Source: a virus. From it: 39,973 bases of DNA. Below, piece after piece: positions 1-39,973 of this stretch (within the stretch, counting starts at the first letter, position 1; each line of letters starts with the position of its first letter). The DNA is taken from positions 1-39,973 of IMG/VR virus record IMGVR_UViG_3300023179_000235. The stretch is one strand, 5' to 3'. The translations under genes and the position numbers were made by a program. The notes under the pieces were generated by a model. The model ran no database searches and was not told where the DNA came from. It saw only the letters and a program-made list of their open reading frames with translations.

Positions 1-1
1 G

Positions 2-61
2 ATTAGTAAAAACGGTAAACTAACGCCTAAAGGTGCGGCGTTAAAGAGGTGGCGCTGCTAG
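2..61 (+). CDS. 3' fragment of small basic phage protein (copy of the gene ending at 39872)
   Basis: Reading from base 2 gives 19 codons ending in TAG at 59-61, with the same C-terminus (GKLTPKGAALKRWRC) as the complete gene at 39561-39872. Two mismatches change one residue, Thr in the full copy to Ile here, and a third is silent. It is the truncated left-end copy of that gene, cut by the window edge, and not a separate gene. If the genome is circular this piece and the right-hand gene are the same locus. Confidence 0.85.
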   Translation: MSKNGKLTPKGAALKRWRC

Positions 62-77
62 CGCGCGCCCCTTACCG

Positions 78-112
78 ACTACCGGTAGTACGCCCAGCCT
101 TAAAAGCTGGGC
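78..112. other. 12-bp palindrome followed by GC-rich stem-loop
   Basis: ACTACCGGTAGT at 78-89 is a perfect palindrome. It is followed by a stem GCCCAGC (92-98) and GCTGGGC (106-112) around a 7-base loop, CTTAAAA. The pair lies just after the stop codon of the small basic gene and before the operator-like repeats, and is duplicated in the right terminal copy (39889-39923). The stem has no T-run after it on either strand, so it is not a standard intrinsic terminator. It could end or process the upstream transcript, or be a packaging or protein-binding signal. Confidence 0.6.
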
Positions 113-118
113 TACCAA

Positions 119-146
119 CGTATACACTATATACGTATACACTATT
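119..146. promoter_or_regulatory. Operator-like tandem repeat (left copy)
   Basis: CGTATACACTAT occurs twice, at 119-130 and 134-145, 15 bp apart. The second copy contains the palindrome TATACGTATA at 130-139. The 20 bases at 127-146 recur exactly, inverted, at 30244-30263 in the early control region. The site lies just downstream of the leftward promoter at 165-193, where a bound protein could block transcription. It is inferred to be a regulator binding site; the regulator is not identified. Confidence 0.55.
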
Positions 147-164
147 TTGCGGCGGTACATCCCC

Positions 165-193
165 AGTATAACACGAAATATTCGATTTGTCAA
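165..193 (-). promoter_or_regulatory. Sigma70-type promoter, leftward
   Basis: On the minus strand the -35 box is TTGACA (193-188), the spacer is 17 bp and the -10 box is TATACT (170-165). The expected start is near 158. Transcription runs off the left end of the window. In a circular genome it would pass antisense through the small basic gene and the GC-rich island towards the leftward operon that starts at 38828. It is back to back with the rightward promoter at 223-251. Confidence 0.75.
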
Positions 194-222
194 GCGTTTT
201 TTTTTTAATTAAAATTTTTATC

Positions 223-251
223 TTGACAAACCTAACAATGTATGCTATACT
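223..251 (+). promoter_or_regulatory. Sigma70-type promoter for the tail-fibre and structural genes
   Basis: The -35 box is TTGACA (223-228), the spacer is 17 bp and the -10 box is TATACT (246-251). The expected start is near 258, giving a leader of about 20 bases with AGGAG at 266-270, seven bases before the ATG at 278. The AT-rich stretch 195-222 lies upstream in the place of an UP element. It is the only strong promoter recognised ahead of the rightward structural genes. Confidence 0.85.
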
Positions 252-277
252 GTATTAAATAGCTTAGGAGACTAAGA

Positions 278-3022
278 ATGAGTTTTTTTGGATCATTTAG
301 TAGCGATGCATCCCTTACATGGAAAACAGCCGTTCGTGCTGCTAGTACTGCTGATGTACCTTTATCTGGAGCAACCCCCTTACAAGTAGATAACGTAACT
401 CTTGTAAACAACGATAGGGTACTACTTAAAAATCAGGCATTACCAGAACAAAATGGTATCTATGCTGTAGCAATTTCTGGGGGTACTTACACCCTAACTA
501 GGTCAAATGACGCAAATACTTTACGAGAAGTTTTGCCAAATATGTGCGTGCCTATTAGCGAGGGCAACACGCATGCTGATCAGGTTTTTCAATTAGTAAC
601 AAATAGCATTGCAACACTAGACGTAACACCTCTTAGTTTTGTTTTAGCAAGTGTTACAGATCACGGATTGTTACAAGGATTAAACGACGATGATCATACA
701 CAATACCACAATGATACACGCGCAGATACGTGGCTTGGTACTAAAACAACCACAAATCTTGCAGAGGGTACAAACCTTTATTTTACTAACCAACGTGCAA
801 AAGATGCGGTAATAAGTCAAAATATTACAAATGGTGTTACCGATTTATCTCCAAGTGAAAATGCTGTATTTGATGCTTTAGCTCTAAAAGTCGATTCAGT
901 ATCAGGAACAGCTCCAATAGTATCTTCTGGTGGAACAACCCCAGCAATTTCAATTAATGATTTTCAAGGAACTGACGGGGTACTACCCGGAAGTAAAGGA
1001 TCAGTACCTGCTCCTTCAATATTTGATGTTGGTAAATATTTAAAAGCAGATGGCACGTGGTCTACTATTACAACGTTACCACCTTTTTCTCAAGATAGAG
1101 TATTATATTCAACTGCAAGTGGGGCTGAATGGCGAATAGCTGGTCTTGGTTCTTCCGACGCAAGTTATCCATCTAATACTATTATTTTAGGTCGCGGTCT
1201 TCCAAGCGGAATGACTGGAACAAACGGTATTTTGTTAGGTGTTGGATCAAATTTAGGAGACGGATCAAATCAAGTAATTATTGGTTATAACTCAGGGCGT
1301 TCTACAGATGGAGCTTTAGGAGCAGATAATACCGTTGTTGGAGCTGACTCTTTTAATGGTGGATCTTTAACTACAGCAAATAATATAACCATACTTGGAA
1401 AAGGATCAGGAAAAGCTATTACATCAGCTTCGTCAGTGGTAATTATCGGTTCTGGTTGCGGAACTGGTCTAACTAGCGGAAGCGAAAATATATTAATAGG
1501 AAGCGCTGGAAATTCTTTAACTACAGGAATTTTAAATACGGTAGTTGGTTGGCGCTCAACTGGCACTGGACTTTCTGGATCTTCTGTTTATGAAGCCACT
1601 TGCATAGGAACTAGAAATTTATGCGGAAGCGTAAGCGTTGCAATTGGTGATCTTTCTGCCGCAACGGGATTTTCAGTAGCGGTGGGTAATAGTTCTGGAT
1701 CAAATGGTGGACAATACGCAACTTGTGTGGGTTATGCAGCAAATTCTTATGCAACTAATTATGTAACTTGTATTGGAGCACAATCAACTGCAAGAGGAAC
1801 TGGTTACGGAGTTTCAATTGGTTATAGAAGCGGAGCAGTTAACACAGGCACTGACACTGGTGGATATAACACCTGTATAGGTTCTTTTGCTGGTGGGTCC
1901 CTAAATAACGTATCGGCTACAAGAAACGTATATTTGGGTTACTATGCTGGTGGTAGAAGTACCACTCAAGGTAATGAATTATTTATTGACAACCAAGACA
2001 GAACAACATATGCACTTCAACAAACAAATTCATTAATTTATGGTGTATTTAACGCAACGCCATCTTCTCAAACATTAACATTCAACGCAACAACAACATC
2101 TACTTATGGTCTTGTTGGAAACAATAACGGTGGGGATTTTGATAGTTATATTAAAGGTCTTACTGATGATAATTTGTTATATGTTGATGCATCAACTGAC
2201 AGAGTTGGTATCGGCACAGCAACGCCAGCAGAAAAACTAGAAGTAAACGGAAATATTAAAGCAGTTTCAAATTTACAACTAGGCGGCGCATCAAATTTGC
2301 TGTCCGGCATTAGCGGAGCTTTCTTTTTGGTTTCTGAAACTGCAGCAAGCCCAGCTCGTATTGAACCACGATTTTACGCCGACAATTCTAGCTCAGCACG
2401 CATATCGTTTAGAAAAAGCAGGGGAACAGAAACTGTCGCAACGCAAGCATTATTAAATGACGAATTAGGTCGAATAACTTTTAGCGGAATGGGAGATGCC
2501 GGTTCGTTTAGAGATGGTGCTCGTATTAGCGTAATTGCTGCAGAAAATACAACAAATACATCTAGTGCTGGAAATTTGTTATTTTCAACAACGCCAAGTT
2601 TAAGCACTACGCCACAAACAAGAATGATTATAGATAGTACCGGGAATGTTGGTATTGGTACAGCAACTCCAGCAGAAAAACTAGAAGTAAATGGAAACGT
2701 AAAATGTGGAACTGTTTCTTTTACTGCTGATGCAAATCGCCAAGCAACAGTTGCAAACTTAGGATTTTTAACTGTAACTAAAACACATGATTTTGGATCT
2801 ATAGCTCACGGTGCACAAGAAGAAACAACGATAACTGTAACAGGTGCTGCTGTTGGTGATGCAGTTTTTGTAGGTCCTCCTGCTTCAATTGAAGCAGACT
2901 TAAGTTGGGGAGCTTATGTAAGTGCCGCAGATACAGTGACATTACGAGTACATAACGTAGCTAGTAGTGGTAATATTAATCCAGCTTCCGCAACTTGGAG
3001 AGTAACCGTTTTAAAATCATAA
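278..3022 (+). CDS. Tail fibre protein with YadA-head-like repeats
   Basis: A 914-residue protein, probably a trimeric host-recognition fibre. The first 125 residues resemble the N-terminal domain common in phage fibres (WKTAVRAAST near residue 15, then DRVLLKNQ). Residues about 300-560 are glycine- and serine-rich repeats of the type xxAVGxxSxAxG, as in the heads of trimeric autotransporter adhesins such as YadA. Two copies of VGIGTATPAEKLEVNGN occur near residues 645 and 790. The last 85 residues form a separate beta-rich cap. No peptidase S74 chaperone motif is seen. AGGAG precedes the ATG by seven bases, under the promoter at 223-251. Domain assignments are by sequence likeness only. Confidence 0.85.
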   Translation: MSFFGSFSSDASLTWKTAVRAASTADVPLSGATPLQVDNVTLVNNDRVLLKNQALPEQNGIYAVAISGGTYTLTRSNDANTLREVLPNMCVPISEGNTHADQVFQLVTNSIATLDVTPLSFVLASVTDHGLLQGLNDDDHTQYHNDTRADTWLGTKTTTNLAEGTNLYFTNQRAKDAVISQNITNGVTDLSPSENAVFDALALKVDSVSGTAPIVSSGGTTPAISINDFQGTDGVLPGSKGSVPAPSIFDVGKYLKADGTWSTITTLPPFSQDRVLYSTASGAEWRIAGLGSSDASYPSNTIILGRGLPSGMTGTNGILLGVGSNLGDGSNQVIIGYNSGRSTDGALGADNTVVGADSFNGGSLTTANNITILGKGSGKAITSASSVVIIGSGCGTGLTSGSENILIGSAGNSLTTGILNTVVGWRSTGTGLSGSSVYEATCIGTRNLCGSVSVAIGDLSAATGFSVAVGNSSGSNGGQYATCVGYAANSYATNYVTCIGAQSTARGTGYGVSIGYRSGAVNTGTDTGGYNTCIGSFAGGSLNNVSATRNVYLGYYAGGRSTTQGNELFIDNQDRTTYALQQTNSLIYGVFNATPSSQTLTFNATTTSTYGLVGNNNGGDFDSYIKGLTDDNLLYVDASTDRVGIGTATPAEKLEVNGNIKAVSNLQLGGASNLLSGISGAFFLVSETAASPARIEPRFYADNSSSARISFRKSRGTETVATQALLNDELGRITFSGMGDAGSFRDGARISVIAAENTTNTSSAGNLLFSTTPSLSTTPQTRMIIDSTGNVGIGTATPAEKLEVNGNVKCGTVSFTADANRQATVANLGFLTVTKTHDFGSIAHGAQEETTITVTGAAVGDAVFVGPPASIEADLSWGAYVSAADTVTLRVHNVASSGNINPASATWRVTVLKS

Positions 3023-3023
3023 C

Positions 3024-3491
3024 ATGAGCTACACAAAACTAAAAGATGCGCGTAGTACTTATTCATTAGATAGTCTACGTTTAAACATAAAGAATAAACA
3101 AAACATTGCACCACAAAAAGGTGCCGTTGAGCTTTATGTTCGCAATAACAAATTATATATGATGCTTGATGATGGTACCGAATATGAAGTTGGATATCAA
3201 GCAGAACAAGAAATTAAAAGGATTACGGTAAGTAGTAGTTACCAAGTCAGTACAGATGATTATTATGTTGGTGTTACTGCAGGTAGTTTAACTATTACAT
3301 TACCTAAAGCAAGTTTGGTAAATAATGGCCATACGGTCGTTATAAAAGATGAAAGTGGTCTAGGTACCACAGTTAATGCTAGTACGGGCGATAAGATTGA
3401 TACCAATGTTACGCCGGGTACAGCTACCTTACTTGCATACGAGTCATTAACGCTTGTATGCAATGGTGCAGACAAGTGGTTATTGATTTAA
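3024..3491 (+). CDS. Small tail-associated protein sharing its C-terminal domain with the next fibre
   Basis: A 155-residue protein starting one base after the upstream stop, with no clear ribosome binding site, so probably coupled to the fibre gene. The first 65 residues include a short strand-rich segment (VELYVRNNKLYMML). Residues about 68-155 match the last 90 residues of the 904-residue protein encoded next: both have a DYxxxVxxxSxxxTLPxAS stretch, then VxIKxxSG, then a YESxxLVxNGxxWxxI ending. It may be an adaptor or tip protein of the fibre assembly. The function is inferred from position and the shared domain. Confidence 0.75.
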   Translation: MSYTKLKDARSTYSLDSLRLNIKNKQNIAPQKGAVELYVRNNKLYMMLDDGTEYEVGYQAEQEIKRITVSSSYQVSTDDYYVGVTAGSLTITLPKASLVNNGHTVVIKDESGLGTTVNASTGDKIDTNVTPGTATLLAYESLTLVCNGADKWLLI

Positions 3492-3514
3492 CCATTAAAT
3501 AAAGGTAAAAACAA

Positions 3515-6229
3515 ATGGCATTTATTCGTAATGTCGATAAGCTGATTGAAGGCTTAGAGAATAAATTCTTTACTGAAGCCAGAGCTAAAGCAGCTCTTGC
3601 TCCAGAACTAGCAGCCGAAGAGTCTGCTCGTTTAGCTGGCGATGCTGCAGAATCTGCTGCTCGTCAATCTGCTGATAACGCCTTAGATGCTCGATTAGAT
3701 GTAATCGAAGGATCTGGTGAAGGATCAGTAGCAAAAGCTGAACAGGATGCTAAAGACTACGCAGACCAAAAGGTGGCTGCATTAGTTAATAGCGCTCCAG
3801 AAGTACTGGACACCCTAAAAGAGTTGTCTGATGCTTTAGGTGGAGATGAAAACTTTGCAACAACCGTTGCAGGACAAATTGGCGTTGTTGACGCTAAAGT
3901 TGAACAAGAGATTCTTGATCGTCAATCCGCAGTCTCTGCAGAGCAATCTGCACGTGAATCTGCTGATCAAGCTCTAGACGGTCGTCTTGATGTATTGGAA
4001 GCCGACCCTACTACTAAATCATACGTAGATGGGGAAGTTTCAGATCTTCAAGGTCAAATTACACAAGAAATCTCTGACAGACAACAAGCAATTTCTGATG
4101 AAGAAGATGCTCGTGAACTGGCCGATAGCAACCTATCATCCAGAATCTCTGTACTTGAGCAAGATCCGGTAACCAAAGCATATGTTGACGGAGAAGTTTC
4201 TGATTTGCAAGGGCAGATCACCCAAGAAATTTCTGATCGTCAGTCAGATGTAAATGCTGAAGAGTCTCGTGCTCTTGCAGCAGAAGGTTTATTAGATGGT
4301 CGCATTGATGTACTAGAACAAGACCCTACAACCAAAGCATATGTAGATGGTATTCAATCTGCATTAGATTCTAGACTAGACGTATTAGAGTCTGACCCAG
4401 TTACCAAAACATACGTAGATGGCGAAGTATCTGACCTACAAGGACAGATTACGCAAGAAATTAGCGATCGCCAAGCTGATGTAGATGCTGAAGAACAGCG
4501 TGCTATGTCTGCTGAGTCTGCACTAGATGGTAGACTTGATATTATTGAAGGCGCAGATAACATTGAAGGATCTATTGCTAAAGCCGAAAAGGACGCAAAA
4601 GAATACGCAGACGGTATTGTTGAATCTGAAGAACAAAGAGCAATGTCTGCAGAAGCTGCTCTTGATGGACGTCTTGATATTTTAGAACAAGACCCAGTCA
4701 CCAAGACTTACGTTGACGGAGAAGTTAGCAATTTACAAGGTCAAGTCTCTACTGAAAAAGGGCGTATTGATGCTATACTTTCTGCTTCGCAAGCTGATAA
4801 AGATTCGTTTGCAGAAATCGTACAGTTAATTAACAGCGTTGACACTGCTAATGATAATGCATTTGCTTCATATGTTCTTAGTAATAATGCTGCATTAGCA
4901 CAAGAAGTTAGCGATAGACAATCTGACGTTAACGCAGAAGAATCTAGAGCACTTGCTGCCGAAGGTCTTCTTGATGGACGTTTAGATGTTCTTGAAGCTG
5001 ATCCAGTAACAAAGAGCTATGTTAACGCTGCAGATGCTCTTCGATTAAAACTTGATGGTTCAAATTCAATGACAGGTCAATTAAATATTGATTTGCCTGC
5101 AAATTCACAAATGGCTTTAAGAGCTACGAGTGTGCCTACTTTAAATGGCATTATCGGGGCAATGAATTTTCAGCCATATAATGGAACTGGGTATACCTCT
5201 TCCGTTAAATTAAGTGGTATTGCAACTGAGGGCCATACATCATCAGCTCGTGGAAGTAAGCTAAACATAGAGGCAACTGCCAACGGTTCTACAAGTAGAA
5301 CAGTGGTAGCTTCTTTTGCAGGCAATAGAGTCGATATGTTTCAGAATTTATACGTTAATAACGTATTAATTCCAGATACAACCTATGTCGATAGTCAAGT
5401 TAGTGCTGAAGCAAGTGCTAGATCTGCTGAAGATTTAACATTGTTTAAAAAAGATGGAAGTAGAAATTTAGAAGGTAACTTCTTATTTTCTGCTGAAACC
5501 TTTAACATTGGTAATAGTACAGCAAACAGACCTAATCAAATAAACGTTAAATCAAATATTTTATTAGGATATTCTAATGCTTCTCCTGCAGCGCAAACGA
5601 CATCATATGGATCTATGAGTGGTACTGGTTTAAATCTTACTAACTTTACTGGTAATCCTTCTATAGTTCTTGGCAGATATGGTTACAACCCGACTACAAG
5701 TACGTATTCTGCCCTTGCAGCAGAAACTATTATGGGTGTAATTTCTTTTGGCGGTGGTTTAAGTACTAACAGCACCACAACACCAATAGTATCAATTACA
5801 GGCGTAAGCAATGAAGCTTTAAGTACTACTAATAGAGGTAGTAAATTAAGATTTAGTGTTATACCAAATGGTACTTCTTCTTTTCAAACACCAATGGAAA
5901 TTGTTGGTAATGAAGTTAGAATGCTTAGAGGACAAAAAGTAGCATATTCCACAAAAGCAGTAGATTATACTATTGTTGAAAGTGATTATATTATTGCTGT
6001 TTCTGACCTTTCTGTATCTCGCGTAATGACACTTCCAAGTGCTTCAGTAATGGGCGCTGGAAAAGTGTTTATTATTAAAGAACAGTCAGGAGCTGCATCA
6101 CAATCTAAATATATTCAAATTCTACCTCAGTCTGGTCAACAGATTGATGGGCAATCTGATTATAAAGTTGTAATGCCTTACGAATCGGTAATGCTTGTTT
6201 CTAACGGAACACACTGGTTCATTATATAA
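3515..6229 (+). CDS. Repetitive coiled-coil tail fibre protein
   Basis: A 904-residue elongated fibre. Residues about 20-500 are charged coiled-coil repeats built from the units LDGRLDVLE, DPVTKxYVDGEVSDLQGQ and ITQEISDRQ. They recur several times, giving an alanine- and glutamate-rich shaft interrupted by YVDG turns. Residues about 500-800 are beta-rich, and the last 90 residues are the domain shared with the 155-residue protein just upstream. AAAGGT lies nine bases before the ATG. The repeat block spans roughly 3700-5030 at the DNA level with many synonymous changes between units, so the repeats are old or kept apart by selection against slippage. Confidence 0.85.
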   Translation: MAFIRNVDKLIEGLENKFFTEARAKAALAPELAAEESARLAGDAAESAARQSADNALDARLDVIEGSGEGSVAKAEQDAKDYADQKVAALVNSAPEVLDTLKELSDALGGDENFATTVAGQIGVVDAKVEQEILDRQSAVSAEQSARESADQALDGRLDVLEADPTTKSYVDGEVSDLQGQITQEISDRQQAISDEEDARELADSNLSSRISVLEQDPVTKAYVDGEVSDLQGQITQEISDRQSDVNAEESRALAAEGLLDGRIDVLEQDPTTKAYVDGIQSALDSRLDVLESDPVTKTYVDGEVSDLQGQITQEISDRQADVDAEEQRAMSAESALDGRLDIIEGADNIEGSIAKAEKDAKEYADGIVESEEQRAMSAEAALDGRLDILEQDPVTKTYVDGEVSNLQGQVSTEKGRIDAILSASQADKDSFAEIVQLINSVDTANDNAFASYVLSNNAALAQEVSDRQSDVNAEESRALAAEGLLDGRLDVLEADPVTKSYVNAADALRLKLDGSNSMTGQLNIDLPANSQMALRATSVPTLNGIIGAMNFQPYNGTGYTSSVKLSGIATEGHTSSARGSKLNIEATANGSTSRTVVASFAGNRVDMFQNLYVNNVLIPDTTYVDSQVSAEASARSAEDLTLFKKDGSRNLEGNFLFSAETFNIGNSTANRPNQINVKSNILLGYSNASPAAQTTSYGSMSGTGLNLTNFTGNPSIVLGRYGYNPTTSTYSALAAETIMGVISFGGGLSTNSTTTPIVSITGVSNEALSTTNRGSKLRFSVIPNGTSSFQTPMEIVGNEVRMLRGQKVAYSTKAVDYTIVESDYIIAVSDLSVSRVMTLPSASVMGAGKVFIIKEQSGAASQSKYIQILPQSGQQIDGQSDYKVVMPYESVMLVSNGTHWFII

Positions 6230-6241
6230 TTTATAAACTTG

Positions 6242-6267
6242 AGGGGTTCAGAGAAATCTGGACCCTT
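6242..6267 (+). terminator. GNRA-capped hairpin between fibre genes and terminase
   Basis: An 11-bp stem is formed by 6242-6252 and 6257-6267, including two G-U pairs, closed by a GAAA tetraloop at 6253-6256. Only a weak T-rich stretch (CTT) follows, then the terminase ATG at 6276. It could attenuate transcription between the fibre genes and the packaging genes or control terminase translation. The only Shine-Dalgarno-like bases near that start (GAGGGG at 6241-6246) lie in the stem. Confidence 0.6.
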
Positions 6268-6275
6268 CTTAAACT

Positions 6276-7988
6276 ATGCCCAAGCACTATACAAAAAAAT
6301 TTCAAGAAGCCTATGATCAGGTTTTACAGATAGCAAAGCTCGAAGGGCCAGAGAGGGGCAAGCTGGCCTTTCGGGATGCTATGTTAAAGTTAGGACACGA
6401 AGAACGCATTCGTAACCTTTACCGCGTTCAAGACAAACTCACCAAACAAGCAAAGTTTTTTATACCAAACGCTCCACAAGAAAAATACCTAAAGACCAAA
6501 CACGTGCGTAACATTATTCTTAAATGCCGACAAGTAGGGTTTACAACTCTAAATTGCATTCGTGCTTTAGATTACGCGCTTTGGGAAAGCAATATGCGCA
6601 CTGGCATTATGTGCCACAAACTACAGGTTGTTAAAACAATTTTTAATGATATTACAAAATTTTGTTATAACTGGTTTTTACGAGACTGGGGGCATTTATA
6701 TAAGCCAGTCGAAAAAAGTGATTCAAGTACTGCTCTTAGTTTTTCACACGATGGGCTTGGTCGCCCATTAGAATCTTCCATTCTAGTTCTTCACGACTTT
6801 CGTGGTAAGACCATTCATTTTATGCACGTATCAGAAGCCGCCCGTATTGAACGTGATCGTTTAGTTGGATCTTTAAACGGCGTGCCTGATAACGGAGAGA
6901 TTACATTAGAGTCTACCGCAGCCGGTAGATCAGGAGAATTTTATCGCCTTTGGCAAAGTTGGAAATCAAAAGGAAGTGTAGCACCATATCGTGGATGTTT
7001 TATTCCTTGGTATAAGTATTACCCAGAAAATTTAGACGAATGGGAATTACCAAAAGAAACTGTACTTACTAATCGTGAACGCGAATTAATGGCAATGTAC
7101 AAAGATAAAGTGACTGAAAGTCACATCTTTTGGCGCAGATGGTGCATTGAAGCAAAGTGCGGTGGCGATGAAGAGTTGTTTGAAAACGAATATCCAACGA
7201 ACGACCAAGACTGTTTTTTAACGGGTGATGCAAACGTATTTTCTAGTAGCATCTTAAAGATGCAAGATCGAAATACACGAGACCCTATTTTTATCGGCCA
7301 TCTAATTTCTGATGGCAACAAGATGGAAATACATGATGATCCAAAAGGCAGCATTGCCATATGGGAAGAACCAGATCCATCGCATACCTACTCTATTGGA
7401 GCGGACCCAAGTGGAGGGGTAGGTCAAGACAACGGGGCCGCCTATGTTAAGGACAACAAAACAAACAAATTTGTAGCTCGTCTTTGGGGTGACATAACCC
7501 CCGCAGACTTTGCTCGCGAACTTTATAAACTAGGTAAGTTTTATAACAACGCATGGCTTTGTGTTGAATCAAATAATCATGGGCACGTTGTTATCCACGT
7601 GCTAAAAGAACTAGGATATCGCAACCTATATAAACGCTCTACTATTGATGAGATGACTAACAAGCCAACAAAAAAAGTAGGCTTTATTACCACAAATCAA
7701 ACTAAGATCATGATTACAGAAAAGTTTAAAACCGCCGCTAAGGAAGGCAAACTTATTATACTTGATAAGGATCTGATATCGGAAATGTCTACCTTTGTGC
7801 AAATAGCAGGTAAGAGCGGCGGCTCGGTTCGCAGAGAAGCAAGCTCTGATGCACACGACGATTTAGTAATGGCAGCAGCACTAACAGAAGAGATGAGTAG
7901 TTCACGTGAATGGGACGTAGATGAAAATGCCAAAAGCGAAATACATGAGTATTTAATAGATCCCGAAACCGGCTTTATTATAGGGTAA
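6276..7988 (+). CDS. terL: Terminase large subunit
   Basis: A 570-residue packaging motor that pumps and cuts phage DNA at the portal. The N-terminal ATPase has the terminase-type Walker A KCRQVGFTT at 83-91 and a Walker B-like stretch IHFMHVSEAA near 190. The C-terminal RNase H-fold nuclease shows GADPSGG near 370, CVESNNHG near 425 and DAHDDLVMAA near 530, supplying the acidic metal ligands. Length fits the family. No good ribosome binding site precedes the ATG except bases in the hairpin at 6242-6267. The small subunit is not adjacent; a candidate lies at 31236-31631. The portal gene follows after three bases. Confidence 0.95.
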   Translation: MPKHYTKKFQEAYDQVLQIAKLEGPERGKLAFRDAMLKLGHEERIRNLYRVQDKLTKQAKFFIPNAPQEKYLKTKHVRNIILKCRQVGFTTLNCIRALDYALWESNMRTGIMCHKLQVVKTIFNDITKFCYNWFLRDWGHLYKPVEKSDSSTALSFSHDGLGRPLESSILVLHDFRGKTIHFMHVSEAARIERDRLVGSLNGVPDNGEITLESTAAGRSGEFYRLWQSWKSKGSVAPYRGCFIPWYKYYPENLDEWELPKETVLTNRERELMAMYKDKVTESHIFWRRWCIEAKCGGDEELFENEYPTNDQDCFLTGDANVFSSSILKMQDRNTRDPIFIGHLISDGNKMEIHDDPKGSIAIWEEPDPSHTYSIGADPSGGVGQDNGAAYVKDNKTNKFVARLWGDITPADFARELYKLGKFYNNAWLCVESNNHGHVVIHVLKELGYRNLYKRSTIDEMTNKPTKKVGFITTNQTKIMITEKFKTAAKEGKLIILDKDLISEMSTFVQIAGKSGGSVRREASSDAHDDLVMAAALTEEMSSSREWDVDENAKSEIHEYLIDPETGFIIG

Positions 7989-7991
7989 TAC

Positions 7992-9866
7992 ATGAAAAAT
8001 CCTTTTGAACATGATGAGCTACAGCAAAAAGAACAGTCAAAAGAATTACATGCAATTCGCATTGTGCGCGCATTTATGCGCAATAGCGATGAGTATCGTG
8101 ATCCACATATAGAATTGGCTGTAAAATCTAGAGAGTTATATGAGAATTGGTCTCCTACTAATCGCAGTATCGTGCAGCGTGCGAATCTTAAATTGCCGTT
8201 TGGCTTTACGATTATTGAAACGCAAACGCCACAGTTAGTTGACATCTTTTTTAGAGGTGGCAATGCCGTCCAGTTTAAAGGACAAGATGCAAACGATGCC
8301 ATGTACGAGGATGCAATTACTGACTTTCACGTACACCAATTTGAAGAGATGGGTTTGCAATCAAAATCTGCCGCATTTATTAAAGCCATGCTTTTAGATG
8401 GAACCGCCATTGCTAAAGTACCATACCGGTATAAAGAAATGGAAACTATGCGCCGTGTCACACAAATGGACCCAATTACTGGCGTACCCCTATCAATTAA
8501 ACAACCTGCCATTGAAGTACTTTTTGACGGACCTGACTTAGAAATTATACCAATCGTAGATTTTTTTCCAGACTGGACAGTTAAACGTCCTGGAGACGTC
8601 GCAGCCATGCGCGGCTGCGTACACCGCACGTACAAGACATTAGCCTCGCTTAAAACCAACCCCCTCTACAAAAATACTGACGAAGTTCAAATTAGTGTTA
8701 ACGTAAAAGGTGAGGATGCATGGGCAAGACCGTACTATTCCGATGCGTACAAGGACGACTTTAATCGTTTAAATGATAATGAGGATGATGTTAAAGAAGA
8801 AGGTACAGTAGAAGTTTGGGAATACTGGGGTCTTTTTGACCCCAATCAAGATGGAAACTTTGAAGAGTACATTATTGTTATTGCCAACGGTGACGTAGTA
8901 CTTCGTTGTGAACCGAACTTTTATGATTATAAATTTAAACCCTTTGTTGCATGCCCTAACTACATGCGTGAATCCGAATTTTATGGTATCCCAGAACTTA
9001 TGGCCGTTAGGTCACTTATTAAAGAAGCGAATACCTTACGCAATGCCCGGCTTGACAATATTAATCTCTCTGTTAATCCCATGTGGATTGCAGATCGTGC
9101 AGCAGGTATTAATACTAAAAGCTTGTTCTCACGACCTAATGGGGTTATCTGGACTAATGATATCAATGCGATTAAGCCTTTGCCACCAATGGACCCTTCG
9201 ATAGGATCTCGTGAAGAAATGGCGTTTATACAAAACGACATTCAAAATGCTACCGCTATGGTAAATGCAGCACCTGTCGCAAGTAACTTAGGCAAACAAT
9301 TTGGACGCTCTGCAACTGGCGTTAACTTTATTCAAAGCTTTGCAAGTTCTCGTATTAGTCTTAAAGCGCGCATGCTTGCTGAAATGTTTTTTAAACCCGT
9401 AGCTAAAATTATGCTACTAACTAACAGGCAATTTGTAACTGAGAACCAATGGGTTCGGGTATTAGACCCTAATACGCCTAATCCATTTGTCGAGTTACCA
9501 CCTGATGCATTTTTCAGGGCCTTTGATTTCCTCGTTGAGACGACGTTGGAAAGCGGAGGCCCAGAGGGGCAGTTTCAAAAAATACAAACTGTGTCTCAAA
9601 TACTACAAGCAATCGAAGGTAGTCAACCTGGAACTGTTAAATCTGACGTTATTCTTGAAGCCTTGTTAAGACCTTTATTAGGCCGTCAAGTAAAACGCTT
9701 TGTTAATAGTCCAGAAGAACGACAAATGATGCAAATGCAACAATTAGCTGCACAGCAAGCTGTTAATGCACAACAAGGTATGGCAGCTCCACAACCAAAT
9801 GCACAAGAAGCGGACTTAAATGTGCAGCCTAGTCAAGATGTACTTGCTGCGTTAGGATTACAATAA
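7992..9866 (+). CDS. Portal protein
   Basis: A 624-residue protein that forms the dodecameric DNA gateway at one vertex of the head. It follows the large terminase directly and precedes the scaffold, the usual place for a portal. It shows family features: a helical N-terminus, a central ADRAAGINTKSLFSRPNGVI stretch near residue 365, and a C-terminal Gln- and Met-rich tail (residues about 575-620) that may act as a barrel or scaffold contact. AGGG lies seven bases before the ATG. Assignment rests on position, length and general likeness to podovirus portals. Confidence 0.9.
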   Translation: MKNPFEHDELQQKEQSKELHAIRIVRAFMRNSDEYRDPHIELAVKSRELYENWSPTNRSIVQRANLKLPFGFTIIETQTPQLVDIFFRGGNAVQFKGQDANDAMYEDAITDFHVHQFEEMGLQSKSAAFIKAMLLDGTAIAKVPYRYKEMETMRRVTQMDPITGVPLSIKQPAIEVLFDGPDLEIIPIVDFFPDWTVKRPGDVAAMRGCVHRTYKTLASLKTNPLYKNTDEVQISVNVKGEDAWARPYYSDAYKDDFNRLNDNEDDVKEEGTVEVWEYWGLFDPNQDGNFEEYIIVIANGDVVLRCEPNFYDYKFKPFVACPNYMRESEFYGIPELMAVRSLIKEANTLRNARLDNINLSVNPMWIADRAAGINTKSLFSRPNGVIWTNDINAIKPLPPMDPSIGSREEMAFIQNDIQNATAMVNAAPVASNLGKQFGRSATGVNFIQSFASSRISLKARMLAEMFFKPVAKIMLLTNRQFVTENQWVRVLDPNTPNPFVELPPDAFFRAFDFLVETTLESGGPEGQFQKIQTVSQILQAIEGSQPGTVKSDVILEALLRPLLGRQVKRFVNSPEERQMMQMQQLAAQQAVNAQQGMAAPQPNAQEADLNVQPSQDVLAALGLQ

Positions 9867-10207
9867 TGTTATACGCAAACGAAAATATTAAAATTTGGAA
9901 CCCTGAAACTGGAGAAATGTCAGGAAAGTCAGAAGTAATTGACGCAGAAGTAGAGCGCGTTATAGACGAGGGTTTAGCTTTAGCACAATTAAAACAGGCG
10001 CGCGGATGGATACTATTAGAAGGTCTTCTTAAAGATACCTGCGCTGATTTAAAAGAGAAGCTCACATATGAGCAAGATTTAGATAAATTTCGTCGCCTAC
10101 AAGAGGCGGTAAAAGCTTACCAAAACGTAATGAACTTTGTCGATTATAAAATCGCTGAAGGTCTTGCGTTGCAGGAACAAAAAACCCAGTCCCCTGAAGA
10201 GGGCTAA
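9866..10207 (+). CDS. Small protein between portal and scaffold
   Basis: A 113-residue, mostly helical, charged protein. Its ATG shares a base with the portal stop (TAATG at 9864-9868), so its translation is probably coupled to the portal. I do not recognise a family. Small proteins at this place in podovirus head modules are often assembly or head-associated proteins, which is only an inference here. Confidence 0.75.
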   Translation: MLYANENIKIWNPETGEMSGKSEVIDAEVERVIDEGLALAQLKQARGWILLEGLLKDTCADLKEKLTYEQDLDKFRRLQEAVKAYQNVMNFVDYKIAEGLALQEQKTQSPEEG

Positions 10208-10221
10208 ACTAGGAGGATACC

Positions 10222-11025
10222 ATGTCAGACGAGAAAATCGCGCAGCCACAAGCGACCTCGCAAGAAAGTCAGGCTGTTCAACAGCCACAGGCCCCTGAGA
10301 TCTCTACTCAAGGTCAACCTGAAGCAGTGGAAGAGGCGAACTCTATACCTCAGAAGTTCGTAGGAAAGTCTCCAATGGAGATTATCCAGGCATACCGAGA
10401 ACTCGAAAGAGATCGCGGTAGGCTCGCATCTGAGTTAGGCTCGGCTCGAAAAGAGAAGGAAACCGTAGAGGAGCAGTTCCGTCAAGCAGAGCGAGAACGA
10501 ATCGCTTATGCTCAGGCAGCAATTCAACGGCAACCAAGAACGGTTCAAATGGAGGAAGAACAGGACCCTATAGCTGTCTTTGATTCCAAGTTTGACGAAG
10601 ACCCGCGTACGGCTGTGAAAATGGCTTTGAACGCAGTGTCTAATCGAATACAGCAACAATCGCGTGAACAAGCGCGAGCAGAAGCTGAAGGATATTACAG
10701 AAAGCAAAAACAGGATAATCCTGACTACGCTCGACGAGAACCGATAATGCAGCAGTTAGCATTAGAGATGCAAGATATATTGCGTCCAGAAGCTCTTACT
10801 TCGGTAAAAGCTTTACGAGCATTAGATCTTATGTCTCGTGGTATGGATTTAGATTACTATACCAAGCAAGCTGCTGAGCGCGCACAGCAAGGCGGTCTTT
10901 CTGTGCGATCAGAAAAACAACGTGCTCAGTCCGAATCTGCCGTATCAAAAAATGATGCGTCTGTTCCTTTCGAAAAACTTTCACTTGATGAAATGCGAAA
11001 GGCTCTTGGACGGAGCGACGATTAG
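10222..11025 (+). CDS. Scaffolding protein
   Basis: A 267-residue protein rich in Gln, Glu and Arg. It has a disordered Gln/Pro/Glu N-terminus (1-40), a long coiled-coil region (about 50-105) and a helical C-terminal part ending in a basic and acidic helix (FEKLSLDEMRKALGRSDD). This is the usual build of head scaffolds, which template capsid assembly and then leave. It sits directly before the capsid gene. AGGAGG lies six bases upstream of the ATG. No protease motif is present, so processing of the scaffold is not predicted. Confidence 0.85.
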   Translation: MSDEKIAQPQATSQESQAVQQPQAPEISTQGQPEAVEEANSIPQKFVGKSPMEIIQAYRELERDRGRLASELGSARKEKETVEEQFRQAERERIAYAQAAIQRQPRTVQMEEEQDPIAVFDSKFDEDPRTAVKMALNAVSNRIQQQSREQARAEAEGYYRKQKQDNPDYARREPIMQQLALEMQDILRPEALTSVKALRALDLMSRGMDLDYYTKQAAERAQQGGLSVRSEKQRAQSESAVSKNDASVPFEKLSLDEMRKALGRSDD

Positions 11026-11034
11026 GAGTAAATA

Positions 11035-11979
11035 ATGGCTACTTCAACAACACTCACAAATGCAGCAAATCTGCATCTGTATTATGAAAAGAAGCTGTTG
11101 TCTGTCCTTGAACCTCGTCTAGTCCTTCAACCTCTTGGAAAAAAACAAAGACTTCCAAAAGGAACTGGCAAACAGGTTAAATGGCTCAGATATGCAGCAA
11201 TTAATAGTTCCGTAACCCCACTAACCGAAGGCACTGTTCCCGCTGAAATTGCGTTTTCAACTTCAAACGTGACTGCGGATATTCAACAATATGGTCAATA
11301 TACCAAAGTTTCTGATCTTTTGTCAGATACTGCAATTGACCCCGTGTTGGAAAACTTGTCAGAGCGTTTTGGTATTGCTGCAGCTAAAACAATTGAAGAA
11401 CTTATTGTTTCTGAAATTTCTACTAACTGTGCAAATCAAAATGTAAACGATGCCATAAATTTTGCTGCATTCGGTTCTGCTGATGTTCTTAATCACAAAG
11501 AACTTATTGAAGCAATGATTACACAAAAGTCTGAACTTATTGGACCACATGAGTCTGGTGATTATGTTTGTGTTCTACATCCTGATGCAGAATACGATTT
11601 ATTGTCAGATGCACAAGCCGGTAGCTTTATCGACTTGAAAAAAGGGTACGATTCTAGCACTGTTCTAAACGGTGAAATCGGAAAAATGTACGGAATGCGT
11701 TTTGTAGTTTCTGACAAAATGCTAAGTTCCGATCCTTCAGTACACGGTGGAACAGAGAAAGTTGTGCAATCATTCGTGATCGGGGAAGAAGCTTTTGGAG
11801 TTGTAGAACTCAATGGCGAATCCATGAAAATGATCATGAAAAAGCATGGCTCTGCAGGAGCAGTTGATCCTTTGGATCAGTTTGCAACCGTCGGATACAA
11901 AATTCACGGCTTTGCGGCTAAGTACCTCGACGCAGGTTCTAAGCGCGTAATCGCTGTTAATAGTGCATCTTCATTATAA
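11035..11979 (+). CDS. Major capsid protein, N4-gp56-like
   Basis: A 314-residue shell protein. The opening segment (LHLYYEKKLLSVLEPRLVLQPLGKKQRLPKGTGK), followed by WLRYAAI and PLTEGTVP near residue 60, resembles the N4-gp56 family of HK97-fold capsid proteins, and length and position after the scaffold agree. AGGAG precedes the ATG with good spacing, as expected for a highly expressed gene. No cleavage site or capsid protease is evident. A G-rich structured stretch follows its stop codon. Confidence 0.9.
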   Translation: MATSTTLTNAANLHLYYEKKLLSVLEPRLVLQPLGKKQRLPKGTGKQVKWLRYAAINSSVTPLTEGTVPAEIAFSTSNVTADIQQYGQYTKVSDLLSDTAIDPVLENLSERFGIAAAKTIEELIVSEISTNCANQNVNDAINFAAFGSADVLNHKELIEAMITQKSELIGPHESGDYVCVLHPDAEYDLLSDAQAGSFIDLKKGYDSSTVLNGEIGKMYGMRFVVSDKMLSSDPSVHGGTEKVVQSFVIGEEAFGVVELNGESMKMIMKKHGSAGAVDPLDQFATVGYKIHGFAAKYLDAGSKRVIAVNSASSL

Positions 11980-11983
11980 TTCA

Positions 11984-12011
11984 GGGAGGGGGTGGGGTTG
12001 ACCTGCCCCCA
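11984..12011 (+). terminator. G-rich / C-rich hairpin after the capsid gene
   Basis: After the capsid stop there is a purine-rich run containing GGGAGGGGGTGGGG, followed about eight bases later by CCCCC. The G5 and C5 tracts can pair in several registers. No T-run follows, so it may be a leaky terminator or an mRNA-stabilising 3' structure, in the position where T7 places its capsid terminator. The exact stem is not certain. Confidence 0.4.
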
Positions 12012-12022
12012 ACTTAGTGCCA

Positions 12023-12517
12023 ATGCCATTTACATTAATACCATGGGAACAGCCTAAAATGACTTTAATGAGCCTACAAGATAAGTTAAAGAAAATTCAC
12101 CCTGACTTATATATTGACACTTCTAAAAAAGAAACACGAGAAAATGGCCTTAAATTCAGTGCTTTATACCTTAAACGGCCTCGCAAACAGCGTGTAAATG
12201 TTGCCGAAAGTTCGCGCAATATAATTAGTGAGGGGCATGCCAAATATTTAGACGCTGTTGAAACGGGTCAATTAGATATCTTTGTTACGTCGATTTGTCT
12301 TGACTTTATTCCTGAATATGATATATTTAATATGGAGTACACAAAATTGGCCGTTCTTGGCTGGCGTTCTTTAGGGCTTATGCTTATTAAACGAAAAATA
12401 GCTTCTGCCGAAAAAGTAAAAAAAGGGCTTGAATGCGCAGGACTTGGCGAGTCAGACTATGATCGCGCAAGCTTTTTTGGTAAAATAGAAATTGCAAAGA
12501 GGTTAGCAAATGCCTAA
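12023..12517 (+). CDS. Head-tail region protein of unknown function
   Basis: A 164-residue protein between the capsid and connector genes. I do not recognise a family. The start is uncertain: GTG at 12017, ATG at 12023 and ATG at 12059 or 12068 are in frame and none has a strong ribosome binding site. The G-rich run about 30 bases upstream is too far away to serve. The C-terminal part (residues about 95-164) looks helical. It overlaps the next gene by eight bases, which supports co-translation. Confidence 0.7.
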   Translation: MPFTLIPWEQPKMTLMSLQDKLKKIHPDLYIDTSKKETRENGLKFSALYLKRPRKQRVNVAESSRNIISEGHAKYLDAVETGQLDIFVTSICLDFIPEYDIFNMEYTKLAVLGWRSLGLMLIKRKIASAEKVKKGLECAGLGESDYDRASFFGKIEIAKRLANA

Positions 12518-13238
12518 CACAACTTCAGGATTTTCATACGCAGAGATTGTCTCTCGCGTTCAAAACTATATTGGGAATGACAGCACGGGCTTTCAAACCT
12601 ACGTAGAGCAAACTCTTGCTCTTGCTGAATATCGCTTTTGTAAAATGCACGACTGGGCATTTCTACGCAAAACGGGACTTACTTTAACAACGGCGCTCAA
12701 TACCGCCGAGTATACTTTATCAAGTGCAACTATTGGCTATTATATGGCTGCAACGGACGTTGAAACAATTATAGCAGAGGCTGATGGAGTAGTTTTAAAA
12801 CGTGTTGACTTAAATCAAATACGGCGTTTTGATACTAAAAACGACGACGGGTCAGCACAAGATACGCCGCTTTACTGGGCACCTATTGAAGACAACAAGA
12901 TTCGCATATGGCCACCAAGTGTTAAAAGTATGACGTTAAAGGTTGATGGTAAGATTACGCCTGCGCCTACTAATAACTTTGCAAACTACCCAGTTATCCC
13001 TTATAGATATCAAGAATCCTTTATTGAATACGTGATAGCAATTGCGCTAGATCGCGAAAATGATGAGCGCGCACCCATGAAAAAACAAGAGGCAATGGCC
13101 CTTATTAAAGAAGATATTCGTGCTGATTTAGCTAATCTTTCTGACGTGGAAAATCCACGCATTAAATCTTTACTTGAATCTCGCTTTGATGGTATAAGCG
13201 ATTCATTAGATGTACCCGGATTCTGGCCAAGAGACTAA
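12510..13238 (+). CDS. Connector / tail tubular protein A-like
   Basis: A 242-residue protein likely to form the ring joining portal to tail, as gp11 of T7-like phages does. It begins with a helical segment (SRVQNYIGNDSTGFQTYVEQ), then strands including YTLSSA and PLYWAPIEDNKIRIWPP near residue 125, typical of podovirus adaptor proteins, and ends with a helical tail. It overlaps the upstream gene by eight bases with AGAGG before its ATG. Its place immediately before the large tail-tube gene supports the call. Confidence 0.8.
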   Translation: MPNTTSGFSYAEIVSRVQNYIGNDSTGFQTYVEQTLALAEYRFCKMHDWAFLRKTGLTLTTALNTAEYTLSSATIGYYMAATDVETIIAEADGVVLKRVDLNQIRRFDTKNDDGSAQDTPLYWAPIEDNKIRIWPPSVKSMTLKVDGKITPAPTNNFANYPVIPYRYQESFIEYVIAIALDRENDERAPMKKQEAMALIKEDIRADLANLSDVENPRIKSLLESRFDGISDSLDVPGFWPRD

Positions 13239-13239
13239 T

Positions 13240-15282
13240 ATGGCTACACGACGTTACGTAGAAGAATTAGAATACAATGATGCAAAGGGTTTAGATACGG
13301 CTTCGCCTATTAACCTTGTTGCTCCCGGCTACGTGCGCGAAGCTCAAAACGTAAATTTAGGCACAACGGGGTCTTATATTAAACGTGACGGCTACCTAAA
13401 TCAATTTACTCAAGCACAAGCTCAAACGGGTTTTGCCGTACTTCAGGGCATTGAATTTAAAAGTCCACTTGCAACAGAAAAATTGCTATATCTTACAAGT
13501 GCAGGCACGGCTAAATTTGGAAAAATTAATAGTATTAGCGGGGCCTATAGCGACTTGACAAACTTTGCTGGAGGAAGTCTTAGCCTTTCTCCTAATTTTA
13601 GACCGTCGTTTGCTCAGGTTAACGACTCTTTATTTTATTTTGATGGTACGGGATCTGCGGATACGCCGCTTGTTTATGAAGCTAATGGTGCATACACAAG
13701 ACCAATGGGCATTAATCCACCTACGACACTTTCTGCCGCTGCCGTTGCTGGATCGGGATTAGAAGAAGGCCAATACATATATGCGCATACATATAGTTTT
13801 TATTTAAACGGACAGCTAATTGCTGAAAGCAGCCCCTCCCCACTTGCAGAAGTAACAACCACGGCAACAAATAAACAGGTTACAGTTACACTACAAGCGT
13901 TTTCCAGTTTTGCTGCACCGGGATATAGCCATTTAGTAATAAAGCATAGAATTTTTAGAACAGTAGTAAATGGTAGTATTTTGTTTTTAGAAACAGAAAT
14001 ACTAGCTAACTTAACAAGCTATACGTCAATATTATCTGACGATGCTTTAGATTCCGAGCAGATGTCTTTTGATAACTCTAGACTTAGTGGAGACTACCTA
14101 CAAGCTAAATTTCCCGTAGTTGCTCGCAATAGACTTATTGTATTTCACCCCACGCAAAATCGTGGTGTATTTTCACGCATGGGTTTTAATGGGCCATTGC
14201 CTGAAAGTTTTCCGGTAATTAACGAATTTAGCATAGGTGGTAAATTTGGTAATGCGGATGCTCTAGTAGGAGCAGGACAAATTAAAGGTGTGCCTATTAT
14301 TTTAAAAGAAAGATCTATAGGACGTTTAGAAGAAATAGGATTACCAGATTTAGGTAATACAACGGATAACATTACCTATATGTACCGTGAAATCTCAGAT
14401 GTAACGGGTGCTGTATCACACCATGCGCAATGCCAAGTTTATGACGAGCTTATATTTTTAGGTAGAGATAATGTGTATGCCACTGATGGACAAAATGTAA
14501 GACCAATATCAATGCAGATTCAAAACATAATTAAAGATGCCGATTATAGTGGTACTAAAGCTAATCGTGTATCGGCTATTAATGATACAAAAAACCGCCG
14601 TATTTATATTCAAATTTTTAAAGATGATGCGTCATCCTTACCAGACTTAACACTAGTTGGGGATTACCAACAGTACCCACAATTTCGTTGGACAACTTAT
14701 GAAGAAGGGCCTGATGCAGCCGTAAATCCAGGAATTAAAGCGGGTTGTTTTTTTCAAACAGAGGCAACGGCAACAGGTGGACTTGACGTATTTTTTGGTG
14801 GTGCGGGTACTGAGGGGCAGTTTTATAAAATGAATACCGGAACTGCCGATTATCTTGCTAATACATTTGTTGGCGGTAACGCCGTTGGTTATGGTATTTA
14901 TATGCGGCTTATAAGTCGCCCTTACATGTTTACTCAACCCATGGTTACTAAGCTTTATAAAAAAGCTAAAATATTTGCGCTGGGTCAAGATAGCACATAT
15001 CAATTTGAGTTTGGTGCGCAATACGATTTAGACGGCACTACCGAAGATTTAACATCGTTTACCATTTTTGGTATCGGTACTACGTGGGATAATTATAACT
15101 GGGCAGGTCCTGTGGTAGACTTACAAGATCTTATTTGGCAAGGTCCAACACTACAAGAAAAAGTTTATCAATTACATAAAAAAGCACAAATGATGCAATT
15201 AGTTTTTATTCAAGATGATGCAAATGCTCCTTTAACGCTCCTCGGTTGGGGCGTGTCGGGTAGCATATTTTCAGGTCTATAG
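13240..15282 (+). CDS. Tail tube / nozzle protein B-like
   Basis: A 680-residue beta-rich protein that follows the connector gene, matching the place and size of T7 gp12-like nozzle proteins. The N-terminal VAPGYVREAQNVNL and GSYIKRDGYLNQF near residues 20-45 are characteristic of this group. I chose ATG 13240, one base after the upstream stop, over an in-frame start at 13210 that would lie inside the previous gene. It should form the tail extension through which DNA leaves. No enzymatic domain is seen. Confidence 0.85.
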   Translation: MATRRYVEELEYNDAKGLDTASPINLVAPGYVREAQNVNLGTTGSYIKRDGYLNQFTQAQAQTGFAVLQGIEFKSPLATEKLLYLTSAGTAKFGKINSISGAYSDLTNFAGGSLSLSPNFRPSFAQVNDSLFYFDGTGSADTPLVYEANGAYTRPMGINPPTTLSAAAVAGSGLEEGQYIYAHTYSFYLNGQLIAESSPSPLAEVTTTATNKQVTVTLQAFSSFAAPGYSHLVIKHRIFRTVVNGSILFLETEILANLTSYTSILSDDALDSEQMSFDNSRLSGDYLQAKFPVVARNRLIVFHPTQNRGVFSRMGFNGPLPESFPVINEFSIGGKFGNADALVGAGQIKGVPIILKERSIGRLEEIGLPDLGNTTDNITYMYREISDVTGAVSHHAQCQVYDELIFLGRDNVYATDGQNVRPISMQIQNIIKDADYSGTKANRVSAINDTKNRRIYIQIFKDDASSLPDLTLVGDYQQYPQFRWTTYEEGPDAAVNPGIKAGCFFQTEATATGGLDVFFGGAGTEGQFYKMNTGTADYLANTFVGGNAVGYGIYMRLISRPYMFTQPMVTKLYKKAKIFALGQDSTYQFEFGAQYDLDGTTEDLTSFTIFGIGTTWDNYNWAGPVVDLQDLIWQGPTLQEKVYQLHKKAQMMQLVFIQDDANAPLTLLGWGVSGSIFSGL

Positions 15283-15291
15283 GAGAATAAT

Positions 15292-15678
15292 ATGGGAGTA
15301 CCCTCAGTATCAGGAAGCGCATCCGTAGCTACAAATCATGCGTATAAATCGACCTTAAATGCAACACCACAACTTATCTTTACAGGACGAGGAAACCTTT
15401 ATGGGTTTCTAGTTGAAGAGATGGGTGGTAATGATGTATTTATACAATTTTTTGACGCAGCTTCGGCAGGCGCTGTAACAGTAGGAACAACAGTACCGGT
15501 TATGACAATGCGAATCAAAGCCGATCAATCGTTTGGTAAAGATGTTAATGACAGTCCTTTACGATTTTTTGGTGAAGGTTGTGTAGTGGCCGTAACAACA
15601 TCACGAACTGGCGCAATATCGCCAGCAACAGCCGCTGTTGGAAATTTTTGGTATCACGCAAGAAACTTCTCAATCTAA
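15292..15678 (+). CDS. Small virion-associated protein
   Basis: A 128-residue, strand-rich protein between the tail nozzle and the collar fibre, with AGGAG seven bases before its ATG. Residues about 25-75 (LIFTGRGNLYGFLVEEMGGN onwards) and the absence of charged coils suggest a compact beta domain, such as a tail or head decoration protein. I do not recognise a family. The structural assignment rests on position alone. Confidence 0.75.
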   Translation: MGVPSVSGSASVATNHAYKSTLNATPQLIFTGRGNLYGFLVEEMGGNDVFIQFFDAASAGAVTVGTTVPVMTMRIKADQSFGKDVNDSPLRFFGEGCVVAVTTSRTGAISPATAAVGNFWYHARNFSI

Positions 15679-15691
15679 TATGGGGTAAGCT

Positions 15692-16723
15692 ATGGCTTTA
15701 ACAATACCATACTCATTTACGGCGGGCACTCCGGCGCAAGCATTACAAGTAAACTCTAACTTTACTGCAATTGCTAACTACATTAACGGAAATAATTTTG
15801 ATACCGAAAGTTTTGGTATCTTGTATTCTCGTGTAAATGCCTTACCTTCTGCTCCGTTTTATCCTATTCTTAGGTTAGAGCAATCGTCTGGTAATCAAGC
15901 TCTTTATATTCGTAATTCTGGAACGGGCGAGTCAATTGAGATTGTACAAAATGGTGTACTTGGCGCTGGAAAATCGGCAATACTACTAACGGATTCTCAG
16001 ACGCAAGCTGGCGCTGGCTGTGCCGAATTAAAGATGGTATTAGGAGCAAACGTAGGCATACCGGCAATTCATATTGTACATAACTCAGTTGATATTTTTA
16101 AATTAACCAGTGACTATTTACGGCTTGAGGTTTTATTAAAACCGCCAGTAAAAACCACTGTACAACGTAATGCTTTAGTTTCTCCAGAAACAGCTTCTTT
16201 ATTGTATGATAGTACAACGCAACAATTAAATGAAAAGCGTAGTGATGGTTGGGCACCAGTAGGTCCTCCTGTAGGATCTGTTCAAATGTTTGCTGGCTCA
16301 TCTGCACCGGAAGGTTGGGTTCTTTGCGATGGTACTACTTTGGATTCTGTAGCAAACCCAAAATATGCAGCTTTATTTACAGTAATTAGTACCACTTATG
16401 GTGGAACTGGGGCAGCTTCATTTAAAGTGCCAGATACTCGTGGTAGAGTTCCAGTAGGTGCTGGAACAGGTACGGGATTAACTGCCAGATCTTTAGCTGG
16501 AACTGGTGGAGCAGAAACTCACACTTTAACTATTTCTGAAATGCCTAGTCATACACATACTATTAAAACACCAAGTAGTCAAAGTAGCTCTATGGGTGGT
16601 GATGTAGCGGCAGATGACGACACTAATTTATGGCCTTATAGAACTACAACAGCAACCGGTGGAAATCAGCCACACAATAACATGCAACCATTTTTAGTTT
16701 TTAATTACATTATAAAATATTAG
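15692..16723 (+). CDS. Tail collar-domain fibre (microcystin-dependent-protein type)
   Basis: A 343-residue protein. Residues about 192-260 are a phage tail collar domain (Pfam PF07484 type): VGSVQMFAGSSAPEGWVLCD, then a YAALFTVISTTYGG segment and FKVPDTRGRVPVGAG. The C-terminus has the usual GAETHTLTISEMPSHTH and a closing NNMQPFLVFNYIIKY. The HTH histidines may bind a metal, as in T4 gp12-like fibres. The first 190 residues form a separate N-terminal part, beta-rich with ALTIPYSFTAGTPAQALQVN. It is likely a trimeric adsorption protein. Confidence 0.9.
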   Translation: MALTIPYSFTAGTPAQALQVNSNFTAIANYINGNNFDTESFGILYSRVNALPSAPFYPILRLEQSSGNQALYIRNSGTGESIEIVQNGVLGAGKSAILLTDSQTQAGAGCAELKMVLGANVGIPAIHIVHNSVDIFKLTSDYLRLEVLLKPPVKTTVQRNALVSPETASLLYDSTTQQLNEKRSDGWAPVGPPVGSVQMFAGSSAPEGWVLCDGTTLDSVANPKYAALFTVISTTYGGTGAASFKVPDTRGRVPVGAGTGTGLTARSLAGTGGAETHTLTISEMPSHTHTIKTPSSQSSSMGGDVAADDDTNLWPYRTTTATGGNQPHNNMQPFLVFNYIIKY

Positions 16724-16731
16724 GAGAATAT

Positions 16732-17163
16732 ATGGCAATACAAGCATTAGGAGCATTAGCAGCTTTAGGCGGCGCCGCTGCCCCCACCGCTTTAGCGACT
16801 GGAACAGGCGCGGGGCTTGCCGCTGGGGCAGGCGCTGGGGCAGGGGCAGGATTGGGGTTAGGTGTTTTTGGTCCGATAGCACCAAGTATGGCAGCAAGCG
16901 CACCATTCGCTGTGCCAGAAGCTGCTGGTCTTTTACAAGCAATGGGTATGGGGTCAAAGGCAGCCGCAATTCCGCAAATAACAAACCCATTAAGTAGCAT
17001 AATGAGTGATCCGACGTACGAAATGCTAAAAGGTATGATGCAACAGCAAGCAATAAATGAACCTTCTCAAAAACTTTCACCAATGCAGCTTGCGTCATCG
17101 CCGCAAGTGCAGATTCCACAAGTTAATTTAATGCAATTACTTTCTCAAATTGGAGGCCGTTAA
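16732..17163 (+). CDS. Gly/Ala-rich small protein, possible ejection protein
   Basis: A 143-residue protein with a strongly hydrophobic Gly-Ala stretch at about 5-60 (GAGLAAGAGAGAGAGLGLG), then a Met- and Gln-rich helical tail. The low-complexity GxG region could insert in or cross a membrane. It is the first of four genes, before the lysis genes, that look like internal virion or DNA-ejection proteins. AGGAG precedes the ATG. The DNA here is visibly more GC-rich than its neighbours because of the Gly/Ala codons. Confidence 0.7.
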   Translation: MAIQALGALAALGGAAAPTALATGTGAGLAAGAGAGAGAGLGLGVFGPIAPSMAASAPFAVPEAAGLLQAMGMGSKAAAIPQITNPLSSIMSDPTYEMLKGMMQQQAINEPSQKLSPMQLASSPQVQIPQVNLMQLLSQIGGR

Positions 17164-17164
17164 T

Positions 17165-17821
17165 ATGGGATTTTTAGATTTTGCAATTCCAGCAATAGGC
17201 ATAGGAAAATCTTTATTTGGTACGTCAACTAAACAAGATCAAACTTCAACAAGTCGAACGGAATTTAGACCCGAAGATCTTGAAAGAATTGAGGCAGCCC
17301 GTGGAGCTTATCAAACTCAATTAACAGATTTACTTGCACAATTAGGAGCTTCTCGTGAAGCTGTCCAAAAAGGTACTGTAATGCCTCAAAGCACTTTTCA
17401 GTACTCAGCTACACCCGATGCAATTACACGGGCACTTGCAGCACAGGCAACGCAGGGTTTATCCCAGCAAGCGGGAACGCAACAGCAACGAATAGCACAA
17501 CAGTTTCAAGGTAATCCCGCAGCTTCCCGTGCTCTACAAGCGCAGGCAGGTATGCAAGCAAGACTTGCTGCTAATCCTCTTCTTTTTCAAGCTTTTCAAC
17601 AACAACAGGGTAGAGAATTAACACAAGCTCAACAGGCGCAAGCTGCAGCACAAGCTGCAAATGCAGCATTATTGGGTAGAGAGCAGGCTGTTTCGGGTCT
17701 TGCACAAACTGGTCTTGGCGCACAACAAAATTTGTTGTCTACGCTTTTAGCACTTGGGCAAGGTCTTGGTACACAAGTTCAAACAGGAAAACTACGCGGT
17801 AGATCTGGCGGTCTTTTTTAA
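17165..17821 (+). CDS. Gln/Ala-rich internal virion protein candidate
   Basis: A 218-residue protein. A hydrophobic N-terminus (GFLDFAIPAIGIGKSLFG) is followed by a very Gln- and Ala-rich helical body and a Gly-rich basic end (KLRGRSGGLF). Amphipathic Gln/Ala helices of this sort are common in podovirus ejection proteins. I chose ATG 17165, with GGAGG nine bases upstream, rather than the in-frame start at 17150 inside the previous gene. Function is inferred from composition and position. Confidence 0.7.
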   Translation: MGFLDFAIPAIGIGKSLFGTSTKQDQTSTSRTEFRPEDLERIEAARGAYQTQLTDLLAQLGASREAVQKGTVMPQSTFQYSATPDAITRALAAQATQGLSQQAGTQQQRIAQQFQGNPAASRALQAQAGMQARLAANPLLFQAFQQQQGRELTQAQQAQAAAQAANAALLGREQAVSGLAQTGLGAQQNLLSTLLALGQGLGTQVQTGKLRGRSGGLF

Positions 17822-17835
17822 CTAATAGGTGACAT

Positions 17836-18708
17836 ATGGCATTTTTAGATGACATACAGCAAGCAGGAAAAACGGCAGGTAAAACTTTATGGGATGTGGT
17901 AGAGACTATCGCATCACCTGTAACAGGCATTGCTGAGCAAATGGGCTTACAAAGACTAGGGGCACAGCTTGCTGCGCAAGAAGGTAACCCAATTCCTATG
18001 CAACTCCTTCAACAGCAAGAGCAGCGTAATTTGCTTAATCAATTAGTACAACAACAAATGCAGCCACAATCTGCGTCTGCACAAGCACAACCAGCTTTTC
18101 AATTACAAAAAACGCCACAACTTGAAGCTGCCGTTCAAAGTGGAGATAGACTAGCGTTTGGTAAAGAAGTGCAGCGCCAACAAGGTTTGGGTAATTTTGA
18201 GTTGTCTGTTCGTTCAAATAAGTCTCTTACAGATGATGATAAAGCCACGCTAATTAGTGCTAAAAATTCTGGCGTATCTGTCGAAGATTTGTATAAATTA
18301 GAAACGCAACTAATGGGCAAAGCAGAAACAAGGCAAGAAACTTTAAGAAAAGAAAAAGCAGCTTTGGAAAGTCAGATTGCTAAAGAAGAGCGAGCTAAGG
18401 TAGCAGCAGCCGAAAAGAAAAAGGCCGAGGTTGGGGCTATTGATAATTTTGTTAATGGTTTAATTGCACAAAATCCTGCACTTAAATCTGACCCCGAAGC
18501 ACTTGCTATAGCATTAGCAACGTACCCAAATTTAGCTAAAGTAAAACCAGAAGTTAGGGCTAACATTGTTGAGGGTTTACAAAAACGAGGTATTATCAGT
18601 GTTCCACCTTCGCTTTTAGATAGGCTTATAGTAAATGTTGAGGGGCTTTTTTCTAGGAAGCCGGCAGCTCCCGCAACTTCTGGGTTTAGTATTAGAAAAC
18701 TTGAGTAG
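17836..18708 (+). CDS. Internal virion protein candidate
   Basis: A 290-residue protein. It has an amphipathic N-terminal region (1-45), a Gln-rich stretch (about 55-90), a coiled coil rich in Lys, Glu and Ala (about 155-195) and a helical C-terminal part. AGGTGA lies before the ATG. It lies between two other ejection-type genes. I do not recognise a named family. The likely role is as one of the proteins carried in the head and delivered with the DNA. Confidence 0.7.
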   Translation: MAFLDDIQQAGKTAGKTLWDVVETIASPVTGIAEQMGLQRLGAQLAAQEGNPIPMQLLQQQEQRNLLNQLVQQQMQPQSASAQAQPAFQLQKTPQLEAAVQSGDRLAFGKEVQRQQGLGNFELSVRSNKSLTDDDKATLISAKNSGVSVEDLYKLETQLMGKAETRQETLRKEKAALESQIAKEERAKVAAAEKKKAEVGAIDNFVNGLIAQNPALKSDPEALAIALATYPNLAKVKPEVRANIVEGLQKRGIISVPPSLLDRLIVNVEGLFSRKPAAPATSGFSIRKLE

Positions 18709-18714
18709 TACTTT

Positions 18715-21700
18715 ATGGCTAAATACGAAATTACCTCTCCAACTGGCGAACGCTTTGAAATTACCGCGCCTGATACGGCTACAGAAGCCGAGGTGTTAGA
18801 GTATGCGAAAGCACAGTTTGCACAACCGGCATCAACACCGCAGCCGCCGCCTCAACCGGAGCAGATAGCCCTTCCAGAAACGCTGTCTACAGACATTTAT
18901 GGGGAAGTCTTAACACCACCCGAACAACTAAATAAGGCCGCGTTTATTCAGCCTACCCCCACCCCTCTACAACAATTTGGTCAAGAGATGATGGCGCCCA
19001 TTCAACGTGGAGAGCGGATCTTAAAATCCGCTGCAAAGGGTGCAATCAGTTTTCCGACAGCTATTGCTGAAGTAGCGCCAAAATTTCCAGGAGAGGCTGA
19101 GTCTGAATTTACTAAGGGTTTAAAAAAGATTCCGGGGGTTGAGCCACTTATAGAGCACAAATCAGAAGGTTGGGTAGAAAACATTGCAGAATTTGCTGGA
19201 GGGTTTTTAGCTCCAGAAGGGGCGCTTATTTCTGGTAAAGTACCTACGGCGCGAGCATTGACCGGGGAAACTTTAGCAAAATCTCAAGCAGACGAAGTTT
19301 TTAAAATGACAGTTAAGCGCGAAGCAAAGCGGGCCATGGGTGAATTTGAGCCGTTAGATATTTGGACGCCAAAGTTACCTACTGTCGAAAACCAAACGCT
19401 GGGTCCTGTATTAAAAAAGGAATTAGAAGATCGCGTTTCTAAGCAGGCGCTTTACGAAAAAAATCTTAAGGATGCTGAAGATAATATATCTAAACAAACC
19501 GGTAAATTGATTGAAAGAGAGATGGCAGCAAAAGAACGTGCAGCAACTAAAATTGACAGACTGTCTCAAGAATCGGCAAAAGCTACGGCAAATAGAGAAG
19601 ACGCAATTCTTAAAGCAAAAAACAAACTATCTACCTTTGATAACACTATTGAAGATCCTACTGTTTTTAACAATAAGGTTAGCGAATTAGAAGCACAAAG
19701 AGTTAGCTCTTTACAACGTATTCAAGAATTAGATCAAGAAATTATGGCCCTTGATCAAACAGCCGACATTACAAAAATCAGTCGTTTAGAAGGACAAATA
19801 CTTGCTGAACGCAATAAAATTACTGACATTTATAGTCAAATAAATGACATAAATGTATCTCGTGGAATGTCGAGGGATCAGCGCCTTATTGCACGACAAC
19901 AGTTACAGGCTCAAACGGATGAAGCTATTCGTTCTGCAAATCTTGCAGAAAAGCAAGCTCAAGGTAGACTTTCAAAAGAAGCCGTTAAGATTAACAAGGA
20001 TTTACAGGCTGAACGTATTCGTTTGCTTAGACAATTGCAACAAAAACGAGCAATGCGACAAGACTTAAATCCAATTGCAGACAAGTTACGAACAAATTTA
20101 CTTGAACAAGAACAAATAAAACAGGCTATAAAAAATACTGCTATTGGTGTTGACCAAAATATTGATTGGGCGCGTACCTTTGGTTCTACAAATACGCCAG
20201 AGCAAGTTCATTTACGCGCGTTAGAACAAGCTAAACTTGTAGATGACCTTGTAAAATCTGGTTTTGTTAAATCAGAGTTTGCAGATTCTTTGCGACAATC
20301 CGTTTACTCAGAAGTTTTAAAAGTTAACGGTATAAAAATGAAGACTGAAAAGTTGTCGAGGTTTAACTTTTTAACTGAGACTTTTAGATGGAGCAAGGTT
20401 CAGCGCCGCTCTGGTATCCCAACGGGCGAGTCCGTACAAAAGACAATATGGGCATTAAATCAAGGTAAGAATTTACAAAATGAGTACAAAGCCTTATTAC
20501 AAAAACCTATAGCTCTTTTAAAAAAGAGCGGTATTGATCTTGATGAGCAGACACGAATACTACAGTACTTTGAAAAATTGGAAGATGGTCGCGTAATATT
20601 TAATCCAAGTGAATCTACCGATGCAACAAAGTTACTTGTACCAGCATATCAAGGTCCACAACTTACCGCAGAACAAATACAGGCGTTTAGTCAATTACGA
20701 GATATTTTTGATAGTCTTGCATATGAAGCAGGCGTTCCTAGATTAAAGCGATATGTACCTATTCGAGAATTACCAGAGTATATGGGCATTGCAAAAGGCA
20801 GTGCTGAAGCTAAATTACACCCAAGTGTTGAATATGCTCGAACTTCTGGGCAACTTGTACAGGGAGTACACGAAACTAATATTGTTACTCTTTCAGAAAG
20901 ATATTTACGAGAAGTTGCTAACAAAAAATTTATTGGGCCTGCTTTAGAAGATGCGGTTGAAACTTTAAATCAATTGCATTTATCTAGACTTGTAGACGAA
21001 AGCAAAGCCTACAGTGAATGGATTTACGATGTCTTTAATTTAAACGCCGTAAAAAATGCATCTGAAGTACTTGGTACTTATAAATTAAATCAAATTAAAC
21101 CAGAGGTTGACGCTTTTATAAAAGCATTGCCAGAAACTGAGGGTGCTCTTAAACAAATTTATGACGCCCTGACACGGGCCATGTACGTAAAAATGGTAGG
21201 CATAAATCCATCAACATGGGTTAAGCAATTTTTGCAATTTCCTACTATGGGGTCTATTGAACTTGGTGAACGCTGGACAGCTAGTGGAACGCGTGATGCA
21301 CTAAACTTAAGTTTATCTGGTAAAGAGCGTATAGCTAATGCAAGAAAAATTCTTAGAGCATCTTTAATTCAGAACGGCCCCTTATTAGAATCTGAATTTA
21401 GCAAAGCTCCTACAAATGCTATTGCTAAGGGTATTGATTTTTTAAATGCACCTGCTCGTAAAGTTGCTCGGCGCACTATGGAAAAAGGCGAGGAATTTAA
21501 CAGACTGCAGTCTGTATTAGGCGCACAAAATAAGTTCTCCTATTATTGGGAGAGGGGTGGTGAGGGGGGTATTCAACGACTTCTTGAAGAGTCTGCCCTT
21601 ACGACTACTCAAAAGCAAATGGTCAGTAGAGCTTATTTAAGTGGCGGCGTAGAAAATGCTCGCGATGTTTACTCACTACTGATTACTCAGCGCATTAACT

Positions 21701-22146
21701 TTGCTTATGGTCTTGCAGATACTCCAGCACTTTTGCGCAGCGAGTTTGGTAGACTGTTCCCATTTTTGACTTACGGTAGAAATATTCTTACCCGTGGTGC
21801 AGAAGCTATATCTGAAGGTAGATATGGAAAGTTAGCTGAACTTGTATATAAACCTTTAATGATGCTTGCAGCGTTTGCTGGAACTACTAAAGCTATCACA
21901 GGCAAAGGGCGTACTTTACCGCCAGGATCTGAGCCGTTTGAAGCAGTTACGGATATAGCAAACTATGGCGTTGCAGCAGCGCCTCAAATTATTGGTAAAA
22001 ATATTTATAAGATTCTATCGCCAGTGCCGTTTACCGTTTGGGATGAAGCCAAATTTAAAAAAGAGTTGGAACGCAAACTTGAAGTGTTTCCTGAAATTGG
22101 TAAATCTAGTCCGTTATATAACACGCTGCTTAAGGAGTTTAAGTAA
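18715..22146 (+). CDS. Large internal virion / DNA-ejection protein
   Basis: At 1143 residues this is the largest protein in the window. Residues 1-42 (YEITSPTGERFEITAPDTATEAEVLEYAKAQF) form the short N-terminal module that often opens phage ejection proteins and large polyvalent proteins. A proline-rich linker follows, then a long coiled coil (about 225-470) and a helical C-terminal half with hydrophobic stretches near 1035-1070. I see no lytic transglycosylase catalytic motif, unlike T7 gp16. Its stop shares a base with the amidase start, so structural and lysis genes are probably co-transcribed. Confidence 0.75.
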   Translation: MAKYEITSPTGERFEITAPDTATEAEVLEYAKAQFAQPASTPQPPPQPEQIALPETLSTDIYGEVLTPPEQLNKAAFIQPTPTPLQQFGQEMMAPIQRGERILKSAAKGAISFPTAIAEVAPKFPGEAESEFTKGLKKIPGVEPLIEHKSEGWVENIAEFAGGFLAPEGALISGKVPTARALTGETLAKSQADEVFKMTVKREAKRAMGEFEPLDIWTPKLPTVENQTLGPVLKKELEDRVSKQALYEKNLKDAEDNISKQTGKLIEREMAAKERAATKIDRLSQESAKATANREDAILKAKNKLSTFDNTIEDPTVFNNKVSELEAQRVSSLQRIQELDQEIMALDQTADITKISRLEGQILAERNKITDIYSQINDINVSRGMSRDQRLIARQQLQAQTDEAIRSANLAEKQAQGRLSKEAVKINKDLQAERIRLLRQLQQKRAMRQDLNPIADKLRTNLLEQEQIKQAIKNTAIGVDQNIDWARTFGSTNTPEQVHLRALEQAKLVDDLVKSGFVKSEFADSLRQSVYSEVLKVNGIKMKTEKLSRFNFLTETFRWSKVQRRSGIPTGESVQKTIWALNQGKNLQNEYKALLQKPIALLKKSGIDLDEQTRILQYFEKLEDGRVIFNPSESTDATKLLVPAYQGPQLTAEQIQAFSQLRDIFDSLAYEAGVPRLKRYVPIRELPEYMGIAKGSAEAKLHPSVEYARTSGQLVQGVHETNIVTLSERYLREVANKKFIGPALEDAVETLNQLHLSRLVDESKAYSEWIYDVFNLNAVKNASEVLGTYKLNQIKPEVDAFIKALPETEGALKQIYDALTRAMYVKMVGINPSTWVKQFLQFPTMGSIELGERWTASGTRDALNLSLSGKERIANARKILRASLIQNGPLLESEFSKAPTNAIAKGIDFLNAPARKVARRTMEKGEEFNRLQSVLGAQNKFSYYWERGGEGGIQRLLEESALTTTQKQMVSRAYLSGGVENARDVYSLLITQRINFAYGLADTPALLRSEFGRLFPFLTYGRNILTRGAEAISEGRYGKLAELVYKPLMMLAAFAGTTKAITGKGRTLPPGSEPFEAVTDIANYGVAAAPQIIGKNIYKILSPVPFTVWDEAKFKKELERKLEVFPEIGKSSPLYNTLLKEFK

Positions 22147-23030
22147 TGGGTATTTTTTGGGACCCCCAGTTTGGGATATTTAATGATGGAGCAGATTTGC
22201 TTAAACCAAAAACGGTTCAAGAACAACAAATGTTGCCGCGAAAAAAAGGAGAATTAACCACAGTACCTTATGGGGATATTCAGGGTTATAATGAACGGTC
22301 AATGCAAAATGAAAAAGATTTTGCTGCTATTAAAGATAGATTAGTTATGGGCTTAACCCCTCAAAAAAATGAAGAGCAGTTTAAAAGCAGTCGAGAATTT
22401 AAAAATAAACCAGAAGCTTTTGTAGTTCATTGGACCGGCGATCAATTTCGATATTCTGGTGTTGATAAAAATACAGGAGAAAAAAACTGGATACTAGATG
22501 AAAATGGTAATAAGATTCCAAAGCCTATTAATCAATTAATAAATTCCATGGCAACTAGAAACAAAAAAGGTGAGATGGTTCCTGGTAAATCTGTTCATTA
22601 TGTAATGGATGCTAATGGTAATATAGTTCAAACGTTGTCCGAAAATTTACAGGCTGGGCATGTTCTTGGTGCAGCGGGAAATCCTAAAAAACCAAAGGAA
22701 TCCCCAGCCATTACTGAACCACAAAAACAGGATTCTTTTACACAATTTCCAACAAAAGTCTCAAGTAAAAATGCTTTGGGTATTGAAGTTGCTTTTGATC
22801 CAACTATAAAAGGTAATCAGTTATCTGAAACAATGACAAACAATCTTAGAGAATTTCTAATAACTACCATGCTTCAACATAATCTAAGCCCAAAAAATTT
22901 GTACGCTCATGGCGAAATACAGGCAGATCGTGGCGGTGGTAAAGGCGAAATGGTAGAATTTATGAAAGACTTTCGAAAAAATTTACCTAAGTATTTAGAT
23001 GAATACGCTGATAAGTATGGTTTAAAATGA
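22146..23030 (+). CDS. N-acetylmuramoyl-L-alanine amidase (endolysin)
   Basis: A 294-residue Amidase_2/PGRP-fold enzyme that cuts the amide bond between muramic acid and the peptide stem. Family signatures are VVHWTG (His95), HYVMDANGNIVQTL (His151 onwards) with AGHVLGAA (His172), NALGIEVAF near 211 and YAHGEIQADRGGGKGEM (His255). His95 and His255 are the expected zinc ligands. The third, usually Cys or Asp, is not obvious; Glu268 is a candidate. The first 85 residues are an extra, uncharacterised region with no signal peptide, so release depends on a holin. The two small membrane genes follow with overlaps. Confidence 0.9.
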   Translation: MGIFWDPQFGIFNDGADLLKPKTVQEQQMLPRKKGELTTVPYGDIQGYNERSMQNEKDFAAIKDRLVMGLTPQKNEEQFKSSREFKNKPEAFVVHWTGDQFRYSGVDKNTGEKNWILDENGNKIPKPINQLINSMATRNKKGEMVPGKSVHYVMDANGNIVQTLSENLQAGHVLGAAGNPKKPKESPAITEPQKQDSFTQFPTKVSSKNALGIEVAFDPTIKGNQLSETMTNNLREFLITTMLQHNLSPKNLYAHGEIQADRGGGKGEMVEFMKDFRKNLPKYLDEYADKYGLK

Positions 23031-23191
23031 ACTTTCAAGATATATTAGATATTGTCAGCGCCATGTTTACTATCATCGGCGCACTAAAAGTCATTGCAAG
23101 GTATACGCCTTGGAAATGGGACGATCTCATCCTAGACTTTTTGGATTTTCCTATGAGAGTTTTACGAAAGAAGGATAAAGATGAAAGCTGA
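23027..23191 (+). CDS. Small membrane protein, holin-like
   Basis: A 54-residue protein whose ATG overlaps the amidase stop (ATGA at 23027-23030) and whose 3' end overlaps the next gene by 11 bases. Residues 5-24 (DILDIVSAMFTIIGALKVIA) are a single hydrophobic segment, followed by a WKWDD turn and a charged, basic tail. Tight coupling to the amidase and the one-helix build suggest a small holin or holin accessory. I do not recognise a named family. Confidence 0.75.
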   Translation: MNFQDILDIVSAMFTIIGALKVIARYTPWKWDDLILDFLDFPMRVLRKKDKDES

Positions 23192-23402
23192 AGAATTGCT
23201 TCATAAAATAGATAAGCGGTTAGCCGTGCTTGAGGCTCTTAGCAAGGCCCATGCAATGGAAACTGACGAACAATTTAAAGAAATTAAAAGTGATCTCGTA
23301 TTAGTTAAAACAGAAGTGGGTAAACTAAAAATAAAAGTTGCGGGTGTTGCTGCTGTCGCTTCTCTTTTTGTAAGCTTCGCATTAAATAAGTGGGGTATAT
23401 AG
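23181..23402 (+). CDS. Coiled-coil / C-terminal membrane protein, XhlA-like
   Basis: A 73-residue protein. Residues 1-50 form an amphipathic coiled coil and 52-70 one membrane helix (VAGVAAVASLFVSFALNKW), the arrangement of the XhlA haemolysin family, which cooperates with holins. AAGGAT precedes the ATG inside the upstream gene. Its TAG stop shares its last base with the GTG start of the rhomboid gene (TAGTG at 23400-23404), so the rhomboid is probably translated from the same ribosomes. Confidence 0.8.
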   Translation: MKAEELLHKIDKRLAVLEALSKAHAMETDEQFKEIKSDLVLVKTEVGKLKIKVAGVAAVASLFVSFALNKWGI

Positions 23403-23998
23403 TGGCTACCCTTGGTTTGTTTTTAACTAGCGTACTTTCTCTTTTAATATTTGATCCCTTTACAACGGCTTACTTATATGATGAACCATCACTGCTTTGG
23501 CGCTTTGTAACGTTATTCACACACATTGTGAGCCACGGTAGTCTTGCTCATTTACTTGGTAATTTTATTTTTGGTCTGCCATATTTGTTTTATATGGAGT
23601 ATAGACTTAAAAGTCCGAAGAAATTTATTAGATTGTTTTTTGCGTTGGGTATTTATGCGTGGCTTTTTCAAATTGCGTTTGACCAATTTTCTGCTTATAA
23701 ATCGCTTGGCTTGATTGGTAGTAGTGGGGCAATCTTTGGGATAGTCGGCGCTGCCCTTATGTCTTACCGGGGTTTTAAGCCGATTCAATTGGCGGCCAAG
23801 GCGCTTCTTATATTTCATGTCGTTACACAAGCACAGGCTGCATTTACTAATGTTATGTTTCCAACGGGCATTGCGTCAGCAGCACATTTAGGTGGTTTGA
23901 TTGGCGGCATTTTGTTTAGTCATTATCGTCTGAATCGGGGTCCCAGTCGCTCTCGAAAACAACCTCGCGGTGTACGTCGTTTTCTTCCAAAGCTATAA
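23402..23998 (+). CDS. Rhomboid-family intramembrane serine protease
   Basis: A 198-residue membrane protein with about six hydrophobic segments, the GlpG core. Catalytic features are complete. WR at 33-34 starts loop L1, His41, His45, His50 and Asn54 follow with exactly the GlpG spacing, GSSG at 106-109 supplies Ser108, and AHLGGLIGG gives His162. Ser108 and His162 form the expected dyad that cuts helices within or next to the membrane. I chose GTG 23402, with GGGG about seven bases upstream and coupling to the previous stop; an in-frame GTG at 23390 lies inside that gene. The Arg-rich tail (about 176-195) is antisense to a minus-strand gene. It belongs to the lysis cassette, so a holin, spanin or host protein may be its substrate. 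Confidence 0.93.
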   Translation: MATLGLFLTSVLSLLIFDPFTTAYLYDEPSLLWRFVTLFTHIVSHGSLAHLLGNFIFGLPYLFYMEYRLKSPKKFIRLFFALGIYAWLFQIAFDQFSAYKSLGLIGSSGAIFGIVGAALMSYRGFKPIQLAAKALLIFHVVTQAQAAFTNVMFPTGIASAAHLGGLIGGILFSHYRLNRGPSRSRKQPRGVRRFLPKL

Positions 23999-24101
23999 TT
24001 CTATTTTCTAGACGATGAATGGCGACGCGAAGGAGCTTTAACTGTTCGTCGAGAATGTTTATTTTTTTTACCGTCAAGGCCAATTGTTCTTTCTGAGTCA
24101 C
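23916..24101 (-). CDS. Small coiled-coil protein, overlapping on both sides
   Basis: A 61-residue protein starting at GTG 24101, with a near-perfect Shine-Dalgarno (GGAGGT) five bases upstream. Residues 1-40 show heptad hydrophobics (LTVKKINILDEQLKLLRVAI, then LENRIIALEE), so it should form a parallel coiled coil. The tail is very acidic (ESDWDPDSDDND). Its first 33 codons lie inside the upstream minus-strand gene in another frame, and its last 27 codons are antisense to the end of the rhomboid gene. Function unknown. Confidence 0.75.
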   Translation of the reverse strand: MTQKEQLALTVKKINILDEQLKLLRVAIHRLENRIIALEENDVHREVVFESDWDPDSDDND

Positions 24102-24348
24102 TTGTTACCTCCAATACCTTTCCAATTTCAAGTTGTCGCATTTCAATAATAGCCCCTTTAACAATAGCAAACTGCTCTGCGTTATCATCAATAGATTGTC
24201 CGCATATCCAGACCGCTACAATGTAAGCTATCTCATTTTCTGCAACTATTACCCCACACATTTCACATTCAATTGGTGCAGCTTCGGCGCCAGACCAATG
24301 AGCGTGGTCCCAAAATTTTATGTAAACTATGTTGCTTTTAATTTTCAT
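24001..24348 (-). CDS. Hypothetical protein with CEMC motif
   Basis: A 115-residue protein starting at ATG 24348, overlapping the stop of the exonuclease gene (ATGA). Residues about 28-31 (CEMC) and the single Cys near 49 could bind a metal. The middle (residues about 40-75) is a compact mixed region with a QFAIVKGAIIEMRQLE helix. The last 30 residues are Arg- and Ser-rich, exactly where the coiled-coil gene is embedded in another frame, so that tail may be a by-product of overprinting. No family recognised. Confidence 0.65.
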   Translation of the reverse strand: MKIKSNIVYIKFWDHAHWSGAEAAPIECEMCGVIVAENEIAYIVAVWICGQSIDDNAEQFAIVKGAIIEMRQLEIGKVLEVTSDSERTIGLDGKKNKHSRRTVKAPSRRHSSSRK

Positions 24349-25070
24349 ACACGTTTTGTTAGATAATATCCACGACAACTTTTGCAGTACCATTGCTGCT
24401 GAAGAGTCATAGAATTAGCCCTAATCCCATCCTTAATAACTTTGGTTGACCCACACTTTGGACAACCTTGTTTAGATTCTCCTGACAATAGCGCCATATT
24501 TGGATGTCTATCCATCCATGGTAAAAGTTTGTTGTAAACTTTTTCTAAAAGCAAAACATCTTGTTTATTATATTTTGCTAACAACCTCCAACTATCTGCA
24601 TCATTACGTAAACATCCAAGCCATAGATCAAAACCAGTGTGCTTAACCTTTTCGCCCAATTTAAAATATTGGGCTAGATCATTTAGTTTATGGCTGTTAA
24701 GGCTAAAGCATCGGCGAGCTACCTTAAGTGTGTCTACCGTTGCAAATTGGGAGGGGGGGTTTAGGCCATGATACGCAAAGCGTGAGCGTGCTTTCTTAAT
24801 GTCGAATGCATCCCCATTATGTGCTACCACAACGTCTGCTTGGTCAAACAGCATTCTAAGTTTACTGGCTAAATCTCTGTCGTCTCCTTTTTTATTCTGT
24901 AACGTAATGCACTTAACATCCTTATCGCCTAACCATTTATAAGCAACAGACAGAATATACCATTCTTCTTTAAATGCAATCACATCTTGCTCATACTTAC
25001 CCCAAACGTATGCAAGATTAGGGGCAGTCTCAATATCAAAAAATAATACTTTAGGTTTAGTCTGTGCCAT
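24345..25070 (-). CDS. DnaQ/RNase H-like 3'-5' exonuclease with C-terminal zinc ribbon
   Basis: A 241-residue nuclease of the DEDD type. Motif I is FFDIETAP (Asp12, Glu14), motif II is VVAHNGDAFDIKKARSRF (Asp87 or Asp90) and motif III is YNKQDV (Tyr167, Asp171). Residues 203-232 are a zinc ribbon with Cys203, Cys206, Cys229 and Cys232. I chose ATG 25070, with CGGAGG and good spacing, over an upstream in-frame start. It probably trims DNA or RNA during replication or recombination, acting beside the polymerase and resolvase encoded upstream in the same operon. It could also degrade host nucleic acid. Confidence 0.9.
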   Translation of the reverse strand: MAQTKPKVLFFDIETAPNLAYVWGKYEQDVIAFKEEWYILSVAYKWLGDKDVKCITLQNKKGDDRDLASKLRMLFDQADVVVAHNGDAFDIKKARSRFAYHGLNPPSQFATVDTLKVARRCFSLNSHKLNDLAQYFKLGEKVKHTGFDLWLGCLRNDADSWRLLAKYNKQDVLLLEKVYNKLLPWMDRHPNMALLSGESKQGCPKCGSTKVIKDGIRANSMTLQQQWYCKSCRGYYLTKRV

Positions 25071-25251
25071 GGCCTTCCTCCGATTTTGGACACCAGTCAC
25101 TATGGCCTGGTCCTCCGGTTTTTTCTGAGCCGCATTCACATTTTATTGGCACAGTTGTATCAACCGTAGGAAAGTCCGGTGTATTTAAAAACTCTTTTGC
25201 ACATTTCTCACAAAGCTCATATATATTTATTACGTGATCACAGCAGCCCAT
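25057..25251 (-). CDS. Small Cys-rich, probable zinc-binding protein
   Basis: A 64-residue protein with Cys14 and Cys17 (CEKC), Cys38 and Cys40 (CEC), His50 and Cys54, a plausible zinc site. GGAG lies about eight bases before the ATG at 25251. Its 3' end overlaps the exonuclease start by 14 bases and its 5' end overlaps the previous gene by 14 bases. No family recognised; a nucleic-acid-binding helper of the replication operon is only a guess. Confidence 0.7.
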   Translation of the reverse strand: MGCCDHVINIYELCEKCAKEFLNTPDFPTVDTTVPIKCECGSEKTGGPGHSDWCPKSEEGHGTD

Positions 25252-25429
25252 TGTTTGTCTCCAAGGCTTTTTTTGCAATGTCTAATCCTAGTACATTAAC
25301 GGGAATATTTTTAGGATCAGTTAGCCCATCACAATTACCGTGTTCGGTACACCGGTAATTATCTTCGTCGGCAAACCATTCAAGCGCCTTTCTTAGTTTT
25401 TCTAAATATAAAAACTGTTCGTGTGTCAT
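25238..25429 (-). CDS. Hypothetical small protein
   Basis: A 63-residue helical, acidic protein whose ATG overlaps the stop of the resolvase gene (ATGA at 25429-25426). Translational coupling is likely because there is no close ribosome binding site. It holds two Cys and one His (CTEHGNC near 27-33), a possible metal site. I do not recognise it. Confidence 0.65.
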   Translation of the reverse strand: MTHEQFLYLEKLRKALEWFADEDNYRCTEHGNCDGLTDPKNIPVNVLGLDIAKKALETNNGLL

Positions 25430-25878
25430 CGTTTTCTAGCCTTCTTACTTATGCCGCTCCCGGCGGTTCTGGTGGTATGCCAGAGTCCCATGCCGATGGC
25501 CGCGAGTTCATCCTCGGATTTAACCCGCCCTGCGTAACCGTTAAGCGGGGCTTTTTTACCTTGCCAGTCCGTATGCTTTTGCCAAGACGCAATAGGAATG
25601 TCTGCAAAAATACTACAGCCGCTATGATACAAAGCAATAGCGATAACAGATACAGACCAGTGAGTGTATATATGAGTATTTCGAACCAGTTGCTCAATGT
25701 GAACCTCCTCTACTTTAGGAACTTTTTTATAGCCTTTATAAATTTTACATAGTCTAGTAAACACGTTATCTTTTTTGTCAACCGCAATAGTACCCGAATC
25801 AACTAGTACACCATCGGTAAACAAGGCCCAGCCAGACGAAATACTGGCTGGGTCCACATAAAGAATTTTCTTAGGCAT
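25426..25878 (-). CDS. RuvC-like Holliday junction resolvase
   Basis: A 150-residue endonuclease that should cut branched replication and recombination intermediates before packaging. The RNase H-fold acidic residues are visible: Asp9 in ILYVDPASISSGWAL, Glu62 in VHIEQLVRN, and the C-terminal SEDELAAIGMGLW (Asp123, Glu124). The basic C-terminus (KKARKR) may hold DNA. The start at 25878 overlaps the upstream gene by eight bases. The codons for the first motif also form a strong hairpin at 25827-25852. Confidence 0.87.
   Translation of the reverse strand: MPKKILYVDPASISSGWALFTDGVLVDSGTIAVDKKDNVFTRLCKIYKGYKKVPKVEEVHIEQLVRNTHIYTHWSVSVIAIALYHSGCSIFADIPIASWQKHTDWQGKKAPLNGYAGRVKSEDELAAIGMGLWHTTRTAGSGISKKARKR
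25827..25852 (-). other. Strong hairpin inside the resolvase coding start
   Basis: CCCAGCCAG (25827-25835) and CTGGCTGGG (25844-25852) form a perfect 9-bp stem around an 8-base loop and can extend by a G-U and a G-C pair. It covers codons for the first catalytic motif of the resolvase, about 25 bases inside the gene. It may be chance in GC-rich codons or may slow early translation or protect the RNA end. Confidence 0.35.
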
Positions 25879-26191
25879 TAGCTGCCTTTTGTTCAGGAGG
25901 CGTTAGTTTGTTCTGTGCAATCTTAAGAATTTTAGTAACCGATTCTTGATAGCCTTGAAACCCTAGAGTATACACACACAGTTGATCACCGTTTAGAATC
26001 GCCAGGGCTTCTTTAATTTTTCTAACCGCAGTCTTCGCTTGCTCCGCATTTACACCTTCATTAGGTACAAGTTCAATACCAAACTGGAGTGTATATAATG
26101 CGCTGCTATCGCCACCCTCATTAATGCTATCATGTAAAGCATTTAGTACTTGTTTAACTTGGTCTACTGAGTTTAATTGTTTTGGGTTCAT
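25871..26191 (-). CDS. Hypothetical helical protein with its own promoter
   Basis: A 106-residue protein, largely helical, with AGGAG about nine bases before the ATG. The upstream polymerase gene overlaps its start by 38 bases. A consensus promoter at 26212-26240 would give it a short leader, so it and the resolvase group can be expressed apart from the polymerase. No family recognised. The position between polymerase and resolvase suggests a replication helper. Confidence 0.75.
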   Translation of the reverse strand: MNPKQLNSVDQVKQVLNALHDSINEGGDSSALYTLQFGIELVPNEGVNAEQAKTAVRKIKEALAILNGDQLCVYTLGFQGYQESVTKILKIAQNKLTPPEQKAANA

Positions 26192-28100
26192 GTTCTATCT
26201 CCTTATTTATAATTATATCCGACTCCGATAAAGAAGTCAAGAGTTTTATATCAACTTTCAACGGTACCCGTAATGGATACACGTTTTCAGCAACCTGTTT
26301 AATTTCTTCTACCCGTGCTTCGACATGCCGATCGTTAGGTATACTTATAACAACCGAGTCATGTACTTGAGTAACTAATCTGTATTTCATACTGTGCAGT
26401 TGAATCATGGCACGTTTAGTAATGGTAGCGCCTAAACTCTGAATCGGAAAGTTATACCCCTGTTTTAATGCATGTCTCCATTCTTTGCTATTTGTAGGTT
26501 CGTATTCAATAGCTGGTAGTCTGCGCAATCTACCTGCTTCTGAAATAACGCAGGCATGCTGTTCAATAAATTGTCTCTGTCTTACTAAGTACTCTTTGTA
26601 ACCCTTATAAAGATCATAGAATTGAGCAATGATATCTCGGCAATCTTCAACCGAACGATCAATCATACTGGTTAATCTGTAAGCGGAAGCATCGTAGATC
26701 ATGGCAAAGTTTACAGCTTTGCCAGTTTGTCTGTCTGCCCCTATAGCTTCTGCTGTAATTTGATGTAGATCTATTCCATCATTATACCCTTTTAGAAGAA
26801 GCCTGTCATTTGATAGGTGGGCGGCAAGCCGTAACTCTAATTGACTATAGTCAAAGTACACAAAAATTTGCCCAGGATCTGGCAAGAAAAATTTCTTAAC
26901 CTCTGACCCTCTTGGCAAGTTTTGCATGTTTGGATTTCTTGATGATAATCTACCAGTTACAGTACCGCCCGAACTATCTTCTTTGCTTCTGCCCGTTTGC
27001 AAATACTCAGCATAGATTCGTCCGTTATCTACGTGAGCAAGTAGCCCCGTCTTTTCTACCGCATCCCCTGTATAAGTATTTAATATCTTTATGTTTTTCT
27101 TCCATGCTCTATATATTTCAAGAGCCTTTTTAATTTTATCTTGCGGACCGTATGCTTTATAAATAACTTCCAAAGAACTTTCGGAAGTTGATGGTTTGCC
27201 CGTTGCAGTTTTTTCCACAAGCTTTTCAGGGATTTTAAATTGACCGAAGATAAGCATTGATAAATGCTCCGCGCTCTGCCAATTAAATTTCGTATGGCTT
27301 TTCGCACTCCGTTTTTGCACGTTGGCTTTACCCCTCGGCGTTTGTTTTGTTGCGAGTACTTTTTCATATAGGGCCTCCTCAATATTGTTTATTTCCTTTG
27401 CACAAATTAGAGACATCTCTGCTAGTAAACGTACGTTTTCTGCTAGTAACGTACTAGCATATCTATTTAATGCCGCCTCGTCAAGTTTAATGCCGTCTAG
27501 TTCCATGGCAAGTAGTACTTTTTCAAGGGGCATCATTTCATTCGTGTAGTAATCTAGCGGTGAAGTTACATACTTTTTTTCCTTTAGTGCCTTATCCATT
27601 TTTTTAATAGCGGGCACAAGTGACCAAAATAGTTTTAAAGTATTCTTGCAATCTTCAAGGCAGTATCTTTTAATAGTATAATGGAACGGTTCAGAGTCAT
27701 CCTCTAAATCATAGCGACAAAGGTCTGCAACAGAGCGCCCATTAATAGAGCTGATTGCCCTGTCCAGTTCTTTTTTATTTGTTAGCGATGATTCGCCAAA
27801 GTATTTTACCGACAAGTCTTTTAGTCCGAGTGGTTGATTCTCATCTATAAGTTGCGCTAAAAGTTTTGTATCCCACACTTTACAATTAATAACAACACCT
27901 GCTTGCACTAGAAACTTTAAATCAAAACGTATGTTGTGCCCCACAATATGGTTGTCTTTGTTAGCTAGGTACTGACGAAGTTCTGTATCATTAACATCAA
28001 CATACTTACCAATTGCCCCATCAAACGTTCCAACGCCATGAATGCGATCGGTCCTTGGGTTAAGTCCCGTTGTTTCAATGTCTAGTGCAATAATGTTCAT
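26154..28100 (-). CDS. polA: Family A DNA polymerase with 3'-5' exonuclease
   Basis: A 648-residue replicative polymerase, Klenow-like with no 5' nuclease. The proofreading domain has ALDIETTG (Asp7, Glu9), HNIRFDLKF near 55 and YCLEDCKNT near 147. Polymerase motif A is YFDYSQLELR (Asp417). Motif B is GKAVNFAMIYDAS, with Lys461, Phe465 (equivalent to Klenow Phe762) and Tyr469. Motif C is QVHDS with Asp581. Two changes stand out: Ser582 replaces the usual Glu after the motif C Asp, and Asp470 replaces the Gly after the motif B Tyr. The start overlaps the ATPase stop (ATGA). Phe at the 762 position has been linked with virulent phages. Confidence 0.95.
   Translation of the reverse strand: MNIIALDIETTGLNPRTDRIHGVGTFDGAIGKYVDVNDTELRQYLANKDNHIVGHNIRFDLKFLVQAGVVINCKVWDTKLLAQLIDENQPLGLKDLSVKYFGESSLTNKKELDRAISSINGRSVADLCRYDLEDDSEPFHYTIKRYCLEDCKNTLKLFWSLVPAIKKMDKALKEKKYVTSPLDYYTNEMMPLEKVLLAMELDGIKLDEAALNRYASTLLAENVRLLAEMSLICAKEINNIEEALYEKVLATKQTPRGKANVQKRSAKSHTKFNWQSAEHLSMLIFGQFKIPEKLVEKTATGKPSTSESSLEVIYKAYGPQDKIKKALEIYRAWKKNIKILNTYTGDAVEKTGLLAHVDNGRIYAEYLQTGRSKEDSSGGTVTGRLSSRNPNMQNLPRGSEVKKFFLPDPGQIFVYFDYSQLELRLAAHLSNDRLLLKGYNDGIDLHQITAEAIGADRQTGKAVNFAMIYDASAYRLTSMIDRSVEDCRDIIAQFYDLYKGYKEYLVRQRQFIEQHACVISEAGRLRRLPAIEYEPTNSKEWRHALKQGYNFPIQSLGATITKRAMIQLHSMKYRLVTQVHDSVVISIPNDRHVEARVEEIKQVAENVYPLRVPLKVDIKLLTSLSESDIIINKEIEHEPKTIKLSRPS
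26212..26240 (-). promoter_or_regulatory. Sigma70-type promoter inside the polymerase gene
   Basis: On the minus strand TTGACT (26240-26235), a 17-bp spacer and TATAAT (26217-26212) lie in the last codons of the polymerase gene. The expected start is near 26205, leaving a leader of about 14 bases that contains AGGAG before the ATG at 26191. It should raise the level of the resolvase-exonuclease part of the operon. Confidence 0.75.
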
Positions 28101-28933
28101 AACTCTAGCAATCCTTTCTCGGCCTCAAGTTTAAACGTAAAGGCATGCTCATTGTTGTTCTTTAAGCATTTGCGTAATGGTACTTTGATACCGCGCGGTC
28201 CGTCACGGTTAAGCGTGCATTCAATTATAATCTGTTGTCCCGTGTTGCGCATATCAAGTTGTTGCTCTACCTTGTATTCAATACGACCTGACTCTTTAGC
28301 AGCATCTACTGATGCCTCACCGTAAGTACCTCGTCGCTTTTCGCACACGATACCAATAGACAATTGCCCATCATACTTCAACTTCATAGCATCTAAGTCA
28401 AGCAGCCACTGGTCAACCGACATGCGAAGGTCAGAAAGATTACGAGCTACTGCTTGCAAAGAATCAATGATAACAAGTCCACGTTTTCCAGGATGCATTT
28501 GAAGCATCTCACCTACAGATAGTTCAATTTCAGCCATCTCTATCTTACCAAAACTAAAATAAAGCGGGAGCTTAGAGAGGCCCGCATGGCGCTCCCTAAG
28601 TCCCTGCATTTCTTTAACAGATGTCCATGTCTCATTGAACTGGTTGCACAAGATGCGTTCGGTTAAACGCTGCTTGCCATTTTCCTGATCAATGAAAAAT
28701 ACTGGGTTACCAATGTTTGCATTGTGTAGTGCAAGTTGCATAGCAAAAGTTGACTTACATGATTTTGGTTCCCCAAGTATGGCAAAGAAACCCGCCAGAC
28801 CAAGAAGTTCTTTATCTAACTTTTCAATACCGGTTTGCACACCGACCACCTTTCGCTTCATGCGCTCAATAAATTTGTCCGTGTCCAAACCTAATCGTTT
28901 ATTAGAAAGGAAACTTACTTGCTGTTGCGACAT
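28097..28933 (-). CDS. RecA/RepA-fold ATPase, probable replicative helicase or recombinase
   Basis: A 278-residue P-loop ATPase. Walker A is GEPKSCKST at 54-62, with Cys59 in place of the second Gly. IDQENG at 81-86 holds the likely catalytic Glu84, and Walker B is LVIIDS at 153-158. The AAA_25/RepA-like build suggests a hexameric helicase. No DnaB-type helicase or primase is otherwise visible, so this is the best candidate for fork unwinding, although a recombinase role beside the exonuclease and the SSB-like protein is also possible. GGGAG precedes the chosen ATG 28933; an in-frame GTG lies two codons earlier. Confidence 0.88.
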   Translation of the reverse strand: MSQQQVSFLSNKRLGLDTDKFIERMKRKVVGVQTGIEKLDKELLGLAGFFAILGEPKSCKSTFAMQLALHNANIGNPVFFIDQENGKQRLTERILCNQFNETWTSVKEMQGLRERHAGLSKLPLYFSFGKIEMAEIELSVGEMLQMHPGKRGLVIIDSLQAVARNLSDLRMSVDQWLLDLDAMKLKYDGQLSIGIVCEKRRGTYGEASVDAAKESGRIEYKVEQQLDMRNTGQQIIIECTLNRDGPRGIKVPLRKCLKNNNEHAFTFKLEAEKGLLEL

Positions 28934-29189
28934 TGGCACTCCCTGTTCCAGATGCTTTTGTTTTACTAAGCGCAGGCTTTACCACAAAGTCTGGCGCTTT
29001 CGGGTTTTTCTTTACACCACTCTGTGCAAATACAGACAGCCTAATCATTCCGTCTGTTATCTCCACATTTGACAGTTGTTCTGCTCTAATCATCAAAGAT
29101 AGATAGGCACGTTCGTTACCTTCCTTATCTTTAAATGTACCTTTGTATCCGATACCAAGATCGGGTGTACGTGGTTTTGCGTTGTTCAT
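28902..29189 (-). CDS. Small SSB-like protein candidate
   Basis: A 95-residue protein between the nuclease and ATPase genes, with AAGGAGG before its ATG. Residues 14-70 are strand-rich (YKGTFKDKEGNERAYLSLMI), compatible with an OB fold. A disordered Ser/Thr/Ala tail then ends in FPF, recalling the PF tip of bacterial single-strand-binding proteins but without its acidic residues. The role is inferred from fold impression and neighbours and is not certain. Confidence 0.7.
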   Translation of the reverse strand: MNNAKPRTPDLGIGYKGTFKDKEGNERAYLSLMIRAEQLSNVEITDGMIRLSVFAQSGVKKNPKAPDFVVKPALSKTKASGTGSANVATASKFPF

Positions 29190-29198
29190 GTGTCCTCC

Positions 29199-30137
29199 TT
29201 AAAGTTTGCTTCTAGGATGGCGTCGCCGATATTCTGCACGTGCTAAGGCAATCTCTGCCTCAGTCCGCTCAGGGACAATGCCATCTATAAGCAATTGTTT
29301 GTTTTTGTAACGCGAATAAAGTGGTTGCCAATCTCCATAAATAATATTGCCTTCGACTAACTTTTTAAGTTTAGCATCCGGCATTTCACGGAGAACTTCA
29401 GGAGTTAACTCGTACTTATATTTGTATTCCCCTGCAGGTACTGTATTATTTTTGATATGCTCGTCAAGTTTTTTCCATCTCTCCAAGGCTTCAGTTAAAT
29501 TAGCGGAAGCTTCCAATGATCCGGCTTCGCCGTTACTTTTTTCGTAGTCTCTAGCGTAAACGCTATTAGTTTTTTCATCGTAGTAACAATTGATAGTAAC
29601 TATTTCTCCGAAGTGGTTGTCAGAAAGAAGCACATAAATAAACACACCGTGATTTGTTTCTCCAGCATCGTGCAAATTTTTTAAGTACAGCCCTATTTGA
29701 ATTAAGTACTCTTGACTTGGCTCTGGCTTTTGGAAGAATAAGTCAGCACCATAACCAGACTTAGTTTTAATTTCAACCGCAAACTTATCCCACCCAGTTT
29801 CAGTTTTTTTATACATCAAGTAGTCTAAGAACCCGTCCCAGTTTGGGTTAGATTGTCCTACAGGAATTTGTGACTGCACCGGCGCTGGATGCCACCCTAC
29901 AAAATGTAAGTGGCGAAGCACTCGCTCAATAAGAATCTTTTCAACGGCATCTCCTATAAGCATTCGCATTGCTCCGGTAAAGTCTGTCTTATTAGTTTCG
30001 GGTTCGCCTTTCCACGCCCAGTATTGATCGCGCAAACAAGATAGGTTAGCACTAGGATAATGCCCACGTCTATCTCTAAAATTAATGCGATCGGTTTCAG
30101 TTAACATAGCCTTCATTGCTTGTAAAAATGTATTCAT
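29199..30137 (-). CDS. PD-(D/E)XK exonuclease
   Basis: A 312-residue nuclease of the Cas4/YqaJ/lambda-exonuclease class. Catalytic residues are Asp105 (GFLDYL) and Glu122-x-Lys124 (VEIKTK), with Glu66 as a possible motif I residue. It would resect DNA ends for annealing recombination with the neighbouring SSB-like and ATPase proteins, or help degrade host DNA. I chose ATG 30137 because a promoter -10 box lies only seven bases upstream; upstream in-frame starts would fall inside that promoter. The message would then be leaderless or nearly so. Confidence 0.88.
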   Translation of the reverse strand: MNTFLQAMKAMLTETDRINFRDRRGHYPSANLSCLRDQYWAWKGEPETNKTDFTGAMRMLIGDAVEKILIERVLRHLHFVGWHPAPVQSQIPVGQSNPNWDGFLDYLMYKKTETGWDKFAVEIKTKSGYGADLFFQKPEPSQEYLIQIGLYLKNLHDAGETNHGVFIYVLLSDNHFGEIVTINCYYDEKTNSVYARDYEKSNGEAGSLEASANLTEALERWKKLDEHIKNNTVPAGEYKYKYELTPEVLREMPDAKLKKLVEGNIIYGDWQPLYSRYKNKQLLIDGIVPERTEAEIALARAEYRRRHPRSKL

Positions 30138-30144
30138 GAGTACA

Positions 30145-30173
30145 ATTATACCGCACATTCGTAAAAAGTACAA
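30145..30173 (-). promoter_or_regulatory. Leftward promoter for the replication operon
   Basis: On the minus strand TATAAT (30150-30145) is perfect and a -35 TTGTAC (30173-30168) lies exactly 17 bp upstream, weaker than consensus. The ATG of the nuclease gene begins seven bases after the -10 box, so the start site would be at or next to the start codon. The weak -35 box suggests it may need an activator. Confidence 0.65.
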
Positions 30174-30197
30174 GACATTTATTTTTACGTGAACCTA

Positions 30198-30226
30198 TTG
30201 ACAAACTGTAAAATCCGTGTTATAAT
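30198..30226 (+). promoter_or_regulatory. Perfect sigma70 promoter, early control region
   Basis: TTGACA (30198-30203), a 17-bp spacer and TATAAT (30221-30226) match the consensus in every position. The expected start is near 30233. Its transcript would first cross the 20-bp operator-like sequence at 30244-30263 and the hairpin at 30265-30287, about 150 bases before the first gene, so it may give a regulated leader or a small RNA. Confidence 0.9.
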
Positions 30227-30243
30227 CTGTAGAGTTCCCGCAG

Positions 30244-30263
30244 AATAGTGTATACGTATATAG
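30244..30263. promoter_or_regulatory. Operator-like 20-mer shared with the genome ends
   Basis: The 20 bases here are the exact reverse complement of 127-146 and of 39938-39957. The core is the palindrome TATACGTATA. It lies about ten bases after the expected start of the perfect promoter, a position suited to a repressor roadblock. An unidentified phage or host regulator is inferred. Confidence 0.6.
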
Positions 30264-30264
30264 A

Positions 30265-30287
30265 GCATGTCTTTTAAAGAGACATGC
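30265..30287 (+). other. Leader hairpin
   Basis: GCATGTCT (30265-30272) and AGACATGC (30280-30287) make a perfect 8-bp stem with a 7-base loop, TTTAAAG. It directly follows the operator-like 20-mer. No T-run follows, so it is not an ordinary terminator. It could stabilise a short RNA from the promoter at 30198-30226 or be a second inverted-repeat binding site. Confidence 0.55.
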
Positions 30288-30347
30288 AGCTAACGTAAGT
30301 ATAGGGCCGCCTAAATATTAGACAGTTTAGAGTCTATAAAATAGTGC

Positions 30348-30376
30348 TTGACTTTTAAACTTACCTGGTGTATAAT
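30348..30376 (+). promoter_or_regulatory. Sigma70 promoter immediately before the first early gene
   Basis: TTGACT (30348-30353), a 17-bp spacer and TATAAT (30371-30376) lie so that the ATG at 30383 starts six bases after the -10 box. The transcription start would coincide with the start codon, a leaderless arrangement. It is the second strong rightward promoter in this region, 150 bp after the first. Confidence 0.85.
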
Positions 30377-30382
30377 TATAAT

Positions 30383-30622
30383 ATGGATGGTAGGGGCAGG
30401 TTAACAAGATTATCACTGATGATTTTAGCGCAGGCTGTCGAGGATGTCTTGCGCTTTGAGTTAGGCTTGCCCCTGGAGGGGATTGAACCGGGAGAAATCG
30501 AGGAGGCGTATGCTGAGGCTCGAATGTACATTATGCGCTACCCGCGACTAGTCGATCGGTATAAAAAGCTAAGCCGCAAAAAGCAACAATGGTTGCAAGA
30601 GGTTGAAAATGCAAGGGAATAA
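30383..30622 (+). CDS. First early gene, hypothetical, apparently leaderless
   Basis: A 79-residue helical protein with a basic start and an acidic middle (EGIEPGEIEEAYAEAR). No Shine-Dalgarno precedes ATG 30383, and the promoter -10 box ends six bases upstream. An in-frame GTG at 30368 lies inside the promoter and ATG 30419 has only a distant purine run, so the leaderless start is preferred. Transcripts from the promoter at 30198-30226 would instead give it a long leader. No family recognised; position suggests an early host-takeover or regulatory protein. Confidence 0.7.
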   Translation: MDGRGRLTRLSLMILAQAVEDVLRFELGLPLEGIEPGEIEEAYAEARMYIMRYPRLVDRYKKLSRKKQQWLQEVENARE

Positions 30623-31073
30623 AGTGTATGTACAGAAACTAGGGCAGTCACTGTTCCGCATTCCAATGGATAGTTTTAACAGGCCGGTGCCCGTGCAGTC
30701 AGTTACAGAAATGCCTGACGGTTGTTTTCCTATGACTCTTAACTCAGAGGCCGAATTGCGAGCGCACTTTCCTAGCGCAGAACTAATATTTATTACAGCA
30801 CCGAGTAATAATACAGTAGTTCACCGTAGTCCTGACGTTGCTCATCAAGTTGCTGCAATTCTAAAGCAGTCCACTACCACCCCTCCAACCAAAACAGTTG
30901 GTGTTGCCGTAGAAACAGGGGAACTTTTAGCCTCGTCTGTAAACTCAAAGCAAAAGGCAGAAGAATTTTTGAAGCGGTTACAAACCGCGTTACAATACGC
31001 GAGCAAGAAGCACGCACCAAAGTTGCAGCATCAAATAGAAATAGTACAGGAGTTGATTAGTGAAATCTTCTAG
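30609..31073 (+). CDS. Hypothetical early protein
   Basis: A 154-residue protein overlapping the previous gene by 14 bases. AGAGG lies six bases before ATG 30609; a second start, GTG 30624, has AAGGGA and is also good. The N-terminal 70 residues look strand-rich (YVQKLGQSLFRIPMD), a Thr-rich linker follows near 85-100, and the C-terminal 50 residues are a helical, basic stretch. No family recognised. Confidence 0.7.
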   Translation: MQGNKVYVQKLGQSLFRIPMDSFNRPVPVQSVTEMPDGCFPMTLNSEAELRAHFPSAELIFITAPSNNTVVHRSPDVAHQVAAILKQSTTTPPTKTVGVAVETGELLASSVNSKQKAEEFLKRLQTALQYASKKHAPKLQHQIEIVQELISEIF

Positions 31074-31251
31074 TGTTTACGCTACTGTGTTTGTTCTTAG
31101 GGAATATTGTTATAACCATCAATCAGAGGAACCTTGGTTAGTTATAGGCTTCATTGTAGATAAGTCAAAAGGTAATGGCGCCACAAAGCGAGAATTCTTT
31201 GATTACATGTGGGAGAAAGGTTTTGACGAGGGTTTATGTCTGAAGATATAA
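31060..31251 (+). CDS. Hypothetical small protein
   Basis: A 63-residue protein starting at GTG 31060 with AGGAG seven bases upstream, overlapping the previous gene by 14 bases and the next by 16. It contains an aromatic-rich segment (EPWLVIGFIVDKSKG) and a DYMWEKGF stretch. I do not recognise it. The ribosome binding site and overlaps support it as a real gene. Confidence 0.68.
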   Translation: MKSSSVYATVFVLREYCYNHQSEEPWLVIGFIVDKSKGNGATKREFFDYMWEKGFDEGLCLKI

Positions 31252-31631
31252 AAATAAAACCAGAACGATTAACTCCTAAACAGCAACGTTTTGTTGCCGC
31301 TACTGCTCAAGGTATTTCTGGAAAGGACGCCGTAATTGCTGCAGGTTACAATGTCACAACCGACAGTAGTGCTGAGTCTTTGGCTAGTAAAATGTTAGCT
31401 CAACCTAAAATACAAAATGCACTGTCGGCGTCTATCACGCGACAGTTCCCAAACGTGCCAGACATGGCAGCAAATACTTTAGTTGATATTCTTATCAACC
31501 CAGAAGGGCGCGCAGGCGATAAACTAAAAGCAATCGAATTGCTATGTCGTATTTGTGGTTGGCAAGCGCCAAGTCAACATGCGTCACTGAATGTTTCAGT
31601 TAGTGAGAAGTTTAAACTACCGGAGGAATAG
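31236..31631 (+). CDS. terS: Terminase small subunit candidate
   Basis: A 131-residue protein. Residues 10-65 (LTPKQQRFVAATAQGISGKD, then AVIAAGYN and SLASKMLAQPKIQNAL) have the helix-turn-helix signature of the Terminase_2 small-subunit family, which binds the packaging site and loads the large subunit. The remaining helices would oligomerise. GAGGG precedes the ATG inside the previous gene. It lies 23 kb from the large subunit gene, or about 15 kb round a circle, within early genes, which is unusual and leaves some doubt about its role. Confidence 0.75.
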   Translation: MSEDIKIKPERLTPKQQRFVAATAQGISGKDAVIAAGYNVTTDSSAESLASKMLAQPKIQNALSASITRQFPNVPDMAANTLVDILINPEGRAGDKLKAIELLCRICGWQAPSQHASLNVSVSEKFKLPEE

Positions 31632-31632
31632 T

Positions 31633-31905
31633 ATGATTATTTTAAAAAAAGCGGATGGGTTATCAAATATTGAGATGGTTCTAACAGCCGAAGGTTTAAC
31701 TTGGATGGAAGTTAGTAACGAATTTATTAGTTTTCTTTCCGCGTGTGGTTATGTAGTAACAGGGTATGAAGTTGGCAACCACCTATGCGCAGAGTTTGCT
31801 TTTCAAAAAGAAAAAGAAAAGGATGAACCACTTGTATTAGAACACGAGTGCAAACCTAAAAGAAAAAGGAGAAAGAAAAATGCCCGGACATTACAAAAAA
31901 GGTAA
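31633..31905 (+). CDS. Hypothetical protein with basic tail
   Basis: A 90-residue protein with CGGAGGAA eight bases before ATG 31633; an in-frame start at 31591 lies inside the previous gene and has no such site. Residues 1-60 form a mixed fold with NEFISFLSACGYVVTGYEVG, and 75-90 is a strongly basic tail (KPKRKRRKKNAR) likely to bind nucleic acid. It overlaps the next gene by 26 bases. No family recognised. Confidence 0.68.
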   Translation: MIILKKADGLSNIEMVLTAEGLTWMEVSNEFISFLSACGYVVTGYEVGNHLCAEFAFQKEKEKDEPLVLEHECKPKRKRRKKNARTLQKR

Positions 31906-32095
31906 AGTCGAAAAAGTAATGCACGAATATAAAGAAGGAGAGTTGCGTTCCGGTTCTAAAAAAGGACCGAAAGTAAAGTCCCGTAAGCAAGCGATTGCAA
32001 TTGCTCTCTCGGAAGCACGAGAAGCTGGTGAGCCGGTACCCAAGAAATCATCTGCTGCTAAACGATTAGGCATGATGAAGAAAAAGAAAAAGTGA
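31880..32095 (+). CDS. DUF6496-like small basic protein
   Basis: A 71-residue, Lys-rich protein. KVEKVMHEYKEGELRSGS followed by VKSRKQAIAIALSEAREAG is the typical sequence of the DUF6496 family, common in phages and bacteria and of unknown function. AGGAG precedes the ATG. The Lys-rich end (MMKKKKK) and overall charge suggest nucleic-acid contact. Its stop overlaps the next small gene (GTGA). Confidence 0.85.
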   Translation: MPGHYKKGKVEKVMHEYKEGELRSGSKKGPKVKSRKQAIAIALSEAREAGEPVPKKSSAAKRLGMMKKKKK

Positions 32096-32247
32096 TAAGA
32101 TTACTGGCATATCTAGTGCCGGTTCTCGGTCTACTACTTAGCATTAAGATTTGTTTTAGCTTTAGTCAATGTAACGACAACAGTTTACTAATTATTGCTT
32201 TAACCTATCTTACACTAATCTATACTTACTTGCCGAGGAAACGATGA
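32092..32247 (+). CDS. Two-helix membrane protein
   Basis: A 51-residue protein starting at GTG 32092, overlapping the stop of the previous gene and ending inside the ATG of the next (ATGA at 32244-32247). Residues 3-25 and 31-46 are hydrophobic helices separated by a short polar turn (SQCNDN), so it should be a hairpin membrane protein. It could be an early membrane modifier or a holin-like protein. Its two exact overlaps support it. Confidence 0.65.
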   Translation: MIRLLAYLVPVLGLLLSIKICFSFSQCNDNSLLIIALTYLTLIYTYLPRKR

Positions 32248-32453
32248 AAGTAAAACCTTATTGGTGGTACAAAAATAAGTACGGAGATAAACAAGGTAAC
32301 TGGCCCGTAAAATTAAACGGCCAATATATCCTATTACCATTAGCCGTAGAAATGTACATAGTACAGAAGTACTGGCACTTACGCGATAGTGTTGGCATTA
32401 AAAAAATTTACTACAAAAAACTGAAAGAGTACCTACCTAAGCTTTCTGTTTAG
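32244..32453 (+). CDS. Hypothetical basic, aromatic-rich protein
   Basis: A 69-residue protein rich in Lys, Tyr and Trp (KPYWWYKNKYGDKQGNW near the start), with a charge suited to nucleic-acid binding. GAGGAA lies six bases before its ATG. It is the last gene of the rightward early block and is followed by 37 bases before the converging subtilase gene. No clear terminator is seen there. No family recognised. Confidence 0.68.
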   Translation: MKVKPYWWYKNKYGDKQGNWPVKLNGQYILLPLAVEMYIVQKYWHLRDSVGIKKIYYKKLKEYLPKLSV

Positions 32454-32490
32454 TGGATTTTAACAGTGATCGGTGTGCAACAAAGCGAAT

Positions 32491-33150
32491 TCATCTTTGT
32501 ATTCTACCATATAGCATTTTAGCTGTCAATACCACATCGGCACAATTCATTTTAGGATTATGCCTTCTTATTTGTAGAACAATCCCAGCCATGCGAGCAG
32601 CACTGGCAGAGGTTCCTACTGCATCTCCACGTACATACTCTAACCATGAGTCTGCGTCGTTAGAAAACGGCGCTCTTACTCCATTAAACAAAGTACCCAC
32701 ACTTAGTATACAATTGTTTTTATAATTTGCAGGGTAGAATAATCTACCACCCCCAGCATTTCCAGCCGCAGCAACCATAATAACATCACGATTAGCAAAC
32801 TCTTCTAGTATTGCTTTCTCTTCTTCTAGTACTATGATACCACCATAGCTTAATGATAATACTTTTACAGACCTAGTAAGAGATTCGTGTAAGGCAGCCA
32901 GTAAAGGCACCTTAAATTGTGGACCAGGTTGCCAAGTAATTTGCTCCGCATCTACAGGCTTTGAATTAAGTAGGTCTAGCTGATTCTTAAGGCTACGTGC
33001 CATGTCCGTGCCGTGGTTTGACGGATGCACATAAGAATTTTTGCGCATATTAAGCCTTCCAGTATAAGACACTGAATTACCTACATCAACCTGTATAATG
33101 TCTACTGCTAAAGCACAGATTGCTACGTGAAAAATAAAAAGTAGTTTCAT
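32491..33150 (-). CDS. Exported subtilisin-like serine protease (S8 family)
   Basis: A 219-residue protein with an N-terminal signal-like segment (KLLFIFHVAICALA). The catalytic triad is complete: Asp22 in VDVGNS, His46 in NHGTDMA and Ser181 in GTSASAARMAG. The oxyanion Asn131 is in AAAGNAGG, and the core motifs LSLSYGG, YPANY and PFSND are present. Arg186 replaces the usual Pro after the Ser. It is shorter than most subtilases and has no room for an inhibitory propeptide between the signal and Asp22. It should act in the periplasm, on host envelope proteins or receptors. Its start overlaps a 21-residue membrane peptide gene. Confidence 0.92.
   Translation of the reverse strand: MKLLFIFHVAICALAVDIIQVDVGNSVSYTGRLNMRKNSYVHPSNHGTDMARSLKNQLDLLNSKPVDAEQITWQPGPQFKVPLLAALHESLTRSVKVLSLSYGGIIVLEEEKAILEEFANRDVIMVAAAGNAGGGRLFYPANYKNNCILSVGTLFNGVRAPFSNDADSWLEYVRGDAVGTSASAARMAGIVLQIRRHNPKMNCADVVLTAKMLYGRIQR
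32501..32529 (-). promoter_or_regulatory. Possible antisense promoter in the end of the subtilase gene
   Basis: On the minus strand TTGACA (32529-32524), a 17-bp spacer and TAGAAT (32506-32501) lie in the last codons of the protease gene. Transcription would run antisense through the rightward early genes. The same 17-bp spacing as the other promoters makes it worth noting, but the -10 box has one mismatch and the boxes are also codons. Confidence 0.35.
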
Positions 33151-33212
33151 TCGACACTCCCTACAAGGTTATAAACAACTAAAAGAATAATTACAAAGAC
33201 TAGGGTAATCAT
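33147..33212 (-). CDS. 21-residue membrane micropeptide upstream of the protease
   Basis: A short frame coding for 21 residues, almost all hydrophobic (MITLVFVIILLVVYNLVGSV), one membrane helix with no charge until its last Glu. GGGAG lies five bases before ATG 33212. The start shares a base with the preceding stop (TAATG) and its own stop overlaps the protease ATG (ATGA). These features support real translation coupled to the protease. Possible roles are protease anchor or regulator, small holin or antiholin. Confidence 0.6.
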   Translation of the reverse strand: MITLVFVIILLVVYNLVGSVE

Positions 33213-33499
33213 TAAAACTCCCATCTAAAAGAGAGCACGGTGCGGTCCGAACGTAGAAACACATTGAACCGCCCATGCGTCACATTTATTTGTCTCTCAT
33301 ACGCCACCTTACTAATAACAAATAGGGTATCAGTGTACTTGTTTCGCACATGTGGTTCGACCTGCATTTTAATGCGGTCAACCCGCCTGTTAAGCTCTGC
33401 ATTATACTCTACAGTAGCTTGCTGCAATGTAATGCGACAAGCATTTACCTGAGTTTGCAGTGTGATACCACATATTGTAGCTATTATTTGGTGAAGCAT
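33212..33499 (-). CDS. Possible small exported protein
   Basis: A 95-residue protein. Residues 1-19 are moderately hydrophobic (MLHQIIATICGITLQTQVNA) and end in VNAC, which resembles but does not match a strict lipobox. The rest is basic and strand-rich. The ribosome binding site is weak (AAAGA), with coupling to the previous gene through a 16-base overlap. It is the first of three overlapping genes that end with the protease, so it may work with it. No family recognised. Confidence 0.6.
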   Translation of the reverse strand: MLHQIIATICGITLQTQVNACRITLQQATVEYNAELNRRVDRIKMQVEPHVRNKYTDTLFVISKVAYERQINVTHGRFNVFLRSDRTVLSFRWEF

Positions 33500-33687
33500 T
33501 CTTTATATATTTTCTTAAGTGTATCCCGCTTGATACCGAGATAAGAATCCTGCCGTTTATTATGTATAACAATGCGAGACTTGTTTTCCGTAAAGTAAAC
33601 GTCAACACTTTTATTAATGGTAACTTTCTTAAGGTTACTTCGGGTCTGGTTCCTTGGTGCAAACGCTTCGTACATTCCGTCACTCAT
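33484..33687 (-). CDS. Small basic hypothetical protein
   Basis: A 67-residue basic protein with AAGGAGG seven bases before ATG 33687. Residues about 20-50 look like short strands (KVTINKSVDVYFTENKSRIV) and the end is a Lys-rich helix. It overlaps the upstream gene by eight bases and the downstream gene by 16. A second frame across the same bases (33402-33683) has no ribosome binding site and is rejected. Confidence 0.7.
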   Translation of the reverse strand: MSDGMYEAFAPRNQTRSNLKKVTINKSVDVYFTENKSRIVIHNKRQDSYLGIKRDTLKKIYKECFTK

Positions 33688-33931
33688 CTGAATCCTCCTT
33701 CTTTTCTAATCTTGTATGTAAATCCATTGACTTAGTTAATCTTACGGGTAATTTTAAAAACATGCTCCTAATAACTATTGAGCAGGCCCTCCCTTCTTCA
33801 TCTTCAAAACCAAAACCGATAGCGCCAACAGGCTCGTCAGAATACTGTATGTCACAAGATTCTGTATCAGGTATGTTTTCTTTATCTCCGTAAGCTACTA
33901 GCATTCTTAAGTCTCCCCATGATATTTTCAT
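33680..33931 (-). CDS. Hypothetical protein
   Basis: An 83-residue acidic protein with GGAGG before the ATG at 33931. It contains EPVGAIGFGFEDEEGRACSI, a compact strand-turn region. The gene lies two bases after the FmdB-like gene and overlaps the next gene by eight bases, so it is part of the same operon. No family recognised. Confidence 0.7.
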   Translation of the reverse strand: MKISWGDLRMLVAYGDKENIPDTESCDIQYSDEPVGAIGFGFEDEEGRACSIVIRSMFLKLPVRLTKSMDLHTRLEKKEDSDE

Positions 33932-33933
33932 TA

Positions 33934-34122
33934 TTAGTATCCTCCTTTTTTATACCAGCCCTGCCCTTTAAGCACAAATCCTCCAGCATTTAGCGAGAAA
34001 ACCTTTTCAGTTTTCTCAGACTTGCACTTAGGACACGGCGGCGTTGGTGTTACAGATTCTTTAATAGAACGCTCGTATTCAAACGTCGTACTACATTCTG
34101 TGCATTTAGCGTCGTATTTCAT
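33934..34122 (-). CDS. FmdB-type zinc-ribbon protein
   Basis: A 62-residue protein with Cys7, Cys10, Cys30 and Cys33 (KCTECSTTFEYERSIKE, then CPKCKSEKTEKVFS), the layout of FmdB-family putative regulatory zinc ribbons. The ending GGFVLKGQGWYKKGGY is also typical of that family. ATG 34122 overlaps the upstream stop (ATGA) with AAGGA upstream. These small proteins are common in phages and bacteria. Their role is not established; nucleic-acid or protein binding is likely. Confidence 0.85.
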   Translation of the reverse strand: MKYDAKCTECSTTFEYERSIKESVTPTPPCPKCKSEKTEKVFSLNAGGFVLKGQGWYKKGGY

Positions 34123-34433
34123 TTTGTAAATCCTTGAAAAACAAAGGCTCCAGTTACTCCTACAAGTACGTAAAAATACCACGGCAATCCTTTAGATGAA
34201 TCAGTCTCACGAAGTTTCTCATCTTGACGCTTAATAACATCTTTGAGAATCTTACTTTCTTTTTCTAAAGTCTCCGTGTATTCTACACAAGCGGTTAACA
34301 CTTCGTCGCACTTTGGCTTAGGCGTCTCCGCTTGGACCGTCGCCGCGGTAGTGCTCAAGTAAAGAGCGCATACGGTCACGAGCACGGTCACGTTCTTGCT
34401 GTATCGCTTTGAGTTTATCGGATAAGGCTTCAT
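34119..34433 (-). CDS. Membrane protein overlapping the spanin-like gene
   Basis: A 104-residue protein with a hydrophobic signal-like segment (about 15-33, ending near VQA-E), a periplasmic coiled coil with two Cys (CDEVLTAC) and a C-terminal membrane helix (about 83-100). It begins inside the upstream gene in another frame, using GGAG about eight bases upstream, and overlaps it by 116 bases. This is the layout of Rz/Rz1 spanin pairs. It lacks a proper lipobox and has a C-terminal helix, so it is not a classical Rz1; a unimolecular or variant spanin, or an unrelated membrane protein, is possible. Confidence 0.65.
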   Translation of the reverse strand: MKPYPINSKRYSKNVTVLVTVCALYLSTTAATVQAETPKPKCDEVLTACVEYTETLEKESKILKDVIKRQDEKLRETDSSKGLPWYFYVLVGVTGAFVFQGFTK

Positions 34434-34539
34434 CTTCTTTCTCCTTTAACTTTATTTTAAGTTCTTTGTTATTGCGAGATATTATGTAATTATAGACTAA
34501 AAGTATTACTCCAATAATAGACAATGCCATATCTTTCAT
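34318..34539 (-). CDS. i-spanin (Rz)-like protein
   Basis: A 73-residue protein with one N-terminal membrane helix (about 4-20, MALSIIGVILLVYNYII) and a charged coiled coil (about 22-62) that should lie in the periplasm. This is the architecture of an inner-membrane spanin subunit. CGGAGT precedes ATG 34539, which overlaps the upstream stop (ATGA). The second half of the gene contains the start of the next gene in another frame. Spanins fuse inner and outer membranes at the last step of lysis in Gram-negative hosts. The amidase is 11 kb away, which is unusual. Confidence 0.65.
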   Translation of the reverse strand: MKDMALSIIGVILLVYNYIISRNNKELKIKLKEKEDEALSDKLKAIQQERDRARDRMRSLLEHYRGDGPSGDA

Positions 34540-34844
34540 ATGTACTCCGTTTTTGGTTTGCCGCATGCTGGACACGGCGTGTTGATATTATCATTAGTTA
34601 ACTCACGGTTGTCACTAAACCCGCAGGACACACAATGCCAAGTGTTGGCCGCGTGTAACTCTGCCTCTGCGTCAGTTTCAAAGATGAGGGGGCAACCTTC
34701 TATTGAACACCTAGTCATCTCGTTTTGCACATAGTCAAAACAAACTTTGTGTAAACATTCAAAGTTACGGGCTTCGATGTAGGAACCTGGAGCTAGGTCC
34801 AGCCTATACCGTGTTTCCCCATTTTGTGCAATAAACTGTTTCAT
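34536..34844 (-). CDS. Zinc-ribbon protein
   Basis: A 102-residue Cys-rich protein. Cys30, Cys35, Cys46 and Cys51 form one group and Cys71, Cys74, Cys91 and Cys94 (CVSCG and CPACGKPK) form a rubredoxin-like zinc ribbon. AGGAG lies nine bases before ATG 34844, but a promoter -10 box begins only three bases before that ATG, so this gene needs read-through from upstream. No family recognised beyond zinc binding. Confidence 0.72.
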   Translation of the reverse strand: MKQFIAQNGETRYRLDLAPGSYIEARNFECLHKVCFDYVQNEMTRCSIEGCPLIFETDAEAELHAANTWHCVSCGFSDNRELTNDNINTPCPACGKPKTEYI

Positions 34845-34847
34845 AAA

Positions 34848-34876
34848 ATTATACTCCTTTTTGTGTTAAAAGTCAA
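34848..34876 (-). promoter_or_regulatory. Sigma70-type promoter ahead of the zinc-ribbon and spanin genes
   Basis: On the minus strand TTGACT (34876-34871), a 17-bp spacer and TATAAT (34853-34848). The -35 box overlaps the last codons of the upstream gene and the spacer holds the ribosome binding site of the next. The start would fall at or inside the ATG of the zinc-ribbon gene, so it would chiefly serve the spanin-like genes and the protease genes downstream. Confidence 0.6.
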
Positions 34877-35168
34877 AGACAAAAACTGTGCCAATAGCAG
34901 CAGCTTGCCCAGCCACATTAGCTAGGATGTCTCCACCATCTAGTCTTCTTGTTTTCCCTGCGTCAAACATCTCTTTGGTAAACCATACCATTGAGGTTAC
35001 TGCCGCAGAAAATACTAAGGCATCCGTTCTTTCCATGCGAAAGGCATGAGAAGAAATCCCGTAACTCACCGTTTGAATTGCATATACTGCCGCAAAGTGG
35101 TTGACTTTGTCGGGCTCTATAGCGTACGAGGTAGAGCAAAGTAGTGTTGCTAATATTAGGACGCGCAT
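34866..35168 (-). CDS. Exported YfiM/DUF2279-like membrane protein
   Basis: A 100-residue protein with a cleavable-looking signal (RVLILATLLCSTSYA). DKVNHFAAVYAIQ, WFTKEMFDAG and GGDILANVAGQAAAIG follow at the spacing of YfiM-like (DUF2279) proteins, with two hydrophobic segments. Family members are periplasmic or membrane proteins of unknown role; the conserved His, Lys-Glu and Asp suggest a membrane-embedded site. It overlaps the upstream gene by 13 bases. It adds to the cluster of exported proteins around the protease. Confidence 0.72.
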   Translation of the reverse strand: MRVLILATLLCSTSYAIEPDKVNHFAAVYAIQTVSYGISSHAFRMERTDALVFSAAVTSMVWFTKEMFDAGKTRRLDGGDILANVAGQAAAIGTVFVFDF

Positions 35169-35389
35169 TTTTTCCCCCCTTGTATTTTAAAAAGTTTAGC
35201 GGGCTCATCATTAAATATTCGACTGTTTTCAATAGGTACACTTATATAACCGTTAAAAGTTTTTATGCTGATAACGTACTTGTCTACTCCAACAACTTCG
35301 CCAAAGTAAACAAAAACACAATCTTCTCCTTCTGGATACTTAACTCGAACGTGGTCACCTATTTTTATTTGATTAAGCGTTAGTCTCAT
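35156..35389 (-). CDS. Hypothetical small beta-rich protein
   Basis: A 77-residue protein opening with LTLNQIKIGDHVRVKYPEGE and continuing as alternating strands (VFVYFGEVVGVDKYVISI), compatible with an SH3-like or KOW-like barrel. AGGAG lies seven bases before the ATG. It overlaps the YfiM-like gene by 13 bases. The fold impression is only by eye. Confidence 0.7.
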   Translation of the reverse strand: MRLTLNQIKIGDHVRVKYPEGEDCVFVYFGEVVGVDKYVISIKTFNGYISVPIENSRIFNDEPAKLFKIQGGKKCAS

Positions 35390-35402
35390 ATATTCTCCTT
35401 TC

Positions 35403-35735
35403 CTATTTTAACTTCTTGACTTTCTCAATTAAAAAAGTCTGTTTGTAACCGGTCATGTCAATTAACTCTGCCTTTGTAATTTTAGTTTCCCCTTCTTTAT
35501 TTTCCCATAAAAGCGCAGTCACAAGCCTACGTTTCTTGTCTTCACATACGACTGCATCACCTACACTTAAAGAAAGAGAATCTATTTCTTTAATATACTC
35601 AAGCAATACTTTAAGAATATCAGGAGAATTTTTGATATAGTCCTTAATCTTCTCGATTGCAATTGTATCCTTGTTCGTAATTAAGTTTAGGTTTGTTGCA
35701 TAGGTTTGAGCTAAATAAAAGTTTTCTGTTTTCAT
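35403..35735 (-). CDS. Hypothetical protein with C-terminal winged-helix-like end
   Basis: A 110-residue protein with AGGAG before the ATG. The N-terminal half is helical (IEKIKDYIKNSPDILKVLLE). A strand-rich segment follows, with SVGDAVVCEDKKRRLVTALL, then ITKAELIDMTGYKQTFLIEK, which could be a helix-turn-helix. If so, it could bind DNA and regulate this operon; this is a weak inference. Confidence 0.68.
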   Translation of the reverse strand: MKTENFYLAQTYATNLNLITNKDTIAIEKIKDYIKNSPDILKVLLEYIKEIDSLSLSVGDAVVCEDKKRRLVTALLWENKEGETKITKAELIDMTGYKQTFLIEKVKKLK

Positions 35736-35749
35736 GTATTCTCCTTTTG

Positions 35750-35926
35750 TTATATTAGTCCTAGTTCTTCAAAAAGTTTGTGCGCATATTCCCGCACGCC
35801 TGCGTTAGAGCATTCATGAACATTAACAAACGGTACTCCGTTATCGTCTAGTTCAAGTCTCGCTTTGTATGTTTTCGTTTCAAATGTGAATAACATCCAT
35901 GCGCATGGTATTTCAATATCTTTCAT
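35750..35926 (-). CDS. Hypothetical 58-residue protein
   Basis: ATG 35926 shares a base with the preceding stop (TGATG) and GAGG lies about seven bases upstream. The product is 58 residues, acidic, with an aromatic start (CAWMLFTFETKTYKARLE) and a helical end (REYAHKLFEELGLI). Tight packing on both sides supports it. No family recognised. Confidence 0.65.
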   Translation of the reverse strand: MKDIEIPCAWMLFTFETKTYKARLELDDNGVPFVNVHECSNAGVREYAHKLFEELGLI

Positions 35927-36231
35927 CACATCACCTCACTTTTTTCAGTTAAGAATGCCGGTTTTTTCGAGCCGTTTGCTAACATGTATTCAAGCCGGTT
36001 AACAATTCTAACCTCGTTATCAAATGTAGTTTCGTCGTCGTCTCCGTCACTAGTCCATGTCACTATGTGATATTTAGGGTTACGTTTAATAAAGTCTAAC
36101 AATTCATGCAGTCTATCCGTTGAGAAATACATTCCATTATCGGGCTCAATCCCAATTGTTTTCCAGTCTGCCGTTTCGTCAAGTATTCCCACATAGTCTC
36201 TAAACTCATCATAGTTGTCAAAGAGTTTCAT
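35926..36231 (-). CDS. Hypothetical acidic protein
   Basis: A 101-residue, strongly acidic protein (TSDGDDDETTFDNE near 60-75), possibly a DNA mimic or metal binder, although small acidic phage proteins are common and varied. AGGTAGG precedes ATG 36231. It starts two bases after the GP88-like gene ends. No family recognised. Confidence 0.7.
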   Translation of the reverse strand: MKLFDNYDEFRDYVGILDETADWKTIGIEPDNGMYFSTDRLHELLDFIKRNPKYHIVTWTSDGDDDETTFDNEVRIVNRLEYMLANGSKKPAFLTEKSEVM

Positions 36232-36232
36232 G

Positions 36233-36880
36233 TTAACCTACCTTTCGTTTAAGTTCGGGTACTTTCGACCAATTGGTATTTTCAATGTTTTTAGTCCCAT
36301 GATAGACTAAACCTATTCTAGGGTTTTTTCCTAGCGCGATATCATCTTGATTAGACGCATCGGCATACCCTGCCCGTTTTAAGTCGGCCACGTTCTCAAA
36401 TACAAGAGAATGTCGGTCTTTAGTCACGTCAATAAGCTTGTCCTGCGTGCCGCCGAACGAAAATATAACGGTGAAGTTTTTAGGTAATTCATGAAATTTC
36501 AGCATAGTGACCATTTTCGTATAGGCATAGAATTCGACATTCGGTCGAGCCTTAATTATTTTTAACCATCGGTGTAAGTACTCTTCACTGTAAAAATCGC
36601 CGCTATCATGAATGCGAATACGCTCTGCTTTGCAATTGTCAATCTCTTTAAGCATTGCATCAATAAATTCATTAGATTGCGTCAAAGCAAGGCGCGCTTC
36701 AAAGGTGCGCGCCACGTTTGAGAATCGATACGCGCCTGCTAATGCATAGCATCCCTTAGCGCATGCGCCTGCGTTAGGGCAGGTAAACATTCCACTAGTG
36801 GATTTAAAAGCTGGAATACCGAAGTTAAACGTGCGTTTCTTAGACTTCTTTATCTTGCTATTTTGTGTTAGTAACTGCAT
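36233..36880 (-). CDS. GP88-family phage protein with Cys cluster
   Basis: A 215-residue member of the phage gene product 88 family. Signatures are FTCPNAGACAKGCYALAGAY with Cys34, Cys40 and Cys44, RIRIHDSGDFYSEEYLHRW near 93-110 and EFYAYTKM near 120. The three clustered Cys resemble an iron-sulphur or zinc site, and the IHDSGDFYS stretch looks like a conserved active-site loop, but no activity is established. GGAG lies nine bases before the ATG. Its start overlaps the end of the MGYTHYW gene by 23 bases. Confidence 0.85.
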   Translation of the reverse strand: MQLLTQNSKIKKSKKRTFNFGIPAFKSTSGMFTCPNAGACAKGCYALAGAYRFSNVARTFEARLALTQSNEFIDAMLKEIDNCKAERIRIHDSGDFYSEEYLHRWLKIIKARPNVEFYAYTKMVTMLKFHELPKNFTVIFSFGGTQDKLIDVTKDRHSLVFENVADLKRAGYADASNQDDIALGKNPRIGLVYHGTKNIENTNWSKVPELKRKVG

Positions 36881-37343
36881 AATTATTCACTCCAATACTC
36901 GCAGGGATTTGAAAATCGCGGTCTTTAAGGTAGCGACGGACTATATTCCTACCCTCATACCAGTCGTCTAGATAACCATCGCTTGACACTTCAATTAAGT
37001 CACCTAGATGATGCTTTAAAATGAGCAGACATGCTACAACTACAACGTCGTAGGGTTTAGCTGCGGTTTTGCAAAAGTTCTGATAATCGGAATTCAAAAC
37101 CTCTTTAAACGTGGCTCGCAGGCTAAAGTCTTCATGCGCGTCACTGCCCTTGCCGTTAAAGAAAATACCGTCGTATTTACCGGGCTCTGAATGCGCGGAA
37201 TATCCTGATAATTCTCCGTTGATAATATAATACGCTCTAATCAACTTTGCGCAGTCTTTAATAGCTGCAGCATACTTTTTTTCAGCCAAGCATGCTTCAC
37301 CTTTTTTAGGCTTGTTAAATGTCCAGTAATGCGTGTATCCCAT
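36858..37343 (-). CDS. MGYTHYW-family phage protein
   Basis: A 161-residue protein opening with MGYTHYWTFN. IFFNGKGSDAHEDFSL near residue 60 and FCKTAAKPYDVVVVACLLILKHHLGD near 90 are typical of a family widespread in phages and some bacteria, with no known role. The ATG sits beside a hairpin that includes its ribosome binding site (37346-37361). It is usually found near DNA-modification or host-takeover genes; here it lies beside the GP88 and DUF932 genes. Confidence 0.82.
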   Translation of the reverse strand: MGYTHYWTFNKPKKGEACLAEKKYAAAIKDCAKLIRAYYIINGELSGYSAHSEPGKYDGIFFNGKGSDAHEDFSLRATFKEVLNSDYQNFCKTAAKPYDVVVVACLLILKHHLGDLIEVSSDGYLDDWYEGRNIVRRYLKDRDFQIPASIGVNNYAVTNTK

Positions 37344-37345
37344 AA

Positions 37346-37384
37346 TTAACCTCGCGGTTAAGGGGATAGCCTAAACTATCCCCT
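37346..37384 (-). promoter_or_regulatory. Tandem hairpins covering the MGYTHYW ribosome binding site
   Basis: In the minus-strand RNA, a 9-bp stem with a 6-base loop (37384-37376 with 37369-37361) is followed at once by a second stem, TTAACC and GGTTAA around a GCGA tetraloop (37361-37346). The loop and 3' arm contain GAGG, six bases before ATG 37343. Folding could hide the ribosome binding site, so this is a candidate translational switch. The first stem could instead be a 3' end structure for the DUF932 gene transcript. Confidence 0.55.
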
Positions 37385-37393
37385 CGTTGGTAG

Positions 37394-38110
37394 TTAAGCG
37401 GCAATCTGCAACATTGCATCGAATAGTGCCGCGTTTAGTTCAAGTTTAGATTGTACGCCGTTAATAGCACGCGCTTTCCTAATCTCGTTTTTCTCGTCAA
37501 CGTATCTAAACCCATTGACAACGGATTCTTGAACGCGATTAAGTACTGCCCATGCTGTATTGCCTTTATCAGCTTCACGTCGAGCGGTGTTAAATTGCTC
37601 AATGTCAGTAGTTAACGGATTGATACCTCTAACTATTGTAGCTACAAGCTTAAAGTTTTCATATTGCTCATCGGTCAAAGTTGTAGTTTGTAGTTTTGCA
37701 ATAGCCTCATGTACTTTGTGCAATTGTGATAACAAAGTAGCTACTGCCTTAGAGACTTTTTCGGCGGTATATCCTACGTGCCTAATTCTAACAGGCGGCA
37801 CAAGTACCTTCCCGATTACTAGACCATTAGAACATACAAGCCTAAACACTCCGAATTGTAGTACAAACGAGGTAGAGCCATCGTGTGAGTTAAGAACTAC
37901 AATCTCAGCAAAGTCACCATCAGGCAGTCTAAACGCTTCATTCCTGAAACGCATAGCATGCTTTCCTAGGCCAGTGCGAGACCTGCCCGTTTTGGAAGTG
38001 ATATTCCAGCCTAATACTGACATATCATCAATGAATTGTTTTGTACTAATGAAACCGTACCTTGCGCTAACATTAACGCTCGGTGCGATTGCTTCGAATG
38101 GGTTACTCAT
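37394..38110 (-). CDS. DUF932-family phage/plasmid protein
   Basis: A 238-residue protein. PFEAIAPSVNVSARYGFIST at the N-terminus, KHAMRFRN near 52 and LNSHDGSTSFVLQFGVFRLV with CSNGLVIG near 75-100 are characteristic of DUF932, common on phages and plasmids and of unknown function. AAGGAGAT precedes ATG 38110; an upstream in-frame start at 38149 has no such site. Its length is at the short end for the family. It is followed by the tandem hairpins. Confidence 0.87.
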   Translation of the reverse strand: MSNPFEAIAPSVNVSARYGFISTKQFIDDMSVLGWNITSKTGRSRTGLGKHAMRFRNEAFRLPDGDFAEIVVLNSHDGSTSFVLQFGVFRLVCSNGLVIGKVLVPPVRIRHVGYTAEKVSKAVATLLSQLHKVHEAIAKLQTTTLTDEQYENFKLVATIVRGINPLTTDIEQFNTARREADKGNTAWAVLNRVQESVVNGFRYVDEKNEIRKARAINGVQSKLELNAALFDAMLQIAA

Positions 38111-38124
38111 GGTTATCTCCTTTG

Positions 38125-38316
38125 TTAATATAAGTAGCTTAGCACACACTCGTATACAAAGCTAGTATCTTCATTTAAAATATCTAATTCTTCTTGAGTC
38201 ATCTCTCTACCGTTATAGGATGCTGATACGATAAAAGCATCACAAAAATCAGGCGCGTCTCTATGGTCAATACCATCAAGTTGAATGTCCTCAATTAATG
38301 AATAATCAAGTTTCAT
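38125..38316 (-). CDS. Hypothetical small acidic protein
   Basis: A 63-residue acidic protein with a strong ribosome binding region (GGAGCAGG) and an 11-base overlap with the preceding gene. The middle (DFCDAFIVSASYNGREMTQE) is the most ordered-looking part. A short unknown protein encoded just before DUF932. No family recognised. Confidence 0.7.
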   Translation of the reverse strand: MKLDYSLIEDIQLDGIDHRDAPDFCDAFIVSASYNGREMTQEELDILNEDTSFVYECVLSYLY

Positions 38317-38455
38317 CGTAGTCCTGCTCCTCTAATTCCTCATCAATCTCCCCCTCGTATTCATTAAAGCAATTCTCGCAGTATTCGTCAAGGGAATGAT
38401 TGCATAGTTTGCTATCTCCTAATTCTAATTGTGCTATCAATTTGTGTATTGACAT
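38306..38455 (-). CDS. 49-residue acidic protein with CNH...C..C motif
   Basis: ATG 38455 has AAGGTGG about six bases upstream. The product is 49 residues with Cys18, His20, Cys26 and Cys29, a possible small zinc site, followed by an acidic helix (EYEGEIDEELEEQDYDE). It overlaps the next gene by 11 bases and begins two bases after the preceding stop, which supports it as a real gene. Confidence 0.68.
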   Translation of the reverse strand: MSIHKLIAQLELGDSKLCNHSLDEYCENCFNEYEGEIDEELEEQDYDET

Positions 38456-38456
38456 A

Positions 38457-38675
38457 TTATCCACCTTTCTCTTCTGTGATTACATAACAAAATTCTCTTC
38501 CTGTATAAGTTTTAGATATAGAGAAAGAAATGCTATTTGCGCCGTTAGTGTCCCCACCCCTGAATACACTTTTTTTAATACCAACAAACTTTGCAATAGC
38601 TGCATGTATGTTTGAAGCATTTATTGTCGTGCCTTTGCTATTTTTTCCTTGTAAATATTTTATTTTGAATCTCAT
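38457..38675 (-). CDS. Hypothetical small protein
   Basis: A 72-residue basic protein, strand-rich, with FKIKYLQGKNSKGTTINASN then a short helix and SISFSISKTYTGREFCYVI. A purine-rich AGAGAG precedes the ATG. It is spaced three bases from the upstream membrane protein gene. No family recognised. Confidence 0.68.
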   Translation of the reverse strand: MRFKIKYLQGKNSKGTTINASNIHAAIAKFVGIKKSVFRGGDTNGANSISFSISKTYTGREFCYVITEEKGG

Positions 38676-38678
38676 AAA

Positions 38679-38828
38679 TTACTCTCTTTCTTGAACTTGT
38701 TGTTCAATAGTTTTCTGAATATCTCTGACCTTTGCATCAGCTAGTTTTTTACCTAAGCCTGCAATGCCAAGCACTAAGGCAATGGTAAGAACTACGATTA
38801 GTGTCAGTGTAGTTGAACCCTTTAGCAT
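38679..38828 (-). CDS. Small single-helix membrane protein, first gene of the leftward block
   Basis: A 49-residue protein with AAGGAG five bases before ATG 38828; a longer in-frame reading from 38921 lacks a ribosome binding site. Residues 6-25 (TTLTLIVVLTIALVLGIAGL) are one membrane helix, then a charged helix follows. It is the first gene of the long leftward block. No strong promoter is visible immediately upstream, so the leftward promoter at 165-193 may serve it in a circular genome. Confidence 0.7.
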   Translation of the reverse strand: MLKGSTTLTLIVVLTIALVLGIAGLGKKLADAKVRDIQKTIEQQVQERE

Positions 38829-39394
38829 ATAAACTCCTTGGTTAGTTTGGTTAAGTCTCACACCATTAGAATGTTGCATATAACGCGCCGCTTGTAAAGT
38901 ATTGAAATTTCTATATCGCAATTGTGAAAACGTGTAGAACTTCCACTCAGTGCTATCCTACTTTTCCACCTAAGTAATTGATATTGCAAACGAATCCCCC
39001 CAATTGTATATCTTTTAGTAGCAAGAACGTAGACAGTTAGGCACGAGCGCGAGCGTTGCAAGACCCCATACGCCATGGGGGTAGGGCACCAACGGGCACG
39101 GGTCCCCCGACGGAGAGAGCTTTTTTATCTTCGGCTTCGTGTGTATTTCTAGCCCGGTTTTATTTTATAGGGCTTTTTGATCTGGCAAGGGCGGGGGGAT
39201 GGAGGGGGGTGGGTTACAACGCGCCTATAAACGATCCTTGCAAGAAATAATGGCATTTGCGGGCGGGGTAGCGACCGGTAGCGGGTGGGTCGCGGGTTTA
39301 GCAAGTACACTCGCTTTTGCTAATTAATAAGTACTAGATATGTAAACTATACCTATTTACGGCAGATACTGTCAAAAAATAATAAAAAAAAGAC
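38829..39394. other. Long non-coding region with GC-rich island
   Basis: No convincing gene is seen here on either strand. Bases 38829-39030 are AT-rich with no strong promoter. From about 39030 to 39310 the DNA becomes GC-rich, unlike the rest of the genome, with a stem CCCCAT/ATGGGG (39064-39080), the G-quadruplex motif at 39189-39213 and a second G-rich stretch at about 39257-39298. Bases 39310-39394 are AT-rich again. Such a region near the genome ends could be a replication origin or packaging site. Confidence 0.6.
39189..39213 (+). other. G-quadruplex motif
   Basis: Four G-runs of 3, 6, 6 and 3 bases are separated by loops of 1, 5 and 1 bases (GGG at 39189, G6 at 39193, G6 at 39204, GGG at 39211). 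The short loops predict a stable structure. It stands in the GC-rich island between the two outward transcription units and near the terminal repeat. Confidence 0.7.
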
Positions 39395-39423
39395 TTGACT
39401 TTTGTAAAAACGTGTGTTATACT
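39395..39423 (+). promoter_or_regulatory. Sigma70-type promoter for the right-end gene
   Basis: TTGACT (39395-39400), a 17-bp spacer and TATACT (39418-39423). A second TATAAT begins six bases later (39429-39434). The expected start near 39430 gives a leader of about 130 bases before the ATG at 39561. The leader is partly GC-rich and holds an in-frame upstream ATG at 39486 with no ribosome binding site. Confidence 0.8.
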
Positions 39424-39560
39424 TGTGATATAATGGGCGCCGCATAAACACGACGCCGTTATTCTTACCTGCGGCTATAGCACGCATGGGGCGTCACCTG
39501 CCAACTCGCGACAAAGTGGTGAGCTACCCGGAGGCTACCGGGACTTCTAAAAGGATTTTC

Positions 39561-39872
39561 ATGGCCAATCTTAAAACTAAATTACGCCTTTCTAAGGCTG
39601 CCAGAAAAGCGGGGTCTAAGGACCCCTTTGTTGGCTATACACCCTCCAAACATTCTAGGGAGGGGGGGTTAAATGACGAATACCGGCGGCGGGTTAACAG
39701 GGAAACCGGCAGTAATTTGCAAGCGCCGGTGACCGGTAAAGTAAAGCCAGGCTCAAAAGACGCTAAACGTCGTAAAAGTTTTTGTGCTCGTATGGGTGGG
39801 GTTAAAGGACCGACCAGTAAAAACGGTAAACTAACGCCTAAAGGCGCGGCGTTAAAGAGGTGGCGCTGCTAG
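39561..39872 (+). CDS. Small basic phage protein, DUF6321-like
   Basis: A 103-residue, Lys- and Arg-rich protein. The C-terminal half, with RRRVNRETGSNLQAPV, then SKDAKRRKSFCARMGG and a closing KGAALKRWRC, matches a family seen in many phages and annotated as DUF6321-like, of unknown function; the closing Cys and basic residues are conserved. I chose ATG 39561, with AAGGA five bases upstream, over in-frame ATG 39486 without such a site. The gene ends inside the right terminal repeat and its 3' end is repeated at 2-61. Confidence 0.8.
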   Translation: MANLKTKLRLSKAARKAGSKDPFVGYTPSKHSREGGLNDEYRRRVNRETGSNLQAPVTGKVKPGSKDAKRRKSFCARMGGVKGPTSKNGKLTPKGAALKRWRC

Positions 39873-39973
39873 CGCGCGCCCCTTACCGACTACCGGTAGT
39901 ACGCCCAGCCTTAAAAGCTGGGCTACCAACGTATACACTATATACGTATACACTATTTTGCGTCTGTACATCC
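39812..39973. repeat. Terminal direct repeat, right copy
   Basis: This segment repeats 1-162 with five mismatches. It includes the last 20 codons of the small basic gene, the palindrome and stem-loop (39889-39923) and the operator-like repeats (39930-39957). The leftward and rightward promoters at 165-251 lie just outside the left copy, so only a joined molecule places them next to this end. Confidence 0.95.

Follow-up and report, generated by a model that had tools for sequence, protein, structure and literature searches.

The 219-aa protein encoded by the last gene of a leftward row in the phage DNA of IMG/VR record IMGVR_UViG_3300023179_000235 (positions 1-39,973; this whole stretch of 39,973 nucleotides is the window referred to below) is best explained as a minimal exported subtilase of family S8 that folds without a propeptide. 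As a whole, this reading was given a somewhat better than even chance. The protein is called phage S8 here, and the features discussed are collected in Table 1.

The open reading frame is a real gene: it starts with ATG, with a Shine-Dalgarno-like GGAG sequence immediately upstream, its product matches the S8 profile, and a syntenic ortholog with 51% identity, aligned from residue 1 to nearly the last residue, was found in record IMGVR_UViG_3300047463_000289 (L024). Since comparison with this ortholog gave a pS of 0.75 (synonymous, near saturation) and a pN of 0.34 (replacement), the gene is under purifying selection. A chance open reading frame was considered and rejected, and so were a fragment split off a larger protease by a frameshift, the L024 ortholog having identical start and length, and a virion protease, the gene lying outside the structural block.

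In the Pfam profile search the protein matched PF00082 (Peptidase_S8) with an E value of 3.7e-8 and 33.5 bits, above the cut-off of 21.8, and its sequence matches in the PDB were thermitase and subtilisins (E ~6e-5). The S8 triad of Asp22, His46 and Ser181 and the oxyanion Asn131 were exactly as claimed in the original prediction, in the Asp-His-Ser order of the family by alignment and by model placement, and all four residues are invariant in the L024 ortholog. The protein is an S8 subtilase core, very probably with an active S8 fold.

Table 1. Coordinates of the S8 gene and of other features of the window.
Feature	Positions	Strand	Evidence
Minimal S8 subtilase gene, 219 aa	32491..33150	minus	PF00082, AlphaFold2 model, ortholog L024:1501-2154
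S8 signal-type segment, residues 1-15 (MKLLFIFHVAICALA), predicted cut after Ala15	33106..33150	minus	sequence features kept in ortholog
S8 codon Asp22	33087-33085	minus	
S8 codon His46	33015-33013	minus	
S8 codon Asn131	32760-32758	minus	
S8 codon Ser181	32610-32608	minus	
Mini-ORF, 21 aa, one transmembrane segment (MITLVFVIILLVVYNLVGSVE)	33147..33212	minus	translation; counterparts in relatives
95-aa protein, signal-like N-terminus then conserved Cys	33212..33499	minus	homologs in L024, L027, L045
104-aa protein, signal/TM segment, coiled coil, C-terminal TM	34119..34433	minus	conserved in five phages
85-aa protein, N-terminal TM and coiled coil, inner-membrane spanin-like	34318..34575	minus	conserved in four phages
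100-aa exported DUF2279/YfiM-like protein	34866..35168	minus	PF10043 E 4.9e-4, below cut-off; syntenic in relatives
Amidase endolysin	22146-23030		
Holin-like 73-aa membrane protein	23181-23402		
Rhomboid-family intramembrane protease gene	23390-23998	plus	

Small genes with signal-like or transmembrane segments cluster in the row that the S8 gene closes, which includes a spanin-like pair, the YfiM-like protein, the 95-aa protein and the miniprotein. By their architecture, the 104-aa and 85-aa genes, which overlap in different frames and have no family match, would form the spanin-like pair; this pair (34119-34575, minus strand) is without a lipobox. Because the S8 gene is the last of these apparently envelope-directed genes, the spanin-like pair among them, remodelling of the envelope or lysis is favoured as its role, with a likelihood judged just short of even, and is ranked above superinfection exclusion; what probability remains is divided among a partner-dependent enzyme, other envelope targets and an inactive binder. 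Exclusion, one of the roles named in the original prediction, would mean that phage S8, once exported, removes a receptor from the cell surface and so keeps related phages out of the infected cell. An envelope or lysis role is at least as likely, both being guesses, and exclusion itself is considered rather unlikely: an accessory distribution (S8 is present in two of the four phages holding the flanking region) suits a host-facing gene, and the 51% identity of phage S8 indicates faster divergence than in the 95-aa protein (78%) and the spanin-like genes (84-86%), but two other neighbours in the row, p67 (33484-33687; 42%) and p83 (33680-33931; 51%), diverge as much.

Elsewhere in the window, the rhomboid gene lies directly after the holin-like gene, and the amidase endolysin precedes both. 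The GSSGA serine and the AHxxG histidine of the rhomboid are preserved in its relatives from six related phages, and tblastn against annotated phage records gave no match. As a core phage gene linked to lysis, the rhomboid could be a less usual enzyme than phage S8.

Phage S8 begins with a charged residue, K2 (R2 in the ortholog), followed by a hydrophobic run at residues 3-15 and a small-x-small motif, A13-L-A15, which is A-L-G in the ortholog. The signal-like segment reported ahead of the catalytic domain is thus present and kept in the ortholog; residues 1-15 would constitute a short Sec signal peptide, and from these features phage S8 is very likely exported. Between the predicted cut and Asp22 lie six residues (16-21), Asp22 being the seventh of the mature enzyme, in accordance with the earlier count of about seven. 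Removal of residues 1-15 leaves 204 residues, beginning right at the first core strand. It is unlikely that the 15-residue segment stays uncleaved, either as an inner-membrane anchor facing the periplasm or as part of a cytoplasmic enzyme like QhpE or the intracellular subtilisins. Fifteen residues are indeed short for a signal and the nearest NCBIfam profile is that of QhpE, a cytoplasmic single-turnover protease, but the small-x-small site is conserved (ALA/ALG), the fold begins immediately after residue 15, and another short signal-like N-terminus (16 aa), that of the YfiM-like protein, is found in the same row.

Most exported subtilisins need a propeptide for folding. In phage S8 the reading frame stays open for no more than six codons ahead of the ATG (open frame of 225), so that no propeptide is hidden there, and the I9-type propeptide that stands between signal and catalytic domain in classical prosubtilisins is absent. 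A profile search for Inhibitor_I9 (PF05922) gave no match in this phage record or in three related ones. Together with the six residues before Asp22, these results bear out the claim that a propeptide in cis is missing. Folding alone, a partner acting as chaperone and activation by another route had been offered as ways around this lack; the first fits best, and the 95-aa neighbour proposed as partner is unlikely to be one.

The stop of the mini-ORF overlaps the S8 start (ATGA), and that of the 95-aa gene overlaps the mini-ORF start (TAATG), which suggests translational coupling of the three. Counterparts of the mini-ORF occupy the same place in L024 (21 aa) and, with 18 aa each, in L027 (IMGVR_UViG_3300023179_000291) and L045 (IMGVR_UViG_3300035670_001072), the last two records being possibly incomplete. 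Coupling of the 95-aa protein, which ends in aromatic residues, with a single-TM miniprotein of 18-21 aa was observed in all four related phages examined. To its L027 and L045 homologs the 95-aa protein is 33-36% identical. No S8 was detectable in these two, possibly incomplete, records, where a different gene follows the pair; the protease has therefore been gained or lost at the end of the pair. As the 95-aa protein also occurs where the protease is not detectable, it is unlikely to be a trans-propeptide dedicated to phage S8. It had been named as a place to look for an Inhibitor_I9-like domain; in the profile search it showed no similarity to I9, and no relatives were found among Pfam and PDB sequences. 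It is distinctly unlikely that any partner (the 95-aa protein, the 21-aa miniprotein or another small gene) serves in trans as chaperone and inhibitor. The tight coupling by overlapping stops and starts would suit such a partner, as would the exported-like character of the 95-aa protein and its conservation in the other S8-bearing phage, L024, but the pair is kept, with another gene next to it, where S8 is not detectable, and similarity to I9 or any other prodomain was not seen.

A first AlphaFold2 model, built on two sequences, came out poor (pLDDT 53), and Foldseek still gave subtilisins at probability 1.00. For the second model 44 viral S8 sequences fetched by the GTSMAxPHVAG DNA pattern were added, and the homolog rows were trimmed at the His motif, so that the N-terminus of the model was not forced. 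This model had a pLDDT of 79 and a pTM of 0.80, with poor stretches (pLDDT < 50) at residues 25-43 and 1-14. In agreement with the earlier assignment, it contained a subtilase core, with Z ~21 and an rmsd of 2.3-2.9 over 185-192 residues against subtilisins (Z 21 to BPN' over ~190 residues), and VIA-align placed residues 14/15-219 on residues 24/25-258 of subtilisin BPN' at 20-23% identity. In the model Asp22 is the last residue of strand 18-22, and the helix that follows the catalytic His runs unbroken through residues 45-60.

Sequence alignment of the N-terminus depended on the mode used: MAFFT in its default automatic mode put Ala13, not Asp22, in the catalytic Asp column of other S8 proteins, whereas FFT-NS-2 aligned Asp22 with it. 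Because the starts of the structurally aligned ranges share a common offset, Asp22 falls on Asp32 of BPN' if the first stretch is ungapped, a match that comes through the alignment ranges. As far as prediction can settle it, the model would thus make Asp22 the Asp32 equivalent and remove the ambiguity between the modes. The motif around the catalytic Ser is GTSASAAR in phage S8 and GTSASTAR in the ortholog; compared with the usual GTSMAxPH, GTS is kept and the Pro and His after the Ser are absent. GTSMAxPH is common in family S8 and is not obligatory. A pseudoprotease that binds its target without cutting, to which the non-canonical motif and the alignment mode that keeps Asp22 off its column could point, is very improbable, since the catalytic residues are all kept at 51% identity with synonymous sites near saturation and Asp22 closes the first strand in the model.

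Compared with BPN', phage S8 is without the first 24 mature residues, starting at about BPN' residue 25, without a clear calcium-A loop (the high-affinity site) and without ~20 residues directly before the Ser, and its C-terminus falls at about BPN' residue 258. Proteinase-K-type enzymes are without the calcium-A loop and yet have a propeptide, so the loss of this loop is insufficient to free a subtilase from its propeptide. Folding of BPN' depends on a 77-residue prosegment; once the calcium-A loop is deleted, the interrupted helix becomes continuous and refolding is much easier (PMC4865297). The propeptides of hyperthermophiles are not essential for folding (PMC10580911). In phage S8 the loop and the N-terminal segment are both lost, which suggests unaided folding, and the enzyme probably folds in this way after export.

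In the proposed mechanism, the short signal segment would carry the unfolded chain through Sec, and cleavage after Ala15 would yield the 204-residue enzyme with the catalytic Asp close to its new N-terminus. As phage S8 is without the N-terminal 24 residues and the calcium-A loop, which in classical subtilisin are linked with slow folding that requires the propeptide, unaided folding in an assumed periplasm is plausible. Being unfolded until export, phage S8 would be inactive in the cytoplasm; its most likely task would then be to cleave one envelope protein of host or phage, or a few, while the cell is taken over or lysed. More tentatively, and as a possibility with the odds against it, phage S8 could be a natural exported subtilase of ~204 residues in which the propeptide-dependent parts were lost together, folding is fast and unaided, and signal cleavage is the sole activation. 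It is put forward just as tentatively that this ~204-residue enzyme might be a natural counterpart of the engineered prodomain-independent subtilisins, used on the host envelope.

The need of subtilisin for its propeptide is a classic folding question that has mostly been addressed through engineering. An exported enzyme from nature without propeptide, N-terminal segment and calcium-A loop would make the question testable in a small protein; the minimal S8 core could also serve as a compact protease for biotechnology, and it points to a little-studied side of phage biology, the proteases sent to the host envelope. No close S8 relative was found in 50,697 annotated phage records, and the search of plasmids gave one weak Paenibacillus S8 and no close relative. 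Scans with short exact patterns, which distant relatives may escape, returned only the L024 ortholog from IMG/VR and no close bacterial source from GTDB genomes. A search of the literature on phage S8 proteases gave nothing directly relevant.

Phage S8 shares with BPN' and Savinase (S8A) the fold (Z ~21), the triad order, the oxyanion Asn and a signal-type N-terminus. Unlike phage S8, these enzymes have the 77-residue propeptide, the first 24 mature residues and the calcium-A loop; the lack of ~20 pre-Ser residues, the end at about BPN' 258 and GTSASAAR in place of GTSMAxPH also set phage S8 apart from them. The engineered, calcium-site-deleted BPN' variants 1sub, 1suc, 1sud and 1gns, which refold more easily, were among the best structural matches, level with ordinary subtilisins, and resemble phage S8 in the continuous post-His helix and the missing calcium-A loop, but most of their N-terminal segment is retained and they bear stabilising mutations.

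QhpE, which acts in quinohemoprotein amine dehydrogenase biogenesis, is likewise a small S8 protein; its NCBIfam profile (NF049966, length 219) matched residues 43-207 of phage S8 with an E value of 5e-8 and 32.5 bits, below the equivalog cut-off of 165. In contrast to phage S8, QhpE is a cytoplasmic, single-turnover subtilisin-like protease (PMC7876137), and no qhp genes were recognised in the phage record.

A similar architecture is seen in two exported viral subtilases from IMG/VR, L178 and L188, a close pair that are not close relatives of phage S8. In both, the signal peptide leads straight into the catalytic domain with no room for I9, and the Asp-His spacing is short (21, against 24 in phage S8); unlike phage S8, both have the canonical GTSMA[ST]PH, and their Asp is preceded by the usual stretch of ~30 mature residues. 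The Asp was at a median position of 138 in a set of 63 viral S8 ORFs whose 5' ends are complete, a sample biased by its selection for the canonical Ser motif. It lay within the first 56 residues in eight, six of them without an obvious signal peptide (intracellular type) and the other two being L178 and L188, and phage S8, with its Asp at 22, had the shortest N-terminus in the comparison. On this point the original prediction went too far: among viruses phage S8 is not the only exported subtilase without a propeptide, L178 and L188 being alike in this, and intracellular-type phage subtilases are also without the domain. Since exported propeptide-less viral subtilases exist elsewhere, phage S8 is a known type of enzyme in an extreme form.
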